From: Pseudomonas sp. MPC6
Lineage (GTDB): Bacteria > Pseudomonadota > Gammaproteobacteria > Pseudomonadales > Pseudomonadaceae
DNA: 64,000 bases
Assembly (NCBI RefSeq): GCF_006094435.1
Contig: NZ_CP034783.1
Coordinates: 833,001 to 897,000 of the forward strand
Direction: 5' to 3'
Part shown: piece by piece, positions 1 through 64,000 of the stretch
How the letters are laid out: every line of letters begins with the position of its first letter
How positions within the stretch are numbered: position 1 is the first letter of the stretch
Position numbers and translations under genes: made by a program
Notes under the pieces: model-generated
What the model was told of the DNA's origin: nothing
Seen by the model: the letters and a program-made list of their open reading frames with translations, nothing else
The model's database searches: none

Positions 1-1
1 G

Positions 2-811
2 GAACTGGTGGGGGCCTATCTTTGGAACTCCCACGTTTGTGGGGTTCTGTACCCTTTGCTAAGTGCGGCAGATTTCACGCTACGGAACTCCATCGACACC
101 GTTCTGACTGCGGATATTGGCAAATTTTGGTGGAAGGCAGGAAAGCTCAAGTACAAAAGCTTCATCCTTGGTGCCAACGCCCCTGATGTGGTTGGAAAGC
201 TGATCAAAAATTTTGGATCGGCCTATAACACTGCTTCAATTGAGCGTAAAAAACGCAAGGTAAAGGGAGCTCCGGATCACCAGGAAGTCGTCTCGAAAAC
301 GGACTTTTCTACGTGGGAGTACGTTCTCGATAACGAATATATGGGCAACAACCTTATCTGGCCGAAGCATTTGGGGCGGGTTTTCAAGGGGCGATGGCCC
401 ACGACCCAGGCCGGCGCCATGCTCTCTGGATGCAAAGATCAGGTCGCTCTGGTCAGGAAGTTCCGTAACCGGGTTTTCCACCATGAACCCGCGTGGAAGC
501 GCTTCAACGTCACTGATGAGCAGCAAGCGGTGGCTCACCTCCATGAAAAGATCGGCAAAATAACCGACCTGATTTCGTGGATTTCGCCAGAAAAAATCGA
601 CCTTCTTGAAAAAAGCGGCTTGATCCGAGCCGCCTATCGTGCCTGTTCTGTAGCCGAGATTGAGCGCTTCAAGTACCAGTCGAAGACCAGCACAGTCAAC
701 AGCATGGTCAAGCTCATCAAGGTTGCTGAAGCAGCGAGCGTCAGTAACGAAGTGCTGCAGATCGCGGTCTATGGCACGCGCAAGCAGGTTTACACGCTCC
801 ACCCTGCCTAA
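2..811 (+). CDS. Abi-like HEPN-domain protein, 5' end cut by window
   Basis: The frame is open to the left edge, so the true start lies outside; the GTG at 8 is probably internal. The protein resembles the Abi-like family in which an N-terminal LRNxID segment (residues 26-30 of the visible part) and a WW pair precede a HEPN core. The HEPN signature RNRVFHHEP is visible near residue 153-161 and fits the R-x4-H ribonuclease motif. Members of this family are often linked to abortive infection or toxin-like RNA cleavage, but a biochemical role for this protein is inference. No antitoxin partner is visible downstream; the next 500 bases hold a REPIN and a structured element. A partner could lie upstream of the window. 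Confidence 0.7.
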   Translation, partial: ELVGAYLWNSHVCGVLYPLLSAADFTLRNSIDTVLTADIGKFWWKAGKLKYKSFILGANAPDVVGKLIKNFGSAYNTASIERKKRKVKGAPDHQEVVSKTDFSTWEYVLDNEYMGNNLIWPKHLGRVFKGRWPTTQAGAMLSGCKDQVALVRKFRNRVFHHEPAWKRFNVTDEQQAVAHLHEKIGKITDLISWISPEKIDLLEKSGLIRAAYRACSVAEIERFKYQSKTSTVNSMVKLIKVAEAASVSNEVLQIAVYGTRKQVYTLHPA

Positions 812-880
812 CAGCCAGAACACCCCTGTTCCGGCCGAGTCGACCGCGCGGATCAAACCGCGCAAGTAAAACCGCGCCCC

Positions 881-982
881 CTGTAGGAGCGAGCTTGCTC
901 GCGAAGGTCGTAAACGATAACGCGTAAAACCAGATGCGCAGCGGCGTCCTTGAGCCTTTCGCGAGCAGGCTCGCTCCTACAG
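881..982. repeat. REPIN: two inverted REP sequences
   Basis: CTGTAGGAGCGAGCTTGCTC at 881-900 is mirrored by its complement ending at 982, with about 55 bases between the arms. This is the commonest REP class in the window and sits in the gap after the Abi-like gene. Confidence 0.9.
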
Positions 983-1223
983 GTTTTAACCTTTTGTGGG
1001 AGGCGTTCGTCAGGTTGTTAAACGTTGGCGGAGGGCTCGTGTTTAAAGACGTTTAAGGATACTTCCTGCAAGCTACACGACCTTGCGCCGTTGCCTACGG
1101 GTACGCCAGAATCCGCCGGCTTGTGCGCTTTGGAGGCCATCGGTAACTTGATTCTTGTCACTGTTCATCAGTGATCGGGTTTAGTCGCTCGGTGGTAATT
1201 GAAGTCGCACAAGCGTCCGTCAG

Positions 1224-1328
1224 ACAGGTATTTCCTACCTGTATTTGATGGTGGCTGTGCGCAGGGCACCCTCGGGTGCGCCGGCTTCTTCAATTCCCCG
1301 GTCGACTAACCTGCGTACAGCCGCCACC
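1224..1328 (+). ncRNA. Strongly base-paired leader-like element
   Basis: Three nested or adjacent stems can be drawn by eye. A hairpin ACAGGTA-TTTCC-TACCTGT lies at 1224-1242. A long stem pairs 1250-1265 with 1310-1325 (16 consecutive pairs including two G-U). Inside it is a hairpin GCACC-CTCG-GGTGC at 1266-1279. The element ends about 50 bases before the start of the small gene at 1378. I recall similar sequence ahead of DUF6124/DUF3077-type genes in Pseudomonas, but cannot check it here. It may be a 5' leader, a separate RNA or a repeat; no function is claimed. There is no clear U-tract, so a terminator is unlikely. Confidence 0.5.
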
Positions 1329-1377
1329 CCTTCGCTTAGTCGCGAGCGGTGACGGCATCACTCAGGAATTGAAGATC

Positions 1378-1737
1378 ATGTTCAAAGTAACTCCCAATCC
1401 GCCGGAAACACATCCGGCATCCCCATACGAACCCGATTCCAAAATGCTCAACGAGGCCGCCGAACGCGCCCTCAACGTCCACTTCCCCTCGACGGCCGAC
1501 ATCAAAGCCACGCCGCGCACACCCAACAACCTGTTTACCGTCAACCCAGAGGCCACGACCGAAACCCTGATGGTGTATCTGGTCGAAACGCTGGCCTCGG
1601 TCGATGTGATGGTCCATCAATTGGTCGATCACCTCGACGGCGGATCGCGCAATGCGCTGCTGGGGATTTCCAACAGCGTGATGCTGGCGGAGATCACGGC
1701 GAATCGGGTGCTGGATCAGATTGATCCTCCCGGGTAA
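1378..1737 (+). CDS. Small hypothetical protein, DUF6124/DUF3077-like
   Basis: A 119-residue protein starting MFKVTPNPPETHPA. The start at 1378 is preferred over the upstream in-frame GTG at 1276 because the upstream residues overlap the base-paired element and look non-coding, and AGGAA at 1365-1369 is a usable ribosome site. The layout is a proline-rich N-terminus, a phrase LFTVNPEATTETL, and a helical C-terminal half ending in ANRVLDQIDPP. This layout matches small proteins of unknown function that occur in several copies per Pseudomonas genome. No catalytic motif, signal peptide or membrane segment is visible. It stands alone between the structured element and the DUF1028 gene. Confidence 0.75.
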   Translation: MFKVTPNPPETHPASPYEPDSKMLNEAAERALNVHFPSTADIKATPRTPNNLFTVNPEATTETLMVYLVETLASVDVMVHQLVDHLDGGSRNALLGISNSVMLAEITANRVLDQIDPPG

Positions 1738-1796
1738 GCCTGCGGGGCTGACCAGTTTTTTCCTTACCCAAAGCCACAAAAAAGCTGCTTTCTCCG

Positions 1797-1839
1797 ATTC
1801 CAGTGCATGCACAGAATGCAATGACGCGTGCATTGGAAT
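1797..1839. promoter_or_regulatory. Imperfect inverted repeat upstream of DUF1028 gene
   Basis: ATTCCAGTGCATG (1797-1809) is mirrored by CGTGCATTGGAAT (1827-1839), 11 of 13 positions complementary, centred 37 bases before the start codon and ending just before the AAGGAG ribosome site. This placement fits an operator. The nearby LysR gene is one candidate regulator, by proximity only. Confidence 0.4.
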
Positions 1840-1854
1840 TTTAAGGAGTGAGTC

Positions 1855-2532
1855 ATGACGTTCTCGATTATCGGACGCTGCCCTGAAACCGGTCAGCTCG
1901 GTATTGCCATCAGTTCTTCCAGCATTGCGGTCGGCGCACGCTGCCCTTGGGCGCGGGCGGGTGTGGGTGCGGTTTCTACGCAGAACATTACGCTGCCAGC
2001 GTTGGGGCCGCAGATCCTGGACCTGCTGGAGCACCAGCATCTGGAGCCTGACGCGGCACTGGACAAGGCACTCACGTCCAATGGCTGGAGCCAGTACCGA
2101 CAGGTCACGGTGATCGATGCGTCAGGCCGGATTGCGCTGTTCAGCGGTAAAGAGTCGTTGGGCGTGCATAACGCCGTGAAAGGCGAGCAATGTGTCGCGG
2201 CGGGTAATCTGCTGAGCGATGTGCGGGTCATCGAGGCCATGGTCGAGGCATTCGAGGCCGAGCCGGGGCAGTTGGCGGACCGGTTGCTGGCGGCCATGCA
2301 CGCGGCCATGACGGCCGGTGGCGAAGCGGGGCCGGTGCATTCCGCCGCGCTGAAAGTGGTGGGTGACCACACCTGGCCGATCATCGACTTGCGGGTGGAC
2401 TGGGCCGAGGAAGATCCCATCGGGCAGCTTGATGGCCTCTGGCAAGCCTATCGACCACAAATGCAGGACTACCTGACTCGCGCGCTCAACCCGACGACGG
2501 CGCCGAGCTACGGGGTGCCTGGGGATGAGTGA
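1855..2532 (+). CDS. DUF1028 family protein (Ntn-hydrolase-like)
   Basis: A 225-residue protein beginning MTFSIIGRCPETGQLGIAIS, typical of DUF1028 in sequence and length. The family has an Ntn-hydrolase-like fold but no settled reaction. The conserved N-terminal TFSI strand, the GxxGxAxxS region and the phrase AVGARCPWARAGVGAVSTQ (residues 26-44) are all present. A strong ribosome site (AAGGAG) precedes the ATG. The 3' end overlaps the argE-like gene by 8 bases, so the two are translationally coupled and probably act on the same acylated amine or amino acid. An inverted repeat just upstream may be its operator. Confidence 0.85.
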   Translation: MTFSIIGRCPETGQLGIAISSSSIAVGARCPWARAGVGAVSTQNITLPALGPQILDLLEHQHLEPDAALDKALTSNGWSQYRQVTVIDASGRIALFSGKESLGVHNAVKGEQCVAAGNLLSDVRVIEAMVEAFEAEPGQLADRLLAAMHAAMTAGGEAGPVHSAALKVVGDHTWPIIDLRVDWAEEDPIGQLDGLWQAYRPQMQDYLTRALNPTTAPSYGVPGDE

Positions 2533-3688
2533 TGCATCCAGTCGCGAGCTGCTGGATCGCCTGATTGGTTTCGCCACTGTCAGCCGCGATTCCAACCTTG
2601 AGTTGATTCGTTTCATCGAGGCCTATCTGGCCGAACACGGGGTTCAGAGTGAGCTCTTCTTCAACGAAGAAGGCACCAAGGCGAATCTGTTCGCGACCAT
2701 CGGCCCGCTTGCGTCGGGTGGCGTGGTGCTCTCCGGTCACACCGATGTGGTGCCGGTTGACGGGCAGGCGTGGACGGTCGATCCGTTCCGGCTGACTGAA
2801 AAGGATGGGCGCCTGTACGGGCGTGGCACCGCAGACATGAAAGGCTTCATCGCCTCGGTCCTCGCGGCGGTCCCGACCTTCGTGCAGCGTAAGCTTCTGA
2901 CGCCGGTGCACCTGGCCTTTTCCTATGATGAAGAGGTGGGTTGCCTGGGCGTCAGGCCGATGCTGGCCGAGCTGGAGAAGCGGCCATTCAAACCGCGACT
3001 TTGTCTGATCGGCGAACCGACAGAGCTCAAGCCGGTGCTCGGCCACAAGGGCAAACTCGCGATGCGTTGCGAAGTGCGCGGTGCGGCGTGCCATTCGGCG
3101 TATGCGCCTTATGGGGTGAACGCGATCGAGTATGCCGCGCAATTGATTGGTCGGCTCGGCGTGATCGGTGAGCAGCTGGCGCATCCCGACAACCACGATC
3201 AGCGTTTTGATCCGCCGTTTTCTACGGTGCAAACCGGTGTGATCAAAGGTGGCCGGGCGCTGAACATTGTTCCCGCAGAATGTGAGTTCGATTTCGAGGT
3301 CAGGGCGTTGCCGGACTTCGATGCCCAGGCAGTGGCGGAACAGTTGCAAGCGTTCGCCCGCGAACATGTGTTGCCCAAGATGCGCGCGGTGCAGGCGGAC
3401 ACCGACATTCGCCTGCGGCCGCTGAGCGCTTATCCCGGATTGGCGACGCCGCCCGAGAGTGAAGCGGCGCGGCTGCTTGCGCTGTTGAGCAACTCTTCAG
3501 CGTTTGGAACGGTCGCGTTTGGCACCGAGGGCGGGCTGTTTGATCAGGCCGGGATACCCACGGTGGTCTGTGGCCCGGGCAGCATGGATCAGGGGCACAA
3601 GCCTGACGAGTTCATTGCGCTGGAGCAGTTGAGCGGTTGCGATGAGATGCTGCTGCGCTTGGCTGACTACCTGTGTGGCGACATCTAA
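2525..3688 (+). CDS. argE: Acetylornithine deacetylase-like M20 deacylase
   Basis: A 387-residue zinc-dependent M20 amidohydrolase that would remove an acyl group from an N-acylated amino acid or amine in the cytoplasm. Metal and catalytic residues are visible: H72 in SGHTDVVPVDG, D104 in GRGTADMKG, the E136/E137 pair in YDEEVGCLG, E164 in LIGEPT and a C-terminal GHKPDEF histidine. The PASA-type dimerisation region lies between. It overlaps the DUF1028 gene and is followed directly by a REPIN pair. Pseudomonas makes arginine mainly by the cyclic ArgJ route, so a catabolic role in this amine locus is more likely than arginine synthesis; that is inference. Confidence 0.85.
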   Translation: MSDASSRELLDRLIGFATVSRDSNLELIRFIEAYLAEHGVQSELFFNEEGTKANLFATIGPLASGGVVLSGHTDVVPVDGQAWTVDPFRLTEKDGRLYGRGTADMKGFIASVLAAVPTFVQRKLLTPVHLAFSYDEEVGCLGVRPMLAELEKRPFKPRLCLIGEPTELKPVLGHKGKLAMRCEVRGAACHSAYAPYGVNAIEYAAQLIGRLGVIGEQLAHPDNHDQRFDPPFSTVQTGVIKGGRALNIVPAECEFDFEVRALPDFDAQAVAEQLQAFAREHVLPKMRAVQADTDIRLRPLSAYPGLATPPESEAARLLALLSNSSAFGTVAFGTEGGLFDQAGIPTVVCGPGSMDQGHKPDEFIALEQLSGCDEMLLRLADYLCGDI

Positions 3689-3789
3689 CTGTAGGAGCGA
3701 GCTTGCTCGCGATGGTCGTTAACGATGACGCGTGCTGTCTGAATAAACGCGGCGCCTGCAGGTTTTTCGCGAGCAAGCTCGCTCCTACA
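3689..3789. repeat. REPIN, first of a tandem duplicate
   Basis: CTGTAGGAGCGAGCTTGCTC and its complement form the arms, with about 50 bases between. It begins one base after the argE stop codon. The unit is repeated almost identically at 3813-3914, including the spacer, and both are preceded by TAA. Confidence 0.9.
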
Positions 3790-3812
3790 ATCTGTGCGCC
3801 GACGCGAACTAA

Positions 3813-3914
3813 CTGTAGGAGCGAGCTTGCTCGCGATGGTCGTTAACGATGACGCGTGCTGTCTGAATGAACGCGGTGCCTGCAGGTTTTTCGCGAGCAA
3901 GTTCGCTCCTACAG
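3813..3914. repeat. REPIN, second of a tandem duplicate, overlapping a LysR stop
   Basis: A near-copy of 3689-3789 with only a few substitutions seen. Its right arm runs into the coding sequence of the convergent LysR gene, so the REP supplies that gene's stop codon region (3909-3914). Confidence 0.9.
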
Positions 3915-4835
3915 GGGGGCTGCGACTTTCTGGCTCAGTTGTTCGCGGCAGAAGTCCACGAACAACTGTGCAGGCTTGGTCAGTTGGCTGCGTTTCAGAT
4001 GGGCGGACGCCAGGCCGGACAGGGTGACCGGCTCTTTGATGTTCACCGAGATCACCTTCTTGCCATCGTAAGTGCATTCCGAGTGCGGGCGGGTGACCAG
4101 GATCGAGAAGCCGAACCCCTGACCGACCATACCGCGCACCATCTCGATCGAGGGCGAGCTGAACACGATGTTGGGCGTCAGTTCCAGCTCGTGGAACAGG
4201 CTGACAAAGTAGGTCCGGCTCGGTTGCACATCGAGAAGAATCATCGGCTCGCTGCACAGGTCCCGTAGCGATACCTCCTTCTGGTCGGCAAAGCGGTGCC
4301 CTTCAGGCAACAGGACGTAAGGCTTTTGCGGTGGCATCAGCGGCGTGGTCTGGATGGTGCCGTCCAGTCCGTGGTCGTAGAGGAATGCCACGTCGAAAGT
4401 GCCTGCGGTCAAGCCCTGCACCAGCTCTTGTTGCTCGCCATCGCGAATGCGAATGTCCACACCCGGGTAAAGCTTGCGAAAGCCGGCGATCAGTTGCGGC
4501 AGATACAGCGGGGCGACGGTCTCGAAGCAGCCGATGTCGATCTGTCCGGAGACCGTGTCGTTATCGGCCAGCGCGTTCTGTTCAAACTCCCTGGCCATCC
4601 GCAGCAGCTCTTGCGCCTTGTGATAGAAGCGCGTGCCGGTGGGCGTCAGCGAAACGCCCTGGGCGTGGTGGCGGATGAACAGCTGGACGTTGAACGACTC
4701 TTCCAGGCTCTTGATCGCCGTCGACACCGAGGGCTGCGCGATATACAGCTGCCGCGAGGCCTCGGCGACGCTGCCGGCTTCCACCGTTGTGACGAAATAC
4801 TTGAGTTGCCGCAATGTATAGGAAGCCACACGCAC
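3909..4835 (-). CDS. LysR-family transcriptional regulator
   Basis: A 308-residue LysR-type regulator. The N-terminal winged helix (TLRQLKYFVTTVEAGSVAEA through LTPTGTRFYHKAQ, residues 7-75) is followed by a substrate-binding domain that opens with the usual G-x-I-D-IGCFETVAPLYLPQL phrase. It is divergent from the aldehyde dehydrogenase gene across a 223-base gap, the classic LysR layout, so that gene and those following are its likely targets. The inducer is unknown. Its last codons and stop fall inside a REP arm. Confidence 0.85.
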   Translation of the reverse strand: MRVASYTLRQLKYFVTTVEAGSVAEASRQLYIAQPSVSTAIKSLEESFNVQLFIRHHAQGVSLTPTGTRFYHKAQELLRMAREFEQNALADNDTVSGQIDIGCFETVAPLYLPQLIAGFRKLYPGVDIRIRDGEQQELVQGLTAGTFDVAFLYDHGLDGTIQTTPLMPPQKPYVLLPEGHRFADQKEVSLRDLCSEPMILLDVQPSRTYFVSLFHELELTPNIVFSSPSIEMVRGMVGQGFGFSILVTRPHSECTYDGKKVISVNIKEPVTLSGLASAHLKRSQLTKPAQLFVDFCREQLSQKVAAPL

Positions 4836-4893
4836 CTCGTTCTGCTCTGTTTTGCGGTGAAAGCCCGGATGGCCGTCGCACAGATTATTGACT

Positions 4894-4915
4894 GAACCTT
4901 ACCCTATGCGGGTTC
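4894..4915. promoter_or_regulatory. Inverted repeat in LysR / ALDH divergent gap
   Basis: GAACC (4894-4898) and GGTTC (4911-4915) flank 12 bases, a spacing compatible with LysR-type sites. It lies about 60 bases upstream of the LysR start. Short arms make this tentative. Confidence 0.3.
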
Positions 4916-4918
4916 CGG

Positions 4919-4945
4919 ACTGGGTCTGCGCTTACCCAGTTTTTT
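4919..4945 (+). terminator. Hairpin with T-tract in the leader of the ALDH gene
   Basis: ACTGGGT (4919-4925) pairs with ACCCAGT (4934-4940), followed by a run of T. It looks like an intrinsic terminator reading rightwards, but no rightward gene ends here; the next rightward gene starts at 5059. It could be an attenuator or an insulating terminator. Confidence 0.4.
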
Positions 4946-5058
4946 CTTATACCCCGAGCACATTTTTAATAATTTTCCTCTGCGCACGGTTGACGCACTA
5001 TCTCTACAACCTCTGATAACAACCCCGACCACCCTGGCGGTCGTAAAGGGAGCGTAGC

Positions 5059-6549
5059 GTGTTCGACCTCGACTATTGGCAGCAACGAGCTGCCCGGCAA
5101 ACTTTCTCTGACAAAGCCTTGATCGATGGCCGGCAGGTGGCTGCGTCTTCGGGCGCAACATTCGATTCGATCAACCCGGCGACGAATCAGTTGCTTGCCC
5201 GTGTCGCCGCGTGTGGCGAAGTGGAAGTGGAAACCGCCGTGCGCAGTGCGCGCCGTGCTTTCAACGAAGGCCCTTGGGCGCGGATGGCACCGGTTGAGCG
5301 CAAGCGGGTGATGCTGCGTCTGTCCGAGCTGGTGCTGGCCCATCGCGAAGAGCTGGCCTTGCTCGACTCGCTGAACATGGGCAAACCGGTGATGGATGCC
5401 TACAACATCGACGTCCCCGGCGCCGCACATGTGTTCGCCTGGTACGGCGAGTCGCTGGACAAGCTTTACGATCAGGTCGCGCCGACGGCGTCATCGGCGC
5501 TGGCGACCATCACCCGTGAAGCGCTGGGCGTGGTGGCGGCCGTGGTGCCATGGAACTTCCCGCTCGACATGGCGGCCTGGAAACTGGCCCCGGCCCTGGC
5601 GGCCGGCAATAGCGTGGTGCTCAAGCCCGCCGAGCAATCACCGTTTTCGGCGTTGCGTCTGGCCGAGTTGGCGCTGGAAGCCGGTTTGCCGCCCGGCGTG
5701 CTGAACGTGCTGCCGGGGCTGGGCGAGTCTGCCGGCAAGGCGCTGGGCCTGCATCCCGATGTCGATTGCCTGGTGTTCACCGGCTCGACTCAGGTGGGCA
5801 AATACTTCATGCAGTACGCCGCGCAATCGAACCTCAAGCAAGTCTGGCTTGAGTGCGGCGGCAAGAGCCCGAGCCTGGTGTTCGACGATTGTCGGGATCT
5901 TGATCTGGCGGCGGAGAAAGCGGCGTTCGGCATCTTCTTCAATCAGGGCGAGGTCTGCTCGGCCAACTCACGGCTGTATGTGCAGCGTTCGATCAAGGAT
6001 GAATTTATCGAGCGTCTGTTGGAAAAAGCCAAAGCCTGGATGCCCGGCGATCCACTGAATCCTGCGAGCGCCGCTGGCGCCATTGTCGATTCGGCACAGG
6101 CCTCGCGTGTGATGAGCTTTATCGAACGCGCCCACGAAGACGGGGCCCGACTGCTCACCGGCGGCCGTCGCTTGAGCTTCAACGGTTCCGACAACTTTAT
6201 CGAGCCGACCATTTTTGCCGACGTCGATCATGATTCGCACCTGTCCCGCGAAGAGGTGTTCGGGCCGGTGCTGGCGATTTCCACGTTCGACACTGAAGAG
6301 CAAGCGGTGCGGCTGGCCAACGACAGCATCTATGGGCTGGCCGCCTCAGTGTGGAGCGATGACCTGAATCGCGCGCACCGGGTTGCACGGGCGCTGAAGG
6401 CCGGCACCGTTTCGGTGAACACCGTGGATGCCCTCGATGTCAGCGTGCCCTTCGGTGGCGGCAAGCAATCGGGTTTTGGCCGGGACTTGTCGTTGCACTC
6501 GTTCGATAAATACACCCAATTGAAGACCACCTGGTTTCAATTGCGTTGA
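5059..6549 (+). CDS. Aldehyde dehydrogenase, PuuC/KauB-like
   Basis: A 496-residue NAD(P)-dependent aldehyde dehydrogenase of normal family length. Visible residues are N166 in VPWNFP, the Rossmann GSTQVG (242-247), the general base E265 in LECGGKSP and the nucleophile C300 in NQGEVCSANS. The C-terminal phrase FGGGKQSGFGRD is typical of enzymes that oxidise gamma-glutamyl-aminobutyraldehyde, aminobutyraldehyde and related omega-amino aldehydes. It starts with GTG after AAAGGGAG. Next to an aminotransferase and an amine-type binding protein it most likely oxidises the aldehyde formed by deamination of a diamine or polyamine derivative. Confidence 0.88.
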   Translation: MFDLDYWQQRAARQTFSDKALIDGRQVAASSGATFDSINPATNQLLARVAACGEVEVETAVRSARRAFNEGPWARMAPVERKRVMLRLSELVLAHREELALLDSLNMGKPVMDAYNIDVPGAAHVFAWYGESLDKLYDQVAPTASSALATITREALGVVAAVVPWNFPLDMAAWKLAPALAAGNSVVLKPAEQSPFSALRLAELALEAGLPPGVLNVLPGLGESAGKALGLHPDVDCLVFTGSTQVGKYFMQYAAQSNLKQVWLECGGKSPSLVFDDCRDLDLAAEKAAFGIFFNQGEVCSANSRLYVQRSIKDEFIERLLEKAKAWMPGDPLNPASAAGAIVDSAQASRVMSFIERAHEDGARLLTGGRRLSFNGSDNFIEPTIFADVDHDSHLSREEVFGPVLAISTFDTEEQAVRLANDSIYGLAASVWSDDLNRAHRVARALKAGTVSVNTVDALDVSVPFGGGKQSGFGRDLSLHSFDKYTQLKTTWFQLR

Positions 6550-6566
6550 GCGTCTCCTGAACAATT

Positions 6567-6591
6567 AACCGCACGCTGATTGTGTGCGGTT
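6567..6591 (+). other. Stem-loop after ALDH gene
   Basis: AACCGCAC (6567-6574) pairs with GTGCGGTT (6584-6591). There is no T-run after it, so it may stabilise or process the transcript rather than end it. Confidence 0.4.
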
Positions 6592-6698
6592 TAAAGAATA
6601 AAAAGATGTCATTGCGCGGAGAGTCATCCGTGTACTTGCGGCTGCGTGGCCGTGACTGCCTCAGTAACTAACCACAATTAAAAAGTGAGGGAGCTTTC

Positions 6699-7754
6699 AT
6701 GTTCAGATATTCGTCTTCGAGTGTTACAGCCGCGGCGGGTTTAACCGCGCTTCTGGTATTGACGGTGCCCGTAGTTGCGCACTCCGAAAGTCTTACGGTC
6801 ATTTCGTTCGGCGGTGCCACCAAGGCAGCGCAAGAGGGGGCTTATTTCAAACCCTTTGAACAAAGTGGCGCGGGCAAAGTTGTCGTTGGCGAGTACAGCG
6901 GAGAACTGTCCAAAGTCAAAGCCATGGTCGATGTGGGCCAGGTCAGTTGGGATGTGGTCGAAGTCGAAAGCCCTGAGCTGCTGCGCGGCTGTGAAGAAGG
7001 GCTGTTCGAACGGCTGGACCCGGCACTGATCGGCGATTCAAAAAACTACCTGCCTGGCGCAGTCAGCGAGTGCGGCGTGGCCAGTTATGTCTGGTCGATG
7101 GTGCTCGCCTATAACTCGAACAAGGTGAGCGCGGCGCCAACCTCCTGGGCGGACATGTGGAACCTGCAGCAATTTCCTGGCAAGCGCGGCCTGCGCAAGG
7201 GCGCCAAGTACACGCTGGAAGTGGCGCTGCTCGCCGACGGGGTTAAACAGGATGACCTGTACACAGTGCTGGGCACCAAGGCAGGCGTGGATCGGGCGTT
7301 TCACAAGCTCGACCAGATCAAGCCCTCGATCCAGTGGTGGGAAGCCGGAGCGCAACCCCCGCAATGGCTCGCGGCGGGCGACGTCGTGATGTCGGCGGCC
7401 TACAACGGCCGGATTGCCGTGGCGCAAAAGGAAGGCTCGAAACTGGCCATTTCATGGAACGGCCACCTCTACGATCCCGATCACTGGGCCATCGTTCGCG
7501 GCAGTCCGAACAAGGCGCTGGCGGAGCGTTTTATCGTGTTCGCCAGCCAGGCGAGTGGGCAGAAGTCGTTCTCCACGCAGATTCCCTACGGACCGATCCG
7601 CAAGGATGTGCTGGCGCAGCTGCCGGCCGACACGCTCGCCCAATTGCCCACGGCTCAGGCCAATCTGGCTGAGGGTCAGCTGGTCGATGCCACGTTCTGG
7701 GTCGATCACGGTGAAGAACTCGAGGAACGTTTCAACGCTTGGGCGGCCCGCTAA
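6699..7754 (+). CDS. Periplasmic polyamine-type ABC substrate-binding protein, orphan
   Basis: A 351-residue protein with an N-terminal signal peptide (about residues 1-30, ending VVAHSES) and a PotD/PotF-type fold (SLTVISFGGATKAAQEGAYF; later WDVVEVESPELLRGCEEG). The family binds putrescine, spermidine, GABA or related cations for an ABC importer. No ABC permease or ATPase gene is nearby; instead an APC permease follows after 101 bases. It may lend specificity to a distant transporter or act as a sensor. The ribosome site GAGGGAG precedes the ATG. It lies in the same direction as the ALDH and permease genes. Confidence 0.85.
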   Translation: MFRYSSSSVTAAAGLTALLVLTVPVVAHSESLTVISFGGATKAAQEGAYFKPFEQSGAGKVVVGEYSGELSKVKAMVDVGQVSWDVVEVESPELLRGCEEGLFERLDPALIGDSKNYLPGAVSECGVASYVWSMVLAYNSNKVSAAPTSWADMWNLQQFPGKRGLRKGAKYTLEVALLADGVKQDDLYTVLGTKAGVDRAFHKLDQIKPSIQWWEAGAQPPQWLAAGDVVMSAAYNGRIAVAQKEGSKLAISWNGHLYDPDHWAIVRGSPNKALAERFIVFASQASGQKSFSTQIPYGPIRKDVLAQLPADTLAQLPTAQANLAEGQLVDATFWVDHGEELEERFNAWAAR

Positions 7755-7827
7755 GCCGCGGCTGTCGTCAATCGCCACTCAAGGATGAGTCGCGATGTTT
7801 ATCCCTGCCTTCCATGTGAAGGCGATC

Positions 7828-7835
7828 AACAACAA
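7828..7835 (+). promoter_or_regulatory. AAnAAnAA Hfq/Crc-type motif before APC permease
   Basis: A perfect AACAACAA lies 20 bases upstream of the permease start, next to the ribosome site. In Pseudomonas this motif recruits Hfq and Crc to repress translation during growth on preferred carbon sources. Only the motif is seen here; the control is inferred. Confidence 0.55.
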
Positions 7836-7855
7836 GAAAGCACGGGGAGTTTGTC

Positions 7856-9301
7856 ATGAGTTCAAGTACAACCGCGTCCACCCAGGGACAGTCCGGCGGA
7901 TTGCGCCGGGTCCTGGGGCTGGGTTCATTGCTGGCCGTTGCGGTGGGCGTCGTGGTCTCGCAGGGCGTCATGGTGCTGATGCTGCAAGGTGCGGGCATCG
8001 CCGGCTTCGGCTTCATCATTCCGCTGGCCATCGCGTATGTGTTGGCAATCACCTATGCCTGGTCGTTTTCCGAACTGGCCCTGATGATTCCGAAGGCGGG
8101 CAGCCTCAGCAGTTACACGGAAGTGGCGATCGGGCATTTCCCGGCGATTCTGGCGACCTTCTCGGGGTACATGGTGGTGGCGATGTTCGCGCTCTCCGCC
8201 GAGCTTTTGTTGCTGGATCTGGTGATCAGCAAGGTCTACCCGGATGTCATTCCGCACATGGTGGTGGCCTACGGGGTGCTGGGGCTGTTCACCGTTTTGA
8301 ACCTGTTCGGCATTGATGTATTTGCCAAGCTGCAAAACGTGCTGGCGCTGGTGATGGTGGTGATCCTCGTCGCCATGGGCCTGGCTTCGCTGAGTAACGG
8401 TCAGGCCAGTCTGCAGTTGCCGCTCGATCAGGGTTGGAACCCGTTGGAATTCGGCGCAATCACCCTGGCGGCCATGGCAGTGTGGGGATTTGTCGGGGCT
8501 GAGTTCGTTTGTCCGCTGGTGGAAGAAACCCGCAATCCCGAGCGCAATATTCCGCGTTCGATGACCATCGGTTTGACCGTGATCTTCGGCGTGATCGCGC
8601 TGTACTGCTTTGGTGCGCTGCTGTGCATTCCACGTGAGCAACTGGCCAGCGATGCGCTGCCTCACTACCTGCTCGCCACCACCGTTTTCGGTGAGGCGGG
8701 CAAGCTGTTCCTGGTGGTCGCGGCCATTACCGCCACTTGCAGCACCGTGAATTCGTCCCTGGCTGCTTTACCCCGCATGCTGTACGGCATGGCGCAAAAT
8801 GGCCAAGCCTTCCCGCAATTCAAGAAACTCACTGAACGCGGTCGCACGCCATGGGTGGCGGTGCTGTTCGTCGCAGCGATCACCGGCCTGCCGATCCTCA
8901 TTCTGGGGCACGACGCTGCTGCGATCAGCTTGCTGCTGCTGGCTGCTGCGCTGGCGTGGCTGCTGGCCTACATCATCGTGCACATCGATGTGATCGCCTT
9001 GCGCCGCCGCTATCCCCATCTGGCCCGTCCATTCCGCTCACCCTTCTATCCTTGGCCACAAGTCATTGGCATCGCCGGCATGCTGTTTGCGATCTACCAC
9101 GTGTCGCCCACGCCGGAGATGACCGCCAGTATTTTTGGCTGTGCCGGCGTGGTGCTGGGCGTGATTTCGCTGATTGCCGTGGTATGGGTCAAGTTCGTGA
9201 TGCGCAAACCGCTGTTTACGCCGGAGCCACTCATTCAAAACGAATCCCAGGGCAACGACGTGCCGAAGATGACGCCGATCGCTACGGTGTCCGGGAACTG
9301 A
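7856..9301 (+). CDS. APC-family amino acid / amine permease
   Basis: A 481-residue inner-membrane protein with about 12 hydrophobic segments. It opens with a cytoplasmic tail and the APC phrase GLGSLLAVAVGVVVSQG (residues 21-37); the later WGFVGAEFVCPLVEETRNPE is the usual APC TM6 and following loop. APC carriers import amino acids or amines by cation coupling or exchange. It follows the orphan binding protein and precedes the aminotransferase by 28 bases. The likely substrate is the amine that this locus degrades; it cannot be read from sequence. A perfect Crc-type motif precedes its ribosome site. Confidence 0.88.
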   Translation: MSSSTTASTQGQSGGLRRVLGLGSLLAVAVGVVVSQGVMVLMLQGAGIAGFGFIIPLAIAYVLAITYAWSFSELALMIPKAGSLSSYTEVAIGHFPAILATFSGYMVVAMFALSAELLLLDLVISKVYPDVIPHMVVAYGVLGLFTVLNLFGIDVFAKLQNVLALVMVVILVAMGLASLSNGQASLQLPLDQGWNPLEFGAITLAAMAVWGFVGAEFVCPLVEETRNPERNIPRSMTIGLTVIFGVIALYCFGALLCIPREQLASDALPHYLLATTVFGEAGKLFLVVAAITATCSTVNSSLAALPRMLYGMAQNGQAFPQFKKLTERGRTPWVAVLFVAAITGLPILILGHDAAAISLLLLAAALAWLLAYIIVHIDVIALRRRYPHLARPFRSPFYPWPQVIGIAGMLFAIYHVSPTPEMTASIFGCAGVVLGVISLIAVVWVKFVMRKPLFTPEPLIQNESQGNDVPKMTPIATVSGN

Positions 9302-9321
9302 ACCTTTTTTCACTTCAGGAG

Positions 9322-9329
9322 AATAAGAA
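9322..9329 (+). promoter_or_regulatory. AAnAAnAA Hfq/Crc-type motif at aminotransferase start
   Basis: AATAAGAA fills the space between the AGGAG ribosome site and the ATG at 9330, an ideal place for translational repression. It is the second perfect motif in this locus. Confidence 0.5.
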
Positions 9330-10712
9330 ATGACAACAGACTACAAACCTCAGCGCGAAACCAAGGACTACCAGGCGGCCGATGCCGCCCACCACATCCA
9401 CGCATTCCTCGATCAGAAGGCGCTGAACGAAGAAGGCCCACGCGTGATCGTTGGCGGCGAGCGCCTGCATCTGTGGGACAACGACGGCAATCGTTACCTC
9501 GATGGCATGTCCGGTTTGTGGTGCACCAACCTTGGCTACGGGCGCAAGGATCTGGCCGCGGCGGCGACCCGTCAGCTGGAGCAATTGCCGTACTACAACA
9601 TGTTCTTCCACACCACTCACCCGGCGGTGGTCGAGCTGTCCGAGCTGCTGTTCAGCCTGCTGCCCAAGCACTACAGCCACGCGATCTACACCAACTCCGG
9701 CTCTGAGGCCAACGAGGTGTTGATCCGTACCGTGCGCCGCTACTGGCAGGTGCTTGGCAAGCCGCAGAAGAAGATCATGATCGGTCGCTGGAACGGTTAT
9801 CACGGCTCTACCTTGGCCGCCAGCGCGATGGGCGGCATGAAGTTCATGCACGAAATGGGTGGTGTGATTCCGGATGTCGCGCACATCGATGAACCGTACT
9901 GGTTTGGCCATGAAGGTGATCTGACGCCCGCCGAATTCGGCTTGCGCGCGGCCCGGCAACTGGAGACCAAGATTCTCGAACTGGGCGCGGAAAACGTCGC
10001 GGCCTTCATCGCCGAGCCGTTCCAGGGCGCGGGCGGCATGATCTTCCCGCCAGAGAGCTACTGGCCGGAAATCCAACGCATCTGCCGCAAGTACGACGTG
10101 CTGCTGTGTGCGGACGAGGTGATCGGTGGCTTCGGGCGTACCGGTGAATGGTTTGCGCACCAACACTTTGATTTCGAGCCGGACACCCTGTCGATCGCCA
10201 AGGGCCTGACCTCGGGTTACATCCCGATGGGCGGCCTGATTCTCAGCCGGCGCATCGCCGAGGTGCTGGTGGAGCAGGGCGGCGTGTTTGCCCACGGCCT
10301 GACCTATTCCGGTCACCCGGTGGCGGCCGCGGTCGCAATTGCCAACCTCACGGCGCTGCGTGATGAGGGTGTGGTCACCCAGGTGAAAAACGACACTGGC
10401 CCGTACCTGCAACAGTGTCTGCGCGAGGTGTTTGGCAATCACCCGCTGGTGGGTGAGATTCAGGGTGTCGGCCTGGTGGCGGCGTTGCAGTTTGCCCAGG
10501 ACAAGGCGACCCGCAAGCGCTTCGCCAACGAAGGCGACATCGCCTGGCGCTGCCGCACGATCGGTTTTGAGGAAGGCGTGATCATTCGCTCGACGCTGGG
10601 CCGCATGATCATGGCGCCGGCATTGATTGCGACGCGTGCTGAAATTGATGAACTGGTTGGCAAGACGAAGATTGCGGTTGATAGAACGGCTAAAGAAATT
10701 GGCGTGCTTTAA
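9330..10712 (+). CDS. Class III PLP aminotransferase, SpuC-like
   Basis: A 460-residue aminotransferase of the group that includes putrescine:pyruvate and related omega-aminotransferases. Visible features are the NSGSEAN phosphate-binding loop (122-128), YHGST (157-161), the cofactor-binding D262 in CADEVIGGFGRTG and the Schiff-base lysine K291 in SIAKGLTSGY. The reaction would move a terminal amino group to pyruvate or a similar acceptor and release an amino-aldehyde for the upstream ALDH. It is co-directional with the permease 28 bases upstream. Exact substrate is unresolved; other members of this subgroup use beta-alanine or taurine. Confidence 0.87.
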   Translation: MTTDYKPQRETKDYQAADAAHHIHAFLDQKALNEEGPRVIVGGERLHLWDNDGNRYLDGMSGLWCTNLGYGRKDLAAAATRQLEQLPYYNMFFHTTHPAVVELSELLFSLLPKHYSHAIYTNSGSEANEVLIRTVRRYWQVLGKPQKKIMIGRWNGYHGSTLAASAMGGMKFMHEMGGVIPDVAHIDEPYWFGHEGDLTPAEFGLRAARQLETKILELGAENVAAFIAEPFQGAGGMIFPPESYWPEIQRICRKYDVLLCADEVIGGFGRTGEWFAHQHFDFEPDTLSIAKGLTSGYIPMGGLILSRRIAEVLVEQGGVFAHGLTYSGHPVAAAVAIANLTALRDEGVVTQVKNDTGPYLQQCLREVFGNHPLVGEIQGVGLVAALQFAQDKATRKRFANEGDIAWRCRTIGFEEGVIIRSTLGRMIMAPALIATRAEIDELVGKTKIAVDRTAKEIGVL

Positions 10713-10740
10713 GTAACTATTACATGCACGCCTTAACGTT

Positions 10741-10840
10741 GTAGGAGCGAGCTTGCTCGCGAAAAACCAGAGGACGCCACTGGGTGTCTGGTTTTACGCG
10801 TTATCGTTCACGACCTTCGCGAGCGAGCTCGCTCCTACAG
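10741..10840. repeat. REPIN
   Basis: GTAGGAGCGAGCTTGCTCGC at 10741-10760 is mirrored at the right end (10816-10840). It lies between the aminotransferase and monooxygenase genes. Confidence 0.9.
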
Positions 10841-10926
10841 GGTTTTGCGTTTATCCAGTTAATACCGAGTTGAGTTGTTGGTTAGTTTTTTCATGGGCAA
10901 CAACTACAAAAATCATATTTTCGCTA

Positions 10927-10942
10927 TTGGCATTGGCCAAGC
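10927..10942 (+). promoter_or_regulatory. Possible sigma-54 promoter before monooxygenase
   Basis: TGGCATTGGCCAAGCA keeps GG and GC 10 bases apart as in -24/-12 promoters, and lies 110 bases before the start at 11052. The same bases form a TTGGCATTGGCCAA-type repeat, so chance is possible. The rest of the 339-base gap (10713-11051) holds only the REPIN and AT-rich sequence. Confidence 0.3.
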
Positions 10943-11051
10943 ACAATAAAACTACCCCGCCAGCAAAGTGAACTACGCGGAATTTAATTGTTTAAACAGC
11001 TGATCTGTCGCGACTTGCCGCTCCATAGTCGCCTCTCTGAAGGACACAAGC

Positions 11052-12317
11052 ATGAATGATAAAAAGATAGAAATAGATACGCTTGTCGTTGGGGCCGGCC
11101 AGGCTGGCGTCGCCATGAGCGAACACCTGAGCAAACTCGGTGTACCGCACCTGGTGCTGGAGCGTAACCGCATCGCTGAAGCGTGGCGCACCGGGCGTTG
11201 GGATTCGCTGGTGGCCAACGGCCCGGTCTGGCATGACCGCTTCCCCGGTCTGGCCTTCGAAGAGCTGGAGCCCGATGCCTTCGCCTCAAAAGATCGCGTA
11301 GCGGCTTACTTCGAAGCCTACGCCGAAAAGTTCGAAGCGCCGATTCGTACCGGTGTAGACGTCAAGAAAGTGGTGCGCAACAGCGATCGTCCAGGCTTCA
11401 CCATCGAAACCTCCGATGGCGTGATCCAGGCCAATCGCGTGGTGGCGGCGACCGGCCCTTTCCAGCGTCCGGTCATCCCGCCGATTGCGCCGAAAGACAG
11501 CACGATCACGCAGATTCACTCGGCTCAGTATTACAACCCGCAGCAGTTGCCCGAGGGCGGTGTGCTGGTGGTCGGTGCGGGCTCTTCCGGGGTGCAGATC
11601 GCCGATGAATTGCAGCGTGCCGGTAAACAGGTCTACCTGTCGGTCGGCCAGCATGACCGTCCGCCTCGGGCCTATCGCAACCGTGACTTCTGCTGGTGGC
11701 TGGGGGTGCTGGGGCTTTGGGATGCCGAAGTGATGGAGCCGGGCCGTGAGCACGTCACCATCGCGGTGAGCGGTGCGCGTGGCGGGCAGACCGTCGATTT
11801 CCGTGGGCTCGCCAAACAAGGCGTGACGCTGGTGGGGCTGACCCAATCGTTCAACGACGGCGTGGTGACGTTCCAGCAGGATCTGGCGCGTAACATCGCT
11901 GCGGGTGACGCGAATTACCTGTCGTTGCTGGACGCGGCGGATGCCTACATCGCACGCAACGGACTCGACCTCCCGGAAGAACCCGAAGCCAGGTTCATGC
12001 TTCCCGATCCAGAGTGCGTCAGCAACCCGATTCTCGAACTGGATCTGGCCGAGGCGGGCATCACCTCGATCATTTGGGCCACCGGCTACGCCGTCGATTA
12101 CAGCTGGCTGCAGGTCGACACCTTTGACGAGAAGGGCAAGCCGCGTCATCAGCGTGGGGTCTCGAACGAGCCAGGTGTCTACTTTGTGGGGCTGCCGTGG
12201 CTGTCGCGTCGCGGATCGAGCTTTATCTGGGGCGTTTGGCATGACGCCAAACATGTCGCTGGCCACATTGCCACCCAGCGCCAGTACCTCGAATACCGCG
12301 ACCCGTCGCAGCGTTAA
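11052..12317 (+). CDS. Flavin-containing monooxygenase, NADPH-dependent
   Basis: A 421-residue two-dinucleotide-fold flavoprotein. The FAD-binding GAGQAG is at 14-19 and the NADPH-binding GAGSSG at 175-180. Between them IHSAQYYNP (155-163) occupies the place of the FMO fingerprint, as in YUCCA/CzcO-type enzymes. Such enzymes hydroxylate nitrogen or sulfur, or insert oxygen next to a carbonyl. A good AAGGA ribosome site precedes the ATG. The gene is followed by a Rid-family gene after 76 bases, which suggests an unstable imine, enamine or hydroxylamine intermediate. The substrate is unknown. Confidence 0.8.
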   Translation: MNDKKIEIDTLVVGAGQAGVAMSEHLSKLGVPHLVLERNRIAEAWRTGRWDSLVANGPVWHDRFPGLAFEELEPDAFASKDRVAAYFEAYAEKFEAPIRTGVDVKKVVRNSDRPGFTIETSDGVIQANRVVAATGPFQRPVIPPIAPKDSTITQIHSAQYYNPQQLPEGGVLVVGAGSSGVQIADELQRAGKQVYLSVGQHDRPPRAYRNRDFCWWLGVLGLWDAEVMEPGREHVTIAVSGARGGQTVDFRGLAKQGVTLVGLTQSFNDGVVTFQQDLARNIAAGDANYLSLLDAADAYIARNGLDLPEEPEARFMLPDPECVSNPILELDLAEAGITSIIWATGYAVDYSWLQVDTFDEKGKPRHQRGVSNEPGVYFVGLPWLSRRGSSFIWGVWHDAKHVAGHIATQRQYLEYRDPSQR

Positions 12318-12393
12318 GAATCGATCGAGGGAAGGGGCCATGGGCCCTTCCCGATCTACACCTTCATCACTCAAGTTTCAGGGGAGTCAGTTG

Positions 12394-12819
12394 ATGCCTA
12401 CTCACACACGCATTCGCATGTTCAATACCAAGGACACCTATCCCAACCAGTCGCTGGACAATGATCTTTGCCAGGCTGTACGGGCCGGCAACACGGTTTA
12501 TGTGCGCGGCCAGATCGGCACCGATTTCGATGGCAACCTGGTGGGGCTTGGCGACCCGGGTGCACAAGCCGAACAGGCGATGAAAAACGTCAAGCAGCTG
12601 CTGGAAGAGGCGGGGAGCGACCTTTCCCATATTGTCAAAACCACCACTTACATCATCGACCCGCGTTACCGCGAGCCGGTTTATCAAGTCGTGGGCAAGT
12701 GGTTGAAGGGGGTGTTCCCGATCTCGACCGGATTGGTGATTTCCGGGCTCGGCCAACCGCAGTGGCTGATGGAAATCGATGTGATCGCCGTCATCCCGGA
12801 CGACTGGCAAGCGAAGTAA
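12394..12819 (+). CDS. Rid-family protein lacking the RidA arginine
   Basis: A 141-residue YjgF/YER057c/UK114-fold protein. The ATG at 12394 follows AGGGGAG, so the much longer upstream-open frame is not used. The family fold is clear (AGNTVYVRGQIG, residues 31-42; AEQAMKNVKQLLEEAGSDLS). RidA imine deaminases carry an arginine in a P-A-R-S context; here the aligned phrase is FPISTGLVISG with Ser111 at that place. Subfamilies without this arginine (Rid4-7) are not expected to hydrolyse 2-aminoacrylate and are often found with catabolic oxidases. It likely works with the monooxygenase just upstream. Confidence 0.8.
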   Translation: MPTHTRIRMFNTKDTYPNQSLDNDLCQAVRAGNTVYVRGQIGTDFDGNLVGLGDPGAQAEQAMKNVKQLLEEAGSDLSHIVKTTTYIIDPRYREPVYQVVGKWLKGVFPISTGLVISGLGQPQWLMEIDVIAVIPDDWQAK

Positions 12820-12829
12820 ACCCCGATCC

Positions 12830-12945
12830 CTGTGGGAGCGAGCCTGCTCGCGAAAAACGTCCAGGCAACGCGTACATTCAGACAGGGCACGTATTCGTTG
12901 ACGACCATCGTCGGAACGCCGCCCGGAGCAGGCTCGCTCCTGTAA
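12830..12945. repeat. REPIN with diverged right arm
   Basis: The left arm CTGTGGGAGCGAGCCTGCTC is intact. The right arm (about 12925-12945) is partly eroded. It separates the Rid gene from the convergent EEP gene. Confidence 0.75.
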
Positions 12946-12947
12946 GG

Positions 12948-14024
12948 TCAAGGCGCGGCGGGGAGGAGGAACCGCGCAATCACCGGCAAGTGATCGGAAA
13001 TGCGCAACGTATCGTCCTGCCTCACTGTCGCCTCGATGCGTTTGATCCGAGGGCTGTAGAACAGGTAATCGACCGTGCGGTCCGGGCCGTTGAAGCCCGG
13101 ATCATTCGGATAATGGGTCAGCCAGCGCGCCCGGTCGACACCGCTGGCTTCGTTGTTGGTCGGGATCATCGGGTACTTGTCCCATAACACATGCAGCGCG
13201 CTGTCGGCGGAGTAGACCGTGCGTTGCGCGTCGGGCAGGCGTCGGTATTGCCCCAGCGGCAACAGATCGAAGTCGCCGCCGATCAGCCACGGCGTGCCGC
13301 GGCTTTCGAGCTTGTCGAGGACTTTGGCCACGGCGCCGACCTGGACTTGCAGCGTATCGTCGAGCGGGATGACGCGATCCAGATGGGTATTGAGCACGGC
13401 GACCTGAGCGCCGTCGCTCAACGGCAGATACGTGACCAACAAGGCATTTTTCGGTTTGAACTGGCGGCTGACCAGGTTGGCCGGCGCCACTGGCAATTGC
13501 AGGCGTTCGGCGTGTCCGATCCGGTAGCGGCTGAGGGTCGCCAGTTGCCGGCCGACGCTGCCGAAGATATGCGGTTCCGGCACGAAGTCGGCCTTCCAGT
13601 CGAAGGCGTGAGCGCTGCACGGGTACAGATCGGTGAGCCGTTCCTGAAGCAGTTTGAGCTGGTTCTGGTAGTCGGTGGCCTTGGCGCCGTCGTCGAGTTC
13701 TTGCAACAGCACGATGTCCGGCTGTTCGTCACGGATCACCCGTGCCACTTCATCGAGACTGAAGGCCATGTCTTCGGCGGTGGGGCTTTCGTCGTCGCCG
13801 GCGGCCAGGTCATTCCAGAACACGTAGCGTTTGCCCGCCAGGAACTGCACGTTCCAGGTCATCACCTTCAACGCCTGGCCGGGGACCAGGGTGGGCGCCT
13901 GGGCGCTGCAACTGACCGGCAGCGCTTCCCTGGCTTCGGGGCGCCAGGTCAGGCTGTAGATCAGCACGCCAACCAGAATGACGAGCAGCAGGGCCAGCAG
14001 GGTGTAGCGCAGTAGACGGGTCAT
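12948..14024 (-). CDS. Endonuclease/exonuclease/phosphatase-family protein, membrane-anchored
   Basis: A 358-residue protein with an N-terminal membrane anchor (LLRYTLLALLLVILVGVLIY, residues 3-22) and an EEP domain outside or in the periplasm. Motifs of the fold are visible: MTWNVQ, LLQELDD (metal-binding Glu), NTHLD, GGDFDLLP and the C-terminal ISDHLPV (catalytic Asp-His). Family members cut phosphodiester bonds in DNA, sphingolipids or inositol phosphates, so the substrate cannot be named. The start at MTRLLRY is chosen over an upstream frame because it begins the anchor. It lies 75 bases downstream of a YciC-like gene on the same strand. Confidence 0.8.
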   Translation of the reverse strand: MTRLLRYTLLALLLVILVGVLIYSLTWRPEAREALPVSCSAQAPTLVPGQALKVMTWNVQFLAGKRYVFWNDLAAGDDESPTAEDMAFSLDEVARVIRDEQPDIVLLQELDDGAKATDYQNQLKLLQERLTDLYPCSAHAFDWKADFVPEPHIFGSVGRQLATLSRYRIGHAERLQLPVAPANLVSRQFKPKNALLVTYLPLSDGAQVAVLNTHLDRVIPLDDTLQVQVGAVAKVLDKLESRGTPWLIGGDFDLLPLGQYRRLPDAQRTVYSADSALHVLWDKYPMIPTNNEASGVDRARWLTHYPNDPGFNGPDRTVDYLFYSPRIKRIEATVRQDDTLRISDHLPVIARFLLPAAP

Positions 14025-14099
14025 GGCTCGGCTTATCGCGTTACAAAAGTTGCCCCGAGCATAACCGAGAGCCGAGCCCAAGCCCATGGGGTAGAGCGG

Positions 14100-14774
14100 T
14101 CAGAGTGGCCCGTCGGTTTTCTCTGGCACGACGCTGATCAGCATGAACAAGCGAAACAGCACCACGCTGGTGAACAGTTGCAAAAAGCTGTGGGCACTGT
14201 CGATCAGTACGGCCACCACCAGGCTCTGCGGTTCCGGATACGCCTGCAGGGTCACGCCCTTGAGCAGCCACAACGGGGCCATCACACACAGAATGCACGC
14301 CAGGATGCGCAGGAAGTTGCCGCGGGTCAGGCGCAGGCTTTCCTTCATGGCTGCCAGCGGGGCCATGCCGCGCAATACCAGCAGGTATTCGCCAAACGCC
14401 AGCGTCACCATCAGCCAGATGCCCGGCAGGAAATACAGCGACAGTCCGATCAGTATCAGCAGGGTATTGAGCGCGGTGAGCAGGGCGAAACGCGGCCACA
14501 GGGTCGCGGACATGGCCAGCAGGTCACGGTTGCGCGGTGACTCGCCTCGGCTGCGGGCATCGAGAAACAGGATCAGCGCGGCGGTGTACAGCGGATAGAC
14601 CAGCAAGCCGACCATCACGCTGATACCGGGGAAACCGTCCGGGCCGGTGGAGTGATCGACGACTTGTTGCAGCAGCGCTTCGAAAATCACCAGCGGCAGG
14701 CACAGTTGAACGATCTGGCCCAGATTGCGCTTGAAGAAATACAGGGAGTCACGCAGTACATCTAACGGATTCAT
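14100..14774 (-). CDS. YciC-like inner-membrane protein
   Basis: A 224-residue multi-pass membrane protein with about six hydrophobic segments, matching the UPF0259/YciC type in length and in the opening MNPLDVLRDSLYFFKRNLGQ. The function of the family is not known. The start at 14774 is preferred over an in-frame start at 14861 because the extra residues are arginine-rich and unlike the family. It is upstream of the EEP gene and divergent from the DUF2076 gene. Confidence 0.7.
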   Translation of the reverse strand: MNPLDVLRDSLYFFKRNLGQIVQLCLPLVIFEALLQQVVDHSTGPDGFPGISVMVGLLVYPLYTAALILFLDARSRGESPRNRDLLAMSATLWPRFALLTALNTLLILIGLSLYFLPGIWLMVTLAFGEYLLVLRGMAPLAAMKESLRLTRGNFLRILACILCVMAPLWLLKGVTLQAYPEPQSLVVAVLIDSAHSFLQLFTSVVLFRLFMLISVVPEKTDGPL

Positions 14775-14952
14775 CAGTCGGTATCGCAGGTTGAAAGCAG
14801 TGCTCCACTTTAACCGATGAAGCCCTTCGGGGCGCAAACGTAAACGTTCGGTAAAGGGCATTGAAACATCCTGTATCAGCCTCCATTACGGAGGGGCACC
14901 TTTTCCGTCGTGGAAAAGGGTGACGATATTCCCGGCAATCTACGAGGTCGCC

Positions 14953-15714
14953 ATGAACAGCGAAGAACAAACCCTGATCGATGGACTGTTTTCCCGGCTG
15001 CAACAGGCCGAAACGGATTCAGCCCCGCGCGACGCCCAGGCCGAGGCGCGGATCAAGGAACACCTGACTCGCCAACCAGCGGCAGGCTATTTCATGACCC
15101 AGGCGATTCTGGTGCAAGAGGCAGCGCTGAAAAGCCTCGATGAGCAGAACAAACAACTGGCCCGGCAAGTCCAGCAATTGCAGGCTGAACTGCAATCGGC
15201 CAAGTCCCGTACGGCGGCTCCGGCAGCGGCCAGTGGTGGCTTTTTGTCGAGTATCTTCGGCGGCGGCCCGCGTGATCCGCAGCCGGCACAGACTCAAAGT
15301 GCACCCGTATCGAGCGGGGGCGGCTGGCGTGAACCGGCGCGACCCTCGTTCAATGCGCAACCGTCCCAGCAAAACTTCGGTGCCGCGCCACCTCAGCAGA
15401 ACTACGCGCCGCCACAACAGGCTGGCAGCGGTTTTCTCGGCGGGGCCCTGAAAACGGCGGCTGGGGTGGCCGGTGGCGTGATGCTGGCACAAGGCATCAG
15501 CAGCCTGTTCCACCACAATCAGCAGCCGGAAGTGGTCGAGGTCGTCAAGGAGGAACCGGCCCAGGTCAACGATCAGGGCGACAGCGGCAATGGCTGGGGC
15601 GACGACCAGCGAGTGGCTGACAACAACGCCAACGATCAGGGCGGCTTTACCGATGCCGACTACAGCGATGACAGTTCATCGTTCTTCGGCGGCGACGACG
15701 ATTCCTTCGTCTGA
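14953..15714 (+). CDS. DUF2076 periplasmic ligand-binding-type protein
   Basis: A 253-residue protein starting MNSEEQTLIDGLFSRLQQAE, characteristic of DUF2076. A coiled-coil region follows (about 55-90, rich in Q, L and E). Next come a GGFLSSIFGGG hinge, a proline/glutamine-rich linker, a glycine-rich hydrophobic stretch (GAALKTAAGVAGGVMLAQGI-like, about 165-185) and a strongly acidic tail ending DDDSFV. The role is unknown; members are described as envelope-associated. The start is set at the second in-frame ATG (14953), as the 11 extra residues have no family support. Confidence 0.75.
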   Translation: MNSEEQTLIDGLFSRLQQAETDSAPRDAQAEARIKEHLTRQPAAGYFMTQAILVQEAALKSLDEQNKQLARQVQQLQAELQSAKSRTAAPAAASGGFLSSIFGGGPRDPQPAQTQSAPVSSGGGWREPARPSFNAQPSQQNFGAAPPQQNYAPPQQAGSGFLGGALKTAAGVAGGVMLAQGISSLFHHNQQPEVVEVVKEEPAQVNDQGDSGNGWGDDQRVADNNANDQGGFTDADYSDDSSSFFGGDDDSFV

Positions 15715-15721
15715 CACTCTC

Positions 15722-15835
15722 TGTGGCGAGGGAGTTTGCTCGCGCTGGACTGCGCAGCAGGCCCCTCGGGTTCTAAAGGAGACGCTACACGCCGTAGCGC
15801 CATCCCGGCCCAGCGGGGCAAACTCCCTCGCCACA
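15722..15835. repeat. REPIN of a different class
   Basis: TGTGGCGAGGGAGTTTGCTC at 15722-15741 is mirrored by GCAAACTCCCTCGCCACA at its right end. The arm sequence differs from the GTAGGAGC class used elsewhere. Confidence 0.85.
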
Positions 15836-15940
15836 GGGCCGATTATTCGCGGAACACGCCTCCAGGCTGGCATACTGGGCCACTTTTCGGGCCTGGTGCC
15901 TGATCCTGTCCGCGCGCCAGCGCCCCAATGAGGATGCACG

Positions 15941-16420
15941 GTGAAAAAGATCGCAGTATTCGCCGATGTCCAGAACCTCTATTACACCGTGCGTCAGGCC
16001 TATGGTTGTCACTTCAACTATGCCGCGCTGTGGGCCGACATCAGCAAGCAGGGCGAGATCGTCGAGGCCTATGCCTACGCGATCGATCGCGGCGACAGCA
16101 AACAACAACAGTTCCAGCAGATCCTGCGCAATCTCGGTTTCACCGTGAAGCTCAAGCCCTACATCCAGCGCAGCGACGGCTCGGCCAAGGGCGACTGGGA
16201 CGTGGGCATCACCCTCGATATCATGGACGCCGCCGATCATGTCGACGAAGTGGTGCTGGCCTCCGGCGACGGTGATTTCGACATGCTGCTGGAGCGCATC
16301 ATCGCCAAGCACGGCGTGCAAGCGGTGGCCTACGGCGTACCGGGCCTGACGGCCAACTCGCTGATCCGTGCCGCCAGCCGCTACGTGCCGATCGAAGGCG
16401 CGTTGTTGCTCAAGAATTGA
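15941..16420 (+). CDS. NYN-domain (LabA/PIN-like) nuclease
   Basis: A 159-residue NYN domain. Acidic residues of the predicted metal site are seen in VFADVQNLYYT (residues 5-15), in KGDWDVGITLDIMDAA and in ASGDGDFDMLLERI. The length equals the domain alone. NYN proteins are predicted RNA-cleaving enzymes. The start is GTG after GAGGATG; nearby ATGs at 15928 and 15934 are out of frame. A DEDDh exonuclease gene follows after only 22 bases, so the two probably form an operon for nucleic acid turnover. Confidence 0.82.
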   Translation: MKKIAVFADVQNLYYTVRQAYGCHFNYAALWADISKQGEIVEAYAYAIDRGDSKQQQFQQILRNLGFTVKLKPYIQRSDGSAKGDWDVGITLDIMDAADHVDEVVLASGDGDFDMLLERIIAKHGVQAVAYGVPGLTANSLIRAASRYVPIEGALLLKN

Positions 16421-16442
16421 TTTTTACGGAGTTGAAACAGGT

Positions 16443-17054
16443 TTGGAACGCATAGCAGTCATCGACTTTGAAACCACTGGCATCTCCCCGAGCAGCAGCT
16501 GCCGGGCCACGGAAATCGCCGTGGTGATCCTTGAGCAGGGGCGCATCGTCGAGCGTTACCAGAGCCTGATGAACGCCGGCGTGCGCGTGCCGCCCTTCAT
16601 CGAGCAACTCACCGGCATCAGCAACGCCATGTTGCGCACCGCGCCATCGGCCGAGCAGGTGATGAACGAGGTCAACGAGTTCGTCGGCATCACTCCGCTG
16701 CTGGCCCACAACGCCGCGTTCGACCAGAAGTTCTGGGATTTCGAGCTGGGGCGGATCAAACGTACGCGCCTGCAGAACTTCGCCTGCTCGCTGCTGCTTG
16801 CCCGTCGCCTGATGCCCGCTGCGCCGAACCACAAACTCGGGACCCTCACCACCTTCGCCCAACTGCCCCATACCGGCCAGGCTCACCGGGCCATGGCCGA
16901 TGCCGAAATGGCGGCCAACCTGACCGCGCACCTGGCCCAGGAACTGCGGCAGAAACACGGGTTGCGGGAGTTGTCCCATGATCTGCTGGTCAGCTTGCAG
17001 AAAGTGCCGGCGGCGAAGATCAATGAGCACCTCAAGCGCCATCGCGGGTTCTGA
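16443..17054 (+). CDS. DEDDh 3'-5' exonuclease (DNA polymerase III epsilon-like)
   Basis: A 203-residue RNase T/DnaQ-type exonuclease. All four acidic ligands and the histidine are visible: VIDFETTG (D and E, near residue 8-10), LAHNAAFDQKFW, and HRAMADAEMAA. It starts with TTG at 16443, 22 bases after the NYN stop; no ATG or GTG fits the domain boundary. It resembles the free-standing exonucleases related to PolC/DnaQ rather than DnaQ itself. It would degrade DNA or RNA from the 3' end. Confidence 0.83.
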   Translation: MERIAVIDFETTGISPSSSCRATEIAVVILEQGRIVERYQSLMNAGVRVPPFIEQLTGISNAMLRTAPSAEQVMNEVNEFVGITPLLAHNAAFDQKFWDFELGRIKRTRLQNFACSLLLARRLMPAAPNHKLGTLTTFAQLPHTGQAHRAMADAEMAANLTAHLAQELRQKHGLRELSHDLLVSLQKVPAAKINEHLKRHRGF

Positions 17055-17073
17055 CTGAAACACCGCAATTCCC

Positions 17074-17165
17074 CTGTAGGAGCCGGCTTGCTGGCGAAGG
17101 CGGTCCATCATTCAAAATTGATCTCGACTGACACGCCGCAATCGCCAGCAAGCCGGCTCCTACAG
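17074..17165. repeat. REPIN (GGAGCCGGCTTGCTGGC class)
   Basis: CTGTAGGAGCCGGCTTGCTG is mirrored by its complement ending at 17165. It sits between the convergent exonuclease and Lrp genes and may help end both transcripts. Confidence 0.9.
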
Positions 17166-17178
17166 AGTCCGTGTCGTA

Positions 17179-17634
17179 TCAGACTTTTCCATTCCCCTCG
17201 ATGTGCCCCAACGGCACGCGCTTCTCGATCGCGCTCGACAACACGATCGACGTCTTGCTGAACCCGAACTTGGCGATCCTGTTGATCAACTCCTCCAGCT
17301 CCGGCATCGACCCCACCGCCGCCTGCATGATCACGCACGGATCGCCCGTCACCCGGTGGCACTCCGTCAGTTGCGGGATTTTGATCAGCTCGTCGTAGGC
17401 CTTCTGGTTGCCGTGCTGGTTCAGGCGCAGTTCGATCACGCATTGAATCGGCAATCCCAGCTTGGCCATGTCGACTTTCGCCTGATACCCGGTGATCACC
17501 CCGCAGGCTTCGAGTTTGGCCACGCGCTCGGCCACGGCGGGGGCGGACAGGTTGACCTTGCGAGCCAGGTCGGCGTAGGACGCACGCCCGTTGTCCAGCA
17601 GGGCGCCGAGGAGCATGCGGTCGTATTTATCCAT
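17179..17634 (-). CDS. Lrp/AsnC-family transcriptional regulator
   Basis: A 151-residue regulator with an N-terminal helix-turn-helix (DRMLLGALLDNGRASYADLA, residues 5-24, and the SAPAVAERVAKLEACGVITG helix) and a C-terminal RAM ligand-binding domain (VTGDPCVIMQAAVGSMPELE). It is divergent from the EamA transporter gene across 163 bases and probably controls it in response to an amino acid. The length is normal. Confidence 0.85.
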   Translation of the reverse strand: MDKYDRMLLGALLDNGRASYADLARKVNLSAPAVAERVAKLEACGVITGYQAKVDMAKLGLPIQCVIELRLNQHGNQKAYDELIKIPQLTECHRVTGDPCVIMQAAVGSMPELEELINRIAKFGFSKTSIVLSSAIEKRVPLGHIEGNGKV

Positions 17635-17797
17635 CGTCTGACTCCTGAAAAATACCCAACCTTCGAAAGCACGGTTTATAGCCCTGATCTCCGTGTTTTG
17701 AAAAGTGTACCGGCGCTATAAACAGGTTTTGTAACTTATTTTCTGCTGTTGGCCTTTCTAGAATAGCTGTTCACTTGTCTTGCCTGCGAGCCACCCA

Positions 17798-18724
17798 ATG
17801 CCTGGCCTACGTCGTTTTCCCTTACCGTTGATCGCCGCCTTTTTTGCGTTGTACGTGATCTGGGGCTCGACTTACCTGGTGATTCGCATCGGCGTGGAGT
17901 ATTGGCCGCCGTTGCTGCTTGCCGGTATTCGCTTCGTGATCGCCGGTTCGTTGATGTACGCCTTCCTGCGCTGGCGCGGGGCACCGGCGCCGACCTGGGC
18001 ACAGTGGAAAGCCGCGGGGATCATCGGGATTTTGCTGCTGACGTTCGGCAACGGGGCGGTCAGTGTGGCCGAACATACGGGCGTGGCCTCCGGCGTGGCC
18101 GCGCTGGCAGTGGCGACGGTGCCGCTGTTTACCTTGCTCTGCGGCTATTTCTGGGGCGCGCGTAATACCCGTCTCGAATGGGCGGGGATTGCGCTCGGGC
18201 TGATCGGCATCGCGATGCTCAACCTCGGTTCGAACCTGCAATCGAGCCCGCTGGGCGCGGGATTGCTGATCTTCGCGGCAGCTTCCTGGGCCTTCGGTTC
18301 GGTGTGGAGCAAACACTTGCCGTTGCCCCAGGGCGCGATGGCCAGTGCCGTGGAAATGCTGGTGGGCGGCGTAGCCCTGCTGATCGGCAGTGCGCTGAGC
18401 GGTGAGCATCTGCAGGCCATGCCGCCGATCGAAGGTTGGGCAGCCTTGGCCTACCTGACGTTCTTCGGCTCGATCATCGCCTTCAACGCTTACATGTACC
18501 TGTTGAAAAACGTGCGTCCGGCGGCGGCCACCAGTTATGCCTACGTCAACCCGGCGGTGGCGGTGTTGCTGGGGATCGTGTTTGTGGGCGAGACCATTGG
18601 TATCGAAGAAGCGTTGGCGATGTTGGTGATCATCAGTGCCGTGGTGCTGATCGGTTTGCCGCAGTGGCGCCGGGCTCCCGAACGACCTGCTGCGGTGGTA
18701 CGGACAGAATCGAGCGTGAATTAG
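17798..18724 (+). CDS. EamA/DMT-family transporter, YedA-like
   Basis: A 308-residue inner-membrane protein with two EamA repeats and about ten membrane segments. FALYVIWGSTYLVIRIGVEY (residues 16-35) is the standard first helix. Members export amino acids, purines or metabolites. It pairs with the divergent Lrp/AsnC regulator, a common layout for amino acid exporters. The ATG at 17798 is preferred over the TTG six codons earlier. Confidence 0.85.
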   Translation: MPGLRRFPLPLIAAFFALYVIWGSTYLVIRIGVEYWPPLLLAGIRFVIAGSLMYAFLRWRGAPAPTWAQWKAAGIIGILLLTFGNGAVSVAEHTGVASGVAALAVATVPLFTLLCGYFWGARNTRLEWAGIALGLIGIAMLNLGSNLQSSPLGAGLLIFAAASWAFGSVWSKHLPLPQGAMASAVEMLVGGVALLIGSALSGEHLQAMPPIEGWAALAYLTFFGSIIAFNAYMYLLKNVRPAAATSYAYVNPAVAVLLGIVFVGETIGIEEALAMLVIISAVVLIGLPQWRRAPERPAAVVRTESSVN

Positions 18725-18789
18725 GGTAAACTGCGCGCCATTGCACACACGTTTTGCACAACCGCGCTGAATTTTCCTACGGTAATCCC

Positions 18790-20124
18790 ATGACTTTCGC
18801 CTCCCTTGGCCTGATCGAACCCTTGCTGCGCTCTCTCGAGACGCTCGGCTACCAGACCCCGACGCCGGTTCAGGCGCAAGCCATTCCGGCAGTGCTGGAC
18901 GGTCGCGACCTGATGGCTGCCGCCCAGACCGGCACTGGCAAGACCGCCGGTTTCGCCCTGCCGCTCCTGCAATTGCTGGCCATGGAAGGTCCGAAAGTCA
19001 CCGCCAATTCGGTGCGTGCCCTGATCCTGGTGCCCACTCGCGAACTGGCTGAACAGGTTCATGAGGCGGTGCGCCAGTACGCCGAGAACCTGCCGTTGAG
19101 CACCTATGCGGTGTATGGCGGCGTCAGCATCAACCCGCAAATGATGAAACTGCGCAAAGGCGTCGACCTGTTGGTGGCGACGCCGGGGCGCTTGCTTGAC
19201 CTGTTCCGGCAGAACGCGCTGAAGTTCAACCAGCTGCAAACCCTGGTGCTGGACGAAGCCGATCGCATGCTCGACCTGGGCTTTTCCGAGGAGCTGGGGA
19301 ACATTTACCGGGTGTTGCCGAAGAAACGTCAGACGCTGTTGTTCTCCGCGACCTTCTCCGACGCGATCCGCCTGCTGGCCGGGCAAATGCTCAACGATCC
19401 ACTGAGCATTGAAGTCAGCCCGCGCAACGTAGCGGCCAACACTGTTAAACAGTGGGTGGTCACGGTGGACAAGAAGCGCAAGCCGGAGCTGTTCGTGCAC
19501 TTGATGCGCAAGGGCAAGTGGAAGCAGGTGCTGGTATTCGCCAAGACCCGTAATGGCGTGGACGCCCTGGTGGAAAAACTCCAGGGCCTGGGCATCAATG
19601 CCGATGGCATCCATGGCGACAAACCCCAGGCAACCCGCCAGCGCGCACTGGACCGTTTCAAAGCCAGCGAAGTGCAGATCCTGGTAGCCACCGACGTCGC
19701 GGCCCGTGGCCTGGATATCGAAGACTTGCCGTTGGTGGTCAATTTCGACCTGCCGATCGTGGCCGAAGACTATATCCACCGGATCGGCCGTACTGGCCGC
19801 GCGGGTGCAACCGGGGAGGCCATTTCCCTGGTGTGCGCCGATGAAGTGAACCTGCTGTCGGCCATCGAGACCTTGACCCGTCAGACGCTGACTCGCCAGA
19901 TGGAACAGGATTTCGAACCCGAGCATCGGGTGCCGGATACCGATGCCAGCGGTCAGGTGGTCAAGAAACCGAAAAAACCGAAAAAGCCGAAAACCTCGGG
20001 CGGCGGCAAGCGCAACCTGGGTAAATGGGTCGAGAGCGGTGATGCGTCGGCGCCGGAACCTTCGATCAAGCCTGTGCGGAAGGTGCCGGTGTTCAACACT
20101 GGGCCGCGTAAGCGTAAGCCTTGA
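18790..20124 (+). CDS. rhlE: DEAD-box ATP-dependent RNA helicase, RhlE-type
   Basis: A 444-residue helicase with all DEAD-box motifs: Q-motif PTPVQ (24-28), Walker A AQTGTGKT (45-52), PTRELAEQ, TPGRLLDL, VLDEADRML, SATFSD, ATDVAARGLDIE and HRIGRTGR. A short lysine/proline-rich tail (repeated KKPKKP) follows and is likely RNA-binding. It unwinds short RNA duplexes and acts in ribosome assembly, RNA decay or cold adaptation. The ATG of MTFASLG is the family start. A 28-bp perfect palindrome after the gene probably ends transcription. Confidence 0.92.
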   Translation: MTFASLGLIEPLLRSLETLGYQTPTPVQAQAIPAVLDGRDLMAAAQTGTGKTAGFALPLLQLLAMEGPKVTANSVRALILVPTRELAEQVHEAVRQYAENLPLSTYAVYGGVSINPQMMKLRKGVDLLVATPGRLLDLFRQNALKFNQLQTLVLDEADRMLDLGFSEELGNIYRVLPKKRQTLLFSATFSDAIRLLAGQMLNDPLSIEVSPRNVAANTVKQWVVTVDKKRKPELFVHLMRKGKWKQVLVFAKTRNGVDALVEKLQGLGINADGIHGDKPQATRQRALDRFKASEVQILVATDVAARGLDIEDLPLVVNFDLPIVAEDYIHRIGRTGRAGATGEAISLVCADEVNLLSAIETLTRQTLTRQMEQDFEPEHRVPDTDASGQVVKKPKKPKKPKTSGGGKRNLGKWVESGDASAPEPSIKPVRKVPVFNTGPRKRKP

Positions 20125-20148
20125 TTTAATGCGGCATCAGTTAGGCCG

Positions 20149-20176
20149 CCTTCGCGAGCAAGCTTGCTCGCGAAGG
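20149..20176. repeat. Perfect 28-bp REP palindrome
   Basis: CCTTCGCGAGCAAG followed at once by its exact complement. Two REP arms are fused with no loop between the convergent rhlE and flavoprotein genes; it may work as a two-way terminator. Confidence 0.8.
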
Positions 20177-20190
20177 GCGTGGCGCGGTCT

Positions 20191-21432
20191 TCAGCCCTTG
20201 CGCTGCAACCACTCCACCATCCCCAACCCGGCCGCCCGCCCACTGGCGAAACACGCGGTCAGCAGATAGCCGCCCGTCGGCGCTTCCCAATCCAGCATCT
20301 CTCCGGCACAGAACACGCCAGGCAACTGCTTGAGCATCAAACGCTCATCCATCGCTTCGAACATCACCCCACCAGCGCTGCTGATGGCCTCGTCCAGTGG
20401 ACGGGTTTTCACCAACGTCAGTGGCAATGCCTTGATCGATCCGGCCAGCGATGCCGGATCAGCGAAACATTCAGCCGCCGTCACCTCCCGTAGCAACGCC
20501 GCTTTCACGCCATCGAGCCCAAGCTGACTGTGCAGGTGTTTGGCCATGGAGCGCGAACCCCGTGGTTTGCTCAGCGCCGCTTCAACCTTATCCACAGGCC
20601 TGCCCGGCAACAGGTCGAGATGGATAGTCGCCGAGCCCTGCAGGTTGATGGCTTCGCGGATCGGTGCAGACAGGGCGTAGATCAGGCTGCCTTCTATCCC
20701 TGTCGCTGTCATCACACATTCCCCGAGCCTCGGGACGTCGTCATTCAGCCCGATCGCGATATTTTTCAGCGGCGCGCCGGCGAATTTACTCACCATCAAC
20801 TCGCTCCAGGCCTGCACTTCGAAGCCGCAATTGCTCGGTTGCAACGGCGCCAGTGCCACGCCGCGCTGTTCCAGCGGCAGCATCCAGGCACCGTCCGAAC
20901 CGAGGCGCGACCAGCTGCCGCCGCCGAGGGCCAACAAGGTTGCGTCGGGTTGAAGGGCTTTTTCGCCATCGGGGCAGGACACTTTCAGGCTGCCATCGCC
21001 ATTCCAGCCGAGCCAGCGGTGGCGGGTGTGGATAACGACTCCCGTGTCGCGCAGGCGTTTGAGCCAGGCGCGTAACAGGGGCGCGGCTTTCATGTCGGTG
21101 GGAAACACCCGGCCGGAGCTGCCGACGAAGGTCTCGATGCCCAGGTCATGGGTCCATTGGCACAGTGCGTCGGCGCCGAATGAGCGCAGCAGCGGCGCAA
21201 TCTGCGGCGCCCGTTCGGCATAGCGTGAAAGGAACGCCGGATAGGCTTCGGAATGGGTGATGTTCATGCCGCCGACTCCGGCCAGCAGGAATTTGCGCCC
21301 GACCGAAGGCATGCCGTCGTACAGGTCGACCTTGATCCCGGCCTGGCTCAACACTTCAGCCGCCATCAGGCCGGCGGGGCCACCGCCGATGATGGCGACG
21401 TGAGGGGGGAGGGGAGTCGAGGGCTGAGTCAT
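20191..21432 (-). CDS. HI0933/TIGR03862-family flavoprotein
   Basis: A 413-residue NAD(P)/FAD-dependent oxidoreductase-like protein. The dinucleotide loop VAIIGGGPAGLMAAEVL is at about 12-28, followed by GRKFLLAGVGGMNITHSE, a hallmark of the HI0933/YhiN group, and a C-terminal FCAGEMLDWEAPTGGYLL. The physiological substrate is not known. The start at MTQPSTP is preferred over an upstream frame. Confidence 0.85.
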   Translation of the reverse strand: MTQPSTPLPPHVAIIGGGPAGLMAAEVLSQAGIKVDLYDGMPSVGRKFLLAGVGGMNITHSEAYPAFLSRYAERAPQIAPLLRSFGADALCQWTHDLGIETFVGSSGRVFPTDMKAAPLLRAWLKRLRDTGVVIHTRHRWLGWNGDGSLKVSCPDGEKALQPDATLLALGGGSWSRLGSDGAWMLPLEQRGVALAPLQPSNCGFEVQAWSELMVSKFAGAPLKNIAIGLNDDVPRLGECVMTATGIEGSLIYALSAPIREAINLQGSATIHLDLLPGRPVDKVEAALSKPRGSRSMAKHLHSQLGLDGVKAALLREVTAAECFADPASLAGSIKALPLTLVKTRPLDEAISSAGGVMFEAMDERLMLKQLPGVFCAGEMLDWEAPTGGYLLTACFASGRAAGLGMVEWLQRKG

Positions 21433-21587
21433 GGAATGCACTGCGGTTCGGCGAATGAAGCCGGGCATTCTACCGCAGAGATCAAATGTGGGAGCGGGCT
21501 TGCTCGCGAAGGCGATTTTTCATTCAGCATTGATTTCGACTGACCCACCGCCTTCGCGAGCAAGCCCGCTTGTATGTTTAGACTTGT

Positions 21588-21745
21588 AGGGGTGGTGGGA
21601 CTAAAAGCCAGCATCTGACTCTAGCCAGTACAGACCGTGGGAGACTTCGCCCCACCCCTTCACCAAAGCGCCGATAAGGAATGCATCGGCCATGACCGAC
21701 GATAGAAGCAAGCCAGCGCAATGGTGAAGCCCCGACAAGCCTTTA
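21588..21745 (+). ncRNA. Predicted bridge RNA region of the IS110 element
   Basis: An outer stem pairs 21588-21595 with 21652-21659. Inside, AAGCCAGC (21605-21612) matches the left target AAGCCCGC at 7 of 8 positions. A hairpin follows (21614-21634). GTGGGAG (21637-21643) is the exact complement of the right target CTCCCAC. Further on is a hairpin at 21670-21690. ATAGAA (21702-21707) equals the element's right end (22728-22733). ACAAG (21735-21739) is the complement of the junction CTTGT at the left end (21569-21573). Order and spacing (about 24-27 bases between each pair) fit the LTG-RTG-LDG-RDG layout known for IS621. RNA ends are not determined. Confidence 0.65.
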
Positions 21746-21768
21746 AACCCTAACCCGGAGCTTTCTTT

Positions 21769-22731
21769 GTGGCAATGAGTGTCTCGCGTTCTGTAGTCGG
21801 AGTGGATGTCGCCAAGGCCGAAGTGGTGGTCTATCAGGCCGACACGGATCTGCTGTTGGCCGTGTCAAACGATAAACCGTCTCTTACAAAGTGGCTGAAA
21901 ACGTTACCTGCAAACAGCGCCATCGCTATTGAAGCCACCAATATCTATCACCTGGATACGGTTGAGCTGGCTCATGCAATGGGACATACCGTCTATGTCA
22001 TCGACGGCTTCCGTTTGAGTAATTACCGCAAAGGAGTGGGTGGCCGCGCCAAAACAGATGCCAGCGACGCCCGTTTACTGGCGCGTTACTTGAAGAACGA
22101 AGAGGAAGAGCTACGTCCTTGGAGCCCGCCGCCGAAGGTCTATACCAAGCTTCAAAGCCTGCTTCGAAGACGAGCGACATTGGTCCAGGCGCGTGTCAGT
22201 TTGACTCAAAGCTGGAACGACGAACCGCTGCTGAAAGCGGCATTCAAACAACAGATCGCTGCCATGGGCCGATTGGATTTACTCATCCAGAAGAAGCTGT
22301 TGGACGTCGTAAAAGAGGCGGGTCTGCTCGAGCAAGTCAAACGCTGCCAGGCCGTAGAGGGGGTCGGTTTTCTTACCGCCACCGCACTGACGATGGCATT
22401 TCAACGTGGCGACTTCGCCAGTGGTGACGCCTATATCGCGTTTCTTGGAATGGATTTGAGAGTCTCTGATTCGGGGCAGATGAACGGACGTCGAAAGCTG
22501 ACCAAGAAAGGTGACTCAGAGATACGGCGCCTGCTGCATAACGCGGCGATGGCTGCCAGTCGCTCAAAGACCTGGAAGCCGTTTTACGAACGCTATCTGG
22601 AGCGGGGATTAAAGACGACTCAAGTGCTGGTCATCCTGGCTCGCAAGCTGGCACGGGTGGCATTCGCCCTGATGAAGAACCAGAGCGAATATCAGCCAAA
22701 TCCAGTTTTTGGGGCTTCCCCCCAAACATAG
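21769..22731 (+). CDS. IS110-family transposase / recombinase
   Basis: A 320-residue recombinase. The N-terminal RuvC-like domain has the DEDD set D13 (GVDVAK), E55 (AIEATN), D97 and D100 (KTDASDA). The C-terminal Tnp domain has the serine S235 in RVSDSGQMNGRRKLTKKG and a helix-hairpin-helix-like AVEGVGFLTATALT. Together with a guide RNA it would join element and target at a dinucleotide core. The GTG start at 21769 has GGAG 8 bases upstream; ATG at 21775 is an alternative. The stop codon overlaps the right subterminal repeat. It appears intact, so the element may be active. Confidence 0.92.
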   Translation: MAMSVSRSVVGVDVAKAEVVVYQADTDLLLAVSNDKPSLTKWLKTLPANSAIAIEATNIYHLDTVELAHAMGHTVYVIDGFRLSNYRKGVGGRAKTDASDARLLARYLKNEEEELRPWSPPPKVYTKLQSLLRRRATLVQARVSLTQSWNDEPLLKAAFKQQIAAMGRLDLLIQKKLLDVVKEAGLLEQVKRCQAVEGVGFLTATALTMAFQRGDFASGDAYIAFLGMDLRVSDSGQMNGRRKLTKKGDSEIRRLLHNAAMAASRSKTWKPFYERYLERGLKTTQVLVILARKLARVAFALMKNQSEYQPNPVFGASPQT

Positions 22732-22860
22732 AATCTCCCACATTTGAACTTTGGTGTATTCAGACGGCTGATCAAAAAACAACCACCGCTCTGAAGCCTA
22801 TACCCCGCATGGCCTGCAGCCTCTTTCACTCAGGTTATCCACAGGCGGTTCCACAGTCAT

Positions 22861-22878
22861 TGTGGGTAAAGACCCACA
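22861..22878 (-). other. Small stem-loop downstream of HDAC-like gene
   Basis: TGTGGGT (22861-22867) pairs with ACCCACA (22872-22878) around a 4-base loop just past the stop. There is no U-tract, so it is at most a weak terminator. Confidence 0.35.
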
Positions 22879-22880
22879 TC

Positions 22881-23801
22881 TCAATGACAACCTGATGACT
22901 GCCAGACCCTTTGGGCGCTGTGATGCAGGATCCCATGACGACGCGCCAGGGCCTTGCGGTCCTTGCTGTAGCCGCCGCCGATCACCCCCATCACCGGAAT
23001 ATCCCGGCCCAGGCAATGCCGCATCACGCTTTCATCGCGGGCGGCGACGCCTTCGTCCGTCAGTTTCAGGTAGCCGAGTGCGTCATCCTTGTGCACATCG
23101 ACACCGGCGTCATACAGCACCAGATCAGGCTGGTAGAGCGGCAGCAAGTAGTTGAGCGCATCGTCCACGACCCTCAGGTAGTCCGCATCGCCCATGCCCA
23201 TTGGCAGGGGAATGTCCCAGTCGCTTTCGGCCTTGCGTGCAGGAAAATTCTTTTCGCAGTGCAGGGAAACGGTGATGGCCTCCGGGGTGTTGTGCAGGAT
23301 CCGTGCAGTCCCGTCACCCTGATGCACATCGCAGTCGAAGATCAGCACCCGATTCACCCGGCCGCTTTCCAGCAGGAAATGACTGATCACCGCCAGGTCA
23401 TTGAAGATGCAGAACCCGGCGGGATGGTCGTAGTGCGCATGGTGGGTGCCGCCCGCCAGATGACAGGCCAAACCATGTTCCAGCGCCTGCTCGGCCGCCA
23501 GCAGGGAACCGCCAACCGCCCGCACCGTACGCCGGGCCAGGGCTTCGCTCCAGGGCAGGCCGAGACGCCGCTGGTCTTCGCGGGACAACTCGCCGCCCAT
23601 GTAGCGTTCGATATACGCAGGGTCATGAGCGAGGGCGAGAATCTCTGGCGGGCAGAGGTCCGGGCGCAGCAGGTCGGTGTCTCGGGTCAGTCCGCTGTCC
23701 ACCAGGTGATCGCGCAGCAGGCGAAACTTGTCCATGGGGAAGCGGTGATCCGCCGGGAACTCGGGGCTGTAGTCTTCGTGGTAGATCAACGGCAGGGGCA
23801 T
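22881..23801 (-). CDS. Histone-deacetylase-family amidohydrolase
   Basis: A 306-residue arginase/deacetylase-fold enzyme. The zinc and catalytic residues are visible in GGTHHAHYDHPAGFC (His pair), FDCDVHQGDGT (Asp and His ligands) and YDAGVDVHKDD (Asp ligand). Bacterial members remove acetyl groups from small amines or acetylated lysines. The gene is alone, with the IS-split REP downstream and a GNAT acetyltransferase gene divergent 86 bases away, though no functional link is shown. Confidence 0.87.
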   Translation of the reverse strand: MPLPLIYHEDYSPEFPADHRFPMDKFRLLRDHLVDSGLTRDTDLLRPDLCPPEILALAHDPAYIERYMGGELSREDQRRLGLPWSEALARRTVRAVGGSLLAAEQALEHGLACHLAGGTHHAHYDHPAGFCIFNDLAVISHFLLESGRVNRVLIFDCDVHQGDGTARILHNTPEAITVSLHCEKNFPARKAESDWDIPLPMGMGDADYLRVVDDALNYLLPLYQPDLVLYDAGVDVHKDDALGYLKLTDEGVAARDESVMRHCLGRDIPVMGVIGGGYSKDRKALARRHGILHHSAQRVWQSSGCH

Positions 23802-23887
23802 GACTGATTTATCGAGGAAGGCATGTAGGAATGAATCAAGGATCCTACCAGCGATCTAGACTTGCGGCATGGGAAAGGGGGAATACG

Positions 23888-24457
23888 ATGGAGCCGATAC
23901 GTGAACTCGAGAGCGCGCGACTGCTGTTGCGGCAGTGGTGTGACGAGGATTTGCCGGCGTTTGCGGCGATGTGCGCCGATCCGCAGGTGATGCGCTATTT
24001 TCCGGCGCCCTTGAGTCGGCTGGACAGTGCTGCGCTGATCGGGCGGATCCGTGGCCACTTTGCCGAGCGTGGCTTCGGTCTCTGGGCGCTGGAGCGCAAG
24101 GACACCGGCGCATTCATCGGGTTTACCGGATTGGGTGAGGTCGGCTTCGATGCGCCGTTCACCCCGGCCACCGAAATCGGCTGGCGCCTGGCCCGCGAGC
24201 ATTGGGGCCTGGGCTACGCCAGTGAGGCGGCGTGGACCGCTCTGCGCTGTGGCTTTGACCGGTTGGCACTGAATGAGGTCGTGTCTTTCACCACCGCCAC
24301 CAACATGCCTTCGCAGAAAGTCATGCAGGCGATCGGCATGCACCATGATTCAGCCGATGATTTTGACCACCCCAGGCTCGCGATCGGTCATCCCCTGCGT
24401 CACCATGTGCTGTACCGCATCACTCGTGAACAATGGCTGCAAACCTTGCATGGATAA
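23888..24457 (+). CDS. GNAT-family N-acetyltransferase, RimJ/RimL-like
   Basis: A 189-residue acetyltransferase starting MEPIRELESARLLLRQWCDED, the typical opening of the RimJ/RimL-type GNAT group. The acetyl-CoA region is EIGWRLAREHWGLGYASEAA (about residues 98-117), followed by FTTATNMPSQKVMQAIGM. AAAGGGGGA before 23888 supports this start over the ATG 19 codons upstream. It would acetylate a protein N-terminus or small amine; the target is unknown. Confidence 0.83.
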   Translation: MEPIRELESARLLLRQWCDEDLPAFAAMCADPQVMRYFPAPLSRLDSAALIGRIRGHFAERGFGLWALERKDTGAFIGFTGLGEVGFDAPFTPATEIGWRLAREHWGLGYASEAAWTALRCGFDRLALNEVVSFTTATNMPSQKVMQAIGMHHDSADDFDHPRLAIGHPLRHHVLYRITREQWLQTLHG

Positions 24458-24561
24458 GCGGGCACGGACGTTTACAATGGCCCTCATGGGCCCTGGCCGG
24501 AAATTGAATCGACCGCCGCAGCCAAGACTGCGCGGCATTGCGTTATGTGAGGAGCGTCTGA

Positions 24562-25431
24562 ATGAGCCAAGTGTTGGATGATCTGGTCGACTTGCTGACC
24601 CTGGAGCCGATCGAAGAAAACCTGTTCCGCGGGCGTAGCCAGGACCTGGGTTTTCGTCAGCTGTTCGGTGGCCAGGTGCTCGGTCAGTCCCTGTCCGCAG
24701 CCAGCCAGACCGTCGAAGAAGCGCGCCATGTGCATTCGATGCACGGTTATTTCCTGCGTCCGGGCGATGCCGGGTTGCCGGTGGTCTATCAGGTCGACCG
24801 GGTTCGGGACGGCGGCAGCTTCAGTACACGTCGGGTGACGGCGATCCAGAAGGGCAACCCGATCTTCACCTGCAGCGCGTCGTTTCAGTACGACGAAGAA
24901 GGTTTCCAGCACCAGAGCGTGATGCCGATAGTGGTCGGTCCGGAAAACCTGCCGTCAGAACTGGAACTCACCCAGCAGCGCGCGCACCTGATCCCTGAAC
25001 ACATGCGCGAAAAGTTGCTGTGCCCGAAGCCGATCGAATTCCGGCCGGTCACCGAGGAAGATCCCTACAACCCCGCCCCGTCCGACCCGGTCAAGTACGT
25101 CTGGTTTCGCGCCGACGGTGCCTTGGCCGATTCCCCCGCACTGCATAAATACCTGTTGGCCTACGCCTCGGACTTCGGTCTGTTGACCACCTCGATGCAG
25201 CCCCATGGCAAATCGGTCTGGCACAAGGACATGCAGGTGGCCAGCCTTGACCACGCCCTGTGGTTCCATGCCGATCTGCGCGCCGATGACTGGTTGCTGT
25301 ACGCGATGGACAGCCCATGGGCCGGCAATTCCCGTGGCTTCTCCCGCGGCAGCGTGTTCAATCGTGCCGGGCAACTGGTGGCGTCGGCCACTCAGGAAGG
25401 CCTGATTCGTCACCGCAAGGATTGGGCATGA
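24562..25431 (+). CDS. tesB: Acyl-CoA thioesterase II
   Basis: A 289-residue double-hotdog thioesterase that hydrolyses medium- and long-chain acyl-CoA to fatty acid and CoA. It shows the family phrases NLFRGRSQDLGFRQLFGGQV, HSMHGYFLRPGD and, near the C-terminus, LDHALWFHADLRADDWLLY and SPWAGNSRGFSRGSVFNRAG. Length is normal. Its stop overlaps the start of the HAD phosphatase gene (ATGA), so both are translated together. Confidence 0.92.
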   Translation: MSQVLDDLVDLLTLEPIEENLFRGRSQDLGFRQLFGGQVLGQSLSAASQTVEEARHVHSMHGYFLRPGDAGLPVVYQVDRVRDGGSFSTRRVTAIQKGNPIFTCSASFQYDEEGFQHQSVMPIVVGPENLPSELELTQQRAHLIPEHMREKLLCPKPIEFRPVTEEDPYNPAPSDPVKYVWFRADGALADSPALHKYLLAYASDFGLLTTSMQPHGKSVWHKDMQVASLDHALWFHADLRADDWLLYAMDSPWAGNSRGFSRGSVFNRAGQLVASATQEGLIRHRKDWA

Positions 25432-26021
25432 GCCTGGCCGAGGTGCGGCACTGGGTGTTCGACATGGACGGCACCCTGACCGTGGCTGTGCATGACTTTG
25501 CGGCAATCCGCGTGGCGTTGGCGATCCCTGCCGAAGACGACATCCTGACCCACCTCGCCGCGCTGCCGGCCGATGAAGCGGCGGCCAAGCACGCCTGGTT
25601 GCTGGAGCACGAACGCGACCTGGCGCTGGGTTCGACAGCGGCGCCGGGGGCGGTGGCGCTGGTGCGTGAGCTGGCCGGACGGGGTTATCGCCTGGGCATT
25701 CTCACGCGCAATGCCCGGGAGTTGGCGCACGTCACGCTGGAGGCGATCGGCCTGGCCGACTGCTTCGCGGTGGAGGATGTGCTGGGCCGTGATGAAGCGC
25801 CGCCCAAACCTCATCCGGGCGGTTTGCTGAAACTGGCCGAGGCCTGGAACGTACCGGCGAGCGAGATGGTGATGGTCGGCGATTACCGCTTCGACCTGGA
25901 TTGCGGTCGCGCGGCCGGTGCGCGGACGGTGTTGGTGAATCTGCCGGATAATCCGTGGCCGGAGTTGACTGACTGGCATGCGGCGGATTGTGGGGAGTTG
26001 CGGGATATGTTGTTCGCATGA
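25428..26021 (+). CDS. HAD-superfamily hydrolase
   Basis: A 197-residue HAD phosphatase with the nucleophile motif FDMDGTL (residues 10-16), the threonine/serine motif ILTRN, the lysine region PPKPHPGG and the acidic VGDYRFDLDCG. The cap is small and helical. It overlaps tesB by four bases. Likely a phosphoglycolate-phosphatase-type enzyme on a small phosphorylated metabolite; the substrate is not known. Confidence 0.85.
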   Translation: MSLAEVRHWVFDMDGTLTVAVHDFAAIRVALAIPAEDDILTHLAALPADEAAAKHAWLLEHERDLALGSTAAPGAVALVRELAGRGYRLGILTRNARELAHVTLEAIGLADCFAVEDVLGRDEAPPKPHPGGLLKLAEAWNVPASEMVMVGDYRFDLDCGRAAGARTVLVNLPDNPWPELTDWHAADCGELRDMLFA

Positions 26022-26028
26022 GGGCCTC

Positions 26029-26080
26029 TTCGCGGGCAAGCCTCGCTCCTACGAGTGTAGGAGCGAGGCTTGCCCGCGAA
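26029..26080. repeat. REP hairpin with 24-bp perfect arms
   Basis: Arms 26029-26052 and 26057-26080 are exact complements around a 4-base loop (GAGT). The arm is the GCGGGCAAGCCTCGCTCC class. It lies between two convergent genes. Confidence 0.9.
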
Positions 26081-26106
26081 GGCGTCAGATCAGACACCAC
26101 AAAAAC

Positions 26107-27066
26107 TCACTGACCAAACAAAGCCTTCTGCCCCTCAGGCGAATTGAACATCCCGTCCCCATCATGCCCCACCCCTGGCACTTCGATCAGCTGCTGATTC
26201 ATCCCTTGAGGATACAGCCGCTTCAGATAATCAAAATAATTGCGCCCGCGAGCCAGGCGATTCGCCCCTTGGGCTTTTGCCTCACAGCGTTTATCCAGCG
26301 CCGGATGATTCGGGTCGGTGTCCTGCTGCCCCAGCAGGTAAACGATGTCACGCTGGGCGTAGTTGTCCTTCAGCTGCGCGGGCGTTTGGCCCTCGGCATA
26401 GGCGGGTAGATCCGTCAGCCCGTACTTCCATCGATTGAAATCCGGGCAACCGGCGTGACTGAATGCCACGGGCCGACGTTCATCGAAGTACGCATAAGAA
26501 GACGGATTGGCGACGACGTAACGCAGCTGCACGCCGGCCGCCTTGAGCTCGGGCTGATCGTGACCCAGCATCGCATAGCGCTGAACCACCTGGGCGCCAC
26601 CGGAGTGACCGGCGATGATGACCTGCTTCACATCGGGAAACTGTCGACGATCGCCGATTCGGGCGACGACTTCGTCGAGTGCCGCATAAGAACTCAGGTT
26701 GAACGGAGCGGTGGACACGCCGCCAGCCATCCAGTCATTGCCCTGCCAGCGCAATACGCTGTCAGCCACTGGATGGCGCGCGACGTCGGACTCATTGAGA
26801 AATTGCGGCGCAATCACCAGGGTGGTCGCGCTTTGTCCTGCCCGTTCAGCCGCGTGTTCTGCACTCTGGCGATAGGTTTCGGCATTGCGCAGGCGGCCAT
26901 GGATGATGATCAGCACCCGTTCGATTTTCGTCGGTGCCGGGCCGATGCCCACCGCGATCTCACCCGAGGTCAACAGCAGGCGACCGGGGCTGAGTTCCTT
27001 GACCCCCTGCTCGGCAGCCTGGGTGCTTGCGCAGGTGAACAGTAGAGCCAGCAGCCACGTTTTCAT
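26107..27066 (-). CDS. Secreted alpha/beta-hydrolase-fold protein
   Basis: A 319-residue protein with a signal peptide (MKTWLLALLFTCASTQAAEQ) and an alpha/beta hydrolase core. The nucleophile elbow is IIAGHSGGAQ, an early strand reads VLIIIHGRLRNAETY, and a late histidine is in VPGVGHDGDGMF. The substrate is unknown. Its ATG overlaps the stop of the upstream metallopeptidase gene (TGATG), so both are co-translated. Confidence 0.8.
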   Translation of the reverse strand: MKTWLLALLFTCASTQAAEQGVKELSPGRLLLTSGEIAVGIGPAPTKIERVLIIIHGRLRNAETYRQSAEHAAERAGQSATTLVIAPQFLNESDVARHPVADSVLRWQGNDWMAGGVSTAPFNLSSYAALDEVVARIGDRRQFPDVKQVIIAGHSGGAQVVQRYAMLGHDQPELKAAGVQLRYVVANPSSYAYFDERRPVAFSHAGCPDFNRWKYGLTDLPAYAEGQTPAQLKDNYAQRDIVYLLGQQDTDPNHPALDKRCEAKAQGANRLARGRNYFDYLKRLYPQGMNQQLIEVPGVGHDGDGMFNSPEGQKALFGQ

Positions 27067-27956
27067 CACAGGTTTTTCGCCGCAAAGGTATCGCACTGGC
27101 CGACCTGGCCCTGGGCGAATCCGGTTTTGAACCAGCGCACCCTTTGCGCCGACGTACCATGGGTAAACGAGTCCGGCACCACGCGACCCTGGCCTTGCTG
27201 TTGCAGGCGGTCGTCGCCAATGGCGTTGGCGGCGTTCAAGGCTTCTTCGATGTCCCCCGGTTCCAGCCAGTTCAGGCGTTGCTGGGCATTATGGGCCCAG
27301 ACCCCGGCCAGGCAATCGGCCTGGAGTTCCTGGCGCACCAGCAAGCCACCATCACCTTCCATTTGCCGGCCTTGTTGGCGTGCGGTCTGAATTTTCGCCG
27401 ATACGCCGAGCAAGGTCTGCACGTGATGCCCGACTTCGTGAGCGATCACGTAGGCCTGCGCGAAATCGCCCGCAGCGGAAAAGCGTTGGGACATCTCCTG
27501 GAAGAAGCTCGTGTCCAGGTAGACTTTCTGGTCCGCCGGGCAATAGAACGGACCGGTGGCCGACGTCGCCAGGCCGCATGCCGAGTTGACGCGGTTGCTG
27601 AACAGCACCAGGGTCGGGTCCTTGTATTGACGGTCGGCCTGCTGGAAAATCTGCCGCCAGGTGTCTTCGGTATCGCCCAGGATCGAGCGCACGAATTCGG
27701 CCCCTTCATCATTGGCCGGTGGCGCCTTGCGGGTTTGCGTCGGCGCCGGCGCCGATTGATCGCTCATCTGCCCGGTGAGTTGCCCGAGGATCTGCAAGGG
27801 GTCCTGGCCGGTGAGCCAGCCGATCCCGACGATCAGCACGATCGCCGTCAGGCTCAGGCCCTTGCCGCCACCGAAACGCATCCCGCCACCGCCGCCGGCA
27901 TCATCGCCCCGGGCATCGACCACGTTGTCGCTGCGTCGGCCTTTTTTCCATAGCAT
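27066..27956 (-). CDS. ypfJ: Neutral zinc metallopeptidase, YpfJ/KPN_02809 family
   Basis: A 296-residue membrane-anchored putative zinc peptidase. The opening MLWKKGRRSDNVVDARGDD and one membrane helix (LSLTAIVLIVGIGWLTG) are followed by the peptidase region with HEVGHH and QELQADCLAGVW, the latter supplying a third metal ligand. The C-terminal phrase SFTHGTSAQRVRWFKTGF is typical of the family. The protease activity of the family is predicted, not well proven. A paralogue lies 149 bases upstream on the same strand. Confidence 0.88.
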   Translation of the reverse strand: MLWKKGRRSDNVVDARGDDAGGGGGMRFGGGKGLSLTAIVLIVGIGWLTGQDPLQILGQLTGQMSDQSAPAPTQTRKAPPANDEGAEFVRSILGDTEDTWRQIFQQADRQYKDPTLVLFSNRVNSACGLATSATGPFYCPADQKVYLDTSFFQEMSQRFSAAGDFAQAYVIAHEVGHHVQTLLGVSAKIQTARQQGRQMEGDGGLLVRQELQADCLAGVWAHNAQQRLNWLEPGDIEEALNAANAIGDDRLQQQGQGRVVPDSFTHGTSAQRVRWFKTGFAQGQVGQCDTFAAKNL

Positions 27957-28105
27957 GTGGGGGATCCTCTTTTGTTGCTTGATGAAGGCGCTTGGTGGTG
28001 AGTGTTGCTGGTGAGTGAAAGCGGCGCCAGTCCGGTCGTCAGACAGCCTGGAGCGGCGCCGGTTCTGTGCAGGCGGTGACTTTGACCTCTTGGTTGACGG
28101 ATGGG

Positions 28106-28972
28106 TTAAAGGTCGTCGGCGGCGAAGGTGTCGCAAGCGTCGGTCCGGCCGGTGGCGAAACCGGTTCTGAACCAGTCCGCGCGCTGCTGCGAAGTGCCGT
28201 GACTGAACGTCTCTGGCCGGACTGTATGGTTTCGGGAGCGTTGCAGGCTGTCGTCACCGAAGGCGGCCGCGGCCTGCAAGGCGGCCTCGATATCGCCAGG
28301 CTCCAGCCAGTCCAGGCGTTCCTGTGCATGGTACGCCCAGACGCCGGCCAGGCAATCGGCCTGCAACTCCGCACGCACCTCCAGGCCGCCATCGCCGGCG
28401 ACGGGTTGCTGGTCGAGCAAGGCCTTCTCGAAGGGTTCGGAAAGTCCCAGCTCGAGTTGCACGTGATGGCTGACCTCATGAGCGATGATGTAAGCCCGTG
28501 CGAAGTCACCGACCACTGAGAACTGCTGCTCCAGTTTGGCGAAGAACGCCAGGTCGAGGTACAGCTGCCGGTCACCCGGGCAGTAGAACGGACCACTGGC
28601 GGAGCTGGCGTAGCCGCATCCCGAGACCACGCCATTGTCGAACAGCGTCAGGGTGGGTGGCGGGTAGTGCCGCCCGGTTTGCGCAAAAAGTTGTTTCCAG
28701 GTGTCTTCGGTATCGCCCAGTACTGACTGTACAAACTTCAGTTGCAGATCCTCGGTGGCAATTGAAAGAACGACGTCGGGTGGGTTGAGGGTGTTCGAGG
28801 AGATGAGGGGCGTCTCGTCCGGTGTCGTCCCCAGTGTCGAATAAAGTCCTGCGCTTGCCAGTGCGACGACAGCCAGTCCGGCGCCCAGCGTTTTCCCTGT
28901 GAGTGTGCGGGCATCCTTGCCCTTGCGAGTGTCGTTCACGTTGTCGCTGCGTCTTGCCTTGTTCCATAACAT
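28106..28972 (-). CDS. Second YpfJ-type zinc metallopeptidase (paralogue)
   Basis: A 288-residue paralogue of the downstream gene, with the same opening (MLWNKARRSDNVNDTRKG), one membrane helix (TLGAGLAVVALASAGLY), the zinc motif HEVSHH and AELQADCLAGVWAYHAQERL. The region before the catalytic core has diverged most. It is separated from ypfJ by 149 bases, suggesting a local duplication. The metal ligands are kept, so it is probably functional. Confidence 0.85.
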   Translation of the reverse strand: MLWNKARRSDNVNDTRKGKDARTLTGKTLGAGLAVVALASAGLYSTLGTTPDETPLISSNTLNPPDVVLSIATEDLQLKFVQSVLGDTEDTWKQLFAQTGRHYPPPTLTLFDNGVVSGCGYASSASGPFYCPGDRQLYLDLAFFAKLEQQFSVVGDFARAYIIAHEVSHHVQLELGLSEPFEKALLDQQPVAGDGGLEVRAELQADCLAGVWAYHAQERLDWLEPGDIEAALQAAAAFGDDSLQRSRNHTVRPETFSHGTSQQRADWFRTGFATGRTDACDTFAADDL

Positions 28973-29065
28973 GGTTGCGGTCTCTCTTGGATGATGGGGC
29001 GTGTATCGCCGGATCCATGAATAACCGCACTGCCAAAGATATGTGGGTGAAATGTGTAAGGGTTG

Positions 29066-30814
29066 TTAACGATGTGCTGCATGGTCGATCTCCTGTTCGT
29101 CAGCTGTAATGCCTGCGATATGTCGTGCAGCGATGTAGCCGAACGTCAGCGCCGGGCCGAGATTGATGCCGCCGGCGGGGTAGTGCCCGCCCATGATGCT
29201 GGCCATATCGCCGCCCGCGGCGTATAGCCCGGTAATGGGCCGTCCTGATGAATCGAGGACCTGGGCGTGTGCGTTGACCTTCAGGCCGGCGAAGGTGCCG
29301 AAGCAGCCGGGCTGGACCTTCACGGCATAGAACGGGCCTTGTTCGATCGGTGCGAGGCAAGGATTGGGGTGCTGCAACGCATCCCCCTGCTTGCGGTTGT
29401 AGGGTGTCGAACCGCGACCGAACGCGGGATCCTCCCCGTTGCGCGCGTGGTGGTTGTATTGCGCCACGGTGCTGCTCAAGCCATTCGGGTCGATGCCGCA
29501 GGCCCGCGCCAATGCCTCCAGGGTCTTGCCGGTTTTCAGATAGCCGCTGCGGATAAAGGGTGACAGAGGCACCGGAAACGGCCGGGAAATTCCGAGGCCA
29601 TAGCGCCGCTGAAAACCGTGGCTGCAGATCAACCAGGAGGCGACTTCCTCGCCCTGCGGTGCGGCAGCGACCATGGCCGTCACATAGTCGTAGTAGCCGT
29701 TGGCTTCGTTGACGAAGCGCTGACCGTTGCTCAACACCCCGATGATCCCCGGTTTACCGCGCTCGATGATGTGCGGGAAGTGGCCGATGCTGCCGTCTTT
29801 GTGCGGCACTTGCGAAACCGGTGCCCAGGCCACGGGCGATGCCATGTTGGTGTTGACCCGGGCGCCGGCGCTTTCGCCCAGGCGCAGACCATCGCCACTG
29901 ACGCTTGAGGGCGGCAATGCCCAATGTTCATGACCTGTGGGTGTGCGCGGGAACAAGGCCTTGCGCCGCTCGATGTCATTGGCGAAACCACCGGCGGCGA
30001 GCACCACTGCCTTGCGCGCATGGATGCGGATCTTGCGCTGGGCGGTATTGATCACCGCGCCCCGGACGTGATCGCCCTCTTGCAATAACTCGGTCACCGG
30101 CGCCGATTCCCAAAGCAACACGCCAAGGTCTTCGGCGGACTTTGCCAGCCGGGCCACCAGCGCCACGCCGTTGACCAGCTGCATCGCCCGGCCATGAATG
30201 GCGAGGTCGAGCAGGTGACAGGTAACGCGCCGGGTCACATGCCAGGCTGCCGACAGCGAGCGTGTAAGGTTGAGAAACGCACCAAGGTCCGCGCCCGCCA
30301 TGATCGGCATGCCCATGAACGAAGTTTCGCGCATGGTTTTGCGCAGACGCTTGAGCAGCTTGCCGACTTTTCGTCCGTCATAAGGCGCAGCGATCACCGA
30401 GCGTCCGCCGGTGCCGGCTCCTGGAGTGTCGCCATGGATGTCGGCAATCGCATTGCCGTCAGCGAACTGCAACGAGGTGTGCTGTTCGAAGAACGCGACC
30501 ATTCGCGGGCCGGCCTCGAGGAACGCATTTATCATCGTTGGCTCGTAACGCTCGCCCAGTTCATGTTTCAGGTAGGTGCGCGGTTGCTCGACGTCTTCGA
30601 CGATACCCGCGCGACGGGCCAGGGGATTGCACGGCACCCACGCCCATCCACCGGACCACGCCGTGGCGCCGCCAAACACCGAGTCTTTCTCGACCACAAT
30701 GACGTTCAGGCCATGCCATGCAGCAGTGACTGCCGCAGACAGTCCGGCTGCACCGGAGCCAATGATCAGCACGTCGCAGTCAATATCCGCAGCGTTGTGT
30801 GGTTCGGCAGGCAT
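29066..30814 (-). CDS. FAD-dependent oxidoreductase, KstD / fumarate-reductase-flavoprotein type
   Basis: A 582-residue flavoprotein with the FAD loop GSGAAG at 19-24, the phrase VEKDSVFGGATAWSGGWAWV, and a C-terminal GLYAAGGDMASIMGGHYPAG that closes the FAD site. It belongs to the 3-ketosteroid dehydrogenase / soluble fumarate reductase superfamily, which removes or adds hydrogens next to a carbonyl. It is divergent from an IclR regulator and lies upstream of quinate/shikimate genes, so a cyclic or hydroaromatic substrate is plausible. No steroid genes are nearby. The start is directly downstream of a candidate operator. Confidence 0.8.
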   Translation of the reverse strand: MPAEPHNAADIDCDVLIIGSGAAGLSAAVTAAWHGLNVIVVEKDSVFGGATAWSGGWAWVPCNPLARRAGIVEDVEQPRTYLKHELGERYEPTMINAFLEAGPRMVAFFEQHTSLQFADGNAIADIHGDTPGAGTGGRSVIAAPYDGRKVGKLLKRLRKTMRETSFMGMPIMAGADLGAFLNLTRSLSAAWHVTRRVTCHLLDLAIHGRAMQLVNGVALVARLAKSAEDLGVLLWESAPVTELLQEGDHVRGAVINTAQRKIRIHARKAVVLAAGGFANDIERRKALFPRTPTGHEHWALPPSSVSGDGLRLGESAGARVNTNMASPVAWAPVSQVPHKDGSIGHFPHIIERGKPGIIGVLSNGQRFVNEANGYYDYVTAMVAAAPQGEEVASWLICSHGFQRRYGLGISRPFPVPLSPFIRSGYLKTGKTLEALARACGIDPNGLSSTVAQYNHHARNGEDPAFGRGSTPYNRKQGDALQHPNPCLAPIEQGPFYAVKVQPGCFGTFAGLKVNAHAQVLDSSGRPITGLYAAGGDMASIMGGHYPAGGINLGPALTFGYIAARHIAGITADEQEIDHAAHR

Positions 30815-30825
30815 GTTTGAAACTC

Positions 30826-30855
30826 ATATTTTTAGAATTTGATTCCAGAAAATAT
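30826..30855. promoter_or_regulatory. Palindromic operator candidate, FAD oxidoreductase / iclR gap
   Basis: A 30-base imperfect palindrome with perfect 7-base outer arms (ATATTTT and AAAATAT) and a GAATTTGATTC core. It ends 12 bases from the flavoprotein start codon, a place where repression by the divergent IclR protein would be effective. Confidence 0.45.
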
Positions 30856-30980
30856 ACGGGCATGCTCTGATTCGGCAACCATCGACCGCGCAAAACGGGC
30901 GGTTATCGGACAGCGGGTTCCAGATTTCGCATTGGGCGGTTTGTCTTTTAGAATCGGACACATTTTGCGGGGAGCCTCTC

Positions 30981-31757
30981 ATGGCCGGCAGTCAGATCGA
31001 ACGTGTTTTCAGTGTGCTGGAAAGTCTCACCAGCGACCCTCGCGGTCTGCCGATGCAAACGCTGGCAGAGCAACTGGATATCCCCAAAAGCGCGACCCAT
31101 CGCCTGCTCGCCGAACTGATCCGGCTGGGCTACGTACGGCAGAATCCGGAGAATTTGCGTTATCACCTGTCCACCAAGCTGGTGGCGATGGGGTTCCGTT
31201 ATCTGTCGAGCAGCGGCGCCGATATCGTGCAGCCGGTGCTCGATCGCCTGGCTCGGGAAACCGGGGAGCTGGTGCGACTTGGGGTGATCGAAGGCGAGCG
31301 ACAGACCTGGATCGCCAAATCCCAGGGCGCCCGCTCCGGTCTGCGATACGACCCGGATATGGGCCGTGATGCGCCGCTGTTCTATACCGCGTCGGGGCAT
31401 GCGTGGCTGGCGAGCATGAGCGATGCCGAAGCCCTGTCGCTGGTGGAACGCCAGGGCAGTGACCGCCCGAAAGACCTGGGGCCGAATGCACCGCGCTCCA
31501 ACATCGAGTTGCTGGAACGGCTGCGACTGGCGCGGGAGCAGGGTTACGCCTGGGTCGAGGAGAGTTCGGCCGTGGGGACTTCGGCGATTGCGGCGGTGGT
31601 AAGGCATCCGGGCGATGGCCGGGTGATCGGAGTACTCAGCATCGCCGGCCCGAGCGCGCGGATGCCGGGGGCGAGGTTGCATGAGTTGGCCCCGTTATTG
31701 TTGAAGTACACCGAGGAGTTGTCTGCGGCGAGTCAGGCGTCCGAGTTGTTCAGTTAA
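30981..31757 (+). CDS. IclR-family transcriptional regulator
   Basis: A 258-residue IclR-type regulator: an N-terminal helix-turn-helix (QTLAEQLDIPKSATHRLLAE, residues 25-44) followed by the effector domain with ARETGELVRLGVIEGERQTW and HPGDGRVIGVLSIAGPSARM. It is divergent from the flavoprotein gene and is probably its regulator. IclR proteins in pseudomonads often sense aromatic or hydroaromatic acids (PcaR, PobR-type relatives). Confidence 0.87.
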   Translation: MAGSQIERVFSVLESLTSDPRGLPMQTLAEQLDIPKSATHRLLAELIRLGYVRQNPENLRYHLSTKLVAMGFRYLSSSGADIVQPVLDRLARETGELVRLGVIEGERQTWIAKSQGARSGLRYDPDMGRDAPLFYTASGHAWLASMSDAEALSLVERQGSDRPKDLGPNAPRSNIELLERLRLAREQGYAWVEESSAVGTSAIAAVVRHPGDGRVIGVLSIAGPSARMPGARLHELAPLLLKYTEELSAASQASELFS

Positions 31758-32054
31758 CCTGGACGCGCCGCTAATGCAATGTGATTTCAAACGCCCAAAA
31801 ATGTGCGTTGTTCGAACACTTTCGATCCTTATCTGTGTAAGAATCTGGAACCGGGTTCTAAATTGTTGAGGTCCAACCTTCCAACAATAATCGCATGAGG
31901 ACCGCACCTTGATATCGCCCCCTTCCTATCGCCTTGATCTGTGCTGGCAACATGGGCCAGCAGCATCGCCAGCCTTTACAGCCTCTGACGCAAGCGTCCT
32001 TGTGCGCAGTCGCCAATCCCGGACCACAATCGGTGGCTCTCTCGAGGGATGCAC
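31758..32054. other. 297-base gap before TIM-barrel gene
   Basis: No open frame with coding character. GAACCGGGTTC, a small palindrome at about 31849-31859, is the only notable feature and could be a regulator site. Confidence 0.4.
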
Positions 32055-32870
32055 ATGAATGAACGGATTTATTCTCTGGCGAGTCTGACGGTACTGGAGT
32101 TGTCGCCGCCAGAAATGGTCGAGGTCGCGGCGCGAGCAGGCTACAGTCATGTCGGACTGCGGCTGGTACCGGCGACACCTGAAGAACATCACTTTGCGCT
32201 GGTAGTCGATGATGATTTACGCCGCAGGACTCTGGAGCGTTTGCGCGATACCGGCGTTCGTGTGCTGGACGTGGAAATCCTGCGGCTCAAGCCAGACACG
32301 GTCGTCGCTGGTTTCGAGAAGATTCTGGCCGTAGGCGCCGAATTCGGTGCGACTGAATTACTGGTAGCGGGTAACGATTCTGACGAGCAGCGGCTCACCG
32401 AAAACTTCGCAAGACTTTGTGATCTGGCGGCTCCCTACGGCCTTCATCCGCACCTGGAATTCATGCCATGGACCGATGCACGCAATCTCGAACAAGCGGT
32501 GCGTATCGTCGAAAATGCCGATCGAGCAAACGGCGGGGTGTTGGTGGACGCGTTCCATTTCGATCGTTCGCAGTCGCGGCTGGAAGACTTGGCCAGGGTT
32601 GCCCCGTCACGGTTACGGTATGCCCAGTTGTGCGACGTCGCGGGGCCGCGGCCGACGGACATGGCGGAGATTCTGCGCCAGGCACGTAATGAGCGGCGCT
32701 TTCCGGGGGACGGTGATTGTGATCTGGCGGGGTTGTTGCAGTGTCTTCCAGCCAGTATTGCGTTGAGCCTGGAGATCCCCGCCGTGCAGTTGCTGGAGCA
32801 GGGCGTGAGTGGGTTACAACGGGCGCAGATGGCGCTGGATAAAACCCGTGAACTGATGGCGCGGCTGTAA
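32055..32870 (+). CDS. Sugar-phosphate isomerase/epimerase-like TIM barrel
   Basis: A 271-residue xylose-isomerase-like TIM barrel. The family pattern is visible: LSPPEMVEVAARAGYSHVGL, VLDVEIL, LHPHLEFMPW (a metal-binding Glu), VLVDAFHFDRS and LSLEIP. This group includes 3-dehydroshikimate dehydratases, sugar isomerases and inosose dehydratases. Given the QuiC1 and AroQ genes nearby, action on a hydroaromatic acid is plausible but unproven. GAGGG six bases before 32055 favours this start over the ATG two codons earlier. Confidence 0.78.
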   Translation: MNERIYSLASLTVLELSPPEMVEVAARAGYSHVGLRLVPATPEEHHFALVVDDDLRRRTLERLRDTGVRVLDVEILRLKPDTVVAGFEKILAVGAEFGATELLVAGNDSDEQRLTENFARLCDLAAPYGLHPHLEFMPWTDARNLEQAVRIVENADRANGGVLVDAFHFDRSQSRLEDLARVAPSRLRYAQLCDVAGPRPTDMAEILRQARNERRFPGDGDCDLAGLLQCLPASIALSLEIPAVQLLEQGVSGLQRAQMALDKTRELMARL

Positions 32871-32894
32871 GCGGTGCTGCGCCGGGCAAGCCTT

Positions 32895-32924
32895 TTGTAG
32901 GAGCGAGCAAGCTCGCTCCTACAA
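32895..32924. repeat. REP palindrome with 14-bp perfect arms
   Basis: TTGTAGGAGCGAGC and its complement flank two bases. Partial REP fragments (GGGCAAGCC, GCTTGCCCGCGAAGC) lie on both sides, suggesting a rearranged REPIN. Confidence 0.8.
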
Positions 32925-32975
32925 TCGGCATTATGGCTTGCCCGCGAAGCTTTTGACTTTAAGTAAGGAAACCCA

Positions 32976-33854
32976 ATGACCCTCAGCACCCCGCTTTCCG
33001 GCGTCAATCAGCCCTTCAAGGGGATCATGCTGATCGTTGTCGCGACCTTTCTGTTTTCCAGCCATGACGCGTTGTCGAAATATCTTTCAGGGTTCTACCC
33101 GATCATCATGGTGGTCTGGGCCCGATACCTGGTTCACACCTTGTTGATGGCCGGGATTTTTCTGCCGCAATCCGGGCTGAGTGTCCTGCGCACCAGACGG
33201 CCGTTACTGCAGTTGCTCAGGTCGTTGTGCCTGCTGGGCACCAGTTTGTTTTTCACCACCGGTCTGCAGTACATCCCGTTGGCCGAAGCCACGGCAGTCA
33301 ACTTTCTTGCCCCGGTCCTGGTGACCGCGCTGTCGGTGCCGCTGTTGGGCGAGCGCGTCACCCGGGGCCAATGGATCGCGGTGATTTGCGGATTTATCGG
33401 CGTAGTGATCATTGTCCACCCCGGCGGCGACCTGTTCACGCCAGCCGTGTTGTTGCCGCTCTGCTCGGCATTGTTTTTCTGCTTCTATCAATTGCTCACC
33501 CGCAAACTCAGCAAGATCGACAGCCCGACCACCAGCAACTTCTTCGCCGGCCTGTGCAACACCTTGGTGATGAGCGCGCTGGTGCCGTTCTTCTGGCAAG
33601 TTCCCAGCTTTGGGCACGGTTTGATGATGGTGGCACTGGGGGCTTGCGGGATGACGGCGCACCTGTTTTTGACCCAGGCTTTCCGTCACGCCGCACCCGC
33701 ACTGCTGGCGCCGTTCGGCTATTGTCAGATTGTCTTTGCCGGTTTGCTGGGCTGGTTGCTGTTTGCCCACACGCCGACCCTGACCACTGTGGTCGGGATC
33801 GCGGTGATTTGCTGCAGCGGGTTGGCGGCGGCCTGGCAACAAAGCCGTCGATGA
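32976..33854 (+). CDS. EamA/DMT-family transporter
   Basis: A 292-residue membrane protein with ten predicted helices and two EamA repeats. Phrases PFKGIMLIVVATFLFSSHDA (residues 10-29) and LAEATAVNFLAPVLVTALSV are typical of the group. Members move small metabolites, often outwards. It is co-directional with the TIM-barrel gene 105 bases upstream, across a REP. Confidence 0.85.
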   Translation: MTLSTPLSGVNQPFKGIMLIVVATFLFSSHDALSKYLSGFYPIIMVVWARYLVHTLLMAGIFLPQSGLSVLRTRRPLLQLLRSLCLLGTSLFFTTGLQYIPLAEATAVNFLAPVLVTALSVPLLGERVTRGQWIAVICGFIGVVIIVHPGGDLFTPAVLLPLCSALFFCFYQLLTRKLSKIDSPTTSNFFAGLCNTLVMSALVPFFWQVPSFGHGLMMVALGACGMTAHLFLTQAFRHAAPALLAPFGYCQIVFAGLLGWLLFAHTPTLTTVVGIAVICCSGLAAAWQQSRR

Positions 33855-33870
33855 AACGGTGAGCGACCTG

Positions 33871-33970
33871 TGTAGGAGCGAGCTTGCTCGCGATGGACTT
33901 GAGAACGCTGCGGGGTGTCAGGCTTGCAGCGTTATCGTTGACGACCATCGCGAGCAAGCTCGCTCCTACA
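33871..33970. repeat. REPIN
   Basis: TGTAGGAGCGAGCTTGCTCG is mirrored by CGAGCAAGCTCGCTCCTACA at 33951-33970. It lies between convergent transporter genes. Confidence 0.9.
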
Positions 33971-33986
33971 AGGGGGCGTCGGGGTA

Positions 33987-35348
33987 TCAGTCGATGACGG
34001 TAGGAATCTTGCGCGGTGCCATGAAGTACATCCAGATCAGCGCGATGAAGTACATCGCCGGAATCAGGGTGAACAGCACCGTGTAATTGTTGTTGGTAAC
34101 GGTCAGGATGTGGCCGACCAACTGGGTCATGAACATCCCGCCGATGGCGGCGCACATGCCGCCGAAACCGAACACCGTACTCATCATGTGCTTGGGCGTG
34201 TAGTCCATCACCAGGCTCCAGATGTTCGCCGTCCAGGCCTGGTGCGCACCGATGGCCAGGGAAATGGCGGCCACGGCAACCCACAGATTGCTCGAACCTG
34301 CCGCCATGACCACGCCGATGATGCAGCAGGCGAACAGGAACATGGACAGCAGTCGCGCCTTGATCGCGTTCATTCCGCGGCCGATCAGGAACGAGGACAG
34401 GATCCCGCCGCCGACGCTGCCGAAGTCGGCCGTCAGGTAGATGATGATCAGCGGAATACCCATCTGGGTCACGTTGATCCCGAGGTTGTATTGCTGATTG
34501 AGGAACGGTGGCAGCCAGTAGAGGTAGAACCAGAACACCGGCGCGGTCAGCGAGTAGGCGAGGGCGAAGGCCCAGGTGCCACGCATGCGCAGGATTGTCG
34601 AGAACGGCACGCGGGTCTGCTCCGGTTCGACTTCGTTCTGGATGTAGTCCAGTTCCGATTGTTTAACGCTTGGGTGATCCTCCGGGTTGAAGTACTTCAA
34701 GCCCCAGAACAGCAACCAGATCCCGCCCAGTGACGCCATACACAGGAACGCGGCCTGCCAGCCCCACACGTGGAGGATCAGCGGCAGCAGCATCGGCGTG
34801 AACATCGCACCGACGTTGGTGCCGGCATTGAAGATGCCGGTGGCCACGGCACGTTCACCGGCCGGGAACCACAACCGCGTGGTTTTCACGCAGGCCGGGT
34901 AGTTGGCGGCTTCGGTCAGGCCCAGGATGAAGCGGCAGACCATGAAACCGACCGCCGATGTGGCCAGGCCGTGGGCACCCGTGGCCAGGCTCCAGAGCAA
35001 TACCGCGCAGAAGAACACGCGTTTCACGCCGACCCGGTCGATCAACCGGCCTTGCAGCACGAAGCCGATGGCGTAGCCGACCTGGAACCAGAAGTTGATG
35101 TTGGCGTAGTCCATCGCCGTCCAGCTCATTTCCTTGGCCAGGATCGGCTGCATCACGCCCAGTGCGGCGCGGTCGATGTAGTTCAGGGTGGTGGCGAAAA
35201 ACACCAGCGCCAGCATGCCCCAACGGGTTTTGCCGACCGCCATGGCGCCGCGGATCTTGTCGCCGATGCCGCCGGCGGTACCGATGGCCGGAGCCATGCG
35301 TGAACTCTGAGAAGGAATCATCTGTGCCATCCGTTCAATGACTGACAA
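33987..35348 (-). CDS. MFS transporter, ACS family (organic / hydroaromatic acid importer)
   Basis: A 453-residue major facilitator with 12 helices. WGMLALVFFATTLNYIDRAA is the typical first helix of the anion:cation symporter group (hexuronate, glucarate, shikimate-type substrates). AANYPACVKTTRLWFPAGER is the usual loop between helices 4 and 5. It is divergent from quiC1 and therefore most likely imports quinate, shikimate or 3-dehydroshikimate. Two internal in-frame Met codons near the N-terminus are alternative starts. Confidence 0.83.
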   Translation of the reverse strand: MSVIERMAQMIPSQSSRMAPAIGTAGGIGDKIRGAMAVGKTRWGMLALVFFATTLNYIDRAALGVMQPILAKEMSWTAMDYANINFWFQVGYAIGFVLQGRLIDRVGVKRVFFCAVLLWSLATGAHGLATSAVGFMVCRFILGLTEAANYPACVKTTRLWFPAGERAVATGIFNAGTNVGAMFTPMLLPLILHVWGWQAAFLCMASLGGIWLLFWGLKYFNPEDHPSVKQSELDYIQNEVEPEQTRVPFSTILRMRGTWAFALAYSLTAPVFWFYLYWLPPFLNQQYNLGINVTQMGIPLIIIYLTADFGSVGGGILSSFLIGRGMNAIKARLLSMFLFACCIIGVVMAAGSSNLWVAVAAISLAIGAHQAWTANIWSLVMDYTPKHMMSTVFGFGGMCAAIGGMFMTQLVGHILTVTNNNYTVLFTLIPAMYFIALIWMYFMAPRKIPTVID

Positions 35349-35771
35349 GCGAAGCTCGTCGGGACTTCAAGGGCGCGTGATCAATCGGTGGCGATAGACG
35401 CGGGGCGATTGATCGGCTGCGGTGCTTTGGTCTTTTGACGAAAGCGCGTTATTCAGCGAGCGGCACGTTTCGGCCTGAGGCACGAGACGTTCGGATGGAC
35501 GCCAGGCAGGGCGTGTGGGAATTCGAGCGAGGGGGCAAGGCGTTGAATGAGTGCATGAGCGTATACCCGTTTTTTGAAATTTTTATGTGGTGTTCAGGGT
35601 CTTTTGATTACTGAGACCGGGTTCATGCCCGGACTCGATGTGATGCCGATGTTGCGCATTGGGCAAAAAATCGTCAATTCGCTAATAGCCATTGTGTTCG
35701 ATAATCGCACGCAATACTAACTGGGTAGTACACTTTAAATTGCTGTGTGGGATCGTGCAGCCAATAATTCA
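35349..35771. other. MFS / quiC1 divergent control region
   Basis: No coding frame is convincing. AT-richer sequence around 35560-35710 should hold the promoters. A small palindrome CCGGG-TTCATG-CCCGG lies at 35617-35632. The regulator site cannot be placed with confidence. Confidence 0.4.
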
Positions 35772-35841
35772 CTGTAGGAGCCCGGCTTGCCGGCGATGGC
35801 GGCCGAACGATCGCCATCGCCGGCAAGCCGGGCTCCTACAG
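35772..35841. repeat. REPIN with 30-bp perfect arms
   Basis: Arms 35772-35801 and 35812-35841 are exact complements around 10 bases. The arm is the GGAGCCCGGCTTGCCGGC class. It sits 51 bases before quiC1, inside the expected leader. Confidence 0.92.
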
Positions 35842-35892
35842 AAAGCGAGTGATGCCTCTAACAAAATAGTCTCCACCACCGGGAGTCGAAAT

Positions 35893-37794
35893 ATGCAGCG
35901 TTCCATTGCCACCGTGTCCTTGAGCGGTACCCTGCCGGAAAAACTCGAAGCCATTGCCGCCGCCGGTTTTGATGGTGTGGAGATTTTCGAGAACGACCTT
36001 CTCTACTACGACGGGAGCCCGCGGGAAATCAGGCAGATGTGCGCCGATCTGGGGATCGCCATCACCCTGTTTCAACCCTTCCGGGACTTCGAAGGCTGCC
36101 GCCGCGACCGTCTGCCACGTAACCTGGAACGGGCCGAGCGCAAGTTCGACCTGATGCAGGAGCTGGGTACCGACCTGGTGCTGGTGTGCAGCAACGCCTC
36201 GGCCGACGCCATCGGTGATGAGCAGATTCTCGTCGACGACTTGCGCCTGCTGGCTGAACACGCGGGCGCCCGTGGCCTGCGGATCGGTTACGAAGCGTTG
36301 GCCTGGGGCCGGCATGTGAACACTTGGCAACAAGTGTGGAACATCGTCCGTCAGGCGGATCACCCGAATCTGGGTGTGTTGCTGGACAGCTTTCACACGC
36401 TGTCGCTCAAAGGCGATCCGAGCGCCATCGCCGACATTCCCGGCGACAAGATTTTCTTTGTGCAAATGGCCGACGCACCGATCCTGGCCATGGATGTGCT
36501 GGAGTGGAGCCGGCATTTCCGGTGTTTCCCGGGCCAGGGCGAATTCGATTTGCCGGGCTTCCTCGCACCGATCATCAAGAGTGGCTACACCGGGCCGTTG
36601 TCGCTGGAGATCTTCAACGATGGTTTTCGTGCGGCACCGCCCCGGGCCAACGCCGCCGACGGTCTGCGTTCCTTGCTGTACCTGGAGGAGAAAACCCGCG
36701 AGCGTCTGGCGCAGGAAGCCAACCCCCCGGCCAATCTCGATATCCTGTTCGAGACACCCGAGGCCAGCCAATACAACGGCATCGAATTTCTCGAGTTCGC
36801 CGTGGACGAAAGCCTTGGCGCCAAGCTATGCCATTGGCTGGAGCGACTCGGTTTCGTCAAGGCCGGGCAACACCGCTCCAAGAGTGTGAGCCTGATGCGC
36901 CAGGGTGATATCAACCTGATCCTCAACTCCGAGCCTTATTCGTTCGCCCACAGCTTCTTTGAAGCGCATGGACCCTCGCTGTGCGCCACCGCGGTGCGCG
37001 TCAAGGACAGCGCCAGCGCGTTGGCCCGGGCCGTGGCCTACAAAGGTCAGCCGTATCGCGGACTGGTCGGCCCCAATGAACTGGAGCTGGCCGCCGTCCG
37101 CGCGCCGGACGGGAGTCTGATTTATCTGGTAGACCAGGATGCCGACGTTTATGGCACCGATTTCAATCTGCAGCCAACAGCCGTGGCCAGTGGCGGTCTC
37201 AAGCGCATCGACCACATGGCCATGGCGTTGCCGGCCGACAGCCTCGACAGTTGGGTGCTGTTCTACAAGAGCCTGCTGGATTTCGAAGCGGATGATGAAG
37301 TGGTGCTGCCCGACCCGTATGGCCTGGTGAAGAGCCGGGCGTTGCGCAGCCGCTGCAGCTCGATCCGCTTGCCGCTGAATATTTCCGAGAACCGCAATAC
37401 CGCGATTTCACACGCGCTGTCGAGTTATCGCGGCTCGGGCGTGCATCACATCGCTTTTGATTGCGACGATATCTTTGCCGAGGTCAGTCGTGCGAAGGAG
37501 GCAGGCGTACCGCTGCTGGATATCCCGCTCAATTATTACGATGACCTGGCGGCGCGCTTCGATTTCGACGACGAGTTCCTCAGCGAGCTGGCGTATTACA
37601 ACGTGCTTTACGATCGCGATGCCCAGGGCGGTGAGCTGTTCCATGTGTACACCGAACCGTTTGAAGGACGGTTCTTCTTTGAAATCATCCAGCGCAAGAA
37701 TGGCTACGCCGGTTACGGTGCGGCCAACGTGGCGGTGCGGCTGGCAGCCATGGCCAAGTCGCGCAGTGGTGCCATCCGTCAGGCAAAGTTGTAG
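35893..37794 (+). CDS. quiC1: 3-dehydroshikimate dehydratase fused to an HPPD-like domain
   Basis: A 633-residue two-domain protein. The N-terminal TIM barrel (about 1-275) matches bacterial 3-dehydroshikimate dehydratases (GFDGVEIFENDLLYYDGSP; GLRIGYEALAWGRHVN; LDSFHTLSLKGDPS; LSLEIFNDGF). The C-terminal half (about 290-630) is a vicinal-oxygen-chelate region like 4-hydroxyphenylpyruvate dioxygenase (IDHMAMALP, VHHIAFDCDD, RFFFEIIQRKNGY). This architecture is known for QuiC1 of P. putida, where only the first domain gives protocatechuate. The start at 35893 is the first that fits the barrel; upstream codons run through the REPIN. Confidence 0.92.
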   Translation: MQRSIATVSLSGTLPEKLEAIAAAGFDGVEIFENDLLYYDGSPREIRQMCADLGIAITLFQPFRDFEGCRRDRLPRNLERAERKFDLMQELGTDLVLVCSNASADAIGDEQILVDDLRLLAEHAGARGLRIGYEALAWGRHVNTWQQVWNIVRQADHPNLGVLLDSFHTLSLKGDPSAIADIPGDKIFFVQMADAPILAMDVLEWSRHFRCFPGQGEFDLPGFLAPIIKSGYTGPLSLEIFNDGFRAAPPRANAADGLRSLLYLEEKTRERLAQEANPPANLDILFETPEASQYNGIEFLEFAVDESLGAKLCHWLERLGFVKAGQHRSKSVSLMRQGDINLILNSEPYSFAHSFFEAHGPSLCATAVRVKDSASALARAVAYKGQPYRGLVGPNELELAAVRAPDGSLIYLVDQDADVYGTDFNLQPTAVASGGLKRIDHMAMALPADSLDSWVLFYKSLLDFEADDEVVLPDPYGLVKSRALRSRCSSIRLPLNISENRNTAISHALSSYRGSGVHHIAFDCDDIFAEVSRAKEAGVPLLDIPLNYYDDLAARFDFDDEFLSELAYYNVLYDRDAQGGELFHVYTEPFEGRFFFEIIQRKNGYAGYGAANVAVRLAAMAKSRSGAIRQAKL

Positions 37795-37896
37795 GAAATT
37801 CGTAAACTTGCGGTTAAACCGCTGCCGCGCGGCTTCCTTCACTGTGCGGCGCGGCCCATAATCGCCAGCCTGTGCAGTGATGGCCGTGAGCCCGCA

Positions 37897-38574
37897 ATGA
37901 CAATAACTTCAGAACTCTCAGCAGCGCCCGACGAACCAATTGCAGAGCCTCGCAAGAGTCGCAAGAACAACCCGGAAAAGACCCGCGAGAACATTCTGCA
38001 AGAAGCCATTGCAGAGTTCGTCCAGCAGGGGCTTTCCGGCGCTCGCGTCGATGCGATCGCCGAGCGTATCCACACCTCCAAGCGCATGATCTATTACTAC
38101 TTCGGCAGTAAGGAACAGCTCTACGTCGAGGTGTTGGAGAAACTCTACGGCGATATCCGCAGCACCGAAAGCCGTCTGCACCTGGCTGAACTGGCGCCGG
38201 TGGAGGCGATTCGGCGGCTGGTCGAGTTCACTTTCGATCACCATGACCGCAACGTCGATTTCGTGCGTATCGTCTGCATCGAGAACATTCACAACGCCGA
38301 CTATGTGAAGCGCTCCGATGCGATCAAGGCGATGAACAACACCATCCTCGACTCACTGGGCGAGATCTTGCGTCGCGGGGCCGAGGAAGGCGTGTTCCGT
38401 GCAGGGCTCGAGCCGTTGGATGTGCATTTGCTGATCAGTTCGTTCTGCTTCTATCGCGTATCGAACCGCCATACCTTCGGTGAGATTTTTCAGATCGACT
38501 TGCCGGACGAAAACATCAAGCAGCGTCATCGGGAGATGATCTGCGAGTCGGTTTTGAGATATCTGCAGGCCTGA
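37897..38574 (+). CDS. TetR-family regulator of the quinate/shikimate genes
   Basis: A 225-residue TetR-type regulator. The helix-turn-helix region runs from TRENILQEAIAEFVQQGLSG to VDAIAERIHTSKRMIYYYFG (about residues 29-71), and the ligand domain resembles the TetR_C_33-like group. It follows quiC1 by 102 bases on the same strand and likely controls quiC1 and the divergent transporter. Confidence 0.83.
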   Translation: MTITSELSAAPDEPIAEPRKSRKNNPEKTRENILQEAIAEFVQQGLSGARVDAIAERIHTSKRMIYYYFGSKEQLYVEVLEKLYGDIRSTESRLHLAELAPVEAIRRLVEFTFDHHDRNVDFVRIVCIENIHNADYVKRSDAIKAMNNTILDSLGEILRRGAEEGVFRAGLEPLDVHLLISSFCFYRVSNRHTFGEIFQIDLPDENIKQRHREMICESVLRYLQA

Positions 38575-38576
38575 CG

Positions 38577-38661
38577 CCTTCGCGGGCAAGTCGGGTCGCC
38601 GCATCGCTCGCTCCTACAGGGGCAACATGGAACCTGTAGGAGCGAGGCTTGCCCGCGAAGC
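38577..38661. repeat. REPIN (GCGGGCAAG class), partly diverged
   Basis: CCTTCGCGGGCAAG at the left and CTTGCCCGCGAAG at the right flank a copy of CGCTCCTACAGG and CCTGTAGGAGCG. It separates the TetR gene from the convergent shikimate dehydrogenase gene. Confidence 0.8.
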
Positions 38662-38664
38662 TTT

Positions 38665-39519
38665 TTAGCCATTCATGCTCTGAAAATGCGCGAGCATCCG
38701 CTGCGCATCCGGCACGATGCCGCTGAACAGTTCAAACGCCTTCACCGCCTGAAACACCGCCATGTTGCCGCCATCCAGTGTCCGGCAACCCAAGGCGCGG
38801 GCGTTGCGCAGCAGTTCGGTTTCCAGCGGAAAATAAACGATCTCCGCCACCCACAGCGCACCTCGCATCATCTCTACAGGCACCGGCGTGCCCGGCAGTT
38901 TTTTCATGCCCATGGGCGTGGTGTTCACCAGGCCGTCGGCCTCGGCCAGGGTGCCCTGCAGATCATGCCCGGCGACCGCGCGGCCAGCGCCGAAGTGTTG
39001 ATTGAGGTTGTTCGCCAGCGACTGCGCGCGGCGGGTATCCACATCAAAAATGCTGAGCAGCTGTACGCCTTCGCTCAATAACGCATGGGCCACCGCTGCG
39101 CCTGCGCCCCCTGCGCCCATTTGCACCACGCGTTCAAGGGCTACGCCCTGCAGGCCACGGCGAAAACCTTCGGCAAAACCCAGGCAGTCGGTGTTGTGGC
39201 CAATACGTTTACCATCCTTGAGTACCACGGTGTTGACGGCGCCGATGCCGCGGGCTTCCGGCGACAGCTCGTCGAGCAGCGGGATGATGGTCTGTTTGCA
39301 CGGAAACGTGATGTTCAGACCGGTGAAGTTCATGCGCTCGGCTGCCAACAACAGGTCGGGCAAGGCACTGCTGTCGAGTTTCAGCGGCTCGAGATCGATC
39401 AGGCGATAGAGGTAGCGCACACCCTGGGCATCGCCTTCATGCTCGTGCAGTGCCGGGGTGCGGGAAGCCTGGATGCCGGCGCCGATCAGTCCGGCCAGTA
39501 CGGTAGTGTTCTGGTTCAT
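38665..39519 (-). CDS. aroE: Shikimate / quinate dehydrogenase (AroE family)
   Basis: A 284-residue AroE-type dehydrogenase. Visible are the substrate region NITFPCKQTIIPLLDELSPE with the catalytic lysine, the aspartate in GHNTDCLGF, and the Rossmann loop MGAGGAGAAVAHAL. It interconverts 3-dehydroshikimate and shikimate (or quinate and dehydroquinate). Its place next to AroQ and QuiC1 points to catabolism rather than aromatic amino acid synthesis. The start at MNQNTTVLAG is chosen; a much longer in-frame extension runs antisense-like through aroQ. The 5' end is 5 bases from the aroQ stop. Confidence 0.88.
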   Translation of the reverse strand: MNQNTTVLAGLIGAGIQASRTPALHEHEGDAQGVRYLYRLIDLEPLKLDSSALPDLLLAAERMNFTGLNITFPCKQTIIPLLDELSPEARGIGAVNTVVLKDGKRIGHNTDCLGFAEGFRRGLQGVALERVVQMGAGGAGAAVAHALLSEGVQLLSIFDVDTRRAQSLANNLNQHFGAGRAVAGHDLQGTLAEADGLVNTTPMGMKKLPGTPVPVEMMRGALWVAEIVYFPLETELLRNARALGCRTLDGGNMAVFQAVKAFELFSGIVPDAQRMLAHFQSMNG

Positions 39520-39524
39520 GGCGT

Positions 39525-39965
39525 TCACCCCTTCAAACGCAGGCTGAAATGTTCCAGCGCCAGGCGATAACCGTGGCTGCCGAAACCGGCCATGACTGCG
39601 GTGGCAATGGCTGAAACGAAGCTGTGGTGGCGGAATGGCTCGCGGGCATGGACGTTGGACAGGTGGACTTCGATCACCGGCAGCTCGCTGGCGACCAGGG
39701 CATCGCGGATCGCCACCGAGGTGTGGGTCCAGGCCGCCGGGTTGATGACGATTCCAGCGCAACGGCCGCGGGCGGCGTGAATCCAGTCCAGCAGTTCGCC
39801 TTCATGATTGGTCTGGCGAAACTCCACCGCCAGACCGAACTCTTCGGCGGCCCGTGCGCACAATGCCGAAACATCGGCCAGGGTTTCGTGACCGTATGTC
39901 GCCGGTTCACGGGTACCGAGCAGGTTCAGGTTGGGGCCGTTGAGCACCAGGACGATAGGGGGCAT
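39525..39965 (-). CDS. aroQ: Type II 3-dehydroquinate dehydratase
   Basis: A 146-residue type II enzyme that dehydrates 3-dehydroquinate to 3-dehydroshikimate. The hallmark opening is [20 protein letters not shown] (residues 6-25, with the catalytic Arg and Tyr); [29 protein letters not shown] and [14 protein letters not shown] follow, carrying the other active-site residues. It heads a two-gene unit with the shikimate dehydrogenase. A housekeeping copy probably exists elsewhere, making this the catabolic paralogue. Confidence 0.93.
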
Positions 39966-39971
39966 CGCTTG

Positions 39972-40020
39972 TCTCCACTTATTATTTTTGGAATCGGCCG
40001 AGGGTTCCGGCCTGTGGAGA
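39972..40020 (-). promoter_or_regulatory. Inverted repeat around the aroQ ribosome site
   Basis: TCTCCAC (39972-39978) and GTGGAGA (40014-40020) are exact complements. The first is the ribosome site of aroQ on the minus strand, so an mRNA that includes both could mask it. An inner GGAA/TTCC pair (39990-39993, 40005-40008) may instead mark a protein operator. Confidence 0.35.
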
Positions 40021-40139
40021 TAAAATGTACTGAATGGTTAATTTGGTCAATTGCAGAGACAGCGACTGCGGTTTTTGTGTGCGGTGATCGAACATTGGAA
40101 AGATCGTGGGGTGTTCGGGATTGAAGTCTGGCGCAAAAC

Positions 40140-40230
40140 CTGTAGGAGCTGGCTTGCCAGCGAAAGCGGTGGGTCAGTCAACATATTTATCGCTGAACGG
40201 ACGCCTTCGCTGGCAAGCCAGCTCCTACAG
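40140..40230. repeat. REPIN (GGAGCTGGCTTGCCAGC class)
   Basis: CTGTAGGAGCTGGCTTGCCA is mirrored by its complement ending at 40230. Confidence 0.9.
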
Positions 40231-40274
40231 GAGAACGCATTCCAAATGTGGAGCTGCCGCAGGCTGCGACCTTT

Positions 40275-41186
40275 TCAGCGCGGAAGATGCTCGACCAGAA
40301 AATCGATGAAAGCCCTCAATCGCAGCGGCACATGACGACTTTGCGGATAAAGCAGGGTGAATGGGCGCGAACGTCCGCCATAAGGCTTGAGCACTTCCAC
40401 CAGCGAACCCTCGGCCAATTCGTTTTCGACGATGAAGCGATAAGTCTGAAACAGCCCCGCCCCATGTTTGGCCAGGGTCACGCCTCCGAGCACGTCGTCG
40501 GAACAACTGAGGCTGCCTTCGGCAAGCATCTCGCGCTGCACGCCATTGTCGTTGAACAACCAGGCAATGCGCCGGCCGCTGCTGGGCAGTTCGTACTGAA
40601 TGCATTCATGCTGCGCAAGGTCGTCCAGGGTTTGCGGAGTGCCGGTACGTTTCAGGTAGTCGGGACTGGCGATCATCACCAACGCTGCATCTTCCAGGTG
40701 CCTGGCGATGAGGCCGGAATCCGGAATCGCCCGTACGCGGATGGCCATGTCATAGCCTTCACCAACAAAATCGATATTGCGATTGCTGATGTGCGACTCG
40801 ACCTTCACCGCCGGAAAGCGCTCCCGAAACGCCGGCAGCAGCGGCAGGATGCGGTGATGGGCATACGTGGTGGGGATACTGATGCGCAAGGTGCCGGAAG
40901 GCTCCTGCTGCTGGCCCATGACCTCGCGCTGGGCCTCGACCAGTTGCGCCAGCGCCTGGCGACACTCTTCGTAGTACCGCCGGCCACTGTCGGTCAGTTT
41001 TACGCTGCGGGTGGTGCGTGCGAACAGCCGCACGCCCAGGCGTTCTTCCATGCGCGACACCGATCGGCTCACGGCTGCCGGCGTCACGCCGGCCACCAGC
41101 GCGGCAGCGGTGAAGCTACCGGCCTCGGCGGCCAGGCAAAACAGCTCGATGCTGCCCAGTTGAAGATCGTCGAATAGTCGCTGCAT
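40275..41186 (-). CDS. LysR-family transcriptional regulator
   Basis: A 303-residue LysR protein of the CrgA/AaeR-like group. The winged helix covers LGSIELFCLAAEAGSFTAAA to VKLTDSGRRYYEECRQ, and the effector domain has the phrase PSGTLRISIPTTYAHHRILP. It is in the same direction as, and downstream of, the trmA terminator. Its targets are not evident from context. Confidence 0.85.
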   Translation of the reverse strand: MQRLFDDLQLGSIELFCLAAEAGSFTAAALVAGVTPAAVSRSVSRMEERLGVRLFARTTRSVKLTDSGRRYYEECRQALAQLVEAQREVMGQQQEPSGTLRISIPTTYAHHRILPLLPAFRERFPAVKVESHISNRNIDFVGEGYDMAIRVRAIPDSGLIARHLEDAALVMIASPDYLKRTGTPQTLDDLAQHECIQYELPSSGRRIAWLFNDNGVQREMLAEGSLSCSDDVLGGVTLAKHGAGLFQTYRFIVENELAEGSLVEVLKPYGGRSRPFTLLYPQSRHVPLRLRAFIDFLVEHLPR

Positions 41187-41307
41187 GATTGATTACACCA
41201 GGGATCAAATGGAGTGGCTGATTCTGTATTTATCAAATTCCGCCACACAAATACAGGCGTCTCGACTGGCAGCCCGGCTCGGGCAAATCGGCACTTTGAG
41301 CGCCCAC

Positions 41308-41331
41308 AAAAAAGCCGTCGTGACGACGGCT
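41308..41331 (-). terminator. Intrinsic terminator of trmA
   Basis: On the minus strand AGCCGTCG-TCA-CGACGGCT is followed by a run of T. The 8-bp perfect stem begins 23 bases after the trmA stop. Confidence 0.88.
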
Positions 41332-41353
41332 GATTCGTAGGCGGCAACTGCGA

Positions 41354-42433
41354 TCAACGACGGGTCAACAACACCCCGGATTCCATGTGATGGGTCCACG
41401 GAAATTGATCGAACATCGCACAGCGAGTGATGCGATGGGTATCGTGCAGTTGGGCGATGTTGGCCGCCAGCGTTTGCGGATTGCAGGAAATGTACAGAAT
41501 GTTGTCAAAGCGCCGGGTCAGTTCGCAGGTGTCCGGATCCATGCCCGCGCGGGGCGGGTCGACGAAGACGCTACCGAACTCGTAGCTCTTCAGGTCGATG
41601 CCGTGCAGGCGACGGAACGGGCGCACTTCGTTCAACGCCTCGGTCAGCTCCTCGGCGGACAGGCGCACCAGGGTGACGTTATCCACCGCGTTATCGCTGA
41701 GATTGCTCAGTGCCGCATTGACCGAAGACTTGCTGATTTCGGTGGCCAGCACCTTACGCACACGAGTCGCGAGCGGCAGGGTGAAGTTGCCGTTGCCGCA
41801 ATACAGCTCCAGCAAATCGTCAGTTCGATCACCCAGCGCGTCATAAGCCCAGTTGAGCATCTTCTGGTTCACCGTGCCGTTGGGCTGGGTAAACGCACCT
41901 TCCGGCTGGCGGTAGCTGAACGTGCGGCCACCGACCTCCAGTTTCTCGATCACGTAATCATGACCGATGACTTCGCGCTTGCCCTTGGAGCGGCCGATAA
42001 CGCTGACATTCAGCTCGGCTGCCAGTTTCGAGGCGGCTGCGTGCCAATGCTCGTCCAGCGGACGGTGGTAGCACAGCGTGATCATTGCATCGCCGGCCAG
42101 GGTGGTCAGGAACTCCACCTGGAACAGCTTGTGACTCAGCGCCGTACTGCCTTGCCAGGCCGCTTTGAGCTGCGGCATCAACTGATTGATGCGCAGGCTG
42201 GCGATCGGAAATTCTTCGATCAGGATCGGCGTGCGTTTGTCTTCCTGGGAAAACATTGCGTAATGGCGCTCGCCGCCTTCGCGCCACAGGCGAAATTCTG
42301 CGCGCAGGCGAAAGTTCTGCAGCGGCGAGTCGAACACGGCAGGTTCTGGCGCATCGAACGGGGCCAGGAGATCACGCAGGCGCATGACCTTTTCTTCGAG
42401 CTGAACGGCGTAAGCCTGGGTATCAAAAGTCAT
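41354..42433 (-). CDS. trmA: tRNA (uracil-54, C5) methyltransferase
   Basis: A 359-residue SAM-dependent enzyme making ribothymidine at tRNA position 54. Visible are the SAM loop [14 protein letters not shown], the motif VDPPRAGMD and the cysteine nucleophile in [13 protein letters not shown]. Its start overlaps the stop of the purine permease gene (ATGA), so translation is coupled. The start at MTFDTQAY is the family start. Confidence 0.94.
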
Positions 42434-43725
42434 GCGTTGAACCAACCCAATTTGATCACGAACAGAATCGACAGGATCACCAGCGCCGAATTCAATTCAC
42501 GGCCCCGACCGGAGAGCAGCTTGATCGCGGTCCAGGAAATGAAACCGAAGGCGATGCCATTGGCGATGGAATAAGTGAATGGCATGGCCAGGGCGGTGAC
42601 CACGACCGGTGCAGCAACGGTAATGTCGTCCCAGTCTATTTCGGCCAGGCCGGATGTCATCAGTACCGCGACGAACAGCAGGGCAGGTGCCGTGGCGAAC
42701 GCCGGAACGCTGGCGGCCAATGGCGAGAAAAACAACGCCAGCAGGAACAGAATCGCAACCACGACAGCGGTCAGGCCGGTGCGGCCACCGGCACTCACGC
42801 CAGCGGCGGATTCGATGTAGCTGGTCGTCGTTGAAGTCCCCAGCAAGGAACCGGCCATGGCCGCGGTACTGTCGGCGATCAGGGCGCGGCCCATTTTTGG
42901 CATGTGGCCATCCTTGCCCATCAGGCCGGCGCGCTTGGCCACACCGATCAGGGTGCCGGAGTTATCGAACAGATCGACGAACAGGAACGCGAAAATCACA
43001 CTGACCAGACCGATGTCCAGTGCGCCTTTGATGTCCAGTTGCAGGAAGGTCGGCGCCAGCGACGGTGGCATCGACATGACGCCGCCGAACGGGGTAAAGC
43101 CCATCGCAATAGAGGTGATGGTCACCGCCAGGATGCCGATCAGTACGGCGCCGCGAACCTTCAGGGCTTCGAGGGCGACGATCAGGGCAAAGCCCAGGGT
43201 GGCGAGGATCGGTGCCGGTTGCTTGAGGTCGCCGAGGCCGAGCATGGTCGCCGGGTTGCTGACGACGATGCCGGCGTTGTGCAGGGCGATCAGCGCCAGG
43301 AACAGGCCGATACCGGCGGCAATGGCCGAACGCAGGGGCAACGGGATACTGTTGACGATCCATTCACGGATACGGAAGATCGAGAGTAGGAAGAACATCA
43401 CCGCCGAGATGAACACCGCACCCAACGCCACTTGCCAGGTGTGCCCCATGTTCAGGACCACGGTATAGGTGAAGAAGGCGTTCAAGCCCATGCCCGGCGC
43501 GAGGGCGATCGGGTAGTTGGCGATCAGGCCCATCACGGTGGAACCGAAGGCGGCTGCCAGGCAGGTCGCGACGAACACCGCGCCTTTGTCCATGCCGGTC
43601 TCGCCGAGGATGCTCGGGTTGACGAACAGAATGTAGGCCATGGCCAAAAAGGTCGTGAGGCCCGCCAGAATCTCGGTCCGCACGTTGGTGTCATGTGCCT
43701 TGAGTTGAAACAGCCTTTCCAGCAT
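42430..43725 (-). CDS. NCS2-family purine permease (AzgA/PbuG-like)
   Basis: A 431-residue membrane carrier with about 12-14 helices. The opening [20 protein letters not shown] and [20 protein letters not shown] is typical of the adenine/guanine/hypoxanthine group, as are [20 protein letters not shown] and [20 protein letters not shown]. It imports purine bases by proton symport. It is upstream of and overlaps trmA. Confidence 0.9.
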
Positions 43726-43937
43726 GTCTGCTCCCCGTGGCGCGCCAGGCGCCGTGAATGTATCGACTTCAACAGCAAAGCACAGACCACCGCAGGCGCC
43801 CGATAATTTGCTGTAGGTCGGAAAAAGCCGCGCATCATACCAGCAGAGTGGGGTTATTACTGCTTATGGCTGCGATCGTCGTCGAAGTTTTGCGTTAAAG
43901 CCAAGTGAGCCATACTGCGCGCTGGTTTGGGGGGCTT

Positions 43938-44393
43938 ATGTATTGCATGAGAAAAGGGCTGGTTGTCGGATCCGTACTATTGATGGCCCTGTTTGCGGGG
44001 GCGCAAATCGCCTTGGCTGCCTCGGCGCCGCCGTTGAGTCAGGTGAAAGTGCTCAAGGTCGAGTCACCGGGCTGTGGTTTTGAAGACATTGCACAGGGAC
44101 AGGAGCAGACACGCTGCAATCACAGCGGCGCGAACATCCGGGTCTACGTGCTGGAAGTCGGCTACGGTCGTGGCGCGCATGTCGGGCTGGACGGCTTTGC
44201 GGTGAACGGCACCCGGACCCCGATCTGTGCGTTTGATAATGGCAACCTGACCGAATGCACCGTAGGGAAAAAAACGGTCGGCTATTTGTATGTCTTCGAT
44301 CTGGCAGGCAAACAGGAGGGTACGTTCACCTTCAGCAATACCTCGATCAACGCCCCGGGCAACACCCTGTCGACGCAGCTTTACATCAAGTAG
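43938..44393 (+). CDS. Small secreted protein, DUF4879/YolA-like
   Basis: A 151-residue protein with a signal peptide (hydrophobic LVVGSVLLMALFAGAQIALA, cleavage near AASA). The mature part opens PPLSQVKVLKVESPGCGFED and has four cysteines that could form two disulfides. It resembles DUF4879 (YolA-type) proteins; the function is unknown. ATG at 43938 or 43947 are both possible; the upstream frame to 43905 is less likely. It stands alone. Confidence 0.65.
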   Translation: MYCMRKGLVVGSVLLMALFAGAQIALAASAPPLSQVKVLKVESPGCGFEDIAQGQEQTRCNHSGANIRVYVLEVGYGRGAHVGLDGFAVNGTRTPICAFDNGNLTECTVGKKTVGYLYVFDLAGKQEGTFTFSNTSINAPGNTLSTQLYIK

Positions 44394-44459
44394 CTCCAAG
44401 CTCGAACGAGAGCCGGGAAAGCTGACTACGCTTTAAAGATCATTCAGCGGACTGCACCC

Positions 44460-45011
44460 ATGACCTCAAGAGCACTGATTACCCTCGCCGAGGGCATCGA
44501 TGACCTGCAAACAGTGACCCTGATCGATGTGCTGCGCCGTGCCAACGTCGAAGTGGTGGTGGCCAGCATCGAGGGGCGGCGCATGCTCACCTGTGCCCGT
44601 GGCACCCGAGTGACCTCCGATGCGATGCTGGTGGACTTGCTGGCCCAGCCGTTCGATCTGATCGTGCTCCCGGGTGGGGCCGTGGGAGCGCAACATCTGG
44701 CGGCGCATCAACCCTTGCAACAATTGGTCAAGGATCAGGCGGCGGCCGGACGCCTGTTCGCCGGCATCGCCGAGGCCCCGGCGCTCGCACTGCAAACCTT
44801 CGGCGTCCTGCGCCAAAGGCGTATGACCTGCCTGCCATCGGCCAGCCATCAACTGTCGGGTTGCAACTTCGTCGACCAGCCAGTGGTGGTCGACGGCAAC
44901 TGCATCACCGCCCAGGGCTCGGGTGGCGCGCTTGAGTTTGCGCTGACGCTGGTGGAACAACTCTGCGGCAAAGCCACGCGCACGGCGGTGTCGGGGGCGT
45001 TGGTGGTCTAG
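44460..45011 (+). CDS. DJ-1/PfpI-family protein lacking the nucleophilic cysteine
   Basis: A 183-residue YajL/DJ-1-like fold. The conserved glutamate E11 in LAEGIDDLQTVT and the LIVLPGGAVGAQHL loop are kept. In DJ-1 the nucleophile sits in an I-C-A/x-x-P phrase; here it is AGIAEAPALAL with Ala104 at that position. A glyoxalase or deglycase activity that needs this cysteine is therefore unlikely. The protein may be a regulatory or structural paralogue. A gene with the cysteine may exist elsewhere in the genome. Confidence 0.82.
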   Translation: MTSRALITLAEGIDDLQTVTLIDVLRRANVEVVVASIEGRRMLTCARGTRVTSDAMLVDLLAQPFDLIVLPGGAVGAQHLAAHQPLQQLVKDQAAAGRLFAGIAEAPALALQTFGVLRQRRMTCLPSASHQLSGCNFVDQPVVVDGNCITAQGSGGALEFALTLVEQLCGKATRTAVSGALVV

Positions 45012-45017
45012 CGGTTG

Positions 45018-45305
45018 TCAGGCGTGGACGGCAATGGGTTGGATCGCCGGTTGCTCACGATGCTCGGCTTGCCAGAGATCGTAATCGGTTTGGACCCCTA
45101 GCCACATGCGCGCCTTGCCAATCCCGGCCCGCTCCAGACGTACGGCCAGATCCGGACTGATCGGCGCGTGGCCATGCAATACCCGTGATAAATGCGGACG
45201 CGCAAACCCCAAGTGCCGGGCCAGCTCTGTGACGCTGATGCCCAGCTCGGGCAGTATATCTGTCAATAGTGTTTCGCCAGGGTGTGGCGGGTTGTGCATA
45301 GGCAT
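45018..45305 (-). CDS. higA: HigA-family antitoxin
   Basis: A 95-residue XRE-type antitoxin. HPGETLLTDILPELGISVTE (residues 8-27) and ARHLGFARPHLSRVLHGHAP form the helix-turn-helix typical of HigA. It binds the toxin and its own promoter. It is 13 bases downstream of the toxin gene, the usual HigBA order. Confidence 0.9.
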   Translation of the reverse strand: MPMHNPPHPGETLLTDILPELGISVTELARHLGFARPHLSRVLHGHAPISPDLAVRLERAGIGKARMWLGVQTDYDLWQAEHREQPAIQPIAVHA

Positions 45306-45318
45306 GTCCTGCCTCCTG

Positions 45319-45639
45319 TCAGTGGTAGTCCAGATAGTCGACCAGCTCGATATCCGAACCTGAAAAACGAAAAATAACGCGCCAGTTTCCTGAAACGCTC
45401 AGGGACCAGTATTGCGCTAACTCTCGCCTGAGCGGGTGTAATCGCCATCCGGGCAGGTCGAGATCGCCAGGTGCCTGTGCGCGGTCCATGAATTGCAGCG
45501 TTCGAGACAGGCGTTTCGCGTGATTTGAGCGAATGCCACGAGTCGAACCTGTTTCATAATTGCACCTGATCGGCAAATTTGTGCATCGGGTGGTATTCAG
45601 GTATTTCCTGCGCCCATCAATTCCCTTGAACACTCTCAC
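45319..45639 (-). CDS. higB: HigB/RelE-family toxin, N-terminus doubtful
   Basis: The C-terminal part (from ETGSTRGIRSNHAKRLSRTL to FSGSDIELVDYLDYH) is a normal HigB mRNA interferase with WRLHPL and NWRVIFRF. The N-terminus in this frame (GTG at 45639) has no HigB resemblance and contains an odd RRKYLNTTRCTN stretch. In another frame an ATG at 45586 gives MHKFADQVQ, which looks like a HigB start and stops one codon before the good part. A one-base frameshift is therefore likely, and the toxin may be inactive. Confidence 0.6.
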   Translation of the reverse strand: MRVFKGIDGRRKYLNTTRCTNLPIRCNYETGSTRGIRSNHAKRLSRTLQFMDRAQAPGDLDLPGWRLHPLRRELAQYWSLSVSGNWRVIFRFSGSDIELVDYLDYH

Positions 45640-45714
45640 CTTCCCCGAAGTCGTACCCCATATGACGGCGGTTTGCGAAAACGCCGCGAACGTACGACCA
45701 ACCGTGAGGTGTTT

Positions 45715-46248
45715 ATGAGCGCGACCACTCCCGACGCTGCGCAGCCGTCATTCGCCCGTCTCCCGCTGGATCTGACCCTCAATGGTCAACACCGTCAGCT
45801 CGAGGTCCTGCCCTGGACCACATTGCTCGACTTGCTGCGTGAGCAACTGGACCTGGTTGGCACAAAAAAAGGCTGCGACCACGGCCAATGTGGCGCCTGC
45901 ACGGTGCTGTTCAATGGCAAGCGAGTCAACGCCTGCCTGACGCTGGCAGTGATGTGCGATGGTGCCGAGCTGGTCACGGTCGAAGGCCTGGCCGACGGCG
46001 ATGACCTGCATCCGATGCAGCGCGCCTTCATCAAGCATGATGCCTTTCAATGCGGATATTGCACGCCAGGGCAGATTTGCTCCGCAGTGGGACTGGCTAA
46101 TGAAGGGCGGGCGCAGACCTGCGAGCAGATCAAGGAAGGGATGAGCGGTAACCTCTGCCGCTGTGGCGCCTACAACAACATCCGCGATGCCATCGAAGAG
46201 GCGCTTCCCGCTTGCCGCCAGGGTGTCGGTCAAGGAGGTGGCCTATGA
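45715..46248 (+). CDS. Aldehyde oxidoreductase 2Fe-2S subunit, PaoA-like
   Basis: A 177-residue small subunit of a xanthine-oxidase-family enzyme. The plant-type 2Fe-2S set is in CDHGQCGACTVLFNGKRVNA and the second cluster in CGYCTPGQICS and GNLCRCGAY. PaoA of E. coli carries a Tat signal; here the N-terminus (MSATTPDAAQPSFARLP) has no twin arginine, so the enzyme is probably cytoplasmic. GAGG precedes the ATG. The next subunit overlaps by four bases. Confidence 0.9.
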   Translation: MSATTPDAAQPSFARLPLDLTLNGQHRQLEVLPWTTLLDLLREQLDLVGTKKGCDHGQCGACTVLFNGKRVNACLTLAVMCDGAELVTVEGLADGDDLHPMQRAFIKHDAFQCGYCTPGQICSAVGLANEGRAQTCEQIKEGMSGNLCRCGAYNNIRDAIEEALPACRQGVGQGGGL

Positions 46249-47237
46249 ACCCTTTCCACTACAGCAAGCCGGATTCGGTGCAGGATGCCGTGCATCTCGC
46301 AGGTCCCGCTTCGCGTTTCATTGCAGGCGGGACCAATCTGCTGGACCTGATGAAGGAAAACGTTACCCGTCCCGAGCGCCTGATCGATATCACTGGCCTG
46401 CCCCTGCGTGAAGTCGACGAAACGGCCCAGGGTGGATTGATGATCGGCGCCCTGGTCAGCAACGCCGACCTGGCCTGGCACCCCTTGATCGAGCAGCGTT
46501 ACCCGCTGTTGTCCCAGGCCATCCTGGCGGGCGCCTCGCCGCAATTGCGCAATATGGCAAGCGCTGGCGGCAATTTGTTGCAACGCACCCGTTGTTATTA
46601 TTTTTATGACGCCAGCGTGCCGTGCAATAAACGTGAGCCCGGCAGCGGTTGCCCGGCTCGGGACGGTCTGAATCGAATCCACGCCATCTTTGGCGCCAGT
46701 GCGCAGTGTGTCGCCACGCATCCATCGGACATGTGCGTGGCCCTGGCTGCGCTGGAGGCGGTGGTCCATGTGCAGGGTCGTGGCGGTGTGCGCAGCATCG
46801 AATTTGCCGATTTTCACCGTTTGCCCGGCGAGGCTCCGGAACGTGACAACCAACTGGCCGACGATGAGCTGATCACGGCCATTGAACTGCCCGCTGCCGG
46901 TTTCGCCGAGCACAGTCATTACCTGAAGATCCGCGATCGCGCGTCCTATGCCTTTGCACTGGTCTCGGTGGCCGCGGCGCTCGAGATGACCGGGTCCGTC
47001 ATACATGAAGCGCGGCTGGTCCTGGGTGGCGTGGCGCACAAGCCCTGGCGCGACAAGGCCGTCGAAAGCTGGCTGACGGGCAAGGCGCCCAGCCGTGAAA
47101 CCTTCACCGTCGCCGCCGATACCCTGCTGCAAAACGCCGAACCGCTCGAACACAACGCGTTTAAAGTCAAACTGGCGCGGCGGGCCATTGTCCGCGCCCT
47201 GAGCGATGCCGCGCGGGGAGGGCAGCTTGATGAATAA
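46245..47237 (+). CDS. Aldehyde oxidoreductase FAD subunit with 4Fe-4S insert, PaoB-like
   Basis: A 330-residue FAD subunit. The FAD loop FIAGGTNLLDLMKE (about 26-39) and the ASAGGNLLQRTRC phrase are seen. Four cysteines in TRCYYFYDASVPCNKREPGS, the following GC and AQCV match the extra 4Fe-4S cluster known from PaoB. It passes electrons from the molybdenum site to a cytoplasmic acceptor. It overlaps both neighbours (4 and 8 bases). Confidence 0.88.
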   Translation: MNPFHYSKPDSVQDAVHLAGPASRFIAGGTNLLDLMKENVTRPERLIDITGLPLREVDETAQGGLMIGALVSNADLAWHPLIEQRYPLLSQAILAGASPQLRNMASAGGNLLQRTRCYYFYDASVPCNKREPGSGCPARDGLNRIHAIFGASAQCVATHPSDMCVALAALEAVVHVQGRGGVRSIEFADFHRLPGEAPERDNQLADDELITAIELPAAGFAEHSHYLKIRDRASYAFALVSVAAALEMTGSVIHEARLVLGGVAHKPWRDKAVESWLTGKAPSRETFTVAADTLLQNAEPLEHNAFKVKLARRAIVRALSDAARGGQLDE

Positions 47238-49431
47238 TTTCACACAACCCATGGGCCAGCCGCTGGATCGGGTCGACGGCCAACTGAAAGTGACCGGTCA
47301 GGCACGTTATGCCGGCGAGTTTCCCGAGGAAGGCCTGCTTCACGGCAGCGTCGTTTCCAGCACCATCGCCAGGGGGCGGGTAGTGCGGGTTGATGCATCG
47401 AAGGCATTGGCGCTGCCTGGTGTCATCGCGGTCATCGATCACACGAACCGGCCGAAAATCGCCAGTTACGACGAGCCCTACGAGGATGCCGACTCGGCCG
47501 AAGGGTCGCCGTTCCGCCCCTTGTACAACGACCGGGTGCTGTACAGCAGCCAACCGCTGGCGCTGGTGGTCGCCGATAACCTTGAACTGGCGCGCCACGC
47601 CGGTTCACTGGTGGTGATCGAATACGAAACCGAAGCGCATCAGACCGATCTGCTAGAGCTGCAAGGCGAAGCCCGCGAGGCCCCCGCCGAACTGCCCAAA
47701 CCCCGTGGGCATTTTCAGGAGGAATTTGCCGGCGCGGCCATCAGCCTCGACCTGAACTACAGCACGCCGATCGAACATCACAACCCGATGGAGCCGCACG
47801 CCAGCACAGTCCTGTATCAGGCCGATGGCAGTCTGCATATCCACGACAAGACCCAGGGCACGCAAAACTGTCAGTCCTATGTGCAAAAGGTCTTTGGACT
47901 GGAGAAACAGCAAGTCAGAATTTTCGCGGCTTATGTCGGTGGCGCGTTCGGCTCGGGCTTGCGTCCGCAATATCAACTGGTACTGGCGGTCATGGCGGCG
48001 CTGTCGCTCCAGCGCTCGGTACGTGTGACGCTGACACGGCAGCAGATGTTCACTTTCGGCTACCGCCCCCGCACGTTGCAGCGCCTGCAAATAGGGGCGG
48101 CGGCCAATGGTCGTCTGCTGGCGGTCGCCCATACCGCCATCGGCCAGACCTCCAGATTCGAAGATTTCACCGAGCATGTGGTGGAGTGGAGCGGCATGCT
48201 CTATCACTGTGACAACGTGCAGCTGACCTACAAACTACTGCCGCTGGATGTGTTCACGCCCTTGGACATGCGCGCCCCGGGAGCGGCGCTGGGGCTGATC
48301 GGCCTGGAGTGTGCCATGGATGAATTGGCTTGCGCCCTGGCGATCGATCCCTTGCAATTGCGCCTCATCAACTACGCCGAGCGCAATCAGAACGAAGACA
48401 AGCCGTATTCCAGCAAAGAACTGCGCGAGTGTTATGCCCAGGGCGCCAAGCGTTTCGGCTGGGAGCAGCGCAATCCCGAACCCCGCAGCATGCGCCAGGG
48501 CCGGCAGCTGGTGGGCTGGGGCATGGCCGGTGGCGTCTGGGAGGCCATGCAACAGAAGGCCAGTGCCAAAGCCAGCCTCGATCACCATGGCAAACTGACA
48601 GTCAGCAGCGCAACGACAGACATCGGCACCGGCACCTACACCGTGATGACGCAAATCGCCGCGCAGGCGTCAGGCGTTTCGATGAAGGATGTCACCTTTA
48701 TCCTTGGCGACTCCTCATTACCCACTGCGCCGTTGCAGGGAGGATCGTTCACAGTCTCGTCAGTGGGCACTGCGGTGCAGCAAGCCTGCGAAGCTTTAAA
48801 GGAAAAACTACTCGCCGTCGCCCGGCAGACGTCGGCGGCGTTCGCTGGAGTAACCGCTGAACAGGCCGTTTTCGAAGATGGGCAATTGACCTTCGGCGAG
48901 GCGCGGGTGGCATTGGCCGACCTGGCCCGGAACAGCGGGGAAGAGGCGATCGAGGTTCAGGTGGACGCCGAACCCGACAAGAAACGCGAAGCCTATGCCA
49001 CCGCGACTCACTCGGCGGTGTTCGTCGAGGTACTGGTCGACGAAGACCTGGGCGTCGTCAAGGTCAACCGGGTCGTCAGTGCAATCGCCGCAGGCCGGGT
49101 GGTCAATCCGAAAATGGCTCGCAGCCAGATCCTTGGCGGCGTTGTCTGGGGCATCGGCATGGCGTTGCACGAAGAGACACAAACCGACCACGCGCTGGGC
49201 CGCCACATGAACCACAGCCTGGCCGAGTATCACATCCCGGTAAACGCCGACATCGGCGACATTGACCTACTGTTTGTCGAAGAACACGACGAGATCGTCA
49301 ACGCCCTGGGTTCCAAGGGCGTCGGCGAAATCGGCGTCGTCGGGGTGGCGGCAGCCGTGGCCAATGCCATTTATCACGCCACCGGCATACGGGTGCGGGA
49401 TTTCCCGATCACCCTGGACAAGCTGCTTTAG
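47230..49431 (+). CDS. Aldehyde oxidoreductase molybdenum subunit, PaoC-like
   Basis: A 733-residue molybdopterin-cytosine-dinucleotide subunit. The opening GQPLDRVDGQLKVTGQARYA is typical, as are YVGGAFGSGLRPQYQL and the catalytic glutamate in SKGVGEIGVVGV near the C-terminus. The substrate is probably an aromatic or aliphatic aldehyde, or an N-heterocycle. It needs an XdhC/PaoD-type chaperone, which is not in this window. It ends four bases inside the convergent MFS gene. Confidence 0.9.
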   Translation: MNNFTQPMGQPLDRVDGQLKVTGQARYAGEFPEEGLLHGSVVSSTIARGRVVRVDASKALALPGVIAVIDHTNRPKIASYDEPYEDADSAEGSPFRPLYNDRVLYSSQPLALVVADNLELARHAGSLVVIEYETEAHQTDLLELQGEAREAPAELPKPRGHFQEEFAGAAISLDLNYSTPIEHHNPMEPHASTVLYQADGSLHIHDKTQGTQNCQSYVQKVFGLEKQQVRIFAAYVGGAFGSGLRPQYQLVLAVMAALSLQRSVRVTLTRQQMFTFGYRPRTLQRLQIGAAANGRLLAVAHTAIGQTSRFEDFTEHVVEWSGMLYHCDNVQLTYKLLPLDVFTPLDMRAPGAALGLIGLECAMDELACALAIDPLQLRLINYAERNQNEDKPYSSKELRECYAQGAKRFGWEQRNPEPRSMRQGRQLVGWGMAGGVWEAMQQKASAKASLDHHGKLTVSSATTDIGTGTYTVMTQIAAQASGVSMKDVTFILGDSSLPTAPLQGGSFTVSSVGTAVQQACEALKEKLLAVARQTSAAFAGVTAEQAVFEDGQLTFGEARVALADLARNSGEEAIEVQVDAEPDKKREAYATATHSAVFVEVLVDEDLGVVKVNRVVSAIAAGRVVNPKMARSQILGGVVWGIGMALHEETQTDHALGRHMNHSLAEYHIPVNADIGDIDLLFVEEHDEIVNALGSKGVGEIGVVGVAAAVANAIYHATGIRVRDFPITLDKLL

Positions 49432-50666
49432 GCCCGGGCTTCTTCCACCGGCACGTGCATGCGGTCGCGATTGGCCAGGGTCGGGAACAGTTTGATCCAG
49501 ACCCCGGTCACCACCAGCGTGCCGATGCCGCCCATGACCACCGCCGGCACCGTGCCGAACCAATGGGCGGTCAGGCCGGATTCAAACTCGCCCAACTGGT
49601 TCGAGGCCCCGATGAACAGGCCGTTCACGGCGCTGACCCGGCCGCGCATTTCGTCCGGGGTTTCCAGTTGCACGAAGGAGGCACGGATCACCATGCTGAT
49701 CATGTCCGCTGCGCCCAACACCACCAGGACCGCGAGGGAAAACCAGAAGGAGGTCGACAGGCCGAAGGCAATAGTCGCCACGCCGAACACGCCGACGGCG
49801 GTGAACATCACTCGCCCGACCTTGCGATCCACGGAGAACCGCGCCAGCCAGAGCGACATCAGCAACGCCCCCACCGCCGGGGCCGAACGCAACAGGCCCA
49901 GGCCCCAAGGGCCCGTCAACAGAATGTCCTTGGCGAACACGGGCAGCAACGCGGTCGCGCCGCCGAGCAGGACCGCAAACAGATCCAGGGAAATCGCCCC
50001 GAGGATATCCGGACGGCTACGAATGAAGCGGATGCCTGCCAGCAACGAATCCAGGGTGGCCTTGCCCTTGTTCAGCGGTGTCTGCCGGCCGGGCAGGTTG
50101 AGCATCAGCGCACAGGCGATGATGTAGAGGATCACGGTCGGGCCATACACCCAGACACTGCCGAAGGCGTAGAGCAAGCCGCCGAGGGCCGGGGCGACGA
50201 TGGTCGCCGATTGTTGGGCTGACTGGGCGGCGGCGACGGCGCGCGGGAACAGTGCACTGGGCACGATGCTCGGCAGCAGGGCCTGGGTGGTCGGCATTTC
50301 GAAAGAGCGTGCGGCACCCAGCAGGAACGCGAGGATGAAGATCATTTCCCGGGTGACATGGTCGGTCGCACTGCCGATGGCCAGTGACAGGGCTATCAGG
50401 GCTTGCAGGGATTGGCAGATCGCCGCGACCTTGCGCCGGTCATAACGGTCCGCGACATGCCCGGTGTGCAGCATGAACAGCACCCGCGGGGCAAATTCCA
50501 CCAGACCGACCAGGCCCAGGTCGAGCACATTGCCGGTCAACTGATACAGGTTCCAGCCGATGGCCACGGTGAGCATCTGAAAGCCGCTGGCGGTAAAGAC
50601 CCGAGCCAGCCAGAACGCGATGAAAGGGCGGTGATGACGTAACAGCAAGGGGGCTTGGCTGGGCAT
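49428..50666 (-). CDS. MFS transporter, EntS-like exporter type
   Basis: A 412-residue major facilitator with 12 helices. The opening LLLRHHRPFIAFWLARVFTA and RVLFMLHTGHVADRYDRRKV (motif A in the 2-3 loop) match the group that includes EntS and macrolide exporters. It probably exports a small hydrophobic compound or siderophore. Its 3' end overlaps the molybdenum subunit gene by four bases, tail to tail, so there is no room for a terminator between them. Confidence 0.83.
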   Translation of the reverse strand: MPSQAPLLLRHHRPFIAFWLARVFTASGFQMLTVAIGWNLYQLTGNVLDLGLVGLVEFAPRVLFMLHTGHVADRYDRRKVAAICQSLQALIALSLAIGSATDHVTREMIFILAFLLGAARSFEMPTTQALLPSIVPSALFPRAVAAAQSAQQSATIVAPALGGLLYAFGSVWVYGPTVILYIIACALMLNLPGRQTPLNKGKATLDSLLAGIRFIRSRPDILGAISLDLFAVLLGGATALLPVFAKDILLTGPWGLGLLRSAPAVGALLMSLWLARFSVDRKVGRVMFTAVGVFGVATIAFGLSTSFWFSLAVLVVLGAADMISMVIRASFVQLETPDEMRGRVSAVNGLFIGASNQLGEFESGLTAHWFGTVPAVVMGGIGTLVVTGVWIKLFPTLANRDRMHVPVEEARA

Positions 50667-50902
50667 CGGAGGGCAAATCTGAACAGAGGGAAGGGTGAGA
50701 TTATCACCAACCTGTAACCAGAAGTTGCAGCCTTGGGGGATTTAGTTAGCCAGGTACCGATCCAGCAAGGCCCCCTGGCCACAGGACGTCGCACACCCTG
50801 CAAATGTGTTGCGGTTCATGACCAACGCTATGAGGCAACCTGTCACGCGGCAAAAGACCACACCGTCCATCGCCGAAAACCGGACTACTCTTTTACCCAT
50901 GC
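50667..50902. other. Upstream part of the cioAB gap
   Basis: No coding frame or clear repeat is visible; it should contain the MFS promoter and part of the cio control region. Confidence 0.4.
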
Positions 50903-50916
50903 TTGATCCAGATCAA
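50903..50916 (+). promoter_or_regulatory. Perfect Anr/FNR box upstream of cioAB
   Basis: TTGATCCAGATCAA fits the consensus TTGAT-N4-ATCAA exactly, 160 bases before the cioA start. Anr is known to control cioAB in Pseudomonas; repression under low oxygen is the usual sense. Confidence 0.8.
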
Positions 50917-50986
50917 GACCCTTGTGGAATTGATCCGGTGGCCAGTTGGCCAGACTCCCTACGATGTGATGTTTGCAAAAAAAGAA

Positions 50987-51000
50987 CGAATTCGAATTCG
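50987..51000. promoter_or_regulatory. 14-bp palindrome in the cio leader
   Basis: CGAATTCGAATTCG is a perfect palindrome 76 bases before the start. It may bind a regulator or be chance. Confidence 0.25.
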
Positions 51001-51076
51001 CCACACTCCATATCCGTGGGAGCAGTGGGTGCAGGCCGCAGGCCTTCAGCCGGTATCACCTGACAGAGGAAGACTT

Positions 51077-52516
51077 ATGTTCGGTTTGGAGGCACTCGAT
51101 CTCGCCCGAATTCAATTCGCGTTCACCATCTCGTTCCACATACTGTTCCCGGCCATCACCATCGGCCTGGCGAGTTACCTGGCGGTGCTCGAAGGGCTGT
51201 GGCTGAAGACCAACAACGACACTTACCGCGACCTGTACCATTTCTGGTCGAAGATCTTTGCCGTCAACTTCGGCATGGGCGTGGTCTCGGGGCTGGTCAT
51301 GGCCTATCAGTTCGGCACCAACTGGAGTCGCTTCTCGGACTTCGCCGGTTCTGTGACCGGGCCGTTGCTGACGTACGAAGTGCTGACGGCGTTCTTCCTC
51401 GAAGCCGGTTTCCTCGGGGTCATGCTGTTCGGCTGGAACAAGGTGGGGCGCAATCTGCACTTCTTCGCCACGGTGATGGTCGCCATCGGCACCCTGATCT
51501 CGACTTTCTGGATTCTCGCTTCCAACAGCTGGATGCAAACCCCCCAAGGCTACGAAATCGTCAATGGCCAGGTGATTCCGGTGGACTGGCTGGCGGTGAT
51601 CTTCAACCCGTCGTTCCCGTATCGCCTGTTGCACATGTCGACAGCGGCGTTCGTTGCGACCGCATTCTTCGTCGGCTCCTCGGCGGCCTGGCACTTGCTG
51701 CGGGGCAAGGACAATCCGGCGATCCGCACCATGCTCTCGATGGCGATGTGGATGGCCTTGATCGTGGCGCCGATCCAAGCCGTCATCGGTGACTTCCACG
51801 GTCTCAATACCCTCAAGCATCAGCCGGCGAAAATCGCCGCGATTGAAGGCCATTGGGAGAACCACGGCGATGAACCGACTCCGTTGATCCTGTTCGGCTG
51901 GCCGGACATGAAAGAGGAACGGACCAAATTTGCGGTCGAAATTCCTTACCTGGGCAGCCTGATCCTCACACACTCGCTGGACAAACAGGTGCCGGCGCTC
52001 AAGGACTTCCCGCCTGAAGACCGGCCGAATTCGACCATCGTGTTCTGGTCGTTCCGGGTCATGGTGGGGCTGGGCATGCTGATGATCTTTACCGGTCTGT
52101 GGAGCCTGTGGCTGCGCAAAAGCGACAAGCTGTACACCTCGCGACCATTCCTGTACCTGGCGTTGTGGATGGGCCCGTCCGGCCTGATCGCGATCCTCGC
52201 CGGTTGGTTCACCACCGAAATCGGCCGTCAGCCGTGGGTGGTCTACGGCCTGATGCGCACGGCGGATGCATCCTCCAATCACAGTTTCATGCAGATGAGC
52301 ATCACGCTGGTCCTGTTCGTCGTGGTGTATTTCGCGCTGTTCGGTGCCGGTCTGGGCTACATGATGCGCCTGGTGCGCAAAGGGCCGAAGATCGACGAAG
52401 GCAAGGAAACGCCCGAGGGTGGTCCAGGCAAGAAACGCACACCGGCTCGTCCGCTGTCCGCTGCCGACGATGACGCCGACGCTGATAGCAGCCCCAGCCT
52501 GACCAAGGAGATTTGA
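51077..52516 (+). CDS. cioA: Cyanide-insensitive cytochrome bd-type oxidase subunit I
   Basis: A 479-residue membrane subunit carrying the haems. The opening LDLARIQFAFTISFHILFPA holds the first haem His; GLNTLKHQPAKIAAIEGHWE is the quinol-binding region with its short Q-loop. It reduces oxygen with ubiquinol and is resistant to cyanide. AGGAAG precedes the ATG at 51077. The upstream frame to 50903 overlaps the Anr box and is not real. cioB follows after 3 bases. Confidence 0.94.
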   Translation: MFGLEALDLARIQFAFTISFHILFPAITIGLASYLAVLEGLWLKTNNDTYRDLYHFWSKIFAVNFGMGVVSGLVMAYQFGTNWSRFSDFAGSVTGPLLTYEVLTAFFLEAGFLGVMLFGWNKVGRNLHFFATVMVAIGTLISTFWILASNSWMQTPQGYEIVNGQVIPVDWLAVIFNPSFPYRLLHMSTAAFVATAFFVGSSAAWHLLRGKDNPAIRTMLSMAMWMALIVAPIQAVIGDFHGLNTLKHQPAKIAAIEGHWENHGDEPTPLILFGWPDMKEERTKFAVEIPYLGSLILTHSLDKQVPALKDFPPEDRPNSTIVFWSFRVMVGLGMLMIFTGLWSLWLRKSDKLYTSRPFLYLALWMGPSGLIAILAGWFTTEIGRQPWVVYGLMRTADASSNHSFMQMSITLVLFVVVYFALFGAGLGYMMRLVRKGPKIDEGKETPEGGPGKKRTPARPLSAADDDADADSSPSLTKEI

Positions 52517-52519
52517 ATC

Positions 52520-53527
52520 ATGGGTATCGATCTTCCGCTGATCTGGGCCGTGATCATCATCTTCGGCATCATGATGTACGTGGTCATGGACGGCTTCGAC
52601 CTGGGCATCGGCATTCTCTTCCCGTTCATCAAGGGCAAGACCGACCGTGACGTCATGATGAACACCGTCGCGCCGGTCTGGGACGGCAACGAAACCTGGC
52701 TGGTACTGGGCGGGGCGGCGTTGTTTGGCGCGTTCCCGCTGGCCTATTCGGTGGTGCTCTCGGCGTTGTACCTGCCGCTGATATTCATGCTGATCGGGTT
52801 GATTTTCCGTGGCGTGGCCTTCGAGTTCCGGTTCAAGGCCAAGGACGACAAGCGCCACCTCTGGGACAAGGCATTCATCGGTGGCTCGATTGCCGCCACA
52901 TTCTTCCAGGGCGTGGCGCTGGGTGCGTTCATTGATGGGTTGCCGGTCGTCAACCGCCAGTTCGCCGGTGGCTCGCTGGACTGGCTGACGCCATTCACCC
53001 TGTTCTGTGGCGCGGCGCTGGTGGTGGCTTATGCGCTGCTCGGGTGCACCTGGCTGATCATGAAAACCGAAGGCAAGTTGCAAGAGCAGATGCACGACCT
53101 GGCGCGGCCATTAGCCTTTGTGGTGCTGGCAGTGATCGGTATCGTCAGTATCTGGACACCTTTGGCGCACGCCGAGATCGCCGCCCGGTGGTTCACCCTG
53201 CCAAACCTGTTCTGGTTCCTGCCGGTGCCGATTCTGGTGCTGGTGACCATGTACGGACTGATTCGCGCCGTGGCCCGCAATGCGCATTACACGCCGTTCC
53301 TGCTGACCCTGGTCCTGATTTTCCTCGGCTACAGCGGTCTGGGCATCAGCTTGTGGCCGAACATCGTGCCGCCCTCGATCTCGATCTGGGACGCCGCGGC
53401 ACCGCCGCAAAGCCAGGGTTTCATGCTGGTAGGGACGTTGTTCATCATCCCGTTCATCCTGGGTTACACCTTCTGGAGCTACTACGTATTCCGCGGCAAG
53501 GTCACCCACGAAGATGGCTACCACTAG
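52520..53527 (+). CDS. cioB: Cyanide-insensitive oxidase subunit II
   Basis: A 335-residue membrane subunit with eight or more helices. MGIDLPLIWAVIIIFGIMMY and VMDGFDLGIGILFPF, then APVWDGNETWLVLGGAALFG, are the standard CydB/CioB phrases. It stabilises subunit I. It lies three bases after cioA and 55 before the small DUF2474 gene. Confidence 0.94.
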   Translation: MGIDLPLIWAVIIIFGIMMYVVMDGFDLGIGILFPFIKGKTDRDVMMNTVAPVWDGNETWLVLGGAALFGAFPLAYSVVLSALYLPLIFMLIGLIFRGVAFEFRFKAKDDKRHLWDKAFIGGSIAATFFQGVALGAFIDGLPVVNRQFAGGSLDWLTPFTLFCGAALVVAYALLGCTWLIMKTEGKLQEQMHDLARPLAFVVLAVIGIVSIWTPLAHAEIAARWFTLPNLFWFLPVPILVLVTMYGLIRAVARNAHYTPFLLTLVLIFLGYSGLGISLWPNIVPPSISIWDAAAPPQSQGFMLVGTLFIIPFILGYTFWSYYVFRGKVTHEDGYH

Positions 53528-53582
53528 AGCACACGATAGGGGTGCAGGCACTGATACCTGCGCCGTTTCAGAGGAGATCGCG

Positions 53583-53753
53583 ATGATGGCTGGCAAACAT
53601 TCCTTGCAGGAAATCGAAGCAGCAGAGAAAAAGCCGCTGTGGCAACGACTGGGCTGGCTGGCGATGATCTGGACCGGCAGCGTGGTGGCGCTGTTCATCG
53701 TCGCGAGCCTGATGCGCATGTTCATGAACGCCGCGGGCTTGTCGACCCACTGA
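53583..53753 (+). CDS. DUF2474 small membrane protein of the bd oxidase
   Basis: A 56-residue single-helix protein (WLAMIWTGSVVALFIVASLM) following cioB. Small proteins of this family accompany CIO-type oxidases as CydX-like accessory subunits; that role is inferred. AGGAG precedes ATG 53583; the next codon is also ATG. Confidence 0.82.
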   Translation: MMAGKHSLQEIEAAEKKPLWQRLGWLAMIWTGSVVALFIVASLMRMFMNAAGLSTH

Positions 53754-53795
53754 TTGCGCAACATCCCATCCCGTTGCCTCGCGGCACGGATTTAC

Positions 53796-53820
53796 AACCC
53801 TCCTTAGCGGAGGGTTTTTT
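53796..53820 (+). terminator. Intrinsic terminator of the cio operon
   Basis: CCCTCC (53798-53803) pairs with GGAGGG (53809-53814) and six T follow. It also lies just past the convergent rlmG stop. Confidence 0.9.
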
Positions 53821-53827
53821 GCATGAA

Positions 53828-54952
53828 TTATTTTCGGGCCTTGAGGATCACGAACTTGGGCGTGGCGGCCACTTGTTCGACTCCGCGAAACAGGCGCGCG
53901 AGCTTGCTGTGATAACCCAGGTGACGGTTGCCGACGATGTACAACGCGCCGCCCACCACCAGCGCTTCACGTGCCTGCTGAAACATCCGCCAGGCCAGGA
54001 AGTCGCCGACCACTTGTTGCTGGTGAAACGGCGGGTTGCACAGCACCACGTCCAGAGACTGGGGTTCCTGCCCGGCCAAACCATCGCCGGCACGCACAAT
54101 GACTGGCCGATCATCCAGCGCCTTGTGCCAGTTTTCGGTCGCCGATTGCACAGCCATGAACGACTCGTCCACCAGCGTGTAAAGGGCTTCAGGATTTTGC
54201 AGAGCGCTGGCGATGGCCAGGACACCGTTACCGCAACCGAGGTCGGCAACCCGTGCCGCGCCGAGATTGCTGGGCAAGTGCGGCAGAAATGCCCGAGTGC
54301 CGATATCCAGCCCTTCGCGGCAGAATACGTTGGCGTGGTTGAGCAGTTCGATCGCAGGCTCGTCAAGTAGGTAGCGAGTCGGGTAAGGAGAGATAGCCGG
54401 AACCTTGGCTTCAGCGTCAGCGATCAACAGCCGGGCTTTCTTCACCGCCAGCGAGGCGCGCACCGGCCCGATGTAACGCTCCAGCAGATCGCCCGCAGCG
54501 CGGGGCAGGTGCTTGATCATGGCGCCGGCAATCACTTGGGCGCCCGGTGCCAACTGACCTTGCAGACGGATCAGTTGCTCCTCCAGCAAGGCCAGGGTTT
54601 TCGGCACCCGGACCAATACCCGGTCAAACGGCCCCGTCAGCATTTCGCTGGCAGGGACGCTCTGCACCGCATCAAATGCCTGGCCGTTACGGATCAGGTT
54701 CTTCTCCAGCCCTTGAAAGGCCAGGAACGAATCGCCGCTGCTGATCACCCGGACCTTGCCCTGCAGGCTGGCGGCCAATGCGCCGAAGCTGTCGTTAAGC
54801 ACCAACACTTGAGAGTCCGTGCCCGGTTGCTGTTCGGCCAGATAATTGAGCAGGTATTCATCCGCGGCATCAAATGCCTGCAGCGGTTCGTTCTGCTGTT
54901 CGGGCTGGCGGATCAGGTCAAGTCGGGCGAAGGGTGTTTCGAGCAAGGGCAT
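53828..54952 (-). CDS. rlmG: 23S rRNA (guanine-1835, N2) methyltransferase
   Basis: A 374-residue two-domain methyltransferase. The N-terminal half is the degenerate RsmC-like domain (YLLNYLAEQQPGTDSQVLVL). The C-terminal half has VADLGCGNGVLAIAS and the catalytic NPPFHQQQ. It methylates G1835 (E. coli numbering) of 23S rRNA. The start at MPLLETPFARL is chosen over a 40-residue upstream extension without family character. Confidence 0.92.
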   Translation of the reverse strand: MPLLETPFARLDLIRQPEQQNEPLQAFDAADEYLLNYLAEQQPGTDSQVLVLNDSFGALAASLQGKVRVISSGDSFLAFQGLEKNLIRNGQAFDAVQSVPASEMLTGPFDRVLVRVPKTLALLEEQLIRLQGQLAPGAQVIAGAMIKHLPRAAGDLLERYIGPVRASLAVKKARLLIADAEAKVPAISPYPTRYLLDEPAIELLNHANVFCREGLDIGTRAFLPHLPSNLGAARVADLGCGNGVLAIASALQNPEALYTLVDESFMAVQSATENWHKALDDRPVIVRAGDGLAGQEPQSLDVVLCNPPFHQQQVVGDFLAWRMFQQAREALVVGGALYIVGNRHLGYHSKLARLFRGVEQVAATPKFVILKARK

Positions 54953-55131
54953 GGCGCGGGGACTCTGGGGAAATCGACAGGGACAATCAACAGGTCTCCC
55001 GCGGCCTGGGGGCATGGGTTGCGCGCGAGACCATCCGAGCGTACTGCGTCGTGAAGCTTCACACGTCATCACTCAGGAAGGACCGCAAATGGTACGTTTT
55101 TTTCTTCTGGATTACTCGCAGGTTTTATCAA

Positions 55132-55866
55132 TCATCGCATCGCATTGCTACTGAGATAGCCTTCCTTGGCTGCGGTGATGACTGCCGCAATCTTGTTGTT
55201 GACGCCGAGTTTCACAATCGCGCTCTGCACATGAAAATTGATGGTGCGCGGGCTGAGGTTGAGAATTCTGGCGCTCTCATAGGCGGTCTTGCCATCGGCT
55301 GCCAGTTTCAATACGTCGATTTCCCTGGTGGACAAATGCGACGCGGGCGGTGCCGCGGCTTTTTTTGGCAAGGTCTGCGCGATCAAGGCATGCAGATGGC
55401 GGCCCATGAAGACTGAGAAGCCAAGATGTTCGTACAGCTCGAACGGGGTGATCGGGCAATGGCTTCTAGCCAGACTCAGAATGCTGCAAAACCCCCGGTC
55501 TTCGTCATGAATGGCGTGTGACCAGCCGTGCTGCAGGCCTTGGGTTTCAAGCGCTTCCCATAGTGTTGGTACAGGGGCGAAGAGTTCTTCACTCCAAAGA
55601 ATAGGCAACACGGAGTGATTGCAATGAGCCACTACCGGGTCAATTGCCCTCATTTGCTTCTGTTCATATTCCTTGTTCCAGGCAGCAGGGTAGTTGTTGA
55701 ACTTGATAGTTTCGAATTGATCGAGATCCGTTTTATAAGTTGTTGAAAATGCGAAAAATTTGAACCCTATATTTTTCGCGAAGCCAAGTGCGATGCGGTA
55801 GGCGGTATCCATCTCCGTTGTGCACGACAGTTGGTTTAATTGTGACTCCATCCACCTTTCCATCAT
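55132..55866 (-). CDS. LuxR-type quorum-sensing regulator, PpoR-like solo
   Basis: A 244-residue LuxR protein with an autoinducer-binding domain and a C-terminal helix-turn-helix (LSTREIDVLKLAADGKTAYE and LSPRTINFHVQSAIVKLG). The residues that line the acyl-homoserine-lactone pocket are kept: W63, Y67, D76, P77 and W91. No luxI-type synthase is in the window. The place between rlmG and fpr matches my memory of PpoR in P. putida. A true AHL receptor role is likely; the ligand may come from neighbours. Confidence 0.85.
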   Translation of the reverse strand: MMERWMESQLNQLSCTTEMDTAYRIALGFAKNIGFKFFAFSTTYKTDLDQFETIKFNNYPAAWNKEYEQKQMRAIDPVVAHCNHSVLPILWSEELFAPVPTLWEALETQGLQHGWSHAIHDEDRGFCSILSLARSHCPITPFELYEHLGFSVFMGRHLHALIAQTLPKKAAAPPASHLSTREIDVLKLAADGKTAYESARILNLSPRTINFHVQSAIVKLGVNNKIAAVITAAKEGYLSSNAMR

Positions 55867-55886
55867 AGGTCTCCATTCTCTTTCCG

Positions 55887-55913
55887 TTTGGTGCCAAATT
55901 GGATCCGAGATCC
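55887..55913. promoter_or_regulatory. Two small palindromes before the LuxR gene
   Basis: TTTGGTGCCAAA (55887-55898) has 5-base arms; GGATCCGAGATCC (55901-55913) has arms GGATC/GATCC around CGA. Both lie 20-50 bases before the start and could be operators. The rest of the gap to fpr (to 56172) is AT-rich and holds no coding frame. Confidence 0.35.
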
Positions 55914-56172
55914 AGCACGTCCCGAGTGTAGGACTATTCCTACTTCGTTGTGAGAATTTTTAGATTGCCGGGACATTAAAATTTAAATATCCAGTTCTAA
56001 TACAACACGGAGTTTGAATGTCATGTTTAATATGATTTGCCTGGTCTGGGCAGTTGTGAAAAAAACGTGAAATGAATCAGTCGATGACCCTTGTAAAGGC
56101 ACTACAAATCGTCGGTGTTAACTTCCCTTGCTTTGCGGGACACTGGACGCTATCCGTTGTATGGAGCGACCC

Positions 56173-56949
56173 ATGACTGCCAGTCTAGAAAAATTCACGC
56201 GCCAGACCTTGCTCGACGTTCAGCCGTTGACCCCGAACCTGTTTACCCTGCGGACCACCCGGGATCCGGGGTTTCGCTTTCGAGCGGGGCAATTTGCCCG
56301 GTTAGGGGTGACCAAGGCTGATGGCAGCACGGTATGGCGCGCTTACTCCATGGTTTCGTCACCCTATGACGAATTCCTCGAGTTCTTCTCAATCGTGGTG
56401 CCGGGGGGGGAATTCACCAGTGAACTGAGCCGGCTGGAAGTCGGCGATACGCTGCTGGTCGACCGTCAGGCCTTCGGTTACCTGACACTGGATCGCTTTA
56501 TCGACGGGCGTGACCTCTGGCTGTTGTCCACAGGCACCGGCCTGGCACCGTTCCTGTCGATTCTGCAGGACTTCGAGGTCTGGGAAAAATTCGAGCGAAT
56601 CATCCTGGTCTACAGCGTACGCGAAGCCCGGGAACTGGCTTATCAGGAGCTGATTGCGGGTCTGGCGCAGCGTGACTATTTAGCGGAGCACGCTCACAAG
56701 TTGCAGTTCATCGCCACTGTCACGCGCGAGCAGCATCCTGGCGCCTTGAGTGGCCGGATCACCACACTGATAGAAAAGGGTGAGCTGGAGCAAGCGGCCG
56801 GCGTGGCGCTGACGCCCGAGCATTCGCGGGTCATGCTCTGCGGCAACCCGCAGATGATCGATGACACGCGAGCATTGCTTAAACAGCGTCACATGCACTT
56901 GAGTCTCAGCCGGCGACCTGGACACGTTGCTGTGGAAAATTATTGGTAA
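56173..56949 (+). CDS. fpr: Ferredoxin/flavodoxin-NADP+ reductase
   Basis: A 258-residue FAD enzyme that moves electrons between NADPH and ferredoxin or flavodoxin. FAD is held by the RAYSMVSSPYDE phrase, NADPH by STGTGLAPFLS, and the C-terminus AVENYW is the normal end of bacterial subclass I enzymes. The start MTASLEKFTRQTLLDVQPL is the family start. A LysR activator (FinR) accompanies fpr in some pseudomonads; here the neighbour is LuxR. Confidence 0.93.
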   Translation: MTASLEKFTRQTLLDVQPLTPNLFTLRTTRDPGFRFRAGQFARLGVTKADGSTVWRAYSMVSSPYDEFLEFFSIVVPGGEFTSELSRLEVGDTLLVDRQAFGYLTLDRFIDGRDLWLLSTGTGLAPFLSILQDFEVWEKFERIILVYSVREARELAYQELIAGLAQRDYLAEHAHKLQFIATVTREQHPGALSGRITTLIEKGELEQAAGVALTPEHSRVMLCGNPQMIDDTRALLKQRHMHLSLSRRPGHVAVENYW

Positions 56950-56953
56950 AAAA

Positions 56954-56977
56954 CGGCGCCCGAAGACGCCATTTTTT
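56954..56977. terminator. Terminator shared by fpr and mscL
   Basis: GGCG (56955-56958) pairs with CGCC (56967-56970), with an inner C-G pair; T-run to the right and A-run to the left make it usable from both sides. It lies between convergent genes. Confidence 0.8.
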
Positions 56978-56989
56978 GCCTCCACAACA

Positions 56990-57406
56990 TCACTCAGGCC
57001 GATTGTTCTGGGCCTTCAGCAGGTCGCGGATCTCCCCCAGCAGCTCTTCTTCCTTGGTGGGAACCGGCGGCAGGGTTGGCGCAACGGCTTCTTCGCGTTT
57101 CAGACGGTTGATGGCTTTGACGCCCATGAAGATCGCGAAGGCGACGATGATGAAGTCGATCAAGCTCTGGATGAATTTGCCATACGCCAGCACCACCGCC
57201 GGGACGTCCCCGTTGGCGGCCTTGAGCGTGATGGCCAGGTCGCTGAAATCCACCCCGCCGATCAACAGGCCGATGGGCGGCATGATCACGTCACCGACGG
57301 CCGACGAAACGATCTTGCCGAAGGCGGCGCCGATGATGATACCGACGGCCATGTCGACCACATTGCCTTTGACCGCGAAGGCCTTGAACTCACTGATCAC
57401 GCCCAT
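56990..57406 (-). CDS. mscL: Large-conductance mechanosensitive channel
   Basis: A 138-residue channel subunit. The opening [20 protein letters not shown] and the pore helix [20 protein letters not shown] (residues 21-40) are characteristic, followed by the second helix [20 protein letters not shown]. It opens under membrane tension to release solutes in hypo-osmotic shock. Length is normal. Confidence 0.96.
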
Positions 57407-58049
57407 GGGTTATTTCCTTGTTACAGATGAGGTAGGTGCCAGCAGTGTAATTCAGCAAAATGCTTCTTGCTCGAAACACTGGCTTACGATGCTCGCCTGC
57501 TATCGACCGGATCATCAGTAAAAAGTTTACAAATCGCCATCATGTATGCGCGAGCTGAACCCGTGGAGCCGATCCTCCAGGGGTGATGTTCACTATCTGA
57601 GCAGTCATTTTTTCGGTCGTTCAACGGCGTCTATCGGTCGCGGTGGAACACTTGATAACACCGGACATACAGGCGGATGTCCGGTAAGTGCCAGAGATGT
57701 TCGATCGATGGGTTTGCTTGGTTTAGATAAAGCTCGCCGGAAATATTCATGGGTCGAGGTCAGGGTAACTGTCCTGTGCCGAGTAATGTTCATTAATTCG
57801 GCTTGTAGTAGTGAAGTTGTACGTTCAGAAGTCGAGGTGTAAGGGTTTGTATAAGTTTGATCGGTGTTTAATGGATAAGGCCGCTGTTTGTATGAGCGTA
57901 AGCGCACGCTGTGTATAAGTATTGCCTTGTTGTAACAAGGTGCCTTTATCCTGGATACCTGCTACTTGGTGTAGAAGAACCGTCAGGCAACTGCCTCGCG
58001 CCGATCCGGTCCGACTGAGCTATCATCGCGGTTTTTGCCGGGAGTTCAG
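57407..58049. other. 643-base non-coding gap, mscL to radA
   Basis: Both strands carry open frames of about 100 codons but none has a ribosome site or recognisable sequence. Base composition is more AT-rich than the neighbours between about 57700 and 57920. A palindrome CCGGACAT-N8-ATGTCCGG lies at 57661-57684, and CCTTGTT-GT-AACAAGG at 57925-57940. An unannotated RNA is possible. Confidence 0.45.
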
Positions 58050-59417
58050 ATGGCCAAGGCCAAGCGCATGTACGGCTGCACCGAGTGCGGCTCAACCTTT
58101 CCCAAGTGGGCCGGCCAGTGTGGTGAGTGCGGTGCCTGGAACACCCTGACGGAAACCATGGTCGAGAGCGGCGGCGCCGCAGCTCCCAGCGGTCGCACCG
58201 GCTGGACCGGGCAGCAGGCGCAGATCAGGACCCTGGCCGAAGTCAGTGTCGAAGAGATCCCGCGCTTCTCCACCGCTTCCGGCGAACTTGATCGCGTCCT
58301 GGGTGGGGGCTTGGTGGACGGTTCGGTGGTATTGATCGGTGGCGACCCCGGCATCGGTAAATCGACCATTTTGTTGCAGACCTTGTGCAATCTCGCCAAG
58401 AGCATGCCCGCCCTGTACGTCACCGGCGAAGAGTCCCAGCAACAAGTGGCCATGCGCGCCCGCCGTCTGGGCTTGCCTCAGGATCAATTGCGGGTCATGA
58501 CCGAAACCTGCATCGAAACCATCATCGCCACGGCCCGGCAGGAAAAGCCCAAGGTCATGGTGATCGATTCGATTCAGACGATCTTCACGGAACAACTGCA
58601 ATCGGCGCCGGGTGGTGTTTCCCAGGTTCGCGAGAGCGCAGCGTTGCTGGTGCGTTATGCCAAGCAGAGCGGTACGGCGATTTTCCTGGTCGGCCACGTG
58701 ACCAAGGAAGGCGCACTGGCCGGGCCGCGGGTGCTGGAACATATGGTCGACACAGTGTTGTATTTCGAAGGCGAGTCCGATGGGCGCTTGCGTCTGCTGC
58801 GGGCGGTGAAGAACCGGTTCGGCGCGGTCAACGAGCTGGGGGTGTTCGGCATGACCGACAAGGGCTTGAAAGAAGTGTCCAACCCGTCGGCGATTTTCCT
58901 CACCCGTGCTCAGGAAGAAGTGCCCGGCAGTGTGGTCATGGCGACTTGGGAGGGGACCCGGCCGATGCTGGTGGAAGTCCAGGCCCTGGTGGATGACAGC
59001 CACCTGGCTAACCCGCGTCGGGTAACGCTGGGGCTGGATCAGAATCGCCTGGCGATGTTGCTGGCGGTGCTGCACCGTCACGGCGGCATTCCGACCCACG
59101 ACCAGGACGTGTTCCTCAATGTGGTCGGTGGGGTGAAGGTGCTGGAAACGGCCTCCGACCTGGCGCTGATGGCGGCGGTCATGTCCAGTTTGCGCAATCG
59201 GCCACTGCCGCATGATTTGCTGGTGTTCGGTGAGGTGGGGCTATCGGGCGAAGTGCGTCCGGTGCCGAGCGGCCAGGAGCGCTTGAAAGAAGCCGCCAAG
59301 CACGGCTTCAAGCGTGCCATCGTGCCCAAGGGCAATGCGCCGAAGGAGGCTCCGCCCGGGTTGCAGATCATTGCCGTCACTCGCTTGGAACAGGCCCTCG
59401 ACGCGTTGTTCGAGTAG
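58050..59417 (+). CDS. radA: DNA repair protein RadA
   Basis: A 455-residue recombination ATPase that drives branch migration. The N-terminal four-cysteine zinc finger (YGCTECGSTFPKWAGQCGEC, residues 8-27), Walker A GGDPGIGKST, the RadA-specific KNRFG and the C-terminal Lon-like domain (FGEVGLSGEVRPV) are all present. The ATG at 58050 is the normal start. Confidence 0.96.
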   Translation: MAKAKRMYGCTECGSTFPKWAGQCGECGAWNTLTETMVESGGAAAPSGRTGWTGQQAQIRTLAEVSVEEIPRFSTASGELDRVLGGGLVDGSVVLIGGDPGIGKSTILLQTLCNLAKSMPALYVTGEESQQQVAMRARRLGLPQDQLRVMTETCIETIIATARQEKPKVMVIDSIQTIFTEQLQSAPGGVSQVRESAALLVRYAKQSGTAIFLVGHVTKEGALAGPRVLEHMVDTVLYFEGESDGRLRLLRAVKNRFGAVNELGVFGMTDKGLKEVSNPSAIFLTRAQEEVPGSVVMATWEGTRPMLVEVQALVDDSHLANPRRVTLGLDQNRLAMLLAVLHRHGGIPTHDQDVFLNVVGGVKVLETASDLALMAAVMSSLRNRPLPHDLLVFGEVGLSGEVRPVPSGQERLKEAAKHGFKRAIVPKGNAPKEAPPGLQIIAVTRLEQALDALFE

Positions 59418-59438
59418 CCGGCTGGTTGAACACATTCC

Positions 59439-59529
59439 CTGTGGGAGCGGGCTTGCTCGCGAAGGCGTCGGATCAGACGACATCAATGTTGAATGGAGGA
59501 CCGTTTTCGCGAGCACGTCCGCTCCCTCA
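59439..59529. repeat. REPIN with degenerate right arm
   Basis: CTGTGGGAGCGGGCTTGCTC on the left; the right arm CGAGCACGTCCGCTCCCTCA has drifted. Confidence 0.8.
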
Positions 59530-59547
59530 TTGGGATGTCGTAGGCCG

Positions 59548-59913
59548 TCAGGTTTCGATCAGTGCGCCCAATTCCCGCTCCAGCTCCTGCGGATCACCCA
59601 GATTCAACTCGATCAAGCGCCGCAGACGCTCGATGGATTCCAGGCTGATGTGAAGGCAGGCGAAACCGAGCTGGCCGTGATCGTCATGGGTCAGGCGCAG
59701 GTCCATGGTGATGTCGATTTCATCGCTCAGATGAATGTCGACGAAAAAATCCTGTTGCCGATTTCCCAGCCACGGCTCGGGTTTTTCGATCAACAGCCCC
59801 TTGAGTGACAAGTCGATCAACCTCACCGGCCAGATAAATGCCCCCTGGCCCAGTTCGGTTCTGGCATCGAACGCGATACGTTTGAAGCGGCGGCGATCAG
59901 GGTGCTCGCTCAT
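59548..59913 (-). CDS. PilZ-domain protein (c-di-GMP receptor type)
   Basis: A 121-residue single PilZ domain. The binding motifs are kept: RRRFKR (residues 7-12, RxxxR) and DLSLKG (34-39, D/NxSxxG). It should bind cyclic di-GMP and pass the signal to an unknown partner, such as a motility or envelope system. It is alone on the minus strand, convergent with radA. Confidence 0.88.
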   Translation of the reverse strand: MSEHPDRRRFKRIAFDARTELGQGAFIWPVRLIDLSLKGLLIEKPEPWLGNRQQDFFVDIHLSDEIDITMDLRLTHDDHGQLGFACLHISLESIERLRRLIELNLGDPQELERELGALIET

Positions 59914-60071
59914 GGCGCGATCCTCTAAATGTTCGCTGACTATAGACCTGTAATGGCAAGGCCTGCGAGCCAGGCAGGCGTCCCGACCACTATCGGGGTA
60001 TGGCCTTTGTTGTCAGGCGAGCTAAACTCGGGATGGCTGTCTTTCTTGTCCACCTTGGCTGGAATCATAAA

Positions 60072-62138
60072 ATGAAAAATAATAATGGCCTGCTACGCCA
60101 CCTACCCTGGCTGCTGCTGGCAATCGTGGGCGCGTGTGCGCTCGGCGTCGTGGCATTGCGCCGAGGCGAGCCGATCAACGCCTTGTGGATCGTGGTCGCC
60201 GCGGTGGCCATTTATCTGGTTGCGTACCGTTACTACAGTCTGTTCATCGCTACCAATGTGATGCAACTCGATCCGCGCCGGGCCACCCCCGCCGTGCTCA
60301 ACAATGACGGTCTGGACTACGTGCCGACCAACAAACACATCCTTTTCGGTCACCACTTCGCCGCCATCGCCGGTGCGGGACCGCTGGTGGGGCCGGTCCT
60401 GGCGGCACAGATGGGTTACCTGCCCGGTACGCTGTGGCTGATCGCCGGGGTGGTGCTGGCCGGTGCGGTGCAGGACTTCATGGTCCTGTTCATGTCCACC
60501 CGCCGCAACGGCCGCTCCCTGGGCGACATGGTCCGTGAAGAAATGGGCCGCATCCCCGGCACCATCGCGCTGTTCGGCTGCTTCCTGATCATGATCATCA
60601 TCCTTGCGGTGCTGGCGCTGATCGTGGTCAAGGCCCTGGCCGAAAGCCCGTGGGGCATTTTCACAGTGATGGCGACCATCCCGATCGCGATGTTCATGGG
60701 CATTTATATGCGCTACATCCGTCCGGGGCGCATCGGTGAAATCTCCGTGGTCGGCGTGTTGCTGCTGCTCGGCTCGATCTGGCTGGGCGGGCAGATTGCC
60801 GCCGATCCGGTCTGGGCCAAGGCGTTCAGCTTCACTGGCGTGCAGATTACGTGGATGCTGGTCGGTTACGGTTTCGTGGCCGCCTCGTTACCGGTCTGGC
60901 TGATCCTGGCGCCGCGCGACTACCTGTCGACCTTTCTCAAGATCGGTACCATCGTGGCGCTGGCGATCGGCATCCTGGTCACCATGCCCGAGTTGAAAAT
61001 GCCGGCATTGACCCAGTTCACCGACGGCACCGGGCCGGTGTGGAAGGGCGGTCTGTTCCCGTTCCTGTTCATCACCATCGCCTGTGGCGCGGTTTCCGGT
61101 TTCCACGCGTTGATCTCCTCCGGCACCACCCCGAAGTTGCTGGATAACGAGGTCAACTCCCGTTACATCGGTTACGGCGCCATGCTGATGGAATCCTTCG
61201 TCGCCATCATGGCGATGGTGGCGGCTTCGGTGATCGAGCCAGGCGTGTACTTCGCCATGAACAGCCCGGCGGCAGTCGTCGGTGGTGACGTGGTGGCTGT
61301 GGCGCAGACCGTCAGCAGCTGGGGTTTTGCAATCACCCCGGAAGCGCTGCAAGCGGTGGCCAAGGACATCGGTGAAACCACCATCCTGGCTCGCGCCGGC
61401 GGTGCGCCGACCCTGGCGGTCGGTATTGCGCAGATCCTGCACAGTCTCCTGCCGGGTGAAAACACCATGGCGTTCTGGTACCACTTCGCGATCCTGTTCG
61501 AAGCGCTGTTCATCCTCACCGCGGTGGACGCCGGTACCCGTGCCGGCCGTTTCATGCTCCAGGACTTGCTGGGTTCCTTCGTGCCGGCGCTGAAACGCAC
61601 CGAGTCCTGGACCGCCAACCTGATCGCCACCGCCGGTTGCGTGGCCATGTGGGGTTGGTTGCTGTATCAGGGCGTGATCGATCCGCTGGGCGGCATCAAC
61701 ACCTTGTGGCCGCTGTTCGGTATCTCCAACCAGATGCTGGCCGGGATCGCACTGATGCTGGCGACGGTGGTGCTGATCAAGATGAAGCGTCAACGTTACG
61801 TCTGGGTCACCATGCTGCCTGCGGTCTGGCTGCTGATCTGTACCACCACCGCCGGCTTCATCAAGCTGTTCGACGCCAACCCGGCGATCGGCTTCCTGTC
61901 GCTGGCGAAGAAATACAGCGATGCCCTGGCCAACGGCCAGATCCTCGCCCCGGCCAAGGACATCACCCAAATGCAGCACGTGATCTTCAATGCCTACACC
62001 AACGCCACGCTGACGGCGCTGTTCCTGTTCGTGGTGTTCAGCATCCTGTTCTATGCGCTCAAGGTCGGTATTGCCGCCTGGGGCACCAAGGAACGTACGG
62101 ATAAAGAAGCACCGTTCCAGGCCCTGCCGGATGCTTGA
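60072..62138 (+). CDS. cstA: CstA/BtsT-family carbon starvation carrier
   Basis: A 688-residue inner-membrane carrier with about 18 helices. Family phrases YVPTNKHILFGHHFAAIAGA (residues 78-97) and LFPFLFITIACGAVSGFHAL are clear. Related proteins import pyruvate (BtsT, CstA) or peptides. The ATG at 60072 starts the family N-terminus MKNNNGLLRHLPW. A Crc-type motif overlaps codons 3-5. The small YbdD-like gene follows after 15 bases. Confidence 0.92.
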   Translation: MKNNNGLLRHLPWLLLAIVGACALGVVALRRGEPINALWIVVAAVAIYLVAYRYYSLFIATNVMQLDPRRATPAVLNNDGLDYVPTNKHILFGHHFAAIAGAGPLVGPVLAAQMGYLPGTLWLIAGVVLAGAVQDFMVLFMSTRRNGRSLGDMVREEMGRIPGTIALFGCFLIMIIILAVLALIVVKALAESPWGIFTVMATIPIAMFMGIYMRYIRPGRIGEISVVGVLLLLGSIWLGGQIAADPVWAKAFSFTGVQITWMLVGYGFVAASLPVWLILAPRDYLSTFLKIGTIVALAIGILVTMPELKMPALTQFTDGTGPVWKGGLFPFLFITIACGAVSGFHALISSGTTPKLLDNEVNSRYIGYGAMLMESFVAIMAMVAASVIEPGVYFAMNSPAAVVGGDVVAVAQTVSSWGFAITPEALQAVAKDIGETTILARAGGAPTLAVGIAQILHSLLPGENTMAFWYHFAILFEALFILTAVDAGTRAGRFMLQDLLGSFVPALKRTESWTANLIATAGCVAMWGWLLYQGVIDPLGGINTLWPLFGISNQMLAGIALMLATVVLIKMKRQRYVWVTMLPAVWLLICTTTAGFIKLFDANPAIGFLSLAKKYSDALANGQILAPAKDITQMQHVIFNAYTNATLTALFLFVVFSILFYALKVGIAAWGTKERTDKEAPFQALPDA
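60078..60085 (+). promoter_or_regulatory. AAnAAnAA Hfq/Crc-type motif in cstA codons 3-5
   Basis: AATAATAA directly follows the start codon region. Hfq/Crc bound here would block translation initiation while preferred carbon is present. Confidence 0.5.
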
Positions 62139-62153
62139 TCGAGGATTGCAAAC

Positions 62154-62351
62154 ATGTTCAATGACCTGAGTCGCCTCGGTAAATACCTCGGTCAGGCCGC
62201 GCGCCTGATGGTCGGCATGCCCGACTACGACAATTACGTGGAGCATATGCAGAACAAACACCCGGACAAACCGGTGATGAGCTACGAGATGTTCTTCCGC
62301 GAACGTCAGGAAGCGCGTTACGGTGGCAAGGGTGGGCCCAAGTGTTGCTAA
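62154..62351 (+). CDS. YbdD/YjiX-family small protein
   Basis: A 65-residue protein with the typical phrases [20 protein letters not shown] and [17 protein letters not shown]. It always accompanies CstA/BtsT carriers and may be needed for their function. It follows cstA by 15 bases and ends with KCC. Confidence 0.9.
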
Positions 62352-62373
62352 TGCAGCACTAGGCAATACAAAC

Positions 62374-62450
62374 CTGTAGGAGCCGGCTTGCTGGCGATAG
62401 CGATCTCAAGGACGCCATCGCCGGCAAGCCGGGCTCCTACAGTTTTTTTT
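62374..62450. repeat. REPIN followed by a T-run
   Basis: CTGTAGGAGCCGGCTTGCTG and CGGCAAGCCGGGCTCCTACA are the arms. Eight T directly follow, so the folded arms would act as an intrinsic terminator for the cstA unit. Confidence 0.85.
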
Positions 62451-62471
62451 AGCGCATGGGAGATTTTTGTT

Positions 62472-63443
62472 TTGCTCACACCAATCCCGGTCACGATCCT
62501 CAGCGGCTTCCTCGGCGCCGGCAAAACCACGCTGCTGCGTCACCTGCTCAAAGCCGAACACGGCCTGAAAATCGCCGTGATCGAGAACGAATTCAGCGAT
62601 GCCGGCATCGACACCCAACTATTGGGCGATGAACCGGTACAAGTGATGACGCTGTCCAACGGCTGCGTCTGTTGCACCATCCACACCGACCTGACCAAAG
62701 CGCTGTACCTGCTGCTGGAGCGCCTGGACAGTGGTGAAATCGCCTTCGACCGCCTGGTGATCGAATGCACTGGCCTGGCCGATCCGGCACCCGTGGCGCA
62801 AACCTTCTTCATCGACGAAGAGCTGCGCGAGCGTTACATCCTCGACGGCATCATCACCCTGGTGGACGCGGCGCACGCCGACACGCACCTGACCCAGACC
62901 ATCGCCCAGGCCCAGATCGGTTTTGCCGACCGCCTGCTGGTGAGCAAGCGGGACCTGGTGGACGAAGCGACCTTCACTGCATTGAGTGAGCGCCTGACCC
63001 GGATCAACCGTCGCGCGCCGATCCGCGTAGTCGACCACGGCAAGATCGACCTTGCCGAATTGCTCGATGTGCGCGGTTTCAATCTCAATGCCGACCTCGG
63101 TGGCGGGGTGAGTTTGCGGCCCGTCAGCAAGGCGCCTTCCATCGACCGCATTTCCAGCCTGGTGCTGCGTACCGACAAGCCGCTGGATATCGACAGGCTC
63201 AGCGCGTTCATGAACGAGTTGCTGGAAGAGCATGGCAAGCAATTGCTGCGCTACAAAGGCGTATTGAATATCCTGGGTGAACCGCGGCGGATGGTGTTTC
63301 AGGGGGTATTGAAGTTGTACGGCTTCGACTGGGACACGGAGTGGGCGGACGATGAAGCGCGGGAAAGTGTGATCGTGTTTATTGCCGATGATTTGCCGGA
63401 AGAGAAGATTCGTGAGGGGTTTGATCGGGTTGCCGCAACCTGA
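62472..63443 (+). CDS. yjiA: CobW/COG0523 GTPase, YjiA-like metallochaperone
   Basis: A 323-residue G3E GTPase. Walker A is GFLGAGKTTLL (about 12-22), the metal motif CxCC is NGCVCCTI, and the effector region is ECTGLADPAPV; a CobW C-terminal domain follows. Such proteins insert zinc or another metal in client proteins. The start is TTG at 62472, 9 bases after GGGAGA; the ATG at 62388 lies in a REP. The cstA-yjiX-yjiA order is usual in proteobacteria. Confidence 0.9.
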   Translation: MLTPIPVTILSGFLGAGKTTLLRHLLKAEHGLKIAVIENEFSDAGIDTQLLGDEPVQVMTLSNGCVCCTIHTDLTKALYLLLERLDSGEIAFDRLVIECTGLADPAPVAQTFFIDEELRERYILDGIITLVDAAHADTHLTQTIAQAQIGFADRLLVSKRDLVDEATFTALSERLTRINRRAPIRVVDHGKIDLAELLDVRGFNLNADLGGGVSLRPVSKAPSIDRISSLVLRTDKPLDIDRLSAFMNELLEEHGKQLLRYKGVLNILGEPRRMVFQGVLKLYGFDWDTEWADDEARESVIVFIADDLPEEKIREGFDRVAAT

Positions 63444-63471
63444 AGCATTGTCGGCGTCTGCTATGGCCCCA

Positions 63472-63537
63472 TCGCGAGCAAGCTCGCTCCCACATTTTGA
63501 AATGCATTTCCCTGTGGGAGCGAGCTTGCTCGCGATA
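63472..63537. repeat. REPIN with 24-bp perfect arms
   Basis: ATCGCGAGCAAGCTCGCTCC at 63472 on the left and its exact complement ending at 63537, separated by 18 bases. It lies between convergent genes. Confidence 0.9.
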
Positions 63538-63542
63538 GCGAT

Positions 63543-64000
63543 CTAACCGGCAACACGGTTTTGGCAAGGCTCCGAGTTCAGCAACATATCTTCTATCTGA
63601 TCCAGATGCCGGTTCATCAAGCCCGTCGCCATCACAGCATCCCCTCGCTCGACCGCATCCACAATCCCAACCTGCTCCCGCCATCCGCAATAAACCTGCG
63701 CCGACGCATCAAACTGCGCAATCGCTAACGAAGTGAGCGGCACCAGACTGCCAAGAAAATGCGCCAACGGTGCATTCCCCGCCATATCAGCCAATGCCAG
63801 ATGAAATTCACCGGCCAACCGGATCGCGGTGCCACGCTGGTCGCGCTCCAGGCACTGGCGTTCGCGCTTGACCAGTTCCTGCAGGCGTTGCACATCGTTC
63901 GCTTGAGGTTGCTGGCAGGCAAGCCGTACCAGCGTGAGTTCCGTCAGCCGCCGGGCGTGCAGCGTTTGCCGGGTCTGTTCGGTATTGAGCGCAGCCACGC
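63543..64000 (-). CDS. FCD-domain GntR-family regulator, 5' end cut by window
   Basis: The visible 150 residues form an FCD effector domain. Metal and ligand residues appear in GEFHLALADMAGN (Asp/His) and in the C-terminal ATGLMNRHLDQIEDML (His). The GntR helix-turn-helix lies beyond the right edge. Such regulators sense organic acids. No target is visible in the window. Confidence 0.8.
   Translation of the reverse strand, partial: VAALNTEQTRQTLHARRLTELTLVRLACQQPQANDVQRLQELVKRERQCLERDQRGTAIRLAGEFHLALADMAGNAPLAHFLGSLVPLTSLAIAQFDASAQVYCGWREQVGIVDAVERGDAVMATGLMNRHLDQIEDMLLNSEPCQNRVAG

Follow-up and report, generated by a model that had tools for sequence, protein, structure and literature searches.

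The window analysed here, a 64,000-nucleotide stretch of the Pseudomonas sp. MPC6 genome, contains one IS110-family insertion sequence of 1,164 bp inside a REP, and raises the question of whether the non-coding left end of this element encodes an RNA that directs it to such repeats. A first-pass annotation had proposed a bridge RNA with four guide segments, in the order left and right target guide (LTG, RTG) and left and right donor guide (LDG, RDG). Sequence comparisons make it very probable that the element belongs to the IS621 type of IS110-family insertion sequences and that its left end encodes a REP-programmed bridge RNA. This central proposal was upheld by guide-target and helix covariation among relatives; of the four proposed guides, the target pair was supported by the copies and by covarying relatives, but the donor pair was not. 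The element comprises:

21571..22734, + strand: IS110-family insertion sequence, one of 11 genome copies; borders set where likeness among the 11 copies ends
21571..21768, + strand: left non-coding end, putative bridge RNA gene; identical in 11/11 copies, with guide-target and helix covariation in relatives
21769..22731, + strand: recombinase of 320 amino acids, with domain matches to DEDD_Tnp_IS110 and Transposase_20

All 11 genome copies were 1,164 bp long and differed by 0-2 SNPs, at element positions 837 and 843. The recombinase showed an N-terminal DEDD domain (PF01548) and a C-terminal Transposase_20 domain (PF02371), both above the curated cut-off, and its only relatives among solved structures at E <= 0.001 were the ISCro4 and IS621 transposases. 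Alignment by eye with these proteins indicated the presence of the catalytic residues D13, E55, D97, D100, and S235, of which D13 was placed from the ISCro4 alignment only, as the IS621 alignment begins at residue 33. Only 3 bases separate the stop codon (22729-22731) from the right end of the element (22734), and the 198-base non-coding region lies upstream of tnp; the long non-coding region downstream of tnp that is a trait of the IS1111 group (seekRNA) was absent. The 11 near-identical copies, the open reading frame and the catalytic residues suggest that the recombinase system is possibly active.

Pseudomonas REPs have been described as a GT(A/G)G head and an inserted GA, followed by a palindrome (PMC2817692). 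All 11 copies were found inside REPs, at one junction point with a CT core. Insertion was sequence-specific with a short core, CT occurring on both sides in 11/11 copies, and without long terminal repeats of the target. Four copies, including the window copy (L023; further L015, L017, and L024), had left/right flanks AAGCCCG/CTCCCAC, six (L014, L016, L018, L019, L021, and L022) had AAGCCAG/CTCCTAC, and one (L020) had AAGCCAG/CTCCCAC. The targets and the putative guides that face them were as follows:

21562..21570, + strand: left target, made up of the REP palindrome arm AAGCCCG and then the core CT (21569-21570); REP type of 4/11 copies
22735..22741, + strand: right target, core CT and CCCAC, complement of the REP head GTGGGAG; from the sequence and the 11-copy comparison
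21605..21611, + strand: LTG AAGCCAG; tracks the target in relatives
21637..21643, + strand: RTG GTGGGAG, complement of CTCCCAC; changes with the target in genome G094, and in G581 and G304 the RTG fits a different right target, that of its own element, at 6/7
21644..21645, + strand: probable handshake-guide position (AC), from the IS621 register (PMC11208158); A at 21644 is invariant in the alignment

The segments and helices of the first-pass annotation were present where it had placed them: AAGCCAGC at 21605-21612, GTGGGAG at 21637-21643, ATAGAA at 21702-21707, ACAAG at 21735-21739, a stem of AGGGGTGG (21588-21595) with CCACCCCT (21652-21659), and an inner hairpin (21614-21634). Its 7/8 match of the LTG to the left flank was seen, but the window copy represents one of two left-target classes and the LTG is exact for the other, which accounts for 7/11 copies. 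GTGGGAG was confirmed as the exact complement of the right flank including the CT core, and is exact for the class of the window copy. The core position of the LTG (21612-21613) reads CA, not CT. Taken as a pair, AAGCCAG and GTGGGAG are exact in both arms for the L020 flanks only (1/11 copies); they show one LTG mismatch and an exact RTG with AAGCCCG/CTCCCAC, and an exact LTG and one G.T wobble in the RTG with AAGCCAG/CTCCTAC. Comparison with the flanks of every genome copy, as the annotation had proposed, thus revealed no more than one mismatch or wobble in each of the 11 REPs. A second copy of AAGCCAGC at 21710, absent from the annotation, was rejected as a guide; relatives almost always read CAAGCC[A/T]GCGC at that position, whatever their target.

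To estimate the chance level of these matches, the 198 bases were shuffled 3,000 times with dinucleotides preserved, and presence alone was scored, without order or spacing. AAGCCCGC was matched at 7/8 or better in 631 shuffles (21%), exact GTGGGAG in 38 (1.3%), and both together in 12 (0.4%); ATAGAA occurred in 165 (5.5%), ACAAG in 809 (27%), and all four segments in none. Within this sequence alone, the RTG is the one segment that stands out, the LTG and ACAAG matches being close to chance level. The single-sequence case is modest, and it is comparison with copies and relatives that, by the sequences available, raises the target segments above chance.

Among 298 genomes of the genus, 41 (the own genome included) had relatives at E <= 1e-60. 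From these, 119 non-own copies were fetched; truncated copies, copies at contig ends and some single matches (e.g., G004, G005, G022, G237, and G283) were left out. Copy numbers in other genomes are at-least values, with at most 7 candidates scored per genome. Further rows came from 12 named loci of 57 and from eight copies in five genomes of other genera; the other-genus search matched 6 of 293 genomes, again including the own genome. The oriented loci numbered 142, or 141 without L219, which had no CTTGTATG junction. Six of the 141 were dropped for a missing flank or an unparsed loop (L047, L049, L050, and L092-L094), and nine distant rows entered by hand (the eight other-genus copies and L049) gave 144 insertions. 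Junctions were located by the motifs CTTGTATG and ATAGAATCT, and donor variation cannot be judged from this set. Match scores refer to the best offset within the loop.

In 124 of the 144 insertions the LTG agreed with its own target at 6-7 of the 7 positions, and in 20 at 5/7 or fewer (7, 6, 5, 4, 3, and 2 of 7 in 69, 55, 14, 4, 1, and 1 insertions, respectively). For 18 LTG types, own-target matches summed to 107/126 against a shuffled mean of 86.1, which none of 20,000 shuffles reached; with distant elements included, 24 types gave 142/168 against a mean of 106.5 and a highest value of 121 (0/10,000). The RTG matched at 7/7 in 124 insertions and at 6/7 in 20, and its 15 types gave 101/105 against a shuffled mean of 93.4, reached by 5/10,000 shuffles; by these sequences the RTG is also tracking the target, with a weaker statistic than the LTG. 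As guide types share descent, these shuffle figures are not strict probabilities.

Individual genomes illustrated the same trend. In G094, with LTG AGTTCG and RTG GTAGGAG, 6/6 copies occurred in AAGTTCG/CTCCTAC; among the first 100 of 285 sites listed in that host, 56 were AAGTTCGCTCCTAC and 24 AAGCTCGCTCCCAC (counted by eye). In G217, with LTG ATGCCCG, 6/7 insertions were in the WHGCCCG class (463 free sites) and 0/7 in AAGCCAG REPs (367 free). G573 and a Natronospira MAG matched at 7/7 in both arms. The right targets of G581 (CTCACAT) and G304 (CTCAGTG) are each fitted by their own RTG at 6/7. In these two elements from other genera (L251 and L252, respectively), the flanks, TTCGACAAG-CT-CAGTGCGAACGG in L252 and TTCGCTGCG-CT-CACATGGA in L251, are other repeats or repeat-like, and the latter recurs downstream within the same locus.

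Contrary cases were also observed. LTG matches were 3/7 in G091, whose left end is 125 nt long and has no donor loop, 2/7 in one G186 copy with a left flank that is not a REP, 4/7 in one G214 copy, 4/7 ungapped in G304, and 4-5/7 in all six copies with guide AGTTCG in G066, G213, and P. triticifolii. A match of 5/7 was found in G245 (3/3 copies), G009, G459, one copy each of G217 and G128, and three of four G477 copies, and in Leaf48, which stands outside the 144 as its right flank is missing. The RTG of G080 was one base off its target in 6/6 copies. At the core position, the LTG reads CA in the window element and AT in many relatives. Across the relatives as a whole, the covariation of guides with targets is, at the level of sequence, the decisive evidence for a bridge RNA.

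Conserved helices were examined in the same left ends, with the following features in the window copy:

21583..21586, + strand: CUUG, 5' strand of the outer helix with CAAG 21736-21739; 39/39 sequences, invariant
21588..21595, + strand: 5' strand of the target-loop closing stem, pairing with 21652-21659; own arms best, 0/2,000 shuffles
21614..21634, + strand: hairpin inside the target-binding loop; compensatory changes in two pairs
21652..21659, + strand: 3' strand of the target-loop closing stem; arm-against-arm test
21668..21671, + strand: donor-loop stem GCGC, pairing with 21716-21719; paired in 39/39 and invariant, so uninformative on covariation
21686..21699, + strand: hairpin inside the donor-binding loop, formed by TCGG 21686-21689 and CCGA 21696-21699; 88.5% of cells paired, two compensatory pairs
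21736..21739, + strand: CAAG, 3' strand of the outer helix, within the RDG of the first-pass annotation; 39/39 sequences

Alignment A1 comprised 39 of 40 representatives; the remaining one, L144 (G091), has no donor loop and was omitted. Run on the MAFFT alignment, RNAalifold performed poorly for the target-loop stem, whose length differs by subfamily, and this stem was therefore tested arm against arm. Its sequence differs among subfamilies and is complementary in each: 25 unique arm pairs scored 20.0 with their own partner and 16.55 with those of others, a result reached by 0/2,000 shuffles. In three further helices 96.6% of cells pair, compared with 16-48% when the helices were slid by 1-3 columns, and both sides changed in 4/15 pairs. 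The covariation score of these helices was reached by 0/500 shuffles and their count of further pair types by 37/500; one pair of helix 3 is unpaired in 17/39 sequences, perhaps through misalignment. The coordinates given earlier for the stem and inner hairpin around the target pair were correct, and both covary in relatives. The first-pass annotation had named unchanged segments beside unrelated targets and a lack of stem covariation as grounds against its own reading; both were examined and the reading was not refuted. A single-sequence fold of the left end was no better than chance (z -1.35; 21/200 shuffles as good), and an Rfam search of 20000-24000 gave two matches at E < 1, both unrelated and far below gathering scores. 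L144, with its left end of just 125 nt, retains the target loop but has no donor loop, and is probably unable to move alone.

The donor assignment is less certain than that of the targets. In the published IS621 structure the second loop carries the LDG on its 5' arm and the RDG on its 3' arm, and RDG pairing proceeds from AU through a G opposite T12 to CAAG opposite CTTG (PMC11208158). The right donor of the element reads CTTGTATG and the 3' arm of its donor loop AUAGAAGCAAG (21702-21712). Placed in the IS621 register, these sequences suggest the following guides:

21676..21682, + strand: proposed LDG AAGGAAT, facing left donor ATAGAAT (22728-22734); IS621 register, a matching change in G304, 5/7 letters equal
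21702..21712, + strand: proposed RDG AUAGAAGCAAG, discontiguous pairing with CTTGTAT; IS621 register AU ... G CAAG, [A/G]CAAG conserved

The ATAGAA segment (21702-21707) that had been called the LDG therefore falls inside the proposed RDG. It is also inconstant, reading ATAGGA, ATAGAG or ATAGCG in relatives, though the element end that it should copy stays ATAGAAT. ACAAG (21735-21739), previously called the RDG, lies beyond the donor loop, and its CAAG pairs with the CUUG near the 5' end as the 3' strand of the outer helix in 39/39 aligned sequences. Neither donor segment of the first-pass annotation was retained. In G304, the donor end ATAGAGC and the LDG arm AGGAGC share a single matching change. 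The proposed LDG and RDG agree with the IS621 register, but the donor ends show hardly any variation and helped in part to locate the junctions. An invariant A follows the RTG, as the published scheme would predict for a handshake base facing the invariant donor T.

Three other explanations of the guide-target matches were weighed. Selection of REPs by the recombinase protein, or by the shape of the REP hairpin, with guide matches that are incidental, would agree with the REP-like nature of all Pseudomonas targets examined save one left flank (G186), and insertion of related elements into REPs was once explained by the transposase itself (PMC1525189). This explanation is nevertheless very unlikely, given that loop bases follow the target class both between and within hosts (G094, G217, and G573) and also track the target in G581 and G304, whose flanks are not Pseudomonas REPs, although the LTG match of G304 is poor (4/7). 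A similarly small probability was assigned to a left end that acts chiefly as a regulatory leader or antisense-RNA locus of tnp: ISPpu9, a REP-inserting IS110 element, is reported to have a 244-nt tnp leader and two RNAs of ~180 nt that affect tnp expression (PMC8450116), but a leader does not predict loop bases that track insertion targets. A regulatory role alongside guiding is possible.

Least probable of the three is a match by descent only, in which kin elements in kin hosts share guide and target without pairing. Guide types and hosts are indeed related, and the shuffles ignore kinship. However, the match persists in distant elements with 36-62% protein identity, such as that of G573, and host REP classes are unevenly used. 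Moreover, within the single genome G477, a copy with LTG AGGCAAG is inserted in AGGCAAG, whereas three with LTG AAGCAAG are in GGGCAAG (5/7).

This uneven use could be quantified in the host. Free sites numbered 2,214 for AAGCNNGCTNCNAC, 922 for AAGCCAGCTCCYAC (10 of them AAGCCAGCTCCCAC), 372 for WHGCCCGCTCCYAC, and 304 for AAGCTCGCTCCYAC, while insertions by class were seven in AAGCCAG, four in AAGCCCG, and none in AAGCTCG or elsewhere. Classes other than AAGCCAG and AAGCCCG received 0/11 insertions, yet make up roughly 40-42% of the REPs counted. The chance that 11 independent, class-blind insertions would all avoid the other roughly 42% of sites is near 0.003, an approximate figure as the patterns are not strictly nested. 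Per site, insertions amounted to 1 in 11 for perfect pairing, 4 in about 370 and 6 in about 918 for targets one position off, and 0 in roughly 900 others; this order is that predicted by pairing, with the perfect class represented by a single insertion. The host also carries, at C4:352625-353502, ten consecutive REPs on one strand at exactly 96-base spacing.

Remnants of other left ends were found in the same genome, at C4:58754, 4654127, and 6673149 (L026, L247, and L025; 31, 23, and 25 bp, respectively). All three start precisely at the junction of a REP of class AAGCTCG or AGGCTCG, which the resident element uses in 0/11 copies. They are closer to a sister subfamily (G052, G011, G100, G139, and others) than to the resident element, and therefore an earlier, differently programmed relative, its guides now lost, may once have lived in this host. 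L012 and L013, considered as full relatives, were rejected as left-end remnants of 25 and 31 bp.

The RTG GTGGGAG corresponds to the REP head, the GA and the first palindrome base, and the LTG covers the palindrome arm, a division that would account for an LTG that differs from host to host and an RTG that is nearly constant. G296, whose recombinase shares 73% protein identity, has the same guide pair as the window element, exact in both arms for AAGCCAGCTCCCAC; 5/6 of its copies are in AAGCCAG. REPs combining AAGCCAG with CTCCCAC made up 37 of the first 100 of 784 AAGCCNGCTCCYAC sites listed in G296 (by eye), but are rare in the host of the window, with only 10 free sites. Tentatively, and with somewhat less than even confidence, we propose that a split guide tracks REPs, the LTG following host REP classes and the RTG the conserved head and GA, that few RNA-base changes allow moves between hosts, and that the window element was seemingly programmed elsewhere and now uses one-off targets. 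It is suggested that a mobile element could in this way keep pace with a fast-changing host repeat. The many hosts, with several REP classes and guide bases that follow them, provide an independent natural test of bridge-RNA targeting, in which tolerance of mismatches can be gauged from some two thousand free sites of a single genome.

The DNA itself shows the insertion sites, the covariation of guides with targets and within helices, and an intact recombinase frame; that the RNA is made, bound by protein and guides recombination we infer from published work on IS621. By that analogy, the 198-bp left end would encode a bridge RNA that binds the adjacent recombinase, its donor-binding loop would pair with ATAGAAT-CT-TGTATG, where the two ends meet in the excised circle, and the recombinase would join the circle to a REP at CT. 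One mismatch or G.T wobble would be tolerated, so that one RNA would serve two REP classes in the host. A linear scan revealed no sigma-70 promoter, and the best sigma-70 candidates spanning the circle junction scored just 7/12, which was not convincing.

As described for IS621 of E. coli (PMC11208160, PMC11208158), features shared with the element include a DEDD and Tnp-Ser recombinase of similar length, an RNA region at the left, a pair of loops with left and right guides (as proposed, for the donor loop), a CT core, REP targets, and a right donor CTTGTAT with [A/G]CAAG in the RDG. Protein similarity is low (76 bits), and the bridge RNA of the element is predicted from its DNA. Relative to the published IS621 account, the RTG match spans 7 nt rather than 4, the LTG core position reads CA or AT in most of the clade rather than CT, and four bases rather than two would be flipped out of the RDG. 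The best match among solved structures was the ISCro4 transposase (PDB 9t56; 78 bits, residues 8-308), a likeness of transposase sequence. Insertion of Pseudomonas IS110 elements into REPs was reported in 2006, for 7/7 copies each of ISPpu9 and ISPpu10 in P. putida KT2440 and 6/6 of ISPa11 in P. aeruginosa (PMC1525189); by their published descriptions, these IS110-family elements resemble the present one in residing in REPs. ISPa11 is described as an IS1111-type element with a seekRNA (PMC11187229), its RNA lying downstream of tnp, whereas the non-coding region of the present element lies upstream.

In 2024, REP-directed RNAs were reported for IS621 (bridge RNA; PMC11208160) and ISPa11 (seekRNA; PMC11187229). 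As a REP-targeting IS110 bridge RNA is already known from IS621, the element is, on sequence grounds, a well-supported further member of the bridge-RNA family. What is new is a clade whose LTG reads the variable REP palindrome and whose RTG reads its conserved head; titles and abstracts in the part of the literature covered gave no earlier description of guide-REP covariation in this clade, and some of these elements may well be included in orthologue sets already published. Should they be active, the recombinase and its RNA, whose right guide matches over 7 nt, would offer a further candidate, besides IS621, for programmable recombination. Within the wider set of relatives, all six G080 copies (L235-L240) have a longer right end that includes the REP-like stretch CCCGGCAAGCCGGCCTCCCAC or a near version of it.
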